Source: Acidobacteriota bacterium (GTDB lineage Bacteria > Acidobacteriota > Vicinamibacteria > Vicinamibacterales > UBA8438). From it: 44,662 nt of DNA. The notes beneath the pieces are model-generated. The model was given only the letters and a program-made list of their open reading frames with translations, made no database searches and had not been told where the DNA came from. The first letter of the stretch is position 1. Each line of letters starts with the position of its first letter. This document shows, in pieces, positions 1 to 44,662 of the stretch. The translations under genes were made by a program, and so were the position numbers. The stretch spans positions 55,243-99,904 of the forward strand of contig PBRZ01000059.1 in the NCBI GenBank assembly GCA_002726085.1. Reading direction: 5' to 3'.

Positions 1-435
1 CCCCGGCCAGCCGTGCGTGATGATAATCGGCAGGGCATCCGGCTCCGGCGAGCGATGATGGATGAAATGAATGTCGAGATCGCCGAGGACCGTCTTGAAC
101 TGGTCAAACTCGTTCAGCCGGCGTTCCTGCTCCCGCCAGTCGTACCCATCGCGCCAGTAGGCGATCAGCTCGGTCAGGTAGTCGCGGTCGGTGCCGTAGT
201 CCCAGCCGACCCCGTCGAGCTGGTCAGGCAATCTGGTGTTGGCGAGCCGAGTCCGAAGGTCGTCCAGGACGTCGTCCGGCACCGCGATCTCGAACGGCCG
301 GATCGCTGTCGGATCCACAGGGGCCTCCTCCACCGCGGTGTCCAGCGCCTCAGCCGGTTCGCTCGTCGGCGAGGCGCACCCGGCGGCGCCACCGAGCAGC
401 ACGAGCCCGACAAGAGCGACGGACCAGCGAGTCAT
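1..435 (-). CDS. Epoxide hydrolase-like alpha/beta hydrolase lipoprotein (3' end off window)
   Basis: The minus-strand frame from ATG 435 is open to the window edge. It starts with a lipoprotein signal (hydrophobic stretch, then lipobox LGGAAGC), so the product is probably anchored in the envelope. Next come features of the epoxide hydrolase N-terminal domain: RPFEIAVPDDVLDDLRTRL, then W-D-Y-G-T and Y-L-x-E-L-I-x-Y-W, leading to the oxyanion-hole motif THGWPG at the edge. Family members open epoxides with a nucleophilic Asp inside an alpha/beta-hydrolase fold; that Asp lies outside the window, so activity cannot be confirmed. The ATG overlaps the TGA of the cupin gene by four bases (ATGA), which suggests translational coupling. 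A lipoprotein form is unusual, since characterised relatives are mostly soluble. Confidence 0.82.
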   Translation of the reverse strand, partial: MTRWSVALVGLVLLGGAAGCASPTSEPAEALDTAVEEAPVDPTAIRPFEIAVPDDVLDDLRTRLANTRLPDQLDGVGWDYGTDRDYLTELIAYWRDGYDWREQERRLNEFDQFKTVLGDLDIHFIHHRSPEPDALPIIITHGWPG

Positions 436-980
436 TTGGTCAGCTCCGGGTTGACGTACCCGGCCGGGAGCGTCTGATCCGGATCGACCCTGATGCTCAG
501 GTACTTCACGCGATCGGGAATGTCACTGAAACCGTGCGGCACACCGGCTGGAATCACGACGACATCACCGACAGAGACTTCACGGCTGACACCAGACTGG
601 AACGTCCCCTGGCCGCTCGGACCGATCAGTTCCTTGACGGCGCCGCTATCGGCCGGGAATTCCCGCATGTTGCTCAGCGGGCCGCCGGTCACGAGCGTTC
701 CGCCACCCTCTAGAATGTAGTACACCTCCGTGACGTCGTGGTGCACGATGGCGCCCACCTCGCCCTCGCTCGCAAGAGCCCCGCGCTCCAGGATACCGAC
801 CGCCACGTTCGTGTCCTTGCCGATATCGACCACCTTGATCTGTTTGTCGATGCTCTGGCCCAGTGTCTCGTAGACGGCCTCGATCTCGGTCTTCGTCACA
901 TCGGTGGCCGTAGGTTGCGCCGCCGCCGCGATGGGAACGAGGGCAAGCATCGTCGCCAGGCACATCATCCGATTCAGCAT
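432..980 (-). CDS. Secreted cupin-domain protein
   Basis: About 182 residues. The start at 980 (MLNRMM) gives a clean Sec signal ending around AAAQP; an upstream in-frame ATG at 1001 would only lengthen the n-region. The mature part is a single small cupin barrel: the first motif is in the HHDVTEVYYILEGGGTLVTG segment and the second in VGDVVVIPAGVPHGF, with histidines and a glutamate placed to bind one metal. Cupins of this kind range from dioxygenases and isomerases to sensors, and nothing here fixes the reaction. The gene follows the PQQ dehydrogenase by about 43 bp and overlaps the epoxide hydrolase by four bases, so all three probably share a transcript. Confidence 0.85.
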   Translation of the reverse strand: MLNRMMCLATMLALVPIAAAAQPTATDVTKTEIEAVYETLGQSIDKQIKVVDIGKDTNVAVGILERGALASEGEVGAIVHHDVTEVYYILEGGGTLVTGGPLSNMREFPADSGAVKELIGPSGQGTFQSGVSREVSVGDVVVIPAGVPHGFSDIPDRVKYLSIRVDPDQTLPAGYVNPELTK

Positions 981-1023
981 CGCTGTCCTTTCAAAGCTCA
1001 ACGGGGGGCGAGGCCCTGCCGCC

Positions 1024-3123
1024 TTACGGATCGACGAACACTTGCCCCATCGCCCATGGGTGCTCCTCGCACTCGTAGGTGAATTCGCCCGCGTTCTCGA
1101 ATCGTATGTAACCGGTCTCGGCCTCTTTCAGTGTCCCGGTGGTCCACGACGCATCTTTCGACGTAATGGTGTGGGTCAACGCCCCGCTGTTGACGAACGA
1201 GACGACCGTGCCGGCCGGGATCCGGATTTGCGACGGGTTGAACGCGTGCTCGTCCACCGCATAGCGGAGGCCGACCCCGCGTTCGGCGCTCGTGACCAGG
1301 GTCGAAGTCATCACTTCGTTGACGGCACGGCCCGCTCTGCGTGGTCCGGGCTGGGGTGGCCCCTGTTCCTCGGGCACGGTCCCCCCCAGCTTGAAGGCCC
1401 ACATCTCCGGCCCCATCGCCAGGGTGACGTATTGCTCGCCATTCACTTCATAGGCCGCCGCCGGGCCGCGCGAGCCACGCACGCCGGTCTGGAACTGCCA
1501 CAGCTGCTCGCCGCTCGCCGCGTCGTAGGCCTGCATGAAACCGTCACCGGAACCACGGAACATCAAACCACCGGCCGTCGTGAGCGGACCACTCGTGCCC
1601 AGCGCAAACGGCGCGACCTCGTGCTTCCACGCAATCTTGTTGGTCCGGGTGTCGATGGCGGCGACAATCCCCACCGGGTCCGGCAACTGGGTGTAGGAAC
1701 GGGCCCCACCGCGGAACCAGGGATCCTCTGTGATCCGACGCGCGCGCCCGATGTGCCCGCGTCCCTGAGCATAGATGTAGCCGGTGTCCGGGCTGAACGA
1801 CATCGACGTGACGCGCACACCGGGAATCGGCGCGCCCGGTGCGACGACGTTGTCGCGATCGGTGTAGGGCGGCGTGAAGGCACTGCAACTGAGCTGCCAC
1901 GGCGGGGCAACTCGATCTTGCCAGAAGTCGCAGTCGGGTATCAGGCTCTCCGCACCGAGCGGAAAGGGCTGGGTCGCAGCGGTGTTGTTTCGCGGGTCCT
2001 GCGGCACCGGACGTTCCTCAATGGGAAAGACCGGCTCGCCGGTCTCGCGGTCCAGCAGGAAAAGAATGCCGTCTGCCCGTAGCGCCGCAAGGCCTTTGAC
2101 CGCCTCCCCGTTGACCACGGTGTCGTAGAGCAGGGGAGCAATCGCGATATCGGCATCCCACAAGTCGTGGCGGACCACCTGGTAATGCCACCGGAGGTCC
2201 CCGCTTTCCATGTCGAAGGCCAGGATCGACGCCGTGTACAGATTGTCGCCGTTCCTCGCCTCGCCACCGAACATCGGCACTGCGTTGCCAGTGACGTAAT
2301 AGACGAGCCCCAGCTCCGGGTCGGCGTTGGCGACATGCCACACACCAGCTCCACCCTGCTTCCAGACGTCGCCGTACTGCCCGTCTTGCGGCCAGCTCTC
2401 AGAACCCGGGTCGCCCGGTTCCGGAATGGTCCAGAAATCCCATAGCACCTCACCGGTGTCGGCATCGAGTGCGACCACCTTGCCGCGGAATGCCCAGTCG
2501 CCGTTGGCAAGCCCGGTGAACACCTTGCCGTCCACGTAGATCGGTGCCCCGGAGACCGCCTGGCCCTTGCGCGGCGGGTCGTAGCCGATCTGCGTGGACC
2601 AGAGGAACTCTCCGTCCGCCTGGCTGAAGGCGGCCACTCGCCCGTCCATCAGACCGACGAACACCTTGCCATCGCCGAGCGCCGGTCCGGGCGGCGACGG
2701 TATCCCCCGACCCGCGTTCAGGATGTCGCCGATGCCGGCGGCTTCGAGATCGGCCGAGGCATCCTGGTCAGGCTGCGCCGTCCAGATCTCCTCGCCGGTC
2801 GCCGCGTCGCGCGCGTAGAGCCGAGTGCCGGACCCGATGAACAGGACGCCGTCCTTGATGACCGGGGTCGCGCGGGTGGACGCGCCGCCCTCGAATCGTA
2901 GCGACCAGGCGGCCCCAAGATTGGACACGTTGGCCCGATTGATCTGATCCAGGGTCGAATGACGGGAATTGGCCCAGTCCCCACCGATGGTCGGCCAGTC
3001 GGTGTGACCGAACTGACTGCCGTCAGCCGCCGATTGTGTCGACGTCCGCGCGACCGCCCATGGCAGCACGCACAGCCCCACGGTGACCGTCACGAGTGTC
3101 CAGCGCAATTGAAGACTCAGCAC
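1024..3123 (-). CDS. PQQ-dependent dehydrogenase with C-terminal cupredoxin domain
   Basis: 699 residues with a Sec signal. Residues about 40-590 form a quinoprotein propeller of the alcohol/glucose dehydrogenase type: repeated W-x-F-x-G/A-x-D-x-x-T-G-E blades, the DLWDADIAIAPLL segment and LLDRETGEPVF. The vicinal Cys-Cys pair typical of many methanol/ethanol dehydrogenases is not visible; the equivalent region reads ILNAGRGI. The last 85-90 residues are not the usual cytochrome c tail but a type I copper domain, with ligands readable as His651 (LTHTI), Cys685, His688 and Met692 (CEEHPWAM). By family knowledge the first part oxidises an alcohol or sugar in the periplasm; passing electrons to the fused copper site is inference. 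Substrate unknown. Confidence 0.9.
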   Translation of the reverse strand: MLSLQLRWTLVTVTVGLCVLPWAVARTSTQSAADGSQFGHTDWPTIGGDWANSRHSTLDQINRANVSNLGAAWSLRFEGGASTRATPVIKDGVLFIGSGTRLYARDAATGEEIWTAQPDQDASADLEAAGIGDILNAGRGIPSPPGPALGDGKVFVGLMDGRVAAFSQADGEFLWSTQIGYDPPRKGQAVSGAPIYVDGKVFTGLANGDWAFRGKVVALDADTGEVLWDFWTIPEPGDPGSESWPQDGQYGDVWKQGGAGVWHVANADPELGLVYYVTGNAVPMFGGEARNGDNLYTASILAFDMESGDLRWHYQVVRHDLWDADIAIAPLLYDTVVNGEAVKGLAALRADGILFLLDRETGEPVFPIEERPVPQDPRNNTAATQPFPLGAESLIPDCDFWQDRVAPPWQLSCSAFTPPYTDRDNVVAPGAPIPGVRVTSMSFSPDTGYIYAQGRGHIGRARRITEDPWFRGGARSYTQLPDPVGIVAAIDTRTNKIAWKHEVAPFALGTSGPLTTAGGLMFRGSGDGFMQAYDAASGEQLWQFQTGVRGSRGPAAAYEVNGEQYVTLAMGPEMWAFKLGGTVPEEQGPPQPGPRRAGRAVNEVMTSTLVTSAERGVGLRYAVDEHAFNPSQIRIPAGTVVSFVNSGALTHTITSKDASWTTGTLKEAETGYIRFENAGEFTYECEEHPWAMGQVFVDP

Positions 3124-3168
3124 AACGACGTCCTCACGGCCCCTTTGAGAGCGAACAACCAGAAGCCG

Positions 3169-3217
3169 GCGAAGCCGTCCAGCTTCTCCTGCTTTCTGTC
3201 TCCTGACTTCTATGAGC
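3169..3217 (-). repeat. Heptamer-array hairpin repeat, copy A
   Basis: Read on the minus strand: CTCAT, then three 7-base units (AGAAGTC, AGGAGAC, AGAAAGC), then AGGAGAAGC, six bases, and GCTTCGCC. GAAGC (3171-3175) and GCTTC (3182-3186) form the hairpin arms. The outer end CTATGAGC (3210-3217, plus strand) is identical to that of copy B. It lies between the PQQ dehydrogenase and the regulatory/heme gene. Confidence 0.75.
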
Positions 3218-3258
3218 GCAGAGCCCAGCGATACTACCCTATTTGACCGCTGCCCTCA

Positions 3259-5364
3259 CTACTTGGCCAACGGGTCCGGCCGCATCTGGAACTTGACGGC
3301 CTTGGGCAGCACCCCGGGGCCACCCTCGCCTCGCCCGCCCTCGATGTGCCAGGTGGCATACGTCGAGAAGCTCGCCCAGTACCCCTTGCCCTTCCAGCCG
3401 GCGTCGGGGTCGTCGATGCGGCCATTCCCGGAGCGAGGAAAGAAGCCCATCGGATACGGCACGCGCAACGTCACGTAGCGGCCGAGGCTCGGCGAGAAAA
3501 CCTCCATCGCGTCGGTGTTTACCGACCCGTAGATCGGAGCGTCGGCCCCGAGGCCCAAGGTGTCATGGAAGTCCATGTGCGCCAGATAGCTCTCGTTGGC
3601 GTGGAAAAAGCTATTCCCGTATGTCGGGTCGTTCTTGCGCCGGAACGACCACCCCTCGGGGCAGCTCTGCCCCGTGGCCCGTGGGTCGCTCGTCGTGTCG
3701 CATAACGTCCGGTCGAAGCTGGAAAAGTGACCGCTGACCCGCCAGTTCTGCCAGGCGACGCCGTCGTCATCGATCTCGACACCGCCCGACCCGATCACAT
3801 CGGGATCCAGGCCGGGTGGCGGCTCGTAGTATTCGGCGCTGCAGGTCTCGGGCGGGTTGGACCCCTTCTCGATCCGGACGAGTCGCCGGTCTCCGCGGCC
3901 GATCCCGGAGCACCACAGCGCGCCGTCGGCAGGGCTGACGGCAACCGAGTAGCAGCCGAAACTGATGCGGTGGTCAAGCGCCGAGGCTACCGGCGCGTCT
4001 GGCTCGGTCCACTCGGTGATCCGACCGTCACCATTGGTGTCGATGACGGCTGGGCACCACCCCTGCGACGCCTCGGCATCGTGCGTCTCGTCCCAGGTGT
4101 CCATGTCGATCCACCCAACGGCCCCGTTCTGCCCGAAGTGCAGGACGTTGTCCTCGCTCATCTGGTTGTGGTCGGCGCTGAAGCAGGTGTCGATTTGCTC
4201 GAAGACGCCGGTCGCCGGGTCATAGACAGACACCTGCCGGCTCGCCCGCTCCAGCGGGTAATTGGCGCCGAACGGATTCTCGTCCGACGTGCAAAAAGCT
4301 GGCTGCTGCGCGGCGTCGCGCACACGTGACGCCATCCACACCCGGCCTCTGGCGTCGACGGCGGAACTGCGCACGTCAGCCCGCCGTGCCCAGACGTCGT
4401 CGCCATAGTGCGGCGAGCGTGTCGGGGACGCGTTGAAGCCCCCCACGAACGGGGAAGCCTCCGACGGCACCGTCACCACCGAGGCCCGATGGGTGACCGG
4501 GTCCAGGATGGTCAGCGAGTCGGTCATCTCGGCCACTCCGTAGACCGGACCGTTGGCGTTCACCGTACCGTCCCGGATGTCGGCGGCGGCCATGTCGGTG
4601 CGACCATCGATCTCGGATCCCCAATCCCAGAGGGTGATGACCAAATTGCGCTCGGCGCCGGCCGGACGGGGAGGCGGGTCCCTCGGCGCCTCGCCGGCGG
4701 CCACCCGGTCGGTCCAGTCGGCCAGCGCCTGTCGCATCTCGCCGAGGGCCCTGAACTGACCGGCCATCCCTGGCCCCGAGGGTCCGACCCCGGTACGACG
4801 GATCCAGGCGTCGAGCGACGAAGCCGAAGGACCCCGCATCGCCGGCAGCATCTCGCGTGTCGCCTTGTTGCCGACCTGGTGGCAGTCGTAGCACTGCTTC
4901 ATGGTCAGGGCGAAGTCGAGCTGCGCCTCCGGCTCGGCCGGCGGCGTGATCATGTTCAGCCACCATGCCGCGGGGTACACCTGCGCCGCGGCTCGCGCGT
5001 CTGGAGCGAGCGTGGCGTCGAAGCTGACCCGCTGACCTGGTCGGGCCGACTGACGGGGCGAGTCGACCAGACCGTATCCCCGCACGAACAGATCGTAGGT
5101 GGCGTTCGGCAGGTCGGGCACGACATATTGGCCCCGGTCATCGGTCACCACGATCCGCGTGAACCCGGTCGGCAGATCAGTAGTCTCGGCTATCACCCAG
5201 ACACCCGCCTCGGGTCCGTTCGCGCTGGTAACGACACCGCCGATGTCATCCGAGTCAATCGTCACCTCGCCACCCTGGCCGCTCACCCGGACGAGCGAAC
5301 AAGCCAGCACCACCGCTATCGCCAGAGACCCGATCCGACTCCGTGCATGTGCCGTCATCAGCAT
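3259..5364 (-). CDS. Carboxypeptidase-regulatory-like / one-heme / beta-propeller secreted protein
   Basis: 701 residues. The start at 5364 has AGGAG six bases upstream; a Sec signal follows. Residues about 35-125 are a carboxypeptidase-regulatory-like beta sandwich (IGGVVTSANGPEAGVWVIAE, VTDDRGQYVVPDLPNATYDL). A single heme c motif, CYDCH, lies at 158-162, followed by a long region resembling streptogramin-lyase/Vgb propellers. DTNGDGRITEW resembles a calcium loop but does not fit the EF-hand spacing exactly. A close paralog starts at 42934. The heme and its place between a PQQ dehydrogenase and DUF1552/DUF1592 genes suggest periplasmic electron transfer or oxidation of a bound substrate; the reaction is unknown. 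Repeat copy A separates it from the dehydrogenase gene. Confidence 0.78.
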   Translation of the reverse strand: MLMTAHARSRIGSLAIAVVLACSLVRVSGQGGEVTIDSDDIGGVVTSANGPEAGVWVIAETTDLPTGFTRIVVTDDRGQYVVPDLPNATYDLFVRGYGLVDSPRQSARPGQRVSFDATLAPDARAAAQVYPAAWWLNMITPPAEPEAQLDFALTMKQCYDCHQVGNKATREMLPAMRGPSASSLDAWIRRTGVGPSGPGMAGQFRALGEMRQALADWTDRVAAGEAPRDPPPRPAGAERNLVITLWDWGSEIDGRTDMAAADIRDGTVNANGPVYGVAEMTDSLTILDPVTHRASVVTVPSEASPFVGGFNASPTRSPHYGDDVWARRADVRSSAVDARGRVWMASRVRDAAQQPAFCTSDENPFGANYPLERASRQVSVYDPATGVFEQIDTCFSADHNQMSEDNVLHFGQNGAVGWIDMDTWDETHDAEASQGWCPAVIDTNGDGRITEWTEPDAPVASALDHRISFGCYSVAVSPADGALWCSGIGRGDRRLVRIEKGSNPPETCSAEYYEPPPGLDPDVIGSGGVEIDDDGVAWQNWRVSGHFSSFDRTLCDTTSDPRATGQSCPEGWSFRRKNDPTYGNSFFHANESYLAHMDFHDTLGLGADAPIYGSVNTDAMEVFSPSLGRYVTLRVPYPMGFFPRSGNGRIDDPDAGWKGKGYWASFSTYATWHIEGGRGEGGPGVLPKAVKFQMRPDPLAK

Positions 5365-5425
5365 GGGCTTCTCCTGTCAACCGCGCGTTCGCGTGTAGGC
5401 CCGTACGGAAACGCCGGGGGCGGCC

Positions 5426-5944
5426 CTACCGAAGCGCAACCGATCTGAGTCGGTACTCGCCGGAGCCCGGCTCCTGCTCGCGGTAGATCTCGTGACACGC
5501 CGCACACGCGTCGCCGATCTCGCTCGTCAGGGTGCCGACTGTCGTAGGGTCGACCGCCTCGACCGACAGCGCCGCGTCGAGCGCGTCCATCCGATTCAAC
5601 GCCGTGCCGAGCAGCGCCAGTGCGTCGCGCCGTCCGTTGTCGCGCCAGAAGGTCACGGTAGTCGCCAGCTGCTCACGCGACCGGATGGCGCGCTCCTTGG
5701 CGGTCGCGAAATCGCCACCGGCCAGCGATGCCCTGATGCCTGCCACGTTCGGACCCAGCGTCTTCATCGTGGCGTCGAGGTGGTCCGCGGTGAAGATTGG
5801 GTAGGGCTTGTCCTGGGCGATCACCGGGCCCGCCGTGAAGAGGAGCAGGCACAAGGAGACAGGAGGCAGGAGGCCGGAGGCGGAAGGCGAAGCCCACCAG
5901 CTTCTCCTGACTCCTGTCTCCTGTCTCCTGCCTCCTATGAGCAT
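5426..5944 (-). CDS. Cytochrome c'-like small heme protein with repeat-derived signal peptide
   Basis: 172 residues from ATG 5944. The mature part begins near QDKPYP and is helical, with one heme c motif close to the C-terminus (CAACH, residues 147-151), the layout of cytochrome c' and related four-helix heme proteins. Family members bind heme and sometimes NO or transfer electrons. The first 35 or so codons lie inside repeat copy B: the basic n-region (GGRRQETGVRR) and most of the hydrophobic core (LLPPVSLCLLL) are read from the heptamer arrays. Either the gene acquired this signal peptide from the repeat or the true start lies further in. An AGGGG lies just upstream of 5944. It starts six bases after the DUF1552 stop. 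Confidence 0.75.
   Translation of the reverse strand: MLIGGRRQETGVRRSWWASPSASGLLPPVSLCLLLFTAGPVIAQDKPYPIFTADHLDATMKTLGPNVAGIRASLAGGDFATAKERAIRSREQLATTVTFWRDNGRRDALALLGTALNRMDALDAALSVEAVDPTTVGTLTSEIGDACAACHEIYREQEPGSGEYRLRSVALR
5854..5942. repeat. Heptamer-array hairpin repeat, copy B (complete, two inverted arrays)
   Basis: The fullest copy. The left array (AGGAGAC, AGGAGGC, AGGAGGC, CGGAGGC; about 5854-5881) is followed by GGCGAAGC, CCACCA and GCTTCTCCT (hairpin arms 5889-5893 and 5900-5904), then a right array in the opposite orientation with four units, ending CTATGAGC (5935-5942). The two arrays are mutually complementary, so a long stem is possible. It overlaps the start of the cytochrome c'-like gene. 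Confidence 0.8.
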
Positions 5945-5950
5945 TCGCCC

Positions 5951-7300
5951 CTACACCCCCGTCAGTCGCTCGAGCTTCCCCGTACTGTCGCCCAACGTCT
6001 CGACCGGCACCCCAAGCTTCTCGAGAATCGTGACGTGCAGATTGGCGAGCGGTGTGTCCTGCGGATACCGGATGTACCGCCCCCCCGAGATGCCGGCGTT
6101 CTTCCCGGCGACCAGGGCGATCGGCAAATCGTCATGGAAGTGCGTGTTGCTGTCACTGATGCCGGTCCCATAGAGAAACAGCGAGGAGTCGAGCATCGAC
6201 CCATCGCCCTCGGGCAACGCGTCGAGCTTATCCACCAGATACGCAAATTGCTGCACATGGAATTCATTGATCTGGTGCAACCGCTCGAGCTTGGCCGGCT
6301 CGTCCTGGTGATGCGACAACGGGTGATGGGAGTCGGACACCCCGATCTCCGGATACGCTCGCCCACTCACCTCACGTGCCAGCATGAACGTGCTGATCCG
6401 GGTCAGGTCGGTCTGGTAGGCCAACGCCAGCAGATCCATTTGCAGCCTGGCGTGCTCGGCATAATCGTTCGGCACCCCGACCGGCTGGTCGACGACCGGC
6501 AGCTCGCGGGTGTTCTGCTCCTCGGCCATCGCGATCCGCCGCTCGATGTCGCGCACCGACTCGACATACTCGTCGAGCTTCAACCGGTCGCCCGGCCCGA
6601 TCACCTGCCCGAGCCCGCGCAGCTCGTCGCCCACCAGATCCAGGATGCTGCGGTCTCGCTCGATGCGCGCCAGCCGCGCCGCCGGATCAGTGCTGCCGCT
6701 GGTGCCGAACAGCCGTTCGAACACGGCCCGGGGGTCGTTCTCGATCGGGAGCGGGGTCGTCGGCGTGCGCCAGGCGATCGTGTTGGTGTAGGCGCAGCTC
6801 GCCCCGCCATCGCAGTTGCCCACCATGGCATTCGACTCGATTCCCAACTCGAGGGAGGCAAGCTGAGTCTCTTTTGACAGCTCGCGCGCAGCAAGCTGGT
6901 CCATCGACACCGCGGCCGACACGTCGGCCCCGGTCGTGACCTTGTAGGGCACGCAGGTAAGGAACGTGCCGGCCGACCGCGAGTGGTCGCCGCCGCCCTT
7001 CACGAGGTTTGCCGCCTCGTCATCGAGCCCGCCGCATATCAGCACTCGTTCCTTGAATGGCTCCAGCGACCGTAGCGTCGGTGGCATCTGGGCAAGCGAG
7101 CCCTCGGTCTTCGGGTACCAGTAGGGCATCGACATGCCGTTGGGCACGTAGAACACCCCGAACCGCCTGACCGGCGCGGCCGCCGACCGGCTTTGCGCCG
7201 TCAGCGCCGGCACCATGCCGTCGAGCAGCGGCAGGGCGAGCGTGGCCCCGAGCCCCCGGAGCACGGTGCGACGCGGAAGGTGGGTCTTGGTGATGAACAT
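5951..7300 (-). CDS. DUF1552 Tat-exported protein (left pair)
   Basis: 449 residues, start ATG 7300. The N-terminus is a Tat signal (PRRTVLRGLGATLALPLL), implying export in a folded, probably cofactor- or metal-bound state. The rest matches DUF1552: FGVFYVPNGMSMPYW, LLALAYQTDLTRISTFM, the His-rich SDSHHPLSHHQDEPAK and YGTGISDSNTHFHDDLP segments, and LANLHVTILEKLGVP near the end. The family is related to DUF1501/sulfatase-like folds and has no established reaction. Such genes typically sit beside DUF1592 cytochrome proteins, as here; the partner starts at 9828. The 116-bp gap to the partner contains repeat copy C, whereas the right-hand pair overlaps by four bases. Confidence 0.9.
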   Translation of the reverse strand: MFITKTHLPRRTVLRGLGATLALPLLDGMVPALTAQSRSAAAPVRRFGVFYVPNGMSMPYWYPKTEGSLAQMPPTLRSLEPFKERVLICGGLDDEAANLVKGGGDHSRSAGTFLTCVPYKVTTGADVSAAVSMDQLAARELSKETQLASLELGIESNAMVGNCDGGASCAYTNTIAWRTPTTPLPIENDPRAVFERLFGTSGSTDPAARLARIERDRSILDLVGDELRGLGQVIGPGDRLKLDEYVESVRDIERRIAMAEEQNTRELPVVDQPVGVPNDYAEHARLQMDLLALAYQTDLTRISTFMLAREVSGRAYPEIGVSDSHHPLSHHQDEPAKLERLHQINEFHVQQFAYLVDKLDALPEGDGSMLDSSLFLYGTGISDSNTHFHDDLPIALVAGKNAGISGGRYIRYPQDTPLANLHVTILEKLGVPVETLGDSTGKLERLTGV

Positions 7301-7312
7301 TGGAGAATCCCC

Positions 7313-7364
7313 AAGGAGTCAGAAGTCAGGAGTCAGAAGTCAGAAGAAGCGGGAGGGCTTCGCC
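7313..7364 (+). repeat. Heptamer-array hairpin repeat, copy C
   Basis: Four clean 7-base units (AGGAGTC, AGAAGTC, AGGAGTC, AGAAGTC), then AGAAGAAGC, GGGAGG and GCTTCGCC; hairpin arms 7346-7350 and 7357-7361. It has one array only and occupies much of the gap between the DUF1592 and DUF1552 genes. Confidence 0.75.
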
Positions 7365-7416
7365 ACCATGATGCTGTACCCCGCCCTTCTCCCTCACAGG
7401 CAAGCCAACCAACGTG

Positions 7417-9828
7417 CTATCGCCGGGCAACGGGTACGCCATCCGCGTCCGGGGCGCGGCGCATCTGAAACGAATCGCTTTCGACGATGCCGAGCACGAG
7501 CGACGTCCATCGGTAATCGTTCCGCGCGAGGTCTCCGACGATCCGCCGAACCGCCGGCGCATCGAAGAAGTCCACGCCCCGCCCGAGCGCGTAGGTCATC
7601 AGCTTCTCAGTGACGGTCCGAACCACCTCGTCACCCGAGTTGAGCAACATCTCACGAAACGCGCGCGGGCTCTCGATGGTCTCCCCTCGCCAGGCGATCG
7701 CGGCGTTGATCGGAACACCGCCGTCGCTCTCGCGCCACCGCCCGATCGCGTCGAAATGCTCGAGTGCGAACCCCAGGGGATCCATCTGGGTGTGACAGGC
7801 GGCGCACACCGGGCTGGCGCGATGCTGTTCCATCCGCTCGCGCAGCGACGTCGGCTGCCGCCGGTCGCTTTCGGCCAGCGGCGGCACGTTCGGCGGCGGG
7901 GGCGGGGGCGGTGCTCCGAGCAGCGTTTCGAGCACCCACTTACCGCGCAGCACGACCGAGGTCCGGTTGGCATACGAGGTCACCGTCAGCAGACTGGCGT
8001 GGCCCAGCAGGCCGTGCCGGCGGTCGTCAGTCCAGTCGTGGCGGCGGAAGTGACTGCCGTAGAGATCATCGATGCCGTAGTGACGCGCGAGCTGTTCGTT
8101 CAGGAACGTGTAGTCGGCCCCGAGGAGCTCTGGAATCGGCCGGTCCTCCTGGACCTGGCTCCGGAAGAACAGCTCGGTCTCCTGTACCATCGCCGTCCGC
8201 AGCGAATCGTTGAACCCGGCGAACAGCGCGCCGTCCGGGGCCTGCGAATCGATGTTCCGCATCTGGAGCCACTGGCCGACGAAGTCGTCCATGAATCGCG
8301 TGGCCCGCCGGTCGGCGAGCATCCGGCGCACCTGCGCGGCCAGCGTGGCCGTCTCGCTCAGCTCGTCGCGCTCGGCGAAAGCGAGGAGCTCGTCGTCCGG
8401 GATACTCTTCCAGAGAAAGAATGAGAGCCGTGTGGCCAACTCGAGGTCACTGAGCTGATACACGCCCCCCGGCTGCGTGTCGACCGGATGCTCCTCGACC
8501 CGCATCAGGAACCCGGGCATCGCCAGCAGTGCCTCGAGCGCCCGCTCGATGCCGGCCTCGAAGTCGCGGTCCCGCCGCCCCAGACGGTAGATGCCGAGCA
8601 GCGGCTCGACGTCGGCGGCGGTGACCGGCCGGCGGTAGGCACGCCTGGCCAGCGCCCCGATGATCGCGCGCGCGCAGGGCTCTTCCTGGTCGGGCGTGGT
8701 CGGCCGGCACACGAAGATGCGCTGCCTGCTTGGGGTGTCGTCGCCCGGCACCGTGCCGTCGAACGGCCCCGACACGTAGACCTTGTCGATGCCGGGCAAC
8801 CCGCTCGCCGCATGCGGCGACGGCGCCGAGTTGGTGAACGCGACCGACACCAGCCGGGTGCCCGCCTCGATTGGCACGCGGATTTCGAGCTTGCGGTCGG
8901 CGGTCATCCGGTACTCATGGAGCCGCTGCCCCTCGATGTCATCTTCGGGCACCGCGATGAGCTGCCCAGGATCGGGTCCTGAATACTGCCCCCCTATCGC
9001 GAACTGCTCGACGAGCGCGTGGTCGACGCGCAGCTCGATTTGATGCTCGTTCTCGGCGATGCCGTCGATCGTCTCGACCGTCTCGTTTCGCTTGAGCCGG
9101 ATGGCAAAGACGTAGTCGCCGTCCAGCGGGAAGTGATGCCGCACAGCGAGCCCGCCATGGGTCGCGAATGGCATCTCCTCGCCGGCGCGCAGATCACGTC
9201 GCTCGTAGCCCAGCTGGTAGAGCTGCATCACCGGGCGGGTGTCCGGGCTGCCAACGGCGGCTCGGCTGATCTTGGTCGCCGCGGCGATGTAGCGAGACAT
9301 GAGCCCCGGAGTGATCGAGAGCACCTCGGCGTTGTTGTCGAACCCGAAGCCGGCCATGTCGGACGGCAACAGCTCCTCGCCGTTCACCTCGAGTCCCAGC
9401 AGGTCCTCGATGGCATGTACATATTCAGCCCGGTTCAGCCGACGCGAGGCGACCCGACCGGGGTTCGGCCGCGCAATCGCTTCCCGATCGAGCGCCGACT
9501 CGAGGGCGGTGAGGAAGATGTCGACGGCGGTCTGATCGGGCCGTGGCCGACCCTGAGGCGGCATCTGCCCCTTGCGCAGCTTGCGGACGACCCGCTCGAG
9601 CACGTCGGCGTGGGCCGACACGTCGGCAAGATTCACCTGGTCGAGCCTGAGCCCGGCGGTCTGGAGACGCTCGTTGTGGCAGGTGACGCAGTAGCGGTCG
9701 AGCAGCGCTCGGGATGGAGCTTCGCCGGCGGATTGGGCAGCCGTCGCCCGAAGCTGGAATCCTCCCCCGGGCCCGGCGAGAGTGATTCCGGCCACGAAAA
9801 CCGCGACGAACGTGCTCCGGGTGGGCAT
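7417..9828 (-). CDS. DUF1592-type multidomain cytochrome protein (left pair)
   Basis: 803 residues with a signal peptide. Domain order matches the planctomycete PSCyt/PSD proteins: an N-terminal cytochrome-like heme motif CVTCH (residues 47-51) followed by MPPQGRPRPD; a DUF1587-like segment (LNRAEYVHAIEDLLGL); a middle beta-rich region; DUF1595 (ARRAYRRPVTAADVEPLL); DUF1592 (LATRLSFFLWKSIPDDELL); DUF1588 with a second heme motif CAACH before MDPLGFALEHFD; and DUF1585 at the end (LMTYALGRGVDFFDAP, SDSFQMRR). The PPPPPPP run before the second heme is typical. By family knowledge it is a diheme envelope protein working with DUF1552; substrate unknown. The 234-bp upstream gap contains a hairpin and a possible reading-frame tail of the next gene. 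Confidence 0.92.
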   Translation of the reverse strand: MPTRSTFVAVFVAGITLAGPGGGFQLRATAAQSAGEAPSRALLDRYCVTCHNERLQTAGLRLDQVNLADVSAHADVLERVVRKLRKGQMPPQGRPRPDQTAVDIFLTALESALDREAIARPNPGRVASRRLNRAEYVHAIEDLLGLEVNGEELLPSDMAGFGFDNNAEVLSITPGLMSRYIAAATKISRAAVGSPDTRPVMQLYQLGYERRDLRAGEEMPFATHGGLAVRHHFPLDGDYVFAIRLKRNETVETIDGIAENEHQIELRVDHALVEQFAIGGQYSGPDPGQLIAVPEDDIEGQRLHEYRMTADRKLEIRVPIEAGTRLVSVAFTNSAPSPHAASGLPGIDKVYVSGPFDGTVPGDDTPSRQRIFVCRPTTPDQEEPCARAIIGALARRAYRRPVTAADVEPLLGIYRLGRRDRDFEAGIERALEALLAMPGFLMRVEEHPVDTQPGGVYQLSDLELATRLSFFLWKSIPDDELLAFAERDELSETATLAAQVRRMLADRRATRFMDDFVGQWLQMRNIDSQAPDGALFAGFNDSLRTAMVQETELFFRSQVQEDRPIPELLGADYTFLNEQLARHYGIDDLYGSHFRRHDWTDDRRHGLLGHASLLTVTSYANRTSVVLRGKWVLETLLGAPPPPPPPNVPPLAESDRRQPTSLRERMEQHRASPVCAACHTQMDPLGFALEHFDAIGRWRESDGGVPINAAIAWRGETIESPRAFREMLLNSGDEVVRTVTEKLMTYALGRGVDFFDAPAVRRIVGDLARNDYRWTSLVLGIVESDSFQMRRAPDADGVPVARR

Positions 9829-9949
9829 GGCCGTCAGTCTCTCTGTCCTCTGTGAAGAGCCCTCAGTATACCCTCGCCCGACGGAATCAGCTCAGAATGC
9901 GCAGGTCTGTCAGGGCGACGCGATACTGCCATCGCCTCCTACCGACCCG

Positions 9950-9980
9950 GAGCTCTCCCGTCGCCGGGTGCGGGGAGCTC
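9950..9980. other. Imperfect hairpin between selenoprotein-like gene and DUF1592
   Basis: GAGCTC plus TCCC pairs with GGGGAGCTC around a 12-base loop, with one bulged T. No T-run follows on either strand, so a classic intrinsic terminator is not supported. It overlaps a possible out-of-frame tail of the upstream thioredoxin-like gene. Otherwise 9829-10062 shows no convincing gene. Confidence 0.3.
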
Positions 9981-10062
9981 GAGCGGTGCATAGTAAGGCT
10001 CGTCACCGAGCGCGCCGCGTTTCTCGCGGTACTTCGGCCCCGGCCAACCCCTCGGTGAGACT

Positions 10063-11097
10063 TCAATCCTGTCGGTGGAAGTTCCAACTGTCGGGAAACA
10101 GCGCCTGCGCTCGTTCCCAGTAGGACCGTGCCAGGGCCTCGTCGCCCAAGCCGTAGAAGTGAACGCCCAGCTTGAGGGTCGGCTCGGCCAGTGCCTCGTC
10201 AGACGTGCGCCGGCGGATCTTCGCCGGCACCTCCGCTTGCGACCAGACGTAGGGACTGTCGGCCCCGTTCATCACCCAGTCGCGCACGGCCGGCCGGTAC
10301 TCGTCGGTCCCGATGGTTGTCTGCCCGAGCGCGATCGTCTCGGAATAGGTCCCCTCGTTGATCCGGAGCACGCGCCCCGCTTCGTCCACCCATATGGCCG
10401 AGGGCACGTTGACGAGGTTGTAGAGTGAGCTGACCCGGTGATTCGCATCGATGAGCGTGGTGTAGGTCAACTCCGTCTGGTCGTGCCACTCGGCTGTGGC
10501 CGCCTCTCCCAAAGCGTCCTGTGCGACGGTGATGATCTCGAAGTTCCGATCGCCGAGCTCCGCATAGACTTCCTGCCACCCGGGCAGGTCATAGCGGCAG
10601 CCTCACCACGAGGCCCAGGTGACGATGAGCACCTTCTTGCCGCGAAAGTCCGTCAGCCGCACCACGTCACCCTCCCGGTTCGGGAGTGCGAAGTCCGGTG
10701 CCATCGCCGAACGGAGAAATCGGGTTCGCGTGACAGGGATCTCGCCGAAGCTCCAGACCCGGTGGTCGTGGTCCGCCACGTAGGCCTGCTCGAGCTTGCG
10801 CGCCAGCTCCGTCACGTTGAACCAGGACTGCCCGGCCCGGGTCACGAACATCTCGCTGTCGCGGTCCTGGAGCACCGGCACGCAGAGCTCATCGAGGCAG
10901 GCACCCTCGGGCTTCAACTCGAAATCGTTCACCCGGGGCAAGTCCTCCGGGACAACCCACAGGTCGTTCGGGTCGGCCAGTGTTCGCTCGATTTCGACGA
11001 CCCGGTCGTCGTAGAGCACCGTCACCGGCTCAGCCGCCACCACTGCTGCCAGTGCCAACACCACCGCCGTCGCGATCGCCATTGCGTCACATCGCAT
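10063..11097 (-). CDS. Thioredoxin-like (TlpA/redoxin) protein with in-frame TGA, probable selenoprotein
   Basis: 344 residues if TGA 10605-10603 is read as selenocysteine (residue 165). The start at 11097 follows GGAGGG and gives a Sec signal (AIATAVVLALAAVVAAEP). Residues about 140-290 are a redoxin fold: APDFALPNREGDVVRLTDF, KVLIVTWASW, then U-GCRYDLPGW, then VPSAIWVDEAGRVLRI with the cis-Pro. In relatives the active-site cysteine directly follows this W-A-S/T-W. The frame continues unbroken for 180 codons after the TGA, with conserved fold elements on both sides. A SECIS-like hairpin follows. Likely a periplasmic or secreted thiol/selenol oxidoreductase. Alternatives are a nonsense mutation or a base error. 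A coherent out-of-frame tail runs to about 9939. Confidence 0.72.
10572..10605 (-). promoter_or_regulatory. Candidate bacterial SECIS hairpin after in-frame TGA
   Basis: TGA (10605-10603), 14 bases, then CCTGCC (10588-10583), loop CGGGT (10582-10578) and GGCAGG (10577-10572): a perfect 6-bp stem with G at the second loop position. The loop starts 20 bases after the TGA, within the 16-37 base window used for bacterial SECIS models. SelB recruitment is inferred. Confidence 0.65.
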
Positions 11098-11221
11098 GCG
11101 CCTGGTCCCTCCCCGTTGCTTTGTCGTCGCTCCAGAATTGTATCCGTGTGGACGAAACAGGACCACTCTGCATATAGTGGCCCGTGATTCGCCCCTCGTC
11201 CTAGGAGTGAGAGAAGTGACA
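11098..11221. promoter_or_regulatory. Divergent promoter region
   Basis: This 124-bp gap separates the divergent thioredoxin-like and ankyrin genes and must hold both promoters. Possible -10 boxes are TACAAT on the minus strand (11142-11137) and TATAGT on the plus strand (11173-11178). No good -35 boxes are evident. AT-rich runs are otherwise rare in this window. Confidence 0.35.
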
Positions 11222-12802
11222 ATGCGCACCACCATGGTCACCCTGACATTTCCGGTCATATTTGCCGCCGCCCTTGCCACCGCCAACGGTCAAGACCTGC
11301 GGCTGATGACCGCCGTCGCGGACCAAGACACGCGGACAGCGCAGGCGCTCGTCGCCGAGGGCGTCGACGTGAACGCGCCGCGGGCCGACGGGGCCACCGC
11401 GTTGCTGTGGGCGGCCCACTGGGACGCGCTCGACACGGTCGAGCTGTTGCTAGACGCGGGCGCTGACGTCAACGCCGCCGATGATCACGGCGTGACGCCA
11501 CTGGCCCGCGCCGCCGAGAACGCCAGCCTCGCGACGGCCGAGCGGCTGCTGCGCGCAGGCGCCGACGCCAACGCCGCCCAGACGAGCGGGCTGACGCCGC
11601 TGATGACGGCCGCGCGCACCGGTAACGTGGACCTCGTACGGGCACTCATCGACGAGGGCGCCGACGTGAACGCCGCCACGACCGAAACTGGCAGCACCGC
11701 CCTGATGTGGGCGCTCGCGGCGCCACACCGGGACATCGTGCAGCTGCTGCTCGACCGTGGCGCCGATCCCACGATGTCGACGACCCCTGGCTTCACCCCA
11801 CTGATGTTCGCCGCACGCAACGGCGACATCGCGATGGCCGAGGCGCTGATAGCCGCCGGTGTGGACGTCAACGCCACCAGCACCGACGGCACGCACGTCC
11901 TGCCGTTCGCGGTCATTGCCGGCCGAGCTGGATTCGCCCAATTCCTGCTCGAGCAGGGCGCCGACCCGAACGGCCGGATGGGTGGGGTGACGGCGCTGCA
12001 TGCCGCCTCCGGCGGCGTGAACACCTGGCTGTCAGACTGGACCCGGCGCCACGGACGGGTGGGGGGCGGGCGGATGCGCGCCGCGGATCGGCTTCCCCTG
12101 GTCGAGGCGCTCCTGTCGGGCGGCGCCGACCCGAATGCTCGGATCACAAGCTCGGCGATGCTGATGTCCTACATCGGCTATCCGAAGAAGGGCGCCTTCG
12201 AGCCGTTCGCGCCCGGGACCGGCGATCTGCGCGGCGCCACACCGCTGTGGGTCGCGGCGTTCGAGATGAACGGGGCCCCTAGCCTGATCTACAGCGTCAT
12301 TCCGAGCTTCCAGAGCAGCAGCGTCGATGTGCTCCGAGCACTGATCGACGGCGGCGCCGACCTCACGCTGACGACCGACGACGGCACGACGCCGTTGATG
12401 GCGGCTGCCGGCCTCGGCAAAGCCACCTATACCCCACGCGAGCCCCGTGGAGTCCGCTCACCGAGCGCCGAGGCCGCGGTCCGTGTACTGGTAGAAGCGG
12501 GGGCCGATGTCGACGCCGTCAACGAGGCGAACTTCACCGCCATACACGGCGCTACGTTTCGCGGATTGAACGAGGTCATCGAGTATCTCGTGGAGAGTGA
12601 CGCCGACATCGACGCCAAGGACTTCAGGGGACGCACCGCGTATCGCATGGCCGAGGGCGCCAAGCAGTCGTTCCAGTTCCAGAGCTGGCCGGAAACTGCC
12701 GAACTGCTGGAGCGCCTGGGGGCCGACACCCGACTGGGCATCCCAGGAACCGTCCAGGAACGGCTGCGCGACGTGTCGGTTGCATCAGCACAGCAGCCGT
12801 GA
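11222..12802 (+). CDS. Secreted ankyrin-repeat protein
   Basis: About 526 residues from ATG 11222 (MRTTMVTLTFP); the frame is open further upstream but that part crosses the divergent promoter. A Sec signal ends near ATANGQD. The rest is about ten ankyrin repeats with the G-x-T-P/A-L-x-x-A-A and LLL/AL-x-x-GAD-V-N-A signature, interrupted near residues 270-310 and 345-370 by longer loops. Ankyrin arrays bind proteins and have no catalytic residues, so this is probably a periplasmic scaffold or inhibitor; the partner is unknown. It is followed on the same strand by a hybrid histidine kinase 73 bp downstream, and divergent from the selenoprotein candidate. Confidence 0.88.
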   Translation: MRTTMVTLTFPVIFAAALATANGQDLRLMTAVADQDTRTAQALVAEGVDVNAPRADGATALLWAAHWDALDTVELLLDAGADVNAADDHGVTPLARAAENASLATAERLLRAGADANAAQTSGLTPLMTAARTGNVDLVRALIDEGADVNAATTETGSTALMWALAAPHRDIVQLLLDRGADPTMSTTPGFTPLMFAARNGDIAMAEALIAAGVDVNATSTDGTHVLPFAVIAGRAGFAQFLLEQGADPNGRMGGVTALHAASGGVNTWLSDWTRRHGRVGGGRMRAADRLPLVEALLSGGADPNARITSSAMLMSYIGYPKKGAFEPFAPGTGDLRGATPLWVAAFEMNGAPSLIYSVIPSFQSSSVDVLRALIDGGADLTLTTDDGTTPLMAAAGLGKATYTPREPRGVRSPSAEAAVRVLVEAGADVDAVNEANFTAIHGATFRGLNEVIEYLVESDADIDAKDFRGRTAYRMAEGAKQSFQFQSWPETAELLERLGADTRLGIPGTVQERLRDVSVASAQQP

Positions 12803-12875
12803 GCACGCGGCCCGCATCGCCGATTGGACTGTGGATCGGAGCGTGGAAACATCCGTGGGCACAGGGAAGACGACC

Positions 12876-14717
12876 GTGCCATCGACGGTGAATGGCTCGG
12901 CCAATTCAAGGGATCGCTTCCTGCCCATCGTTGCGCTCGCCGTGGCCATTGCCTTGCTCCTGGTAACCGGGTTGGCGACACGCAACACGGTGCGCCAGAC
13001 TCTCGAATCGTCTGGATCGGTCGAGCAGACCTATGCATTGCTCCGGCAATTCGACGAGATTAGTCTAAATCTCGCCGAGGTCATCAACGCCACACGCGGC
13101 TTTCTGTTCACGGGCCTGGAGTTTTTCCTCGATCCGGTGGACCAACGTCGCCAGACACTGGACGCGAATCTCCGGAGTCTGGACGCATCGCTCGCCGAGA
13201 AGCCCGCGCAACTGGAGCGGTTGGCCGAGCTTCGTGTGCTACTCGAACGCCGCCTGGCTCTGAACGAGGAATACATTCAAACCCGGCGGGTCAACGACAC
13301 CCAGACCGCGGCCGACGCCATTCCTCCAGGAGGAGAGCTCCTCGTCCAGCAGATTCGCGATCGGCTCTCGGCAATGGCGGCTTTTGAGCTGGATCTGCTC
13401 GCGCAACAACAGGAGACCGCAGCCATCATCAGCACCAGGGCGTTGGACATGATGACGCTGGCCGGCGTCATCAGTCTTCTGATTCTCAGCTTCGCCTTCC
13501 TGGCCTTACGCCGGCAGGTCATCCAGCGCGAGCAAGCGGAAGACTCACTGCATGCGGTCGAGGATCAGCTACGCCAATCGCAGAAGATGGAAGCGATCGG
13601 CCGCCTGGCGAGCGGCGTGGCCCACGACTTCAACAATCTGCTCACGATCATTCGGGGGCACTGCGGTCGGTTGCTCAGGCAGCATCCCGGCATCAGCACG
13701 GTGGAGATGAGCGCCAGGTCAATCATCAAGACTGGAGACCGCGGCGCGGCGCTGACCGGCCAACTACTGGCCTTCAGTCGCAAACAGGTGCTCGAGCCCG
13801 ACAACGTGGACCTGAACGCCGTGGTGCGAGATCTGCTCGCCATGGTGTCCAGAACCGGCCGTGATGATGTTGAGCTGGTGACAGACCTTGTCGACGATCT
13901 ACCTGCTGTGCGCGCCAACCGCGGCCAACTCGATCAGGTGGTCCTGAACCTCGTGGTGAACGCGCAGGATGCGATGCCGTCCGGTGGGCAGGTCACGATC
14001 GAAACGGGGACCGTGAGGCTGAGTCTCGCCTCAGATTTGACAGGTTCTGGGCTGCCACCAGGTTCCTATGTACGCCTCACCGTGCGCGACTCCGGCGTCG
14101 GCATGGACACCGAGACCCAGAGTCACATTTTCGAGCCGTTCTTTACGACGAAAAGAGACAAGGGGACCGGACTGGGATTGGCCACCGTCTACGGTATCTT
14201 GCGGCAGAGCGGGGGGCATGTCACTGTCGAGAGCGAGCTCGAGGTCGGAACCAGCATCACCGTGCTGCTGCCACCTGGCGACGGCGTGGAGCCGTCGGCG
14301 GCGCCTCAGGCTACGTCTGCACTAGACAAACACACTGACACGGCGCCACCCGGCGTGGAGACCATTCTGGCCGTGGAAGACGATGCCGACCTCCGCGTAC
14401 TCACCGCCGGCTGGCTTCGCGAGCACGGGTACACGGTGCTCGAGGCCGCTGATGGCACCGAGGCGCTGCGCGTGGCCGCTCAACACCCTCGGCCGGTCGA
14501 CGCGCTCGTCACCGACGCTGTGATGCCGAAGATGAACGGCCGCGAGCTGTTCGAGCAGATGTCGCAGACAATGTCCGACATCAAGGTGCTGTTCGTGTCT
14601 GGGTTCGCCAACGGCGCCATGGTCTGTGAGGGCAAGCTGCCGGGCGACGCTGCCTTTCTGCCAAAACCGTTCAGCCGTCAAAGCCTGATGCGAGAGGTCG
14701 GTCGCATGCTCGAGTGA
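12876..14717 (+). CDS. CHASE3 hybrid sensor histidine kinase with receiver domain
   Basis: About 613 residues if it starts at GTG 12876, which has AGGGAAG upstream; in-frame GTGs at 12831, 12843 and 12855 are alternatives. Order: transmembrane helix 1 (about 14-34), a CHASE3-like helical sensor (residues about 45-190, with VINATRGFLFTG), transmembrane helix 2 (about 195-215), phosphoacceptor His250 in VAHDFNNLL, and an ATPase domain with N box (NLVVNAQDAMP), G1 (DSGVGMD), F box (FEPFFTTK) and G2 (GTGLGLATVYGI). A C-terminal receiver carries phosphoacceptor Asp547 (VTDAVMPKMNG) and the conserved K in LPKPFS. It senses an envelope signal and relays phosphate to an unseen partner; no DNA-binding regulator is adjacent. 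HAHK family with DFNN H-box. Confidence 0.93.
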   Translation: MPSTVNGSANSRDRFLPIVALAVAIALLLVTGLATRNTVRQTLESSGSVEQTYALLRQFDEISLNLAEVINATRGFLFTGLEFFLDPVDQRRQTLDANLRSLDASLAEKPAQLERLAELRVLLERRLALNEEYIQTRRVNDTQTAADAIPPGGELLVQQIRDRLSAMAAFELDLLAQQQETAAIISTRALDMMTLAGVISLLILSFAFLALRRQVIQREQAEDSLHAVEDQLRQSQKMEAIGRLASGVAHDFNNLLTIIRGHCGRLLRQHPGISTVEMSARSIIKTGDRGAALTGQLLAFSRKQVLEPDNVDLNAVVRDLLAMVSRTGRDDVELVTDLVDDLPAVRANRGQLDQVVLNLVVNAQDAMPSGGQVTIETGTVRLSLASDLTGSGLPPGSYVRLTVRDSGVGMDTETQSHIFEPFFTTKRDKGTGLGLATVYGILRQSGGHVTVESELEVGTSITVLLPPGDGVEPSAAPQATSALDKHTDTAPPGVETILAVEDDADLRVLTAGWLREHGYTVLEAADGTEALRVAAQHPRPVDALVTDAVMPKMNGRELFEQMSQTMSDIKVLFVSGFANGAMVCEGKLPGDAAFLPKPFSRQSLMREVGRMLE

Positions 14718-14788
14718 CGACACTCGGGGCATCGTCTGTTTTCCCTGGCCTCACATGCCGGATTCCAGTCACCAGAAAGGCTCACGCC

Positions 14789-17338
14789 ATGCGTAATCCC
14801 GTCATAGTCATCGCTGCCACGGCGGCTCTGTTGCTCTCGTCGTGTGGTGAGTCACCCGAGCCGGTCGCGCTTCGGTTGGTCGACCTCTTCGAGGCCGCCA
14901 CGGTCGAGGGCACCGTCGCCATCGACCCGGTCGAGCCGACCGAGTGGCGGTTCGACGGCGAGGGCACGATTCCGCTACCCGACCCGCCCGAAGAGGAAGA
15001 CGAGGAAGCCGGGAACGAAGACGGAGAGAGCACCCAGGATGAACAAGAGGACCGCCGCGCCACCTTTGGGTGGGCGGCCCTGAACGACATCGACGGGTTC
15101 GAGGTGGTCGAGGGACGGCTCGTCGGCACCAGCGGCGAGCTGCCGGTGCTGCACGCAATGCGTCCCGACGCCCTCGTGGTGGACGAAGATGACCTGTTGC
15201 AGGCGGTCGAGATCACGATGCAGGTCTCGGCCGGCACCAGGGTCGCCGTCACCTTCAGCGGCGCCCGGCGGCTGAACGAGGAACAGATCCTGCGCACGAT
15301 CCGGAACGCCCCTGAGCCGCCGCTCTCCGCCGAGCTGGAGCCGGGCGACGAGGTCCACACCTACCGGCTGGAGAACCCCGGACGGTCGTTCTCGGTCGGC
15401 GGACTGCGGAACATCCTCGTGCAGCCGACCAACGCGGCCGACGGAGAGTTCGCGATCGAGTCGGTCCGGCTGATCACGCGAAAGGAGCATCTCCGTTCAA
15501 TCGCGGCCGGTCCAGGGTGGCAGGGGCTCGACGAGATCTATCGCGAGACGATCGTGAGCCGGGCCCCCGAGCGGGTAAAGCTGGACCTGGCGCTGCCGGC
15601 GCGGCCCTGGCTGGATCTGGCTGTCGGCACGGTCGAGGACCATCCGGTGACGTTCTCCGTCACGATCGACACCGGGTCGGGCGACACCGAGCTCTGGCGA
15701 CGCACGGTGACGCTGCCACGTCGATGGGAGAAGCAGCGGATCGACCTCGCGGAGTACGCCGGTCAGCAGGTCACGCTGGCGCTCGCGCTCGACGGGGAAG
15801 ACGATGGGCTGACCGGCTTCTGGGGCGCCCCGGTGGTGCGCAACAGCGGCGCGCGGGTGCCGCGAGCTGTCGACGCGAACACCGACGCGCGCCTGGCGCT
15901 CGCCGATGGCGGATCGAGCACCCCCCAGGGCGTCATCGTGTTCCTGGGCGACACGCTGCGACGTGACCACCTCGACGCATGGGGACACGGGCGGAAGACC
16001 GCGCCGACTCTGACGGGGCTGGCAGCCGAGGGCGTGCGGTTCGCCGACGCCATCTCGATGGCCACCTGGACCAAAGTGGCCGTACCGTCGCTACTGAGCT
16101 CGGTCTACCCAGCGTCACACGGGATTGTCGGTACGGCCGACCGATTGTCGTCGAGCGCCACCACGATGGCCGAGGCGTTCCGGGACGCCGGCTACGCCAC
16201 CTTCGCCACCTCGTCGGTGTCGTTCACCGGCAAGATGACCAACGTGCATCAGGGTGTGGAGGTGATGCACGAGCGGGCTTCGATCGACAACGGCAACCTG
16301 GGACACAGCAGCGCCAAGACGGCGCGCACCTATGTCGACCGGTTCCTGACCTGGCTCGACGACCATCACGACGTGCCGTTCTTCGCCTTCATCCATGTCT
16401 TCGACCCGCACGACCCATTTGAGCCGTATCCGCCCTACGACCTGACGTGGGCCTCGCCCACCGGGAAGGAGGAGCACGAGGCCCGCCTCGAACAAGTAGC
16501 GGATTCGCTGGGTGATGACAGACGGATCCGCGACGGCAACCGGTTCGGACCCGAGCGATTCCCCAACAGCGAAGAGCTCGAGGCGGCCGGTGTCGACCCC
16601 GACGTCTACGCCGCGCACCAGCTCGACTGGTATGACGGGTCCATTAGGGGGATGGACGCCGAGATCGCCCGGCTGATGGAAGGACTCGAGCAACGTGGCG
16701 TCGCCGACGACACGCTGCTCGCGTTCCTCAGCGACCACGGCGAGGAGTTTCTCGACCACGGCTGGGGCTGGCATGGCAACACGGTGTATGGCGAGGCGAT
16801 CAACGTCCCGCTGATGCTGCACTGGCCTGGCGTGCTCCCCGCCGGGATGGTGGTCGACGCCACGGTCGAGTCGCTCAGCCTGATGCCGACCCTGCTCGAG
16901 CTAGCCGGCGTCGCAACGCCGGAAAGGGCGCAGGGGCAGAGTCTGCTGCCGCTGGTCGTCAACCCCGACGACCCGACGTCACTCGGGTGGGTCGACCGGC
17001 CGGCGTTCAGCGAGCGCAAGCGGATGGCCAGCCTCCGCGAACGCGCCGACTACGACGTCGACCAGTACTCGGTGGTCTCGGACGGCTGGAAGCTGGTGCG
17101 TAGCGTCGACCCGCCGGCATGGATGCCGGAGTTCGAGCTCTACAACCACGACGACGATCCGTTGAACCACGATGAGGTCTCGGCCTCGCACCCCGAAATC
17201 GTCGAGCGACTCAAGGAAGCACTGGCGGACCGGCTTCGGTACGCCGAGGCCCGCACATTGCCAACCGACGAGGATGCCGCCGAAGGACTGAGTCCGGTGG
17301 AGCTTCAGCGACTGCGCAGTCTCGGATACATCCGCTAG
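14789..17338 (+). CDS. Sulfatase-superfamily lipoprotein with large N-terminal accessory region
   Basis: 849 residues from ATG 14789, with a lipoprotein signal (LLLSSCGES). Residues 20-380 are an acidic linker and beta-rich regions, probably substrate-binding but unassigned. The alkaline phosphatase-superfamily domain starts near Asp388 (GDTLRRDHLDAWGHG). The formylglycine motif C/S-x-P-x-R is absent; the aligned segment is TWTKVAVPSLLSSVYP, with Thr428 at the likely nucleophile position, as in phosphatase/transferase-like members. Other metal ligands remain (SDHGEE, Asp649-His650; later GWHGN). It may therefore be a phosphodiesterase, phospho-transferase or inactive relative rather than a true sulfatase. 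It lies 71 bp after the kinase, and the cytochrome b gene follows 22 bp downstream. Confidence 0.85.
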   Translation: MRNPVIVIAATAALLLSSCGESPEPVALRLVDLFEAATVEGTVAIDPVEPTEWRFDGEGTIPLPDPPEEEDEEAGNEDGESTQDEQEDRRATFGWAALNDIDGFEVVEGRLVGTSGELPVLHAMRPDALVVDEDDLLQAVEITMQVSAGTRVAVTFSGARRLNEEQILRTIRNAPEPPLSAELEPGDEVHTYRLENPGRSFSVGGLRNILVQPTNAADGEFAIESVRLITRKEHLRSIAAGPGWQGLDEIYRETIVSRAPERVKLDLALPARPWLDLAVGTVEDHPVTFSVTIDTGSGDTELWRRTVTLPRRWEKQRIDLAEYAGQQVTLALALDGEDDGLTGFWGAPVVRNSGARVPRAVDANTDARLALADGGSSTPQGVIVFLGDTLRRDHLDAWGHGRKTAPTLTGLAAEGVRFADAISMATWTKVAVPSLLSSVYPASHGIVGTADRLSSSATTMAEAFRDAGYATFATSSVSFTGKMTNVHQGVEVMHERASIDNGNLGHSSAKTARTYVDRFLTWLDDHHDVPFFAFIHVFDPHDPFEPYPPYDLTWASPTGKEEHEARLEQVADSLGDDRRIRDGNRFGPERFPNSEELEAAGVDPDVYAAHQLDWYDGSIRGMDAEIARLMEGLEQRGVADDTLLAFLSDHGEEFLDHGWGWHGNTVYGEAINVPLMLHWPGVLPAGMVVDATVESLSLMPTLLELAGVATPERAQGQSLLPLVVNPDDPTSLGWVDRPAFSERKRMASLRERADYDVDQYSVVSDGWKLVRSVDPPAWMPEFELYNHDDDPLNHDEVSASHPEIVERLKEALADRLRYAEARTLPTDEDAAEGLSPVELQRLRSLGYIR

Positions 17339-17360
17339 CCGGCCGGCCGGGGGAATTTCA

Positions 17361-18227
17361 GTGGGTATTCTCGAAACAGCGATCGACCCGTGGGGACGCA
17401 CGGTGCTCACCCACGTCGCCTGGAACATCCTCTGGGTGTCGTTCTTCGTGTTCGTCACATTTCTGGTGGCGCACGCCTCCTACATCATCCTGTCGGCACA
17501 CCGGGTCCGTCCCCAGGCGGAAACCGACGTCCTCGAGGCGAAACATGACGACCTGCCAACGCGCATCAAGCGACACTCCTTCATGGCACGGCTGTTTCAC
17601 TGGATCATGGCTGGCTCGATCTTCACGCTGCTCGGCACGGCGTTCTTCCCAATCATGGGCTGGCAGTTCGACTGGATCGGAATCCACTACACCGCCGGGC
17701 TCGTTCTGACCGGTTCGATCATCTATCACATCCTGCACACTACGTTCTTTCTCGACTTCTGGTCGATCTGGGTCGGACCGAAGGACATTCCAGAGTTCAA
17801 GGCCGAAATCATGCGGGAGCGGGGTCAGGAGGTTCCGGGCCTGCATTCGGCCAAATACCCAATCGGCAACCGGCTGTATCACCTGGTGCTGACTTTTGTC
17901 GGGTGCACCGTCAGCCTGACCGGCGTCACGATGCTGTGGCGGATGGGGACCCCTTTCATCACGCCCAACCCATACCTCCTCGGCGAAGGCACCTGGGGCT
18001 GGGTGTATGTGCTGCACGGCATGACGGGTCTGTCGCTCGCCGGCCTGAGCGTGGCCCACATCATTTTCGGCGCGCGTCCGAAGAACTGGTGGCTGACCCG
18101 GTCGATGATCTTCGGCTGGGTCACCCGGCGCGAGTATCTCGAGCATCACGAACCAGCCCGGTGGCCGATCGGGGTCCGGGTGCCCAAGGAGACAGGAGTC
18201 AGGAGACAGGAGACGGGCGAAGCTTGA
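17361..18227 (+). CDS. Membrane cytochrome b (formate dehydrogenase gamma / b561-like)
   Basis: 288 residues from GTG 17361, with GGGGGA eight bases upstream. Hydrophobic segments lie near residues 18-42, 76-96, 108-128, 170-192 and 212-235, with histidines positioned for b-hemes: RHSFMARLFHW, GIHYTAG, YHILHTTFF, NRLYHL and VLHGMTGLSLAGLSVAHIIFG. This resembles the quinone-linked cytochrome b subunits of formate dehydrogenase and related complexes. Such subunits normally pair with a catalytic and an FeS subunit; none is adjacent, so it may serve one of the exported oxidoreductases here. The last codons (PKETGVRRQETGEA) and the stop are read from repeat copy D. Confidence 0.85.
   Translation: MGILETAIDPWGRTVLTHVAWNILWVSFFVFVTFLVAHASYIILSAHRVRPQAETDVLEAKHDDLPTRIKRHSFMARLFHWIMAGSIFTLLGTAFFPIMGWQFDWIGIHYTAGLVLTGSIIYHILHTTFFLDFWSIWVGPKDIPEFKAEIMRERGQEVPGLHSAKYPIGNRLYHLVLTFVGCTVSLTGVTMLWRMGTPFITPNPYLLGEGTWGWVYVLHGMTGLSLAGLSVAHIIFGARPKNWWLTRSMIFGWVTRREYLEHHEPARWPIGVRVPKETGVRRQETGEA
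18186..18226 (+). repeat. Heptamer-array hairpin repeat, copy D (left half)
   Basis: Units AGGAGAC, AGGAGTC, AGGAGAC, AGGAGAC, then GGGCGAAGC and TTGA, the same order as the left half of copy B. It lacks the second arm. It supplies the C-terminal codons and the TGA stop of the cytochrome b gene. Confidence 0.7.
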
Positions 18228-18272
18228 GGGCCGCGCCAACTCCCATTGAAGACACGGCGCTAGTGTAGTGCG

Positions 18273-19715
18273 TCAGCGTTGGCGGCCGACAAGAAAGCGG
18301 GCCGCGCCGACGAAACGGCGCCACACGAAGACACAGCTCGTCGAGACCAGGATCAAAGTCGAGGTGGTCAGGGCGTCAATCGTCACGAGCCATCGGCCGA
18401 ATCCCGGCCAGATCGGCACCGCCGTCACCACGGCGGCCGCCAGCGCTACCCAGTGGGTCGGTGCCAGCACCAACGGCGACGGCATGGCTGCACCGGCAAA
18501 CCCGGTCATCGTCTGCAGCATGACGATGGCCTTCGCCGGCGACTCGGCCCGAAACACGACCCACAGGCACAGCACCACGAGCAACAGATACGCGTGGCGA
18601 AGCGCGTTTGGCAGCCGGGCGAGGCGGGTGCCGAGCCCCACATGCTCGAGCGCTACCACCATCCCGTGCAGCATCCCCCAGACCATCACGTTCAAGCCAG
18701 GACCGTACCAAAGCCCGACACACAGGAATAGCGTGACGAGTCGCCGGGCATGCCCTACGCGATCCACGGTGGTAGCCCCGAGCGATAATCCGAGGTAGCC
18801 ACGGCACCAGTCCATCAACGAGATATTCCAGCGGCGCCAGAACTCGGTGAGAGTCGCTGCGCCGTACGGCCATCGAAAATTTTCGGACAGCCGGAATCCA
18901 AACATTCGCCCGAACCCGATCGCCATGTCGGCGTAGCCGGAGAGGGCGAAATAGACTTGCAGGGCAAAGCAAACGGCCCCGAGCCAGGCCTGGAGCAAAC
19001 CGAGCTCGCCGACCGGCATGGCGAAGACCGCATCGGCCGGCACGGCCAAGACGTCGGCGAGAAACACGACTTTGGAGAGACCGACTAGCCAGCGCCGCAC
19101 GCCGTAGGCGAAGGCGGCCATCGTCACCCGACGCTGCGCCAACTGCGGGCCCATCTCGCTATACCGCACCAATGGTCCGGCACAGAGCATAGGGAAAAAT
19201 ATGAGGTAGAGCGACGCCCGGATGGGACTGACCTGGTGAGGCGTCTCGCCACGGTAGACGTCGACCAGGTAGGAGATCGCGTGGCACGCGATGAAGGTCA
19301 GACCAAACGGCGCCAGCAGCTGGGGCACGGCGAACGACCGCGCGGCCAGACCACCGGAGAGCGGCATGGCGTACTTGTAGACGCCCAGCAACACCACGTT
19401 GCCGGTCACCGCGAGCGTAAGCAAGGCTTCCGGTAGAGGGGAGGGTCGAGCGACTGATGCGCCGGCCCGACGCGCCCAGCCGATCGCCGCCCCCGCGACA
19501 TAGTTGCAGACGACGGCTGCGGCAATTACACGTGCGAACGCGCCTGCGCCGTTGACGAGGAACAGGAGGCTACCGCCGAGCAGCACGGTGTTGGCCAGAC
19601 TGAAACGTCTGGCACCCGACCGCCAACTCCGGGGCGTCATCGCCACGCCGAGGAAAAAGAGCGCGAGCAGCAGCGGAAGAAATCGGAGAAGGAACGCGGA
19701 GTCGGTGAACAGCAC
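18273..19715 (-). CDS. MBOAT family O-acyltransferase (AlgI/DltB-like)
   Basis: 480 residues, GTG start at 19715 (VLFTDSAFLLRFLPLLLAL). It has many transmembrane helices and the membrane-bound O-acyltransferase signature: FFPMLCAGPLVRYSEM, FALSGYADMAIGFGRMFGF, NFRWPYGAATLTEFWRRW, and VGLWYGPGLNVMVWGMLHG. Relatives acylate exopolysaccharide (alginate), teichoic acid or lipids at the membrane. The usual W-H-G tripeptide is W-Y-G here, while the downstream L-H-G histidine is kept, so activity is likely but altered. No AlgJ/AlgX- or DltD-type partner is adjacent. It is convergent with the cytochrome b gene and divergent from the serine hydrolase, with 46 bp between starts. Confidence 0.88.
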   Translation of the reverse strand: MLFTDSAFLLRFLPLLLALFFLGVAMTPRSWRSGARRFSLANTVLLGGSLLFLVNGAGAFARVIAAAVVCNYVAGAAIGWARRAGASVARPSPLPEALLTLAVTGNVVLLGVYKYAMPLSGGLAARSFAVPQLLAPFGLTFIACHAISYLVDVYRGETPHQVSPIRASLYLIFFPMLCAGPLVRYSEMGPQLAQRRVTMAAFAYGVRRWLVGLSKVVFLADVLAVPADAVFAMPVGELGLLQAWLGAVCFALQVYFALSGYADMAIGFGRMFGFRLSENFRWPYGAATLTEFWRRWNISLMDWCRGYLGLSLGATTVDRVGHARRLVTLFLCVGLWYGPGLNVMVWGMLHGMVVALEHVGLGTRLARLPNALRHAYLLLVVLCLWVVFRAESPAKAIVMLQTMTGFAGAAMPSPLVLAPTHWVALAAAVVTAVPIWPGFGRWLVTIDALTTSTLILVSTSCVFVWRRFVGAARFLVGRQR

Positions 19716-19761
19716 GAGCGCACGAACATGTTACCCTTCCTCAGCTTCCGAGGAGAACGTC

Positions 19762-21285
<1,524 letters not shown>

Positions 21286-21332
21286 CCCCAGCAGTGGGTC
21301 TTCTTGGTTTCGCTGCTGCCGCGGAGGACCAG

Positions 21333-22628
21333 ATGGACCGAGACCTGAGGTCGCCGAGCCGACGCCGTTTCCTGCGTGGTATCGGGGGACTGGCGGCGGT
21401 GGCCGCCGCCGTCGGCGCGCCACGTCAGGGCGACGCCGAACCGACCGGCCCGACCGCTCCAGTAACTGGGAGGAGTCGACAGTCGCCGCCGATCCGGATC
21501 CGCGCGGTCGACGCCTACCCCGTCTATATCAATCAGCGCTCTGATGGACTGCTCGATCCGCCTAGCTTCTCCTCGGACGACGATCCCCGCAGGTGGCGAT
21601 ACGGGGGACCGTTCGAACAGCTTCCGTCCGCCATCATCGCCGTCATCAAGACAGACCAGGGCATCACCGGTTTCGGCATGGGTGCCGGCGGCAGCGCGGC
21701 GGTAGAGATTATCGACGGGCACCTGAAACATCTGCTGGTCGACGCCAACCCGCTCAACGTCGAGCAGCTCTGGGACCAGATGTACAGCTCGGCGTTGTTT
21801 TACGGACGTCGCGGGCTGTTCACGATGGCGCTCAGCGCTGTGGACAACGCGTTGTGGGACATCGCCGGCAAGCACGCCGGTCAACCGGTGTATCAGCTGC
21901 TGGGGGGACAAGCGCGCGACCGGATCGCGATCTACCAGAGCGGCGGAAACATTCCCCAGGCGCAGACCGAGGGAATCCGCCATTTCAAGCTCTTTCCGCG
22001 TGTCGGTCCCGAGACTCCCGCAGATGCCATGGATCGCACGATTGACCAGATCGTGACCGCGCGCGAGACGATGGGCCCCGAGGGCAACCTGATGATCGAC
22101 TGCGTGTCGCGCACCGGCACCGTCGAATGGGCGGTCGACTTCGCCGAACGGGTGAGGCCGGCCAACCTCTACTTCATGGAGGAGCTGCTCTCGCCGGACG
22201 ACGTCTTCGGGTACGCCGAGCTGGTGCGGCGGATCGGTGGCGGCGGACCCGGCTGGACCAAGGTCGCCTGTGGTGAGCACGAGTACACCGAACACGGGTT
22301 CGAGGTGCTGACGCGTCTGGGCTCGGCCGAGGTGCTGCAACCGGACATGACCTGGTGCGGCGGCGTCACCGCCGGGCGACGCATTGCGAAACTGGTCGAG
22401 GAGGCCGGCCTCGAGATCATTCCGCATCGCGGCGGCAGCCTCTGGGGTCTGCCGATCGCACTGACGTCGCCCAGCTGCACGATGGCCGAAAGCTTCCCCG
22501 CCGGGTCGGCGATACTCGACGCCATGACACCACGGTCTGATGGCGGAGACTTTCTGGCACCTGAAGCCGCCGGGTTCGGCACGACACTCACCGAAGCGCT
22601 CGTGCTGGATCAGCGGCTGACGGCGTAG
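21333..22628 (+). CDS. Tat-exported enolase-superfamily protein, L-rhamnonate dehydratase-like
   Basis: 431 residues from ATG 21333, with GGAGG five bases upstream. The N-terminus is a twin-arginine signal (SRRRFLRGIGGLAAVAAAVG). The barrel has magnesium ligands Asp256 (LMIDC), Glu283 (FMEELLSPDDVFGYAEL) and Glu315 (ACGEHE), plus an Asp338-His365 pair 27 residues apart (LQPDMTWCGG, IIPHRGG). That spacing and the SPDD-x-x-GYAEL and QPD-x-x-WCGGVT segments match the rhamnonate dehydratase branch of the mandelate racemase group, which dehydrates acid sugars by proton abstraction at C2. Known members are cytoplasmic, so the export signal is unusual. Substrate is inferred only to be an aldonic-acid-like compound. 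Confidence 0.88.
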   Translation: MDRDLRSPSRRRFLRGIGGLAAVAAAVGAPRQGDAEPTGPTAPVTGRSRQSPPIRIRAVDAYPVYINQRSDGLLDPPSFSSDDDPRRWRYGGPFEQLPSAIIAVIKTDQGITGFGMGAGGSAAVEIIDGHLKHLLVDANPLNVEQLWDQMYSSALFYGRRGLFTMALSAVDNALWDIAGKHAGQPVYQLLGGQARDRIAIYQSGGNIPQAQTEGIRHFKLFPRVGPETPADAMDRTIDQIVTARETMGPEGNLMIDCVSRTGTVEWAVDFAERVRPANLYFMEELLSPDDVFGYAELVRRIGGGGPGWTKVACGEHEYTEHGFEVLTRLGSAEVLQPDMTWCGGVTAGRRIAKLVEEAGLEIIPHRGGSLWGLPIALTSPSCTMAESFPAGSAILDAMTPRSDGGDFLAPEAAGFGTTLTEALVLDQRLTA

Positions 22629-22673
22629 GTCGAACTCCAGCTCCCCCTCGGGCCTTTCGTCCCTGACCTGACA

Positions 22674-22689
22674 CATGACGCCCGTCATG
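22674..22689. promoter_or_regulatory. 16-bp dyad, candidate operator
   Basis: CATGACG and CGTCATG form perfect 7-base arms around two bases, in the 196-bp gap before the small heme-protein gene at 22825. The size and symmetry suit a dimeric regulator. It could equally be a short hairpin in the transcript. No recognised binding-site family was identified. Confidence 0.35.
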
Positions 22690-22824
22690 GCGATTTCGCG
22701 CCGTGTCGATCAGCATGGCAGCGTGGCCAGTGTGTGTCCGCCAATGCCGGGCACAACGACGGCTGTTGCAACCGGATAAACGACGGGGTCTGAGTTTCAC
22801 TGGTCAGACACGGGAGAACAGTTC

Positions 22825-23376
22825 ATGAGGAACGTTCAGCGCCCGGCCGCACGGACTGCAATGGTCAGCTGGCTGACGATATTGCTGGGAGTCGTGCTAT
22901 TACAAACGCCCGTTGGCACACATCCGGCGCAGGATCTGAAATTGCCTGCTTCCGGCGCGGTCCCTGGCGGCGGTGACTCGACTCCTGAGCCAAGCGGAAC
23001 GAGCCGTTCAGCTCCGGCGCCGGTGCCTGTTTCGACCGTCAAGGCCATCGCCAGTCTCAAACAGATCATGGAAGCGATGGTGGTTCCCACCTCCGACCAC
23101 CTCTTCAACGTCGGCAGACAGGCACCGGAAAACGATGATGACTGGACGGCGCTTCGCAACAGCGCCGTGATTCTTGCCGAATCGGGCAACCTCCTCCTGG
23201 TCGGTGACCGGGTCAAGGACGATACGTGGGTGTCCTCGGCCCACGCCCTGATCGAAGCCGGGTCGGTGGCGCTCAAAGCGACCGAGGACCGGAACGTGGA
23301 CGCGGTGCTGGAAGCGGGGAACCTGCTTCTCGATTCGTGCCAGAGCTGCCACGAGAAACACGCCCGACCCGAGTAG
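22825..23376 (+). CDS. Small secreted one-heme protein (cytochrome c'-like layout)
   Basis: 183 residues, start ATG 22825 with GGGAGAA upstream and a Sec signal (LTILLGVVLLQTPVG). A Pro/Ser-rich linker precedes a helical region, and the only heme c motif, CQSCH, is at residues 172-176, near the C-terminus. That layout resembles cytochrome c' and the protein at 5426. It probably carries one periplasmic heme and serves in electron transfer or gas binding; the exact role is unclear. It is on the same strand as the hydrolase and dehydratase-like genes, but the 196-bp gap with a dyad suggests its own promoter. Confidence 0.8.
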   Translation: MRNVQRPAARTAMVSWLTILLGVVLLQTPVGTHPAQDLKLPASGAVPGGGDSTPEPSGTSRSAPAPVPVSTVKAIASLKQIMEAMVVPTSDHLFNVGRQAPENDDDWTALRNSAVILAESGNLLLVGDRVKDDTWVSSAHALIEAGSVALKATEDRNVDAVLEAGNLLLDSCQSCHEKHARPE

Positions 23377-23430
23377 TCGCCAGGACGTCCCGACGCTCGT
23401 GGGACCTGTACCCTTACCTGCCTACAACCT

Positions 23431-24408
23431 CTACCGCGGACCCTCGTCGAACACCACCCGTTCGACGCTCGGGGGAGCGTCGTCGGCAAAGTGCGCGTGC
23501 ACGACGTAGATATCGTCACCGACGACGGCGGCCGTTGTCGCCTGGGTCTCGTAGGTCGCGACACCAGCGAGTTGCGCCGTGGCCCAGTCGTCCTGACTCG
23601 TCAAGGCAACCACCCGGTTGCCGGAATTGCTGACGATGGCGAGGCGACCATCAGGCGTCCATACCATCCCGTCCTGCCCGGGCACCTCCTCTGGCAGGGC
23701 CACTTCGATCGCAGTGCCGGGGTCGTCGAGCGGCACCTTCCACAGTGCTGCCCCGCGCGCCACCAGGAGATACCCGGACGGGTGATGGACGATGCCGTTC
23801 GGACCCGCGCCGTCGTCCTCGAAGCGATACAGCAGCGACGCCTCGTACTCGGCGCCGACACGGTAGATCACGTTCAACTGCGTGTCGGTCACGTATGCGA
23901 TGCCATCGTCGGCCACCGCGACGTCGTTCGCGAAGTGCGCCGCGTCGGCAGGCGCATCGACGATGGCCGCCGCGAGATCCACCATGGCGATCCGGTCGCC
24001 GGTCGTGAGGTTGTAGACGCCCAGCTTGGCCTGCCCGGTGGTGCTCCCGTCGAACACGGCGCGGTCCGAATTCGCCACCAGCAGTCGGTCTCGCGGCTCA
24101 TCGACCTCGATGCCGATCGACGAGACCAGATCGGGATCGCTGACCACGGTCGTCACGCGGCCATCGTTGTGGAGCTGCAGGACCGATCCTTCCGAGAGCG
24201 ACCCCGTCAGGATGCGCCCGTTCGTGGTGTCATACTCGACACCTTCCGGAATGAACCCGCCCCGCTCGGCCACGATCGTATCCGGTGGGAACTCGAATGC
24301 GGGCGCCGGCGCTACTGCGTCTGGCGTCGATGCGGACGGCTCCGGTTCGGCCGCACATCCGGCGCACACCGCGGCAGCAAGAACGATCACGACACACTGG
24401 ATACGCAC
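23431..24408 (-). CDS. SMP-30/gluconolactonase-like propeller lipoprotein
   Basis: 325 residues if it starts at GTG 24408, preceded by GGAGGG with about eight bases spacing; this gives a lipoprotein signal (LAAAVCAGCAAEPEP). The rest is a six-blade propeller of the SMP-30/gluconolactonase/lactonase type: IPEGVEYDTTNGRILTG, HFANDVAVADDGIAYVTDT, GPNGIVHHPSGYLLVARG and PGQDGMVWTPDGRLAIVSN, with Glu, Asn and Asp in positions that hold calcium in the family. It could hydrolyse a lactone or bind a ligand. The start lies 25 bp after the end of the barrel-fusion gene, so they are probably cotranscribed. Confidence 0.85.
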   Translation of the reverse strand: MRIQCVVIVLAAAVCAGCAAEPEPSASTPDAVAPAPAFEFPPDTIVAERGGFIPEGVEYDTTNGRILTGSLSEGSVLQLHNDGRVTTVVSDPDLVSSIGIEVDEPRDRLLVANSDRAVFDGSTTGQAKLGVYNLTTGDRIAMVDLAAAIVDAPADAAHFANDVAVADDGIAYVTDTQLNVIYRVGAEYEASLLYRFEDDGAGPNGIVHHPSGYLLVARGAALWKVPLDDPGTAIEVALPEEVPGQDGMVWTPDGRLAIVSNSGNRVVALTSQDDWATAQLAGVATYETQATTAAVVGDDIYVVHAHFADDAPPSVERVVFDEGPR

Positions 24409-24433
24409 GGCAACACCCTCCACGACGAGTTGA

Positions 24434-27412
24434 TCAGTATCGGAACAGATAGGACAGCTTGGCAAAGACCGCCCGGTTCGTCCGTCGGAGCCGGGTCGTC
24501 GGAAACAGCAGCTCGTCGATGAGGGCACCTTGCTGGTAGCGGTCGTCGTAGCCCAGAAACGCCACGGTCCCGGCGTTGATGCGATAGGTCAGGAGCAGAT
24601 TGTTGCCGAGGGTCTCCGCCAGCGTGTTGTGCTCGAGAATGTGGCGCAGGAGTAGTCGAGTGGTGAACTGATAGGTCGTACGCGTGCGGAAGATCTTGAC
24701 GTCGAACACCTTCGACGCGTCCCGTGGGTCGACGAAGCTGCTGAAGATCCCGGTCAGTTCCGCCCGTAGCCGCGACGACGGGCGGGCGCTGATCAGAAAG
24801 TTGCCGCTGGTCGAACGACCGAGAAACGGACTGTCGCTGAACAGCACTCCGTCGCCGCGGTTGAAGCCACCCACCACCGAGAGGAGCCGCGCGCTGACGA
24901 CACCAAAGAACCCGTAGCCGGTCTTTCGAAAGTCGATCTCGTTGAACCGCTCGAGGTCTCGGCTGATCGTGCCGTTGAGTGAGATGTTGTTCTGAAACGA
25001 CAGGCTCACTTGACCCTGGATCTGTTCGTCCTGCAACACGCCCGCGTGGTCGAAGAGCCGCAGGTATCTGAACGTGGGTCCCCACGTGATCAACGACGAT
25101 TCCGGCCACCACCGGTACGACACATTGCCGCTGGCCTGGCGATAGTCGATGCGGGGCAGGAACCCGGTCTCGGTCCGAAAGTCCGGGTCGACGCTGCTGA
25201 ACGAGGCGCCGTATCCAAGATTGCGCCCCTGACGAGTGTAATCCGCTTCCAACACCGGACCGCTCAGCGCACCCTCCTCGGCGTCCTGTGTGGACGAGCC
25301 GACCGCGAGGAAGCTGAACCGGTGCGTCCGACCCAGGCGGAAGCGCCCATCGACCCCGGCCACGCGGTTGTACTCCTCCCCGAACTCCCGTGCCGTCGCG
25401 ATGGCGCCCAGATACGATTCGGCATAGAGGTCATAGCGAGCCCGCCCCACGAACGTTTGCGCGGTCGTGCCGAACCGCGGGTCGTCGAGGTCATCGAGAC
25501 GCCCGGCCGCTTGGTCGTCGGCGGCGACCACGCCGAGCGTGGTCCTGCCGACCTTCCCGGTCAGCTTGCCGCCAAATCGTGGATCGATGATCGTGCGGGT
25601 GTGGAGAAGATTCGTGATCGTCGGGGTCAGAAAGATCTCCTGCCCCTCGAGGAAGAACGGACGCTGCTCTGGAAAGAAGAGTGCGAACCGCTGATTCGTC
25701 TCGATCTGTGGCTGGTCGGACTCGATCTGGGAGAAATCGGGGTTGGCGGTGAAGTCGGCGGTCAGATTAGGCGTGATGCCGTACTTCACGCTGACACCAA
25801 CATCGCCGTCCGGGTCTCGTTCGTCGAAGGCACCGGTCTCGGTATCGAGCGCGCCGAACCTGACCCCTGTCAGCTCCGGCAGGATCTCGAGATTACGGCT
25901 TTGCGACAGATTCGAGAGGCCGTCGAGCACGCCGAACTGCGTGAGCTGCCCGACGACCCCGCGCGAGACCGGTGACCAGGCCTGCGCCTCGGACTTGCCG
26001 CGAATGACTCGCGTGATCTGAAAGCCCCACCGGCGGTCATCGGTGCCCGAGCTCGCGGGGTATCGCAGGCTCTTGAACGGAATCGACATCTCGGCGGTCC
26101 AGCCGTCTGCGACGACCTGTCCAGCCGAGTAGAACAACGTGTTCCACGAATCGTCGCCGCGGATGCCGAACTGCCCGGAACCGCTGAGTCCGCTTCCACC
26201 GCCACCGCCGCCCGATCTCGACACGCCGCCGCTCCGTTGCGGTCGAGGCGCCCGGCTGCTCGTCGAGCCACTACGACCGTCGGCATTGACGATCGAGTCG
26301 CCCTGCACACCGTAGCCATTGACCTCGAACTGGTAGGCTCGCTGCTGGTCGAGGAACGGATCGAACAGCACCGCCATCCGGTCGTCGCCACGGATCTCGT
26401 CGCGGTCGGAGCGATTGGCCCGCATCATGCCCGGATCTGTGTAATGGGCGTAGAACGCCACGTAGATGTTGTCGCTGTCGTGCGCCAGCCACACCTCGGT
26501 GTCCTCGGTGCCCGGGGCCCCCTCGACCGGCGCAATCTGGATGAAGCCGCTGAGGCGCGTCCCGGTTTCCCACACCGCATCGTCGAGACGGCCGTCGATG
26601 CGTGGGGGTTGGGTGACGCGACCGATGAGTGCTCGGGTTCGCCCGCCAGGCGGCGTGGCTGCAAGACCTCCACGTCCCCCACGCTGAATCGGTGGCGAAA
26701 CCCGACCATCGGCGTTCCCGGGCCGACGGTCGGCACCCACATCGTCGAGCTCGAGCACGCCGGTGATCTCACCGAGCGCCGGCGCGAGATCCGCCCCACC
26801 GGCCCGGACCCGGGCGGCCGGTGTCTCACGGCGCGCGCGGGTGAGCTGGTCGCTGATTGCGGCGACGATCTGGTCCTGCGCGCGAAACAGGTTGGCGAAG
26901 GAGCCGTCGACCTTGGCACTGCGATGCACCTCACCGGTGTCGACATCGATGACACGTGTTGTGATGCGAAGCGACTCGCCCACGCGCTGATACGCCCCGG
27001 TCACCACCCAGGCGACGCCCAGGCGACGCCAGGCGTCGAGGGCCTCCCAGTCAAACTGGTCAGGTTGGTCAAGCGGGTCGATCCGCCCATCTGATTCGCC
27101 GGAGTCAACGACGTCCGCGCTCACGCCGCTTGTCGCATCCCGGTCGATCACCGAGAGACCGAGCCGCGTCAGTTCGGCCGACACCGTCTCGGCGATACCG
27201 TCACCAATCCAGTCATCGACAGCGTCTTGGCTCAGGTTGGCAAAGGGCACCACGGCGACCGAGCCCTCTACGCTCGGAGGACTCCGCTCGGAAGAACGCT
27301 CCGGGGCCTGGGCACCGGGATAGACCCGGGCACAGAGCCACAGCGCGACACAGAGACAGATGACGACGCGGCGGGTCTGGTAGGTCCGATCGGTATGGAC
27401 AAGCCGACTCAT
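24434..27412 (-). CDS. TolB-like / CBM9-like / DUF5916 outer-membrane barrel fusion
   Basis: 992 residues with a signal peptide. Residues about 50-195 resemble the TolB-like domain of secreted and cyclase-associated proteins (VAVVPFANLSQDAVDDWIGD, VTGAYQRVGESLRITTRVI). About 265-400 is a CBM9-like beta sandwich (PRIDGRLDDAVWETGT, TEVWLAHDSDNIYVAFYA), followed by the DUF5916-type region (KYGITPNLTADFTANPDFSQ, RFALFFPEQRPFFLEG) and a beta barrel ending in aromatic residues (LSYLFRY), as outer-membrane barrels do. CBM9/DUF5916 proteins are common in Acidobacteria and Bacteroidetes and are thought to bind glycans or peptides at the outer membrane. The TolB-like front module is an uncommon addition. 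A glycine/arginine-rich linker lies near residues 385-415. Confidence 0.85.
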   Translation of the reverse strand: MSRLVHTDRTYQTRRVVICLCVALWLCARVYPGAQAPERSSERSPPSVEGSVAVVPFANLSQDAVDDWIGDGIAETVSAELTRLGLSVIDRDATSGVSADVVDSGESDGRIDPLDQPDQFDWEALDAWRRLGVAWVVTGAYQRVGESLRITTRVIDVDTGEVHRSAKVDGSFANLFRAQDQIVAAISDQLTRARRETPAARVRAGGADLAPALGEITGVLELDDVGADRRPGNADGRVSPPIQRGGRGGLAATPPGGRTRALIGRVTQPPRIDGRLDDAVWETGTRLSGFIQIAPVEGAPGTEDTEVWLAHDSDNIYVAFYAHYTDPGMMRANRSDRDEIRGDDRMAVLFDPFLDQQRAYQFEVNGYGVQGDSIVNADGRSGSTSSRAPRPQRSGGVSRSGGGGGGSGLSGSGQFGIRGDDSWNTLFYSAGQVVADGWTAEMSIPFKSLRYPASSGTDDRRWGFQITRVIRGKSEAQAWSPVSRGVVGQLTQFGVLDGLSNLSQSRNLEILPELTGVRFGALDTETGAFDERDPDGDVGVSVKYGITPNLTADFTANPDFSQIESDQPQIETNQRFALFFPEQRPFFLEGQEIFLTPTITNLLHTRTIIDPRFGGKLTGKVGRTTLGVVAADDQAAGRLDDLDDPRFGTTAQTFVGRARYDLYAESYLGAIATAREFGEEYNRVAGVDGRFRLGRTHRFSFLAVGSSTQDAEEGALSGPVLEADYTRQGRNLGYGASFSSVDPDFRTETGFLPRIDYRQASGNVSYRWWPESSLITWGPTFRYLRLFDHAGVLQDEQIQGQVSLSFQNNISLNGTISRDLERFNEIDFRKTGYGFFGVVSARLLSVVGGFNRGDGVLFSDSPFLGRSTSGNFLISARPSSRLRAELTGIFSSFVDPRDASKVFDVKIFRTRTTYQFTTRLLLRHILEHNTLAETLGNNLLLTYRINAGTVAFLGYDDRYQQGALIDELLFPTTRLRRTNRAVFAKLSYLFRY

Positions 27413-27638
27413 CGCACGTCGCCACTGATCTGAGGAGGTTGTTTGGTCATGTCGTCGCGGCCGTGCCGGGAGGGAACGGAGGTAGTTGCACGATTCATCT
27501 CCGCCGGCGTCAGGAGACCGATCGGCTTGATCTTAACTGGAGAGCGCCTTTCGCGACCGAACGCACGCGCACACGAGCCCGTTGGCATGCCGCCACGCGA
27601 ACGAGCCTGCGCGCGCGTTCAGTCGTCCCGCCGCCTGG

Positions 27639-28520
27639 TTAGCGGTCGAGCTCGGCGTAGATTATCTCTGCATTTTGTTCGGCGCTGGTCAGGTTGCCTC
27701 GGCTCATCGCGTAGTCTGCGTAGCGCGCCGGCAGATTCAGCGACGCGGCGGCCTCGGCCGCCGACTTGCCTTCCTTCTTCCCACGCTCGACGGCAATCAG
27801 GAAATCGCGGTTGAACTCGCCGAACTCGCGGAAGTCGGCCCAGGTCATGACCGGACTGTGTCCCGGTATCACCGTGTCGACGCCCTGAATGGTATCGGCG
27901 GCGGCCAGCACGGTCCTCGGGTACGCAACGCCGCTCCCGCCGTTGCCGGTATCGATGTAGGGCGTCCCCTTCCACGCGAAGAGGTCCCCCGTGTGCGCCA
28001 CCCCGAGCGAGGGGAAGACGACGACGGAATCGCCACTGGTATGACCCTGACCAAAGTAGTAGAGGTCGATTTGGTCGTCGCCCTCGAGCACCGAGAGCCG
28101 GTTCTCGTAGGTCCGGCTGGGCAGATACTGACGCCCGCTGTCGGTCTGGAACGGCTCCATCTTCTCCATGTTGGTCTTGGTGTTCATGTGCGCCACCACT
28201 TCGACCGGCTGCGAGAAGTCGATGTTGCTCCCGACGTGGTCGCCGTGCGTATGCGTGTTGATGATCATCGTCACCGGCGTGTCGGTCACGGTCTTGACCT
28301 TGTCCAGGATGGCATTGCCCCACCCGGGGTTCTTGGTGTCGACCAGCACGACGCCGCCATCGGTGACGAAGGCCGCGGTGTTACCGCCCCCGCCTGTGAT
28401 GAGGTAGAGGTTGTCCTTCACCTGCTCGATCTCGGCGACGTTTCCCTGTGCACCCATTCCACAGGCTACGACCAGGGCGCCGCCCGCGATCAACAGGCCC
28501 AACACGACGATCCGTTTCAT
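27639..28520 (-). CDS. Metallo-beta-lactamase-fold hydrolase, lipoprotein
   Basis: 293 residues, start ATG 28520 with GGAGGGGA upstream. The signal ends in a lipobox-like ALVVACG. The zinc site is readable: NTHTHGDHVGSN (HxHxDH), a later histidine in SLGVAHTGDLFAW with its Asp, and the final His in DTVIPGHSPVM. Family members are hydrolases of lactams, glyoxalase substrates, lactones and others; the layout is that of the cyclase/glyoxylase-type secreted MBL proteins, so beta-lactamase activity is possible but not shown. It begins 25 bp after the upstream unnamed-family gene, so they are probably one transcription unit. Confidence 0.9.
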   Translation of the reverse strand: MKRIVVLGLLIAGGALVVACGMGAQGNVAEIEQVKDNLYLITGGGGNTAAFVTDGGVVLVDTKNPGWGNAILDKVKTVTDTPVTMIINTHTHGDHVGSNIDFSQPVEVVAHMNTKTNMEKMEPFQTDSGRQYLPSRTYENRLSVLEGDDQIDLYYFGQGHTSGDSVVVFPSLGVAHTGDLFAWKGTPYIDTGNGGSGVAYPRTVLAAADTIQGVDTVIPGHSPVMTWADFREFGEFNRDFLIAVERGKKEGKSAAEAAASLNLPARYADYAMSRGNLTSAEQNAEIIYAELDR

Positions 28521-28545
28521 GACAGTCTCCCCTCCAGGTTACACG

Positions 28546-29574
28546 CTACTGCCCAGACGTCGCGGCCGCCTCGGCGACCCGCGCCCCCGCGAGCATGTTC
28601 GGCAAACCGTAGTTTCCTTCGTGACACGCGTACTCGAACATCGCATCGCCGCGCTTCATCGGCAAGGCGGCAGTGAAGGGCTGCGTGAATGTCGATGCGT
28701 CGTCCACCGTGTATTCGTACAACAACGTGTCGTCACCCACCCGCCGGAAGCGCTCGGTCAGGCGTAGCGTCGCGCCGGTCCCCGCAGCCGTCACCACCGA
28801 CGGGTTGAAGCTGGCGGTCTTGTCGGTGAAGCTGCGTGTTTCGACCACTAGTGTATCGCCGTCCCAATAGCCGCGCGAATCGCCCATCCACTGGCGGACG
28901 TTCTCTGGCAGGTGCATGCGCCTGTCGAGTGGGACGATACGCGCATCATGCACCATCTCGTGCAAGATCGCCACGTGGTCGGGCGTTTGAAAGATCTGGA
29001 TGTTCTGGTTGTAACCGGCCGGCACGATCGGCGGACCGGAGTTGAAGCCGAGCAGACACCGCTCGGACAGACCTCGATCATGCCAGCTATCGGCGGCGAT
29101 CCCCGCCGCGCGGACCCGTACGGGGCGCGTACCCGGCAGGTCCTCGCCGAGCGACAGGACGGCCAGCTCGATGCCTGGCTGCAGCTCTGGCAGGCGTCCG
29201 GTCGGCGGGTCCACGATGAGCGATGTCCGCTGGTCGTCGACCACCGACGCGCCCTGGTCGACCCAGTAGCTGTTGTAGGCGCCGACGTCGCCGCCGACCG
29301 GCAGCGGTTCGTTCCGCACTTCACTTGGCGCGAACGCCGCCGCCTCGCTCGCCGCGGACTGCGCGTCGAGCTCGGCCACTTCCTCGGCCGTAAGCACCGC
29401 CTGGTCTGCCTGATTCTCAGGCCGCTGGAGCGGCGTCAGCGTGCGAAAGTCCCAGACTCCTTGCAGGTCGGGCTTGCCATCAGCCGTGCGCGGCGGCTCG
29501 AAGCTCTGCGCACCGGCCAACGACACACCCATCACGAGCGGGCCAAGTGCAGCCGCGATGTGTCGAATGTTCAT
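28546..29574 (-). CDS. Secreted protein of unnamed family (paralog 1 of 3)
   Basis: 342 residues, start ATG 29574 after GGGGGAG, with a Sec signal ending near SLAGAQ. Function unknown. Shared motifs with the proteins at 34954 and 37884: GKPDLQGVWDFRTLTPLQRP near the N-terminus, RTSLIVDPPTGRLP, VAILHEMVHDARIVP, MGDSRGYWDGDTLVVETR and, at the end, YACHEGNYGLPNMLAGARV. The invariant Cys-His (ACHEGNY) and the HE-x-x-H-like LHEMVHD could bind metal, but a CxxCH heme motif is absent. The family appears to be a two-domain beta-rich exported protein. It is followed by the MBL-fold gene, and vapBC lies upstream. Confidence 0.8.
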   Translation of the reverse strand: MNIRHIAAALGPLVMGVSLAGAQSFEPPRTADGKPDLQGVWDFRTLTPLQRPENQADQAVLTAEEVAELDAQSAASEAAAFAPSEVRNEPLPVGGDVGAYNSYWVDQGASVVDDQRTSLIVDPPTGRLPELQPGIELAVLSLGEDLPGTRPVRVRAAGIAADSWHDRGLSERCLLGFNSGPPIVPAGYNQNIQIFQTPDHVAILHEMVHDARIVPLDRRMHLPENVRQWMGDSRGYWDGDTLVVETRSFTDKTASFNPSVVTAAGTGATLRLTERFRRVGDDTLLYEYTVDDASTFTQPFTAALPMKRGDAMFEYACHEGNYGLPNMLAGARVAEAAATSGQ

Positions 29575-29596
29575 TCGCTCCCCCGTGTCGATCGCT

Positions 29597-29998
29597 TCAG
29601 GCGCCAGATGAGACAGCCGCGCTCACGTCGGTCTGCGGGAAATCGTCTCCTTTGAAGAGAAGCGGTTCGCCCGCATGCCGTGCCAGCGCGTAGGCGCAGC
29701 AATCGCCCAGATTCAGCCCGGCCGGATGACGACCCTTGCCGAAGTGATTATAGGCTTCTCGAGCCAATCGCAACTGTGCCTCGGTAAACGACACGACCTC
29801 GATGCCAGCGCCGTGAAACAGCAGATCCAGTTCCCGAGACCCTTCCGGCCCCTTGCGCGCCGCCACGGCGGCCGCAGCCTCGAAGGCATTTACGGCTCCT
29901 ACCAGCCGAACCCCAGCCGCTGCGACAGCGCGCGCGAACTCGTCTCGCTCAGGTTCTCCGAAGAGTATCGCAAGCAGCGCCGACGCATCGATGACCAT
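29597..29998 (-). CDS. vapC: VapC-type PIN-domain ribonuclease toxin
   Basis: 133 residues. ATG 29998 overlaps the antitoxin stop by one base (TGATG), which fixes the start; a longer upstream frame is a shadow of vapB. It has the PIN fold: MVIDASALLAIL with the first metal Asp, an acidic residue in NAFEAAAAV, and NLGDCCAYALA carrying the later Asp, then GEPLLFKGDDF. PIN toxins cleave RNA (tRNA or rRNA) with magnesium and are held inactive by VapB. It is the only toxin-antitoxin pair seen here and is on the same strand as its neighbours. Confidence 0.92.
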   Translation of the reverse strand: MVIDASALLAILFGEPERDEFARAVAAAGVRLVGAVNAFEAAAAVAARKGPEGSRELDLLFHGAGIEVVSFTEAQLRLAREAYNHFGKGRHPAGLNLGDCCAYALARHAGEPLLFKGDDFPQTDVSAAVSSGA

Positions 29999-30252
29999 CA
30001 GGAGAAACCGCCGGCCTGGTCGTAGCCCAGGATTTCGTCTGCCGTTCGCGTGTCCAGATCCGGCAATGAGGCACAACGATCGGACACTTCCAGGATGGCG
30101 TCCAGCACCGATGGTGCGGACCGGCGTCCCCGCGCACGCTGCATCGCCTCCTCGAGAGCATTCGTCACGGCACGGGTAACGGTTGTCCCGCTCTGTTTTG
30201 CCAGAGCCCTTGCCAGGCGCTCTGTTTCAGCGTTCTTGATACTTAATGCCAT
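29998..30252 (-). CDS. vapB: VapB-type antitoxin
   Basis: 84 residues, start ATG 30252. MALSIKNAETERLARALAKQ is characteristic of the Rv0623-type VapB transcription factors, which use a short N-terminal DNA-binding part and a C-terminal tail that blocks VapC; here the tail is the DLDTRTADEILGYDQ region. No Shine-Dalgarno is visible before the ATG, and a -10-like TAGAAT lies about eight bases upstream, so the message may be leaderless. The AT-rich dyads directly upstream are probably its own binding sites. Confidence 0.92.
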   Translation of the reverse strand: MALSIKNAETERLARALAKQSGTTVTRAVTNALEEAMQRARGRRSAPSVLDAILEVSDRCASLPDLDTRTADEILGYDQAGGFS

Positions 30253-30253
30253 A

Positions 30254-30285
30254 GGTATATTCTACCAATATTAGCAGTTTATACC
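30254..30285. promoter_or_regulatory. vapBC promoter and candidate operator dyads
   Basis: An AT-rich island in GC-rich DNA. GGTA (30254-30257) and TACC (30263-30266) form one dyad; GGTATA (30254-30259) and TATACC (30280-30285) form a wider one. A minus-strand -10-like TAGAAT lies inside, just before the vapB ATG. This fits autoregulation by VapBC. Confidence 0.5.
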
Positions 30286-30297
30286 TGATGAGAAGAC

Positions 30298-31299
30298 CTA
30301 CTTGACGAACTTTTGCACTCGCCCGGCGAGCTGGGCGACGAACACCTCGCCGTCCGGTGTCTCGGTCATGCCGTGCCCACCGTTGCCACCCGGTAATGTC
30401 GCGACCGCCTCACCATCGAGATTACGCAATGTGCCGCCGGTCCAGATCTGCTGGTTTTCCTCTCTGGTCGTGGTCATGAACAAGGCGGAGTTACCGCCGA
30501 TGTCTTGCCACTCTGTAAGAAACTCGCCCTCGCGCGTGAAGACCTGGACCCGCTGGTTGTCACGGTCGGTCACATAGACCCGACCTTCGGCGTCGACCGC
30601 CAGGTTGTGCGGCAGTCCGAACTCTCCGGGACCGGTCCCGCGGCTGCCCCACTCGAGCAGATACTGCCCGTCCGCCGTGTACTTCACCACGCGCGCGTTG
30701 CCATAGCCGTCGCTGACATACACGTCACCGCCCGGAGAAAAGGCGACATCGGTCGGCAGGTTGAAAGTGCTCTGGCTTACGCCGGAGACGCCTCTCGTGC
30801 CGAGCTCCCTCAGCACGCGCCCCTGTGGGTCCATCTTGTAGACGACGTGACCGGGTGCATCGACCACCCAGATGTTGCCGTCCGGGTCGACGCGAATCGC
30901 GTGGGCGCCGCACGCATGGCACCCGGCCGGGCCATAGACCGCGGTGTAGCCAGACTGGCCAGGCTGGCGATCGCCGGGCGCGATGCCGCCGACCTTTCCG
31001 CTGCTGAACAGGCCGTCGCCCCAGGCCCGGACGAAGCGGCCGCCACTGTCGAACAGCATGATCGGGTTGGCGCCGCGATGCAGCACCAGGATGTAGCCGT
31101 TCGCGCTGGTCGCCACTCCCGACACCTGTCCGAAGTTCCAGGCCGCCGGCGTGCCTGCAGCCGAGGTCGCAGGGTCGGGCCAGCCTTCAACTTCGGTGTA
31201 TTCGACGACTTGCGCGCTCACCAGATGACCACATCCGAGCAGCATGAACACGCCGCCCGCCAAAATTCCGAGCCACCTTGCTCTCATCGCTACCCTCAT
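30298..31299 (-). CDS. NHL-repeat six-blade propeller (peptidylglycine lyase-like), exported
   Basis: 333 residues from 31299; an in-frame ATG at 31287 with GAGGG five bases upstream is an alternative start. The signal region contains LLGCGHLVSAQ, so it could be a lipoprotein or be cleaved by the ordinary signal peptidase. NHL blades are clear: VSGVATSANGYILVLHRG, HAIRVDPDGNIWVVDA, LPTDVAFSPGGDVYVSDGY, LPHNLAVDAEGRVYVTDRDN and HGMTETPDGEVFVAQ. GPAGCHACGAH looks like a loop disulfide or metal site rather than heme. The arrangement resembles the peptidyl-alpha-hydroxyglycine lyase group, but the reaction is not established. Confidence 0.85.
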   Translation of the reverse strand: MRVAMRARWLGILAGGVFMLLGCGHLVSAQVVEYTEVEGWPDPATSAAGTPAAWNFGQVSGVATSANGYILVLHRGANPIMLFDSGGRFVRAWGDGLFSSGKVGGIAPGDRQPGQSGYTAVYGPAGCHACGAHAIRVDPDGNIWVVDAPGHVVYKMDPQGRVLRELGTRGVSGVSQSTFNLPTDVAFSPGGDVYVSDGYGNARVVKYTADGQYLLEWGSRGTGPGEFGLPHNLAVDAEGRVYVTDRDNQRVQVFTREGEFLTEWQDIGGNSALFMTTTREENQQIWTGGTLRNLDGEAVATLPGGNGGHGMTETPDGEVFVAQLAGRVQKFVK

Positions 31300-31464
31300 T
31301 GTCTTGGGACGGTCTTACGGCACAGGTCTTCAACTGCAACGCACGGCCAAACCCGTGCACCACGCTGTCCGGGCCGGCCAGATTCATCACCCCACCGCGC
31401 CCCAGCGCCCACGATCAGACCATCTGCAGGTCGCCGACATTGACGCGACAGTTCCCGCAGCGAA

Positions 31465-32334
31465 TCACTCCGCTCCTGCCCTTGAAGCGATCTCTTCACG
31501 GGGAGCCTTGGCGGTCTCGCGAACGAAAAACGCGTAGAAGCGCGCCGCGCGTTCCAGACCGGGCGCGGAGATCGTCTCCAGCACGTCGCCGCTGGCGTGA
31601 TACATCGGTCCGGAGTGAATCGCCTGCACACGGGGTGCGCCGAACGACCGATAGCCGCCCAGGTCGCCCGGGACCGCGGCCCTGAACTCCGGGTTGAGGT
31701 TGAAGCCGTATCGCGCCATCCCCCGGCGGCCGACGTCGATCAGGAACGGCGATTCGTTATCGATGCCGAAGCTCATCGGTTGCTCGGTCGGGTCGACCGT
31801 CCACTCTCCTGGTCGGATGGCACGCTGCGCGACATGCTCCAGATTCAGCACGAGCACCGTCTTCTCGCCCAGCTCGGGATTCATGGCGGTGAAATTCGAC
31901 GGACCGTTGAGTCCCCGGCTGTGATGCCCCCCGCTGGCGACAAAAACCAACGTGCGATCGAGCTCGCGCCCCGGCTCAGCGAAGTGCCGCGCCATCGCGA
32001 GGAGGACCGCAAGGCCGTCGGCGTTGTCGCCGGCCGCATCGAACCAGCCATCGGCATGCGCGTTGACGATGATGGTCTCGTCGGTTCGCCCCTCGACGAC
32101 GCCGACGACGTTGTGCCCCGTCAGTTCGGTGAGCGTCTCGGTCTCCAGCGTCAGCTCGACCCGCACTGCGTCCGACAAACCGGCCTCCGCCGCGCGGGCC
32201 ATGGCGGCGACGAGAAAAGCGCCATCGGCGGTACCGATGTTGAAGCAGGGTCCGTCACAGTTGCTGAAGTCGCGAATGTGCATGTTGCCGGTCTGCTCGA
32301 TGACGTTGAGCACGGCCACGGCGCCGCGGCCCAT
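31465..32334 (-). CDS. M28-family peptidase, catalytic part (3' fragment of a frameshifted gene)
   Basis: 289 residues from the first in-frame ATG. It holds the M28 zinc-peptidase core: TIIVNAHADGWFDAAGDNADG (metal His and Asp), VASGGHHSRGLNGPSNF, VLVLNLEHVAQ with Glu, and MYHASGDVLETI with the late His. The frame opens well before 32334 and encodes SLRPASGAYSERRRTVARAR, which joins the end of the upstream fragment in the -1 frame. Alone it would lack a signal and the N-terminal part. Family members are aminopeptidases or carboxypeptidases. It is probably one gene with the fragment at 32409. Confidence 0.8.
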   Translation of the reverse strand: MGRGAVAVLNVIEQTGNMHIRDFSNCDGPCFNIGTADGAFLVAAMARAAEAGLSDAVRVELTLETETLTELTGHNVVGVVEGRTDETIIVNAHADGWFDAAGDNADGLAVLLAMARHFAEPGRELDRTLVFVASGGHHSRGLNGPSNFTAMNPELGEKTVLVLNLEHVAQRAIRPGEWTVDPTEQPMSFGIDNESPFLIDVGRRGMARYGFNLNPEFRAAVPGDLGGYRSFGAPRVQAIHSGPMYHASGDVLETISAPGLERAARFYAFFVRETAKAPREEIASRAGAE

Positions 32335-32408
32335 CAGCTCGCGCGCCCGGGCGACCGTGCGGCGGCGCTCGGAGTAGGCGCCAGATGCCGGCCGGAGCGA
32401 CTGTACGG

Positions 32409-33029
32409 CTACTTTTCCGCGACCTCGACATCCGGCAAGGCGTCGGCGGCGGTGGACCCGACATCGACCAGAGCGGCGGTCAACACACCGCCGGGAATCT
32501 CCGACCCGCTCGTCGGGAGGGCCGACTCGAGCACGACGGCCTCGCTACCGGCGCCCACGACCGGGTCGGCGAACAGGCGCACCTGCCACCGGCGCGGCCA
32601 CCACATCGCCTCGGTTCCGTCATACGCCTGGACCTCGACGTCGCGAAGACCGGCGTCGCGGAACTCCTTGGCCACCCACTCCATCGTCTCGGCGGCCGCG
32701 GGTCGGCCGGTGACGCGGCCCCACATCTGATTCCCCGCCGCGCGGTCGGCCCGGGAGAACCCGGTGATCGTGCCTACGTCGTCCAGAATGCGGTCACTCT
32801 CGAGCGCGTGGTGGCCCGCCTCGCCCTCCGGGACGGACGCGGAGGGAGCGGACCGGTCCGTGACGTTCAGGACCGGCTGGTGTGGATTGCCCAATCCGGG
32901 CGGCAGCTCGAGGTCGAACCAAGGACCACCTCCATGGCCGCTCGGCCCACATCCGACCGAGACGACGCAGACGGCCACGATGAAACCCAGGCCGGCAACA
33001 GTCCACTCATCTCGCGGCAGTCGATGCAT
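32409..33029 (-). CDS. M28-family peptidase, N-terminal part (5' fragment, frameshifted)
   Basis: 206 residues with a lipoprotein signal (VVSVGCGPSG). It carries the N-terminal helices of secreted M28 peptidases (GRVTGRPAAAETMEWVAKEF) and ends at TAG after VEVAEK. Directly before the stop is a run GGAAAAG (plus-strand TTTT at 32413-32416). Adding one A gives EKVAVQSLRPASG and continues unbroken into the catalytic fragment; in the present sequence a -1 shift does the same. A homopolymer assembly error is the simplest explanation, followed by a real inactivating mutation; programmed frameshifting is less likely because the run is not a full A-AAA-AAG slippery site. Confidence 0.78.
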   Translation of the reverse strand: MHRLPRDEWTVAGLGFIVAVCVVSVGCGPSGHGGGPWFDLELPPGLGNPHQPVLNVTDRSAPSASVPEGEAGHHALESDRILDDVGTITGFSRADRAAGNQMWGRVTGRPAAAETMEWVAKEFRDAGLRDVEVQAYDGTEAMWWPRRWQVRLFADPVVGAGSEAVVLESALPTSGSEIPGGVLTAALVDVGSTAADALPDVEVAEK

Positions 33030-33114
33030 GGGCTCCTCCTGACGACGTGCGTCTTACAATGCCACAGTTGGGGTGACGTTGCCTTCTGGTTTCAGCCTGC
33101 AGGGAGGATGGGAG

Positions 33115-34287
33115 ATGTCGAACGGAGCGCATGTCGATCGCCGGACGTTCTTCAATACGGTCGGGACCATCGGCGCACTGGGCGCGTTCGGCAGGGTTTT
33201 GGGCCGGCCGCTCACGGGGCTGGCCGAGGCTGCACAACAAGAGCTCGACTTCGCACAACCCGCGGGTCTGCGACCGGGCGCACAGCTCGACTCGCGGTTT
33301 CCGGTGTCATTCTCAGCCCCCCTCAGCGAGGGATTGAGACTCGTCGTCGAATACTTCACGGCGCTCAGTCAACGAGACCTGGATGCACTCGCCCGGACGC
33401 TTCACTTTCCGTTCGCCATCTACGAGGACATTGAGCCGATCGTCGTGGAGAGTGCCGCCGCGTTGCGATCCGACCCGCCGCCCTCGATGAACGGGACCGG
33501 ACGAGGACCCAGCCGGGTCAACCCGGGGTCGTACGACCTGCTCGAAGGCGTGAATGTGCACCTCTACTGCCCCGTTGGAGCCGTGTTCTCACTCTCGTTC
33601 ACCCGTTACACTGCGGACGGGCACAAGCTGCTCGACTGCGACGGCATCTACTCGGTGACGAACAACGACGGCCGCTGGGCGATCCAGCTAGTGTCGACCA
33701 TCTTCCACGAGCGCGGATACGAAGGAAGTCGCCATCCGGATGCGGAGATGACCCACAGAGTAGGGAGCCAGGGATACCTGGCTCAGTTCGGCTATCGAAA
33801 CGAGGACATCTTGAACGATCGGAGCGCCGGCCGGGGCTCCTACGAGCCCGAGCTGCCGGTCGGCACCCGCCGGGCTAGCGTGTCATTCGGCTATGGGCCA
33901 CGCGACCGTTCTCGCGACGCGCGGAATGGACGACCGATGGCCGGCTGGCGTACCACTGGCGTCGCGAGCCGGCTGAATCTGTCCGAGGTCACATCATCCA
34001 CCGGGACGGGGACGCTCTCAACGAACCTGGACGAGTTCGCCGAGTTCGCCGGTGGCGCGGTCGGTGATTACGACTACACGCGGATGCGGCCCGACCGGCC
34101 GCTGGTGATTCATGCCACGCACGACAAAGCGCACGTGCTGGGCGGCTACTGGCGATACACCGCAGACGGCACGCTGATTTCCGAGACCCGGAGTGTCGGC
34201 ATCAGGATCTACAGTGGTGGACGCTGGGGCGACGCCGGCGGGCTCGGCCAGGTCACCCATCACGACCGGTCGAGCTCGGTTGGGTAG
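33115..34287 (+). CDS. Tat-exported NTF2-like domain protein
   Basis: 390 residues from ATG 33115, with GGAGGATGGGAG upstream. The N-terminus DRRTFFNTVGTIGALGAFG looks like a Tat signal. Residues about 75-210 show the NTF2/SnoaL-like layout (VVEYFTALSQRDLDALARTL, then VNVHLYCPVGAVFSLSFTRY and DGRWAIQLVSTIFHERG). The C-terminal half (AVGDYDYTRMRPDRPLVIHA, KAHVLGGYWRYTADG) may be a second related domain. NTF2-like folds range from isomerases and dehydratases to binding modules; no function can be assigned. It is divergent from the M28 peptidase gene, with 85 bp between starts, and convergent with the POTRA gene. Confidence 0.75.
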   Translation: MSNGAHVDRRTFFNTVGTIGALGAFGRVLGRPLTGLAEAAQQELDFAQPAGLRPGAQLDSRFPVSFSAPLSEGLRLVVEYFTALSQRDLDALARTLHFPFAIYEDIEPIVVESAAALRSDPPPSMNGTGRGPSRVNPGSYDLLEGVNVHLYCPVGAVFSLSFTRYTADGHKLLDCDGIYSVTNNDGRWAIQLVSTIFHERGYEGSRHPDAEMTHRVGSQGYLAQFGYRNEDILNDRSAGRGSYEPELPVGTRRASVSFGYGPRDRSRDARNGRPMAGWRTTGVASRLNLSEVTSSTGTGTLSTNLDEFAEFAGGAVGDYDYTRMRPDRPLVIHATHDKAHVLGGYWRYTADGTLISETRSVGIRIYSGGRWGDAGGLGQVTHHDRSSSVG

Positions 34288-34292
34288 GGTTG

Positions 34293-34307
34293 GACCCGAT
34301 TGGGGTC
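34293..34307 (+). terminator. Weak hairpin after NTF2-like gene
   Basis: GACCC and GGGTC form a 5-bp stem around GATTG, six bases after the stop, in the 151-bp convergent gap 34288-34438. The following bases are T-rich only in part (GTTGGTTCTTT), so it is a weak terminator candidate. Nothing else is evident in the gap. Confidence 0.3.
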
Positions 34308-34438
34308 GTCGTTGGTTCTTTGACAACCCGAAGCGTCGACGGCAACAGCACGCGCCCTTCGTGCTCCGAACCGGTTGTGGGCCCCGGCCGACGATACGGG
34401 AACACGGTCGTGTCTAGCGAGCTTCGCGAGGGGGTTCT

Positions 34439-34942
34439 TCAGCGATAGCGCCGGTCTTCGGGCGGCGGGTAGAGGCGCTGATGGCCTGCCGGTGGCTGTC
34501 GAAACTCTGGCGGTGTCGTCGGATTGTCAGCGGTCGGGATCCTGGTCTCGGCCCGCTCCACGAAATTGAACACGACGTGCTTCCCAACCACGCCGTTCTC
34601 GAAGGGGCTGTCTGTCACGTCCACCCACAGGCTCTCGAACTGTCCCGACCGCCAGAAGCGTTCCGCATCCGCAAGAATCACCGGCTCGGCTTCGGTGTAG
34701 AGCGAATAACGGAGACGCCCTGGAATGCTGAGGTAATGCGTGGTGTCCGACTGCCTGAGGTAGGTCGACGGATCGTGGAACCCGCGATTGCCCTGGGTCG
34801 GAAAGCGGAGCTCCAAGTAACGCAGCACCGGGGGTGAACTCGGCGGGGGCTGCACCACCTGCGCGCGCGCCGCCGGGACCGCCGTGACAAAGCCGAGCGC
34901 GACGGCCAGCACGAGATCGGGAGAGCTGCTGGGCCTGCGCAT
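34439..34942 (-). CDS. Stand-alone POTRA-like (BamA N-terminal type) protein
   Basis: 167 residues from ATG 34942, with a Sec signal (LVLAVALGFVTAVPAARAQ). The body resembles the first POTRA region seen at the start of acidobacterial BamA-like proteins: VLRYLELRFPTQGN, RSGQFESLWVDVTDSPFENG, GKHVVFNFVERAETRIP. The barrel and further POTRA repeats of a BamA protein are missing: the protein ends in a Pro/Arg-rich tail and no barrel follows. It may be a truncated gene, or a small periplasmic protein that uses one POTRA for binding. It starts 11 bp after the unnamed-family gene, so they are probably cotranscribed. The longer open frame upstream is antisense-type shadow of that gene. Confidence 0.7.
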   Translation of the reverse strand: MRRPSSSPDLVLAVALGFVTAVPAARAQVVQPPPSSPPVLRYLELRFPTQGNRGFHDPSTYLRQSDTTHYLSIPGRLRYSLYTEAEPVILADAERFWRSGQFESLWVDVTDSPFENGVVGKHVVFNFVERAETRIPTADNPTTPPEFRQPPAGHQRLYPPPEDRRYR

Positions 34943-34953
34943 CCCGTGCTGCG

Positions 34954-35913
34954 CTAGCGGGTGGCCGCCGCTGCGGCTCGCTCCTCGGCCCGGGCGCCAC
35001 TGAGGATCAGCGGCATGCTGTAGTTCCCCTCGTGACAGGCGTTCTCGAAGACCGGGCCCGCCGCCTGCGTGATCGGGAACGTCACCGTCCAGGGCGCGTC
35101 GAACGACTCGGAGTCGGTGATGGTGAAGGCGAAATCGATGCCGGTCGGGGTCCGCGTGAATCGCTCGACGACATGCATGTTGGGGCCGCTGCCGCTGAGC
35201 GTCCAGGCACCGTTGAGGTTCGTGGTCTCCACCACCAGCGTGTCGCCCTCCCAGTAACCGCGCGACCGTCCCGACCACTGCCGCACCGAGGCGGGTGGCG
35301 GCACGGCACCGTCGATCGGGATGATGCGCAGGTCGGACTTCTGCTCGTGCAGGAGGATCAGGTAGTCCTCGGTCTGAAAGAACTGCGCCAAACGGTTCGG
35401 GGCCACCGCCAGCAGCGGCACCGTCCGGCCCATGATGCAACGCTCGTAGCGCTCGCGGTCCTCTGGTCCATCGGCCGGACGTGACCGCGACCGCAGTCCC
35501 AGCGTGCGGGCGCGATGCCGGGCGGCGTCGGTCATGGTCGGCAGACGGCCATCTGGCGGATCGGTGATCAACGAGGTGCGGTTGTCGGTGAGGCCACCCG
35601 GTTCCCACCAGTCGGCGTTCAGCTGCAGATCGCGTTCGCGGCCAATTGCCGCGAGCCGCTCCGGGAGATAGGCGGCCACCTCTTCGGCCGTGAGCGTCGC
35701 TTTGTCGGCAAACGCCTCGGGACGCTGGAGCGGCGTCGTGGTGCGGTACTCCCAGTACCCGCTCAGATCGGGCGCACCCCAGGCCGTGCGAGGCAGGTCG
35801 TCCGTTTGCCCGACCGACGCGGTGGGCACCAGCAGACAGGTGCCGACGAGGCACGCTGTCAGTGTCACGGCGGGAATAGCTGATGGCGTTCGAGCCGACG
35901 CCGACCAACGCAT
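34954..35913 (-). CDS. Secreted protein of unnamed family (paralog 2 of 3)
   Basis: 319 residues from ATG 35913, with AGGAGGAG upstream and a Sec signal ending near TASVGQ. It has the same motif order as the proteins at 28546 and 37884: GAPDLSGYWEYRTTTPLQRP, RTSLITDPPDGRLPTM, YLILLHEQKSDLRIIP, SGRSRGYWEGDTLVVETTNL and NACHEGNYSMPLILSGARAE. It differs from paralog 1 in LLHEQKSD where the other has LHEMVHD, so the HE-x-x-H-like run is not conserved and is unlikely to be a catalytic zinc site; ACHEGNY is conserved in all three. Function unknown. Confidence 0.8.
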   Translation of the reverse strand: MRWSASARTPSAIPAVTLTACLVGTCLLVPTASVGQTDDLPRTAWGAPDLSGYWEYRTTTPLQRPEAFADKATLTAEEVAAYLPERLAAIGRERDLQLNADWWEPGGLTDNRTSLITDPPDGRLPTMTDAARHRARTLGLRSRSRPADGPEDRERYERCIMGRTVPLLAVAPNRLAQFFQTEDYLILLHEQKSDLRIIPIDGAVPPPASVRQWSGRSRGYWEGDTLVVETTNLNGAWTLSGSGPNMHVVERFTRTPTGIDFAFTITDSESFDAPWTVTFPITQAAGPVFENACHEGNYSMPLILSGARAEERAAAAATR

Positions 35914-35986
35914 GGCTCCTCCTGCTGTGAAAGAGATTCTGGATGATTATGCCACTAGGCCGCCCTATGGTTCCTCTTATCATTGT

Positions 35987-36022
35987 CACCATGGCCACCA
36001 GGGCCACCCTGCCCACCATGAC
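35987..36022 (+). repeat. Period-9 tandem repeat over a gene start
   Basis: Four 9-base units: CACCATGGC, CACCAGGGC, CACCCTGCC, CACCATGAC. The last holds the ATG proposed as the start of the PagL-like gene, and the first holds another in-frame ATG (35991). Each unit encodes T-M/R/L-A/P-type tripeptides. It could be a slippage-prone start region. Confidence 0.55.
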
Positions 36023-36605
36023 GCCTCGCTCCGGCCACGTGCCGCGAACGGCAGGACTGTTCCTCCTGCTGGCACTCCTCCCGGTAGCCGCCCTCGCACA
36101 GCAGCCGCGCCTCGCCTCGGGCTACTGGACACGAGGGCTGGCGGGCGGCTGGGGGCACTCCTGGTCGCACGGCGTCCCCGGCTACGGCAAGACCGAGAGC
36201 GACGTGCGGTTCGTCGCCTTTCATCCCCAGCTCGGACGGTTCGTCACCGACCAGTTGGAGATCTCCGGAGAAGGCACGTTGCTCCTCTACCATCATCCCA
36301 AACTCGAACCAGCCGGCGGTCTGGCGCTCGGGGGGCGGTATCACATCTGGAGCGATCGTGGATGGGCCCCGTATGTCGTCGGAGGCGCCGGACTCATCTG
36401 GACCACCCTGGACATCGCGGAGCTTGACCGGACCTTCAACTTTCAGCTGCTCTACGGTGTGGGGTTACGGGTGGTGCCACCGCGCGGGCCGGGTCTGATC
36501 GTCGAGCTCCGGAACCATCACATCTCGAATGCCGGCACGGCCGGTGAGAACCTCGGCGTCAACGCCGCCACCGCCATCGCTGGAGTGCAGTGGGTGCTAC
36601 GATAG
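36018..36605 (+). CDS. PagL-like lipid A 3-O-deacylase
   Basis: 195 residues from ATG 36018; in-frame ATGs at 35943, 35967 and 35991 are possible, and none has a strong Shine-Dalgarno. The signal LFLLLALLPVAALAQ supports an N-terminus near MTPRSG. The remaining 165 residues are a small beta barrel ending in an aromatic-rich strand (GVQWVLR), with the PagL signature near the end: His168-x-Ser170-Asn171 (NHHISNAGTAGENLG). In PagL the His and Ser belong to the catalytic triad and the enzyme removes the 3-O acyl chain from lipid A in the outer membrane. The acidic third residue is not obvious from sequence. It ends three bases from the convergent CoA-transferase gene. Confidence 0.82.
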   Translation: MTPRSGHVPRTAGLFLLLALLPVAALAQQPRLASGYWTRGLAGGWGHSWSHGVPGYGKTESDVRFVAFHPQLGRFVTDQLEISGEGTLLLYHHPKLEPAGGLALGGRYHIWSDRGWAPYVVGGAGLIWTTLDIAELDRTFNFQLLYGVGLRVVPPRGPGLIVELRNHHISNAGTAGENLGVNAATAIAGVQWVLR

Positions 36606-36608
36606 CAG

Positions 36609-37817
36609 TCAGACTGCCCCGGCCCCTCGCAGAGCGCCGATCTCGTCATCCGTGTACCCGGCCTCGCGCAGCACCTCGTCGGTGTGCTCACCCAGCAGCG
36701 GCGGCGCCGTCTCGATACGTCCCGGCGTGTCGCTCAGCTCGATCGGCATCCCGATCATGCGCACGGTCTCCGCAGTCGGATGTGGACGGTCGACGATCTT
36801 GCCGCGTTCCACCAGCTGCGGATGCTCGCAGACCTGGGCGATATTCCGGATGCGGCCGCACGGCACGCCGGCGGCACCGAGCAGGTCGACCCATTCCTGC
36901 ACGGTCCTCGCGGCGGTCAGCTCGACGATGATCGGCACCAGCACGCCCCGGTGAGCGACCCGGTCGGGAGCAGCCGCGAAGCGGGGATCGTCCCCCAGAT
37001 CGGGGCGGTCGATCGCGTCGCAGTAACGGCGCCAGAGCGAATCGTTCGCGATTCCGAGGTTCAGCCACCCGTCCTTTGCCTGCAGCGTCTGATAAGGCAC
37101 CACCGACGCATGGTCGTTGCCGCGTCGCGTCGCACTCTCGCCGGTCGCGAAATAGTTCCCTGCGTTGTACGTGAGCAGCGACGCCATCGCATCGAGCATC
37201 GCGATCTTGACGTGCTGTCCACGCCCCGTCGTCTGACGCGCGTAGAGCGCCAGGGTGATGCCCTGCGCCGCCATCACCCCTGCGGTGAGGTCGGCGATGG
37301 AGGTGCCAATCCGGGTAGGCGGACCGTCGGCCTCGCCCGTCAGGTCCATCAGGCCGGACTCGCCCTGCACGATCAGGTCGTAGCCGGGCCGGCGCGCATC
37401 CGGCCCGCTGTCTCCGAACCCCGAGATCGAGCAGTAGACGAGCCGCGGATGACACGCGGCCACCGTGTCGTAGTCGAGCCCCAGGCGTGCCACGGCGCCG
37501 GGCCTGAAGTTCTGAATCAGAATGTCGGCGCCGTCGAGCAGCCGCCAGACAATCGCCCGGCCCGCCTCTGACTTCAGATTGACGGTACAGCTGCGCTTGT
37601 TGCGGTTCACCGACAGGAAGTAGGGCGACTCGCCACCGAGGAACGGCGGACCAAAGGCGCGCGACTCGTCGCCGCGTCCCGGTTCCTCGATCTTGACGAT
37701 GTCGGCGCCCATGTCGCCGAGGCTCATCGTGCAGAACGGGCCGGATACGACCCGGCTGAGATCGATGACACGGATACCGTCGAGGGGACGGGCTTGGGGC
37801 GGTGTGGGATCAGACAT
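36609..37817 (-). CDS. CaiB/BaiF class III CoA-transferase
   Basis: 402 residues with no signal, so cytoplasmic. Class III features: GIRVIDLSRVVSGPFCTMSLGD at the N-terminus, ADIVKIEEPGRGDESR, ADILIQNFRPGAVARLGL, catalytic Asp147 in RRPGYDLIVQGESGLM, and GRIRNIAQVCEHPQL near the C-terminus. These enzymes move CoA between carboxylic acids through an acyl-Asp intermediate; substrates range from carnitine and oxalate to aromatic acids. It is one of very few clearly cytoplasmic enzymes here and could activate an acid produced by the exported enzymes, which is inference. Confidence 0.95.
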   Translation of the reverse strand: MSDPTPPQARPLDGIRVIDLSRVVSGPFCTMSLGDMGADIVKIEEPGRGDESRAFGPPFLGGESPYFLSVNRNKRSCTVNLKSEAGRAIVWRLLDGADILIQNFRPGAVARLGLDYDTVAACHPRLVYCSISGFGDSGPDARRPGYDLIVQGESGLMDLTGEADGPPTRIGTSIADLTAGVMAAQGITLALYARQTTGRGQHVKIAMLDAMASLLTYNAGNYFATGESATRRGNDHASVVPYQTLQAKDGWLNLGIANDSLWRRYCDAIDRPDLGDDPRFAAAPDRVAHRGVLVPIIVELTAARTVQEWVDLLGAAGVPCGRIRNIAQVCEHPQLVERGKIVDRPHPTAETVRMIGMPIELSDTPGRIETAPPLLGEHTDEVLREAGYTDDEIGALRGAGAV

Positions 37818-37883
37818 GCAGCCTGAATCAGTATCACACCACGCCGCTGTGACGGGCGACCGGCAAGCCTGGAGCTCGGGCGG

Positions 37884-38969
37884 CTACCGTGTCGGATTGG
37901 CGACCCCTTCGGGCTCCTCGCCGCGGAACTCCGCTTCGAGCACCCGCGCGCCCTTCATGATGCCTTCGAGCGCGTAGTTCGCCTCGTGGCAGGCGTACTC
38001 GAAGACCTTGTTCGGGCTCCGAGGCCAGGCGTACTCGCCCGTGAACGGCGCGGTCCAGACCGTCGCGTCCTCGACCGTGAAGGTGTAGACCAGCTGGTCG
38101 GCACTCTCGAGACGGAAGCGCTCGGTGACCGTCATGTTGCCGGTGCCCTGCCGGAACGCCGGACGGTCCACAAAGTTGGTGGTCTCGACAACGAGGGTGT
38201 CCCCTTCCCACCACCCGATCGAATCGCCCAGCCACTTCTTGATGTCGGGCGGATCGTGCTCGGCGTTCATCCGGACGATCCTGGCATCGTGCACCATTTC
38301 GATGAGGATCATCACCGTGTCCTCGGTCTGCACGATCCGCTTGTGGTTGTTGTAGAGCGCCGGCAGCATCGGTGGACCCGAGGTCGATCCGAAAGTCAGG
38401 ATGCAGCGCTCGGCATAGGGGCGCTGCTCCATGTTGTCGTACGGACCCGGCGCGTCGTTGCCTGCCTCGAGCCAGTAGGCGGTGCCATCGTTCGCGCGTC
38501 GCGCGCCCCGACCGCCAGTGCCCGAGCCGCCGACCCGCGGCGGAAAGCGGCCGTTGGCGGGATCGATCAAAATCGAAGTGCGCCACTGGCCGTCGACCTG
38601 GAACGCGCTATCGCCGTTATCGATCCAGAACCCGTTGTAACCGCCAACGTTGCCGGACGCGCCACCCGAGCCGTCACCACCCTGGGGCGGGGCGCCGCGA
38701 TCGGGGTCGCTTGGCTGTTGCCTCCGCTCGTCCCGCTGTCGTGCACGTTCGGCGACCTCGGCCGCCTCTTCCGCGGTCAGCGCCATCTTCTCGCCCAGCT
38801 CCGCCGGCCGCTCCATCGGCGTCAGCGTCGAGACATCGTAGGTACCCGACAGGTCTGGACGACCGCTCGGTGTCCGTGGAATGTCGCCGTTTTGCGCCGC
38901 GGCCACCGGCGTCATCGCCAGAGCCACCGTTGCCAGCCCGCCGAGACAGATCGTGATTCTTCTGCGCAT
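37884..38969 (-). CDS. Secreted protein of unnamed family (paralog 3 of 3)
   Basis: 361 residues from ATG 38969, chosen for the AAGGAGG six bases upstream; the Sec signal is LGGLATVALAMTPVAAAQ. It has the family motifs: GRPDLSGTYDVSTLTPMERP, RTSILIDPANGRFPP, VMILIEMVHDARIVRM, LGDSIGWWEGDTLVVETTNF and YACHEANYALEGIMKGARV. An extra Gly/Asp/Arg-rich insert lies near residues 85-120 and 140-170. The final motif reads ACHEANY. The catalytic role of the family is unknown; its position next to the second DUF1552 gene (57 bp downstream of the DUF1552 stop) suggests it may belong to that module. Confidence 0.82.
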   Translation of the reverse strand: MRRRITICLGGLATVALAMTPVAAAQNGDIPRTPSGRPDLSGTYDVSTLTPMERPAELGEKMALTAEEAAEVAERARQRDERRQQPSDPDRGAPPQGGDGSGGASGNVGGYNGFWIDNGDSAFQVDGQWRTSILIDPANGRFPPRVGGSGTGGRGARRANDGTAYWLEAGNDAPGPYDNMEQRPYAERCILTFGSTSGPPMLPALYNNHKRIVQTEDTVMILIEMVHDARIVRMNAEHDPPDIKKWLGDSIGWWEGDTLVVETTNFVDRPAFRQGTGNMTVTERFRLESADQLVYTFTVEDATVWTAPFTGEYAWPRSPNKVFEYACHEANYALEGIMKGARVLEAEFRGEEPEGVANPTR

Positions 38970-39026
38970 GGAATCCTCCTTGAAGTGGCGTGGCAATGGT
39001 TCCGCCGTACTTATGACCGGGGCCAC

Positions 39027-40388
39027 TTAGACGTTGGCCAGGGTGCCGGTGCTCAGCAACCCGCTGGCATCGCCCAGCTCCTCGGCACGCACCCCCGCCT
39101 TGTCGAGCACGCTGAGCAGCAGATTCGCCATCGGCGTGTCTTCCGGGTAGGCGAGATGACGGCCACCCTGGAGCCGGCCACCGCCGCCGCCGGCCACCAG
39201 ACATGGCAGGTTGGTGTGTTCGTGCAGGTTCCCGTTCCCGATGCCGCCGCCATAGACAATCATGGAGTGGTCGAGCAGATTGCCGTCGCCGTCCGGCGTG
39301 GCGCGGAGCGTCTCGAGGAAGTGCCCGAGTAGCGAGATGTGATAGGTATCGATTTTCGCCTTCCGCGCGATGTAGTCCGGATCGTTCCGGTGGTGCGACA
39401 CGGTGTGGTGCTGGTCGGGCACGCCGATCTGCGGGAAGGAACGGGGACTGGTCTCGCGCGCCATCATCAGCGTGCCGACCCGAGTGACATCGGCCTGATA
39501 GGCGAGCGCCAGCAGGTCGAACATCAGCGTGGCGTATTCTTCGAAATCGTCCGGGATGTCAATGGGCCGCTCGGGCAGGTCGATCTCCGCCTCGTCGCCT
39601 CGGGCTTCGGCGCGTCCGATTCGCAGCTCGAGATCGCGGACCGACTCGAGATACTCGCTCAGCTTGTTCCGGTCGCCCGGTCCGAGTGTCCGCTCGAGGC
39701 TCAACGCTTCCTCGGTCACCGAATCGAGAATGCTGCCGGAGTGCCGCGCCTGCGCCCGCCGGTCGGCCGAGCTACCGCCGTCGCCGAACAGCCGCTCGAA
39801 GACCACCCGGGGATGCGGTTCCATCTCGAGCGGCGTCGTCGGGTCGCGCCACGAAATCGTGTTCGAGTAGAAACAATCGCCCGAGTCACACGAGATCGCG
39901 GTCGGGCGCTCGAGCACCAGCTCGAGCGAGGGCAGCGGCGTGGCCTTCCCCAGCTCGCGCGCGGCGATCTGGTCGGCGGTCGTGCCCAGCTTGATGGCGG
40001 TCGGGCCGATGCGCCCGCGCCGCTCCCAGGCATGGACACCGCTCAGCCAGACGGCGGTCGCCCGCGGATGGTCGCCGTTGCCATCGCCGAACGAGTCGGC
40101 CTGCCGGTGCGCGAGACCGCTCAGCACCAGCAACTGATCACGATATGGCGCGAGCGGACTCAGCGTGGGCGAGAGATCGAACCCCGCACCGGTCGTCGCC
40201 GGGACCCACTGCTCCTGGATGACTCCGTTCGGGATGTAGACGAAACCGAGCCGGGTCGCCGGGCTGGCGGCGGTTTGCGCCAGTGCGGTCGCAGCCGGAA
40301 CCATGGCGTCGAGTAGCGGAAGGGCCACGGTGGCGCCCAGCCCGCGCAGGAAGGTCCGCCGCGGCAACGCCAGCTTGGCAATGATCAT
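39027..40388 (-). CDS. DUF1552 Tat-exported protein (right pair)
   Basis: 453 residues, start ATG 40388. The Tat signal is PRRTFLRGLGATVALPLL. It is parallel to the protein at 5951 through its length: LGFVYIPNGVIQEQW, LDLLALAYQADVTRVGTLM-like LLALAYQADVTRVGTLM, VPDQHHTVSHHRNDPDY, YGGGIGNGNLHEHTNLP and LANLLLSVLDKAGV. The upstream DUF1592 stop overlaps this start by four bases (ATGA), so translation is probably coupled. Unlike the left pair there is no repeat between the two genes. Reaction unknown; assumed to work with the diheme partner in the periplasm. Confidence 0.9.
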   Translation of the reverse strand: MIIAKLALPRRTFLRGLGATVALPLLDAMVPAATALAQTAASPATRLGFVYIPNGVIQEQWVPATTGAGFDLSPTLSPLAPYRDQLLVLSGLAHRQADSFGDGNGDHPRATAVWLSGVHAWERRGRIGPTAIKLGTTADQIAARELGKATPLPSLELVLERPTAISCDSGDCFYSNTISWRDPTTPLEMEPHPRVVFERLFGDGGSSADRRAQARHSGSILDSVTEEALSLERTLGPGDRNKLSEYLESVRDLELRIGRAEARGDEAEIDLPERPIDIPDDFEEYATLMFDLLALAYQADVTRVGTLMMARETSPRSFPQIGVPDQHHTVSHHRNDPDYIARKAKIDTYHISLLGHFLETLRATPDGDGNLLDHSMIVYGGGIGNGNLHEHTNLPCLVAGGGGGRLQGGRHLAYPEDTPMANLLLSVLDKAGVRAEELGDASGLLSTGTLANV

Positions 40389-42760
40389 GATTCGCTCTTT
40401 CTCATCTGGAACGGAGTGCTGTTGACGATGCCAGTGACGATTGTCGAGAAGCGATAGTCGTCGCGCGCCGCTTCGCGCACGATCGCGCGCACCGTCGGCG
40501 CGTCGAACGCCTCGACTCCACGCCCGAGCGCGTAAGTCAGCAGCTTGTCGGTGATGGTGATCACGAACTGGTCGGGCGACCGCAGCAGGGCGGCGCGGAG
40601 TCCGGCGGGCCCTTCGAACTGTTCACCGTTGGGCAACTGGCCGGTCGCGTCGATCGGCAGGTTCGTCTCGCCCAGGCTCCGCCAGCGCCCGACGGCGTCG
40701 AAGTTCTCGAGCGCGAACCCGAGCGGGTCCATCTTCGAGTGGCAGCTCGCACAGACCGGGTTCGCCCGGTGCTGCTCCATTGCCTCGCGCATCGATCGCG
40801 GCACGCCGTCTCCAGTGGTCGCCTCGAGCGCCGGCACGTTGGGCGGCGGAGGCGGGGGCGGCGACGACAGCAGATTCTCGAGAATCCACTTGCCGCGGAG
40901 CACCGGCGACGTGCGGGTGCCATACGACGTCAGCGTCAGGATGCTCCCCTGTCCCAGGAGGCCGCGTCGCGCCTCGTCCTCCAGCTCGACACGGCGGAAG
41001 TGGCTGCCGTAGACATTCGGAATGCCGTAGTGCTTCGCCAGCCGCTCGTTCACGAACGTGTGACTGGCCGTCAGCAGATCGAGCACGCTCCGGTCGTCGC
41101 GCAGGATGCTGTCGATGAACAGCTCGGTCTCGCGGCGGAACGCTTGTCGCAGGTTCTCGTCGAAGTCGGGGAAGAATCCGGTATCCGGTTCCTTCAGCTC
41201 GATGTCCCGGAGATACAGCCACTGCTCGGCAAAGTTGGTGACGAGCGCCTCTGACCGCGGGTCGGCCAGCATGCGCTGCACCTGCTGGTCGAGCACGCCC
41301 GGCGCGCCGAGCTCGCCCCGACTCGCCAGGTCGAGCAGCTCGTCGTCCGGGATGCTGGCCCAAAGAAAGAACGACAGGCGAGAGGCGAGCTCGAGATCGG
41401 TCACGCGATAAACGTCGCCGGCGGCGACACCCGCCGGGTCACGTTCGACGCGGAACAGGAACTCCGGGCTCACAAGCACACGCTCGATGGCGCGCTGGAC
41501 GCCCCGTTCGAACCCGCCCTCGGCTCGGCCCTGCTCGTAGAACGGCAGCAGCCGCTCGAGGTCCTGTCCGGTGACCGGGCGTCGATAGGCGCGCCGTGCG
41601 GTCGTCGACAGAATCTCTCGCGCGCACGCTTGCTCGTCACCCACCGCGGCGCCGGTGCCTGGACGGCAGCTGAAGATGTGTCGGCGGCTTGGCGTGTCGC
41701 CCGCGCCGTCCGCGCCATAGGGCCCACTGACAATCAGGCTGGCGATGGACGGCTGCCGGCTGCGAGACCTGGCCGACCGCACGAGGCCTCCCGAAACCGC
41801 GCCGCTCTTGGGCAGAAACGCCACGGCCACCTCACGCGGACCGGCCCTGAGCGACACACGCACCTGCACGTCGGGGTCGGCATCGAAGGTAAAGACGCCG
41901 CTGGCCGGCCGCTCCGGCGGGTTCTCGCCAATGGTGAACAGCCCCACCCGCTCGCCGTCGACGCTGACTTCGACCTCATGGGGCTCACGCGCGGCGCCCG
42001 GGAACACAACCGTGATGAGGTACTCGCCGTCGAGCGGCAGGTGGCTCCGCACCCGGGTGCCGCCGCGGGTGCCGAGCGGGAGCCCTTCAACATGCCGGTC
42101 CTGGACCAGATCGCGGTCGATCCGGTAGGTGTCGACGATCGGCAACATCGTCGGGTCGCCGACGGCAAGACGACTGATTCTGCGCGCCGCCCCGAGATAT
42201 CGCTCCATCAGCGTGGGCGAGACAAACAGCAGGTCAGCCAGATTGTCGAATCCGCTGGTGGCATTATCGGCCGGCAGCATCACCTCGATGTCGAGCTCTT
42301 TGGGCAGGTCGTCGAGGGCCAGCAGATCGCGCACCGCGTTCTGGTACTCGGTCCGACTCAGCCGGTGCAGCGCCGGACGGCGGCCCGGGTTGGGGTCGGC
42401 GGCGGCCGCGCTGTCGAGCGCGGTTTCGAACCAGGACGCGACCGCGTCGTTGGTGGCATCGTCGGGACGGGGACGACCTGTGGGCGGCATGACGCGCAGC
42501 CGCAACTTGCGGACCACCGCCTCCCAAGTCTCGGCGTCGGCGCTGACGTCCGACAGGTCCAGGCCATCGAGCGCGAGCTCGGCGGTCTGAAGCCGCTCGT
42601 TGTGGCAGGTGACGCAGTATTGGTCGAGCACGGCGCTGACCGTGTCCGGAGTGGCGGCCGTGGCGCCGATTGGCGCCTGTGCCGGCGCAGCCGCAGGGGC
42701 GCCGGCAGTGACCACGCCGAACAGCGCGAGCGACACGCAGAGCACCCACTTTTCACGCAT
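40385..42760 (-). CDS. DUF1592-type multidomain cytochrome protein (right pair)
   Basis: 791 residues, start ATG 42760, with a Sec signal. Same domain order as the protein at 7417: heme motif CVTCH near residue 50 with MPPTGRPRPDD following, LSRTEYQNAVRDLLAL (DUF1587-like), a middle beta region, ARRAYRRPVTGQDLERLL (DUF1595), LASRLSFFLWASIPDDELL (DUF1592), a Pro run before the second heme CASCH with MDPLGFALENFD (DUF1588), and LLTYALGRGVEAFDAP (DUF1585). Two heme c sites are expected. It overlaps DUF1552 by four bases and is divergent from the second regulatory/heme gene at 42934, mirroring the gene set of the left module in a rearranged order. Confidence 0.92.
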   Translation of the reverse strand: MREKWVLCVSLALFGVVTAGAPAAAPAQAPIGATAATPDTVSAVLDQYCVTCHNERLQTAELALDGLDLSDVSADAETWEAVVRKLRLRVMPPTGRPRPDDATNDAVASWFETALDSAAAADPNPGRRPALHRLSRTEYQNAVRDLLALDDLPKELDIEVMLPADNATSGFDNLADLLFVSPTLMERYLGAARRISRLAVGDPTMLPIVDTYRIDRDLVQDRHVEGLPLGTRGGTRVRSHLPLDGEYLITVVFPGAAREPHEVEVSVDGERVGLFTIGENPPERPASGVFTFDADPDVQVRVSLRAGPREVAVAFLPKSGAVSGGLVRSARSRSRQPSIASLIVSGPYGADGAGDTPSRRHIFSCRPGTGAAVGDEQACAREILSTTARRAYRRPVTGQDLERLLPFYEQGRAEGGFERGVQRAIERVLVSPEFLFRVERDPAGVAAGDVYRVTDLELASRLSFFLWASIPDDELLDLASRGELGAPGVLDQQVQRMLADPRSEALVTNFAEQWLYLRDIELKEPDTGFFPDFDENLRQAFRRETELFIDSILRDDRSVLDLLTASHTFVNERLAKHYGIPNVYGSHFRRVELEDEARRGLLGQGSILTLTSYGTRTSPVLRGKWILENLLSSPPPPPPPNVPALEATTGDGVPRSMREAMEQHRANPVCASCHSKMDPLGFALENFDAVGRWRSLGETNLPIDATGQLPNGEQFEGPAGLRAALLRSPDQFVITITDKLLTYALGRGVEAFDAPTVRAIVREAARDDYRFSTIVTGIVNSTPFQMRKSES

Positions 42761-42861
42761 GAAGCCTCTCTCTCACTGCTGTGTTCGGATCTTGATGCCG
42801 CGTCTGCATCTTGTCAACCCGACATATCGGATCGGGCCATGGGACCTGCGAAAAAATCTGG

Positions 42862-42889
42862 CCGCGGCGGGAGCCCGCGGGTGTATAAA
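42862..42889 (+). promoter_or_regulatory. Dyad and -10-like box in divergent gap
   Basis: Two copies of the palindrome CCGCGG (42862-42867, 42875-42880) sit just before TATAAA (42884-42889), about 45 bases upstream of ATG 42934, within the 173-bp gap between divergent genes. It is a plausible promoter/operator for the plus-strand gene. No clear -35. Confidence 0.35.
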
Positions 42890-42933
42890 GTCGTGGTCGA
42901 GACCCCCACATCTGTAGTTGCCGGAGAATGCTG

Positions 42934-44662
42934 ATGGCGCCACGTCACGCTATGCAGGCCACCAGACACCGTGTTCTTCCCTGGACCGCCGCCATCACGC
43001 TGGCGTGCGCACTTCCTTTTATTTGGACGATGATGGCAGTGGCGGCGCAAGATCGCGGCGGGAGAGTCGCGATCGACGCCGACGACATTGGTGGGGTCGT
43101 CACGAGTACGAGCGGACCCGAAGCGGGTGTGTGGGTCATCGCCGAAACAACCGACCTGCCAACGAAATTCGCCCGCGTCGTCGTGACTGATGAGGCGGGC
43201 CGCTATCTGCTGCCCGACATGCCCCAAGCCAGATACAACGTCTGGGTGCGCGGCTTCGGGCTGGTCGACTCCCCGAAAGTGGCGGGACAGCTGGGTGGAG
43301 TGCTCGATCTCACCGCGGTCACGGCGTCGACACCCCAGGCAGCGGCTCAGTTCTATCCACCGAACTACTGGCTGTCGATCATGGAGCTACCGGACGGCCT
43401 CGACCAACAGGCGGCGGCTCGGGCCGGGCGGTGCGGTCTTGCGTGCCACCAAATGGGAGGCAAAGCGACCCGGGAGATCTCACCCGAGACAACCGCCGTT
43501 CTCGGACCATTCGAGTCGACGGCCCATGCCTGGCGGGAGCGGGTCAAGGGAGGCCCGACCGGCGCCTTCATGTCTCGGTTCTACGAGCGCTCGGGTGCGT
43601 CTGTCTACCCGGCCTGGACCGACAAGATCCTCGCCGGGGCCGTCCCACAGGCGCCTCCACGACCGACGGGCGTCGAGCGCAACCTCGTGGTCAGCCTGTG
43701 GGACTGGGGCGCCGTCACGGGGTTTGTCCACGACCAGGCGCCCGCCGACAGGCGCAACCCGGTGGTGCCGCCCGGCACGCTCATTTACGGGCCCAGCCAA
43801 AGTCACGACATGTTGGTCTGGTTCAACCCCCAGACCCACGAGGAAGGCGCGATCAAGGTCGCGACGCGGGACACGGATCTACGCGTGGTTCCGCGCGACG
43901 GGCTCGGTGGCCCGTTTCCTCAAGACCCGGAGGGGGAGATCCGGCGGCCCTCGCCCTATTGGCCGAACGAAGAGCTCTGGAACGTGGCCTCCGAGCCACG
44001 TAGCGGTCAGATGGACCACAAGGGTCGCATCTGGGCCGGGTTCCGGATCCGGCGTGACGAAAAGCAGCCGGCGTTCTGCCGGTCCGGGTCCACGAATCCG
44101 TTCGCACGCTACTTCCCACTCGACCCGCAGCCGAATTCGAACATCGGCGGCAAGCAGACCGGCTTCTACGACCCGAAAACCGAGGAATGGACGCTCATCG
44201 ACGTCTGCTGGTGGTTCGACCACAGCGACTTCGCGACCGACGCCGACCACACGCTGTTTAGCGGCATGAACAACGTGGTCGGGTGGATCAACACTCGGCT
44301 CTACGACGAAACGGGTGATGAGCAAGCCTCGCAAGGCTGGTGCCCGGCGGTGCTGGACACCAACGGCGACGGCTCCATCACGGAGTGGACCGAACCGGAC
44401 GAGCCGTTCGATCCGATGAAGGACATGCGGATCGACTTTACCTGCTATTCGGTGGGGTCGAGCCCGATCGACCACGCCGCCTGGTGCAACGGCGCGGGCC
44501 CGCAGATCGTGCGCATCGAGCGGGGGCCGAACCCACCCGAGACCTGCAAGGCCGAGCTGTATGAGGTGCCACGCGACCACCCGGCGACCGGCGCGCGCGG
44601 CGTGGAGGTGGACAGCCAGGGCCTGGTCTGGGTCAACTTCACCAACGCCGAGTACATGGGCA
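42934..44662 (+). CDS. Second carboxypeptidase-regulatory-like / heme / propeller protein (3' end off window)
   Basis: Partial, 576 residues visible from ATG 42934 (GGAG seven bases upstream; ATG 42928 in frame is too close to it). After a signal peptide it repeats the plan of the protein at 3259: IGGVVTSTSGPEAGVWVIAE, VTDEAGRYLLPDMPQARYNV, then a long propeller-like region with WCPAVLDTNGDGSITEWTEP. The heme site differs: it reads C167-G-L-A-C171-H172, a CX3CH spacing rather than CX2CH. Such spacings are known in some multiheme enzymes but need suitable maturation, so heme binding here is uncertain. Divergent from the DUF1592 gene. The frame is open to the edge. Confidence 0.8.
   Translation, partial: MAPRHAMQATRHRVLPWTAAITLACALPFIWTMMAVAAQDRGGRVAIDADDIGGVVTSTSGPEAGVWVIAETTDLPTKFARVVVTDEAGRYLLPDMPQARYNVWVRGFGLVDSPKVAGQLGGVLDLTAVTASTPQAAAQFYPPNYWLSIMELPDGLDQQAAARAGRCGLACHQMGGKATREISPETTAVLGPFESTAHAWRERVKGGPTGAFMSRFYERSGASVYPAWTDKILAGAVPQAPPRPTGVERNLVVSLWDWGAVTGFVHDQAPADRRNPVVPPGTLIYGPSQSHDMLVWFNPQTHEEGAIKVATRDTDLRVVPRDGLGGPFPQDPEGEIRRPSPYWPNEELWNVASEPRSGQMDHKGRIWAGFRIRRDEKQPAFCRSGSTNPFARYFPLDPQPNSNIGGKQTGFYDPKTEEWTLIDVCWWFDHSDFATDADHTLFSGMNNVVGWINTRLYDETGDEQASQGWCPAVLDTNGDGSITEWTEPDEPFDPMKDMRIDFTCYSVGSSPIDHAAWCNGAGPQIVRIERGPNPPETCKAELYEVPRDHPATGARGVEVDSQGLVWVNFTNAEYMG

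Follow-up and report, generated by a model that had tools for sequence, protein, structure and literature searches.

A dispersed heptamer repeat as the probable source of the n-region in the leader of an acidobacterial cytochrome c'-like protein

Introduction

Can a dispersed repeat become part of the export signal of a conserved protein? The question is raised by the start of a gene for a cytochrome c'-like protein in a 44,662-nucleotide stretch of acidobacterial DNA, which was analysed as a whole (hereafter the window). An earlier note had proposed that the n-region and most of the hydrophobic core of the leader are translated from a repeat copy, and that an intergenic repeat has thus been turned into an export signal. 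If so, the locus would offer a comparative example in which non-coding repeat DNA has become a functional part of a conserved protein. It would also be directly testable, since some related species have the repeat and others lack it. Copies of the repeat were surveyed in the window and in retrieved genome stretches (L047-L106; 72 copies), and orthologous leaders were compared within the genus and the family; all genomes compared are draft assemblies. We consider it fairly probable that the repeat landed on the cytochrome leader, replaced its n-region and is translated from ATG 5944 as part of a Sec signal.

Results

The locus and the encoded protein

The cytochrome gene is the third in a minus-strand set with the order PSD/PSCyt, DUF1552, cytochrome c'-like, CarboxypepD_reg:

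7417-9828, minus strand: PSD/PSCyt protein gene
5951-7300, minus strand: DUF1552 (HXXSHH) gene, upstream of the cytochrome gene, with the stop TAG at 5953-5951
5426-5944, minus strand: cytochrome c'-like protein gene, 172 aa, with a CAACH heme motif close to the C-terminus
3259-5364, minus strand: CarboxypepD_reg protein gene

The CxxCH motif in the C-terminal part is invariant (C105, C108, and H109 in alignment A1), and the best solved relatives of the protein's profile are cytochromes c' (E 0.007). As the score against Pfam PF01322 (class II cytochrome c') is 17.6 bits, below the cut-off of 26.5, only the label "cytochrome c'-like" is used here. In all three species of the genus for which the gene was found (G000, the genome of the window, G012, and G013), the heme domain is intact and shows purifying selection; for the mature part, the comparison of G000 with G012 gave dN 0.15 and dS 0.55. 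Rfam and tRNA scans of the window returned no matches. Positions 39617-42630 and 6532-9704 are direct repeats of each other (70-78% identity, same order), which suggests a second, paralogous DUF1552 and PSD/PSCyt gene pair in the window.

Anatomy and abundance of the repeat

The repeat unit consists of a left end (often GAATGCTCC), an array of AGGAGNC heptamers, a stem-loop (GAAGCCGGAGGGCTTCGCC) and a weak tail, GGCTTC. Inverted pairs of units are also found, with arms roughly 60-130 nt apart, and the copy at the cytochrome leader is a shortened inverted pair. Its parts, the adjoining native sequence and other copies in the window are:

5852-5944, minus strand: whole copy at the leader, including the left end with the ATG (5944-5937) and a link (5885-5874)
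5942-5944, minus strand: proposed start codon ATG, within the repeat left end (consensus near G-AATGCTCC)
5905-5936, minus strand: direct heptamer array AGGAGGC AGGAGAC AGGAGAC AGGAGTC AGGA, encoding GGRRQETGVRR
5886-5904, minus strand: stem-loop core GAAGCTGGTGGGCTTCGCC
5852-5873, minus strand: inverted heptamer arm CCTCCTGCCTCCTGTCTCCTTG, encoding LLPPVSL; its last TTG is 5854-5852
5816-5851, minus strand: native leader part CLLLFTAGPVIA, continuing into QDKPYPIF
3168-3211, minus strand: other copy, behind the gene at 3259-5364
7309-7364, plus strand: other copy, between the PSD/PSCyt and DUF1552 genes
18182-18237, plus strand: other copy, apparently encoding the C-terminal tail of the preceding gene

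The open reading frame, its start at 5944 and both peptide stretches were found as the earlier note had described them, and the repeat is far above chance. The pattern GAAGCNNNNNGGCTTCGCC, with at most one mismatch, has 140 matches in the genome (some places counted twice through palindromic overlap) versus 11 with the reversed-pattern control, and the heptamer-array pattern CAGGAGNCAGGAGNCAGGAG has 414 versus 0. BLAST, with 40 out of 217 candidates scored, gave at least 69 matches, which fall in at least about 39 distinct places. The copy number exceeds 100 in this genome. The repeat occurs at high density in all four genomes of the genus; elsewhere in the bacterial family it is rare or missing. 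G014 (74% complete) also contains the repeats, but a cytochrome ortholog was not found in it.

The left-end motif [A/G]TGCTC adjoins the array in 13 of 69 copies, versus 0-1 at control offsets; ATG 5944 is therefore probably part of the repeat. Belonging to the repeat consensus, its presence is by itself no sign of selection.

Nearly all other copies in the genome lie outside genes or touch C-termini only. When copies were considered as N-termini in the same genome, most candidate frames other than that at the cytochrome leader had a start codon behind the repeat. Some copies read as the C-terminal tail of the preceding gene, for example ...PKETGVRRQETGEA* (window 18182-18237; L058:3964, L068:2093, L090:2031, L097:921, and L101:2072), so that the repeat rewrites protein ends as well.

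Leader residues derived from the repeat

The repeat encodes MLIGGRRQETGVRRSWWASPSASGLLPPVSL, codons 1-31 of the gene, which comprise Met1, the Arg-rich n-region, and LLPPVSL. The proposal that the n-region (GGRRQETGVRR) comes from the repeat thus stands, while that for most of the core (LLPPVSLCLLL) has to be cut to about half, since the repeat ends at codon 31 (...LLPPVSL) and CLLL lies beyond it. The C-terminal half of the core and the cleavage site, predicted before Gln44 (QDKPYPIF), are native. The repeat most likely supplies the whole n-region together with the initiator Met, and to this extent it would indeed have been turned into an export signal.

Codon-usage scores are about -11 in the first 20-codon windows and about +10 to +12 from LCLLLFTAG onward; the change of sign (positive from codon 31) coincides with the border between repeat and native sequence. 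The leader was assessed by charge, hydropathy and length. Read from ATG 5944, it has a charge of +4/-1 and a mean hydropathy of 2.5 in a 10-residue window, versus 2.2-3.0 in repeat-free orthologs. A lipoprotein reading of PVSLC was rejected on inspection, as there is no lipobox-type residue at -1 and the Cys is missing there in G012.

Choice of the start codon

Near the leader, a single internal start is in frame, TTG 5854-5852, located where the repeat hairpin ends on its 3' side. Pairing with the anti-Shine-Dalgarno sequence is predicted at -9.9 kcal/mol for ATG 5944 and at +1.5 kcal/mol for TTG 5854. Initiation at the TTG would turn the repeat into an untranslated spacer and leave MCLLLFTAGPVIA as the leader, a reading that we regard as unlikely. 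It draws on the hairpin of the two arms, which ends just before the TTG and may perhaps bring it near the ribosome ending DUF1552, and on an in-frame TTG at the repeat/native border in G000, G012, and G013, even though the upstream frame is broken in G013. This conservation is, however, explained by the repeat, because the repeat end itself (CCAAGGAG on the other strand) contains the TTG. Besides having no Shine-Dalgarno pairing, the TTG is preceded by a pyrimidine-rich sequence that itself resembles the anti-Shine-Dalgarno sequence, and it would yield an uncharged leader of 13 residues (12 in G012 and G013), whereas Sec signals are usually longer than 12-13 residues.

The internal start, which the earlier note had left as an alternative, is thus the poorer candidate, and we infer that translation starts at ATG 5944. 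Against this choice speak the broken frame in G013, the codon usage of the repeat part, which is unlike that of the host, and the hairpin of the arms directly behind the ATG. The last is very stable (-84 kcal/mol for the region), and initiation or elongation should therefore be hampered.

Orthologs in the genus and the family

The repeat is present at the leader site in all three orthologs of the genus. A scan of genome contigs again returned only G012 (SZUA-1123) and G013 (B71T1B8) besides the genome of the window; both are assemblies named Acidobacteria bacterium. G012 has a GTG at the equivalent place, 6 nt from the DUF1552 stop as in G000, and in both genomes the repeat is stop-free and in frame with the conserved domain downstream. 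This does not hold for G013 from the upstream start: it carries a longer inverted pair with a spacer, and the upstream GTG is out of frame. Its frame could begin further on, 127-130 nt behind the stop, where a GTG/ATG without Shine-Dalgarno pairing overlaps a TGA.

The cytochrome gene directly follows the DUF1552 stop in all 21 family orthologs examined. In those free of an element, the start lies mostly within about 26 nt of this stop or overlaps it. In the other genera of the family, the heptamer repeat is absent at the site and the leaders are unrelated; outside the family, orthologs are few and distant. Thus, the comparison that the earlier note had called for turned up no ortholog with the same leader but without the repeat.

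The atypical codon usage, the long n-region and the broken upstream frame in G013 would also fit a signal peptide that the repeat has destroyed, with a protein poorly made or not exported and a gene in decay. We judge this to be quite improbable: both G000 and G012 have an open frame, and the purifying selection on the mature part, with the heme domain intact in all three species, makes decay of the gene unlikely.

Insertion behind stop codons

Heptamer arrays have a fixed orientation and mostly start 10-15 nt behind a stop. Of 69 heptamer-repeat copies, 38 begin 5-15 nt behind a stop codon on the same strand, versus 88 of 13800 random positions (0.6%); with some 10-14 nt taken up by the left end, there is practically no gap between stop and element. 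A similar habit is seen in a second family (that of genus g8; L012 and L163-L182), whose elements begin at the stop or one base inside it (TA|GGTTTTC, TGA|GGTTTTC); 15 of 21 sampled elements, counted by eye, had a coding-frame stop at -1 or 0. The pattern in both families suggests that stop codons are preferred as targets, or that structure behind them is selected for. It has been described that GTAG REP ends often provide the TAG stop of the flanking ORF (PMC3733652).

The arrays (window 5905-5936 and others) are strings of the Shine-Dalgarno-like AGGAG, 5-15 nt behind stops, and might hold or recycle 30S subunits.

Stable structures just behind stops have been described as ribosome termination structures (PMC7518266). 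The repeat may thus matter as such a structure, or as an mRNA-stabilising hairpin behind the DUF1552 stop, translation of the leader being a tolerated side effect. The fixed orientation of the copies just behind stops, shared by the g8 family, speaks for this role; on the other hand, termination structures are reported to be depleted where re-initiation is needed (PMC7518266), as at the DUF1552/cytochrome junction. While we find it rather doubtful, it is compatible with a repeat-derived leader, and both may hold; the confidences that we attach to the two are not exclusive.

Unrelated repeats at the same junction

In G018, G021, and G022, the g8 repeat, which is unrelated to the heptamer repeat and has the ends GGTTTTCTGACGAGGCGCC, begins exactly at the DUF1552 stop. 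Its end has 87 matches in G018 and 146 in G020. The element is open in frame from a start 21 nt behind the stop, which is GTG, GTG, and ATG in G018, G021, and G022, respectively. The charged residues PRQKT that immediately precede the h-region in G018 and G022 are encoded by the right end of the element; for G018, this attribution would fail if its alternative start, a TTG at +129, were used. G021 has a nearby ATG (MRSRKT) within the diverged right end of its element. Sequence change in g8 was rejected as proof of coding, as the element interiors of G021 and G022 are nearly identical and say nothing.

A third dispersed family (genus g9) is found in G023 (L026, reverse complement), where the palindrome GTCCGCCGGCCTCCAGGCCGGC, with 121 matches in that genome, lies between MARRRTR and the h-region as in-frame units of 30 nt; further on, behind the palindrome, a second ATG is also possible as start. 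A contrasting case (g10) is provided by G025 and G027 (L027 and L029): the cytochrome gene keeps its native start, and an insertion containing palindromic stretches separates this start from the DUF1552 stop. The candidate for a separate family at the junction in G020, GACACGAGGACACGAG, was discarded as it is present as a single copy only.

Overall, six of seven element-bearing orthologs (genera g1, g8, and g9) have a stop-proximal start that is open and in frame. With a chance of 1/3 each, at least six of seven would be expected with a probability of about 0.007 if the orthologs were independent, which they are only partly.

Discussion

The course of events that we favour would begin in the ancestor of the genus, where a repeat that settles behind stops would have inserted at the junction between the DUF1552 and cytochrome c' genes. 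It would have fallen on the start of the signal peptide because the cytochrome gene begins a few nucleotides behind the DUF1552 stop, and would have displaced the native n-region. A ribosome finishing DUF1552 at TAG 5953-5951 could then re-initiate at ATG 5944 and read on through the repeat, the direct array giving the Arg-rich n-region and the inverted arm giving LLPPVSL. Joined to the native CLLLFTAGPVIA, LLPPVSL would complete a Sec signal of about 43 residues, by which the cytochrome c'-like protein is predicted to be exported.

The composition of the repeat may explain why it can be read in this way. Because seven is no multiple of three, the array encodes one cyclic heptapeptide in every frame, RRQETGD in one direction and VSCLLSP in reverse, and is stop-free unless a unit reads TGA in reverse. 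An inverted pair resembles an n-region followed by an h-region, since the heptamer is charged on one arm and hydrophobic on the other in all frames. Of 54 frames in nine inverted pairs of the genome, 18 are open; as a rule, these lead from an Arg-rich stretch into one of the PPVSCLL type. Open frames being this common in inverted pairs, an open frame alone is weak evidence.

More broadly, and only tentatively, repeats that abut stops may be recurrent raw material for signal peptides. Inverted pairs would be able to take over the leaders of stop-adjacent genes for secreted proteins, because the heptamer reads alike in all frames and has a charged and a hydrophobic arm; within one bacterial family, unrelated repeat families would then have served to rebuild the same leader two or three times. 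The habit of inserting behind stops would thereby be tied to the kind of protein part that is formed, a leader.

Comparison with known systems

The repeat resembles REP, BIME, and REPIN elements (PMC3733652, PMC3116915) in its high copy number, stem-loop, inverted pairs, and position next to genes, but its unit is a heptamer array joined to a stem-loop. Neither a GTAG nor a CGTC tag was found at the foot of the stem-loop in the consensus or the aligned copies. A search for a cognate RAYT gave no linked gene; there are two Y1_Tnp genes in G000 and none in G012, and no heptamer arrays were found in the stretches around those of the genes that were examined.

As far as the cited accounts describe them, Rickettsia palindromic elements (PMC2759123, PMC3733652) are likewise short palindromic repeats kept in frame within protein genes, but they interrupt many different genes, whereas one leader is affected here. 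Dispersed arrays of 7-nt units are also known from Xanthomonas and Nostoc (PMC4692102), a family characterised in that account as G-quadruplex forming; the array described here differs in being joined to a stem-loop, occurring as inverted pairs, and lying behind stops.

The closest parallel is YPO1552 of Yersinia, in which RU-2, or Yersinia palindromic sequence, lies in a predicted signal peptide (Delihas 2007, PMC2759123; PMC2229807). In both cases, a dispersed non-autonomous, multi-copy repeat is in frame with a predicted exported protein at its N-terminal end and makes up part of the predicted signal, while homologs in other genera lack the repeat and have unrelated signals. The repeat family and the phylum are unrelated, however. 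Moreover, the host gene here is a conserved operon member whose orthologs within one family can be compared start by start, and in other genera its leader has been entered by unrelated repeats. YPO1552 already provides an example of this type of event; what is new is the repeat family, the comparative evidence on a conserved host gene, and the recurrence at a single leader.
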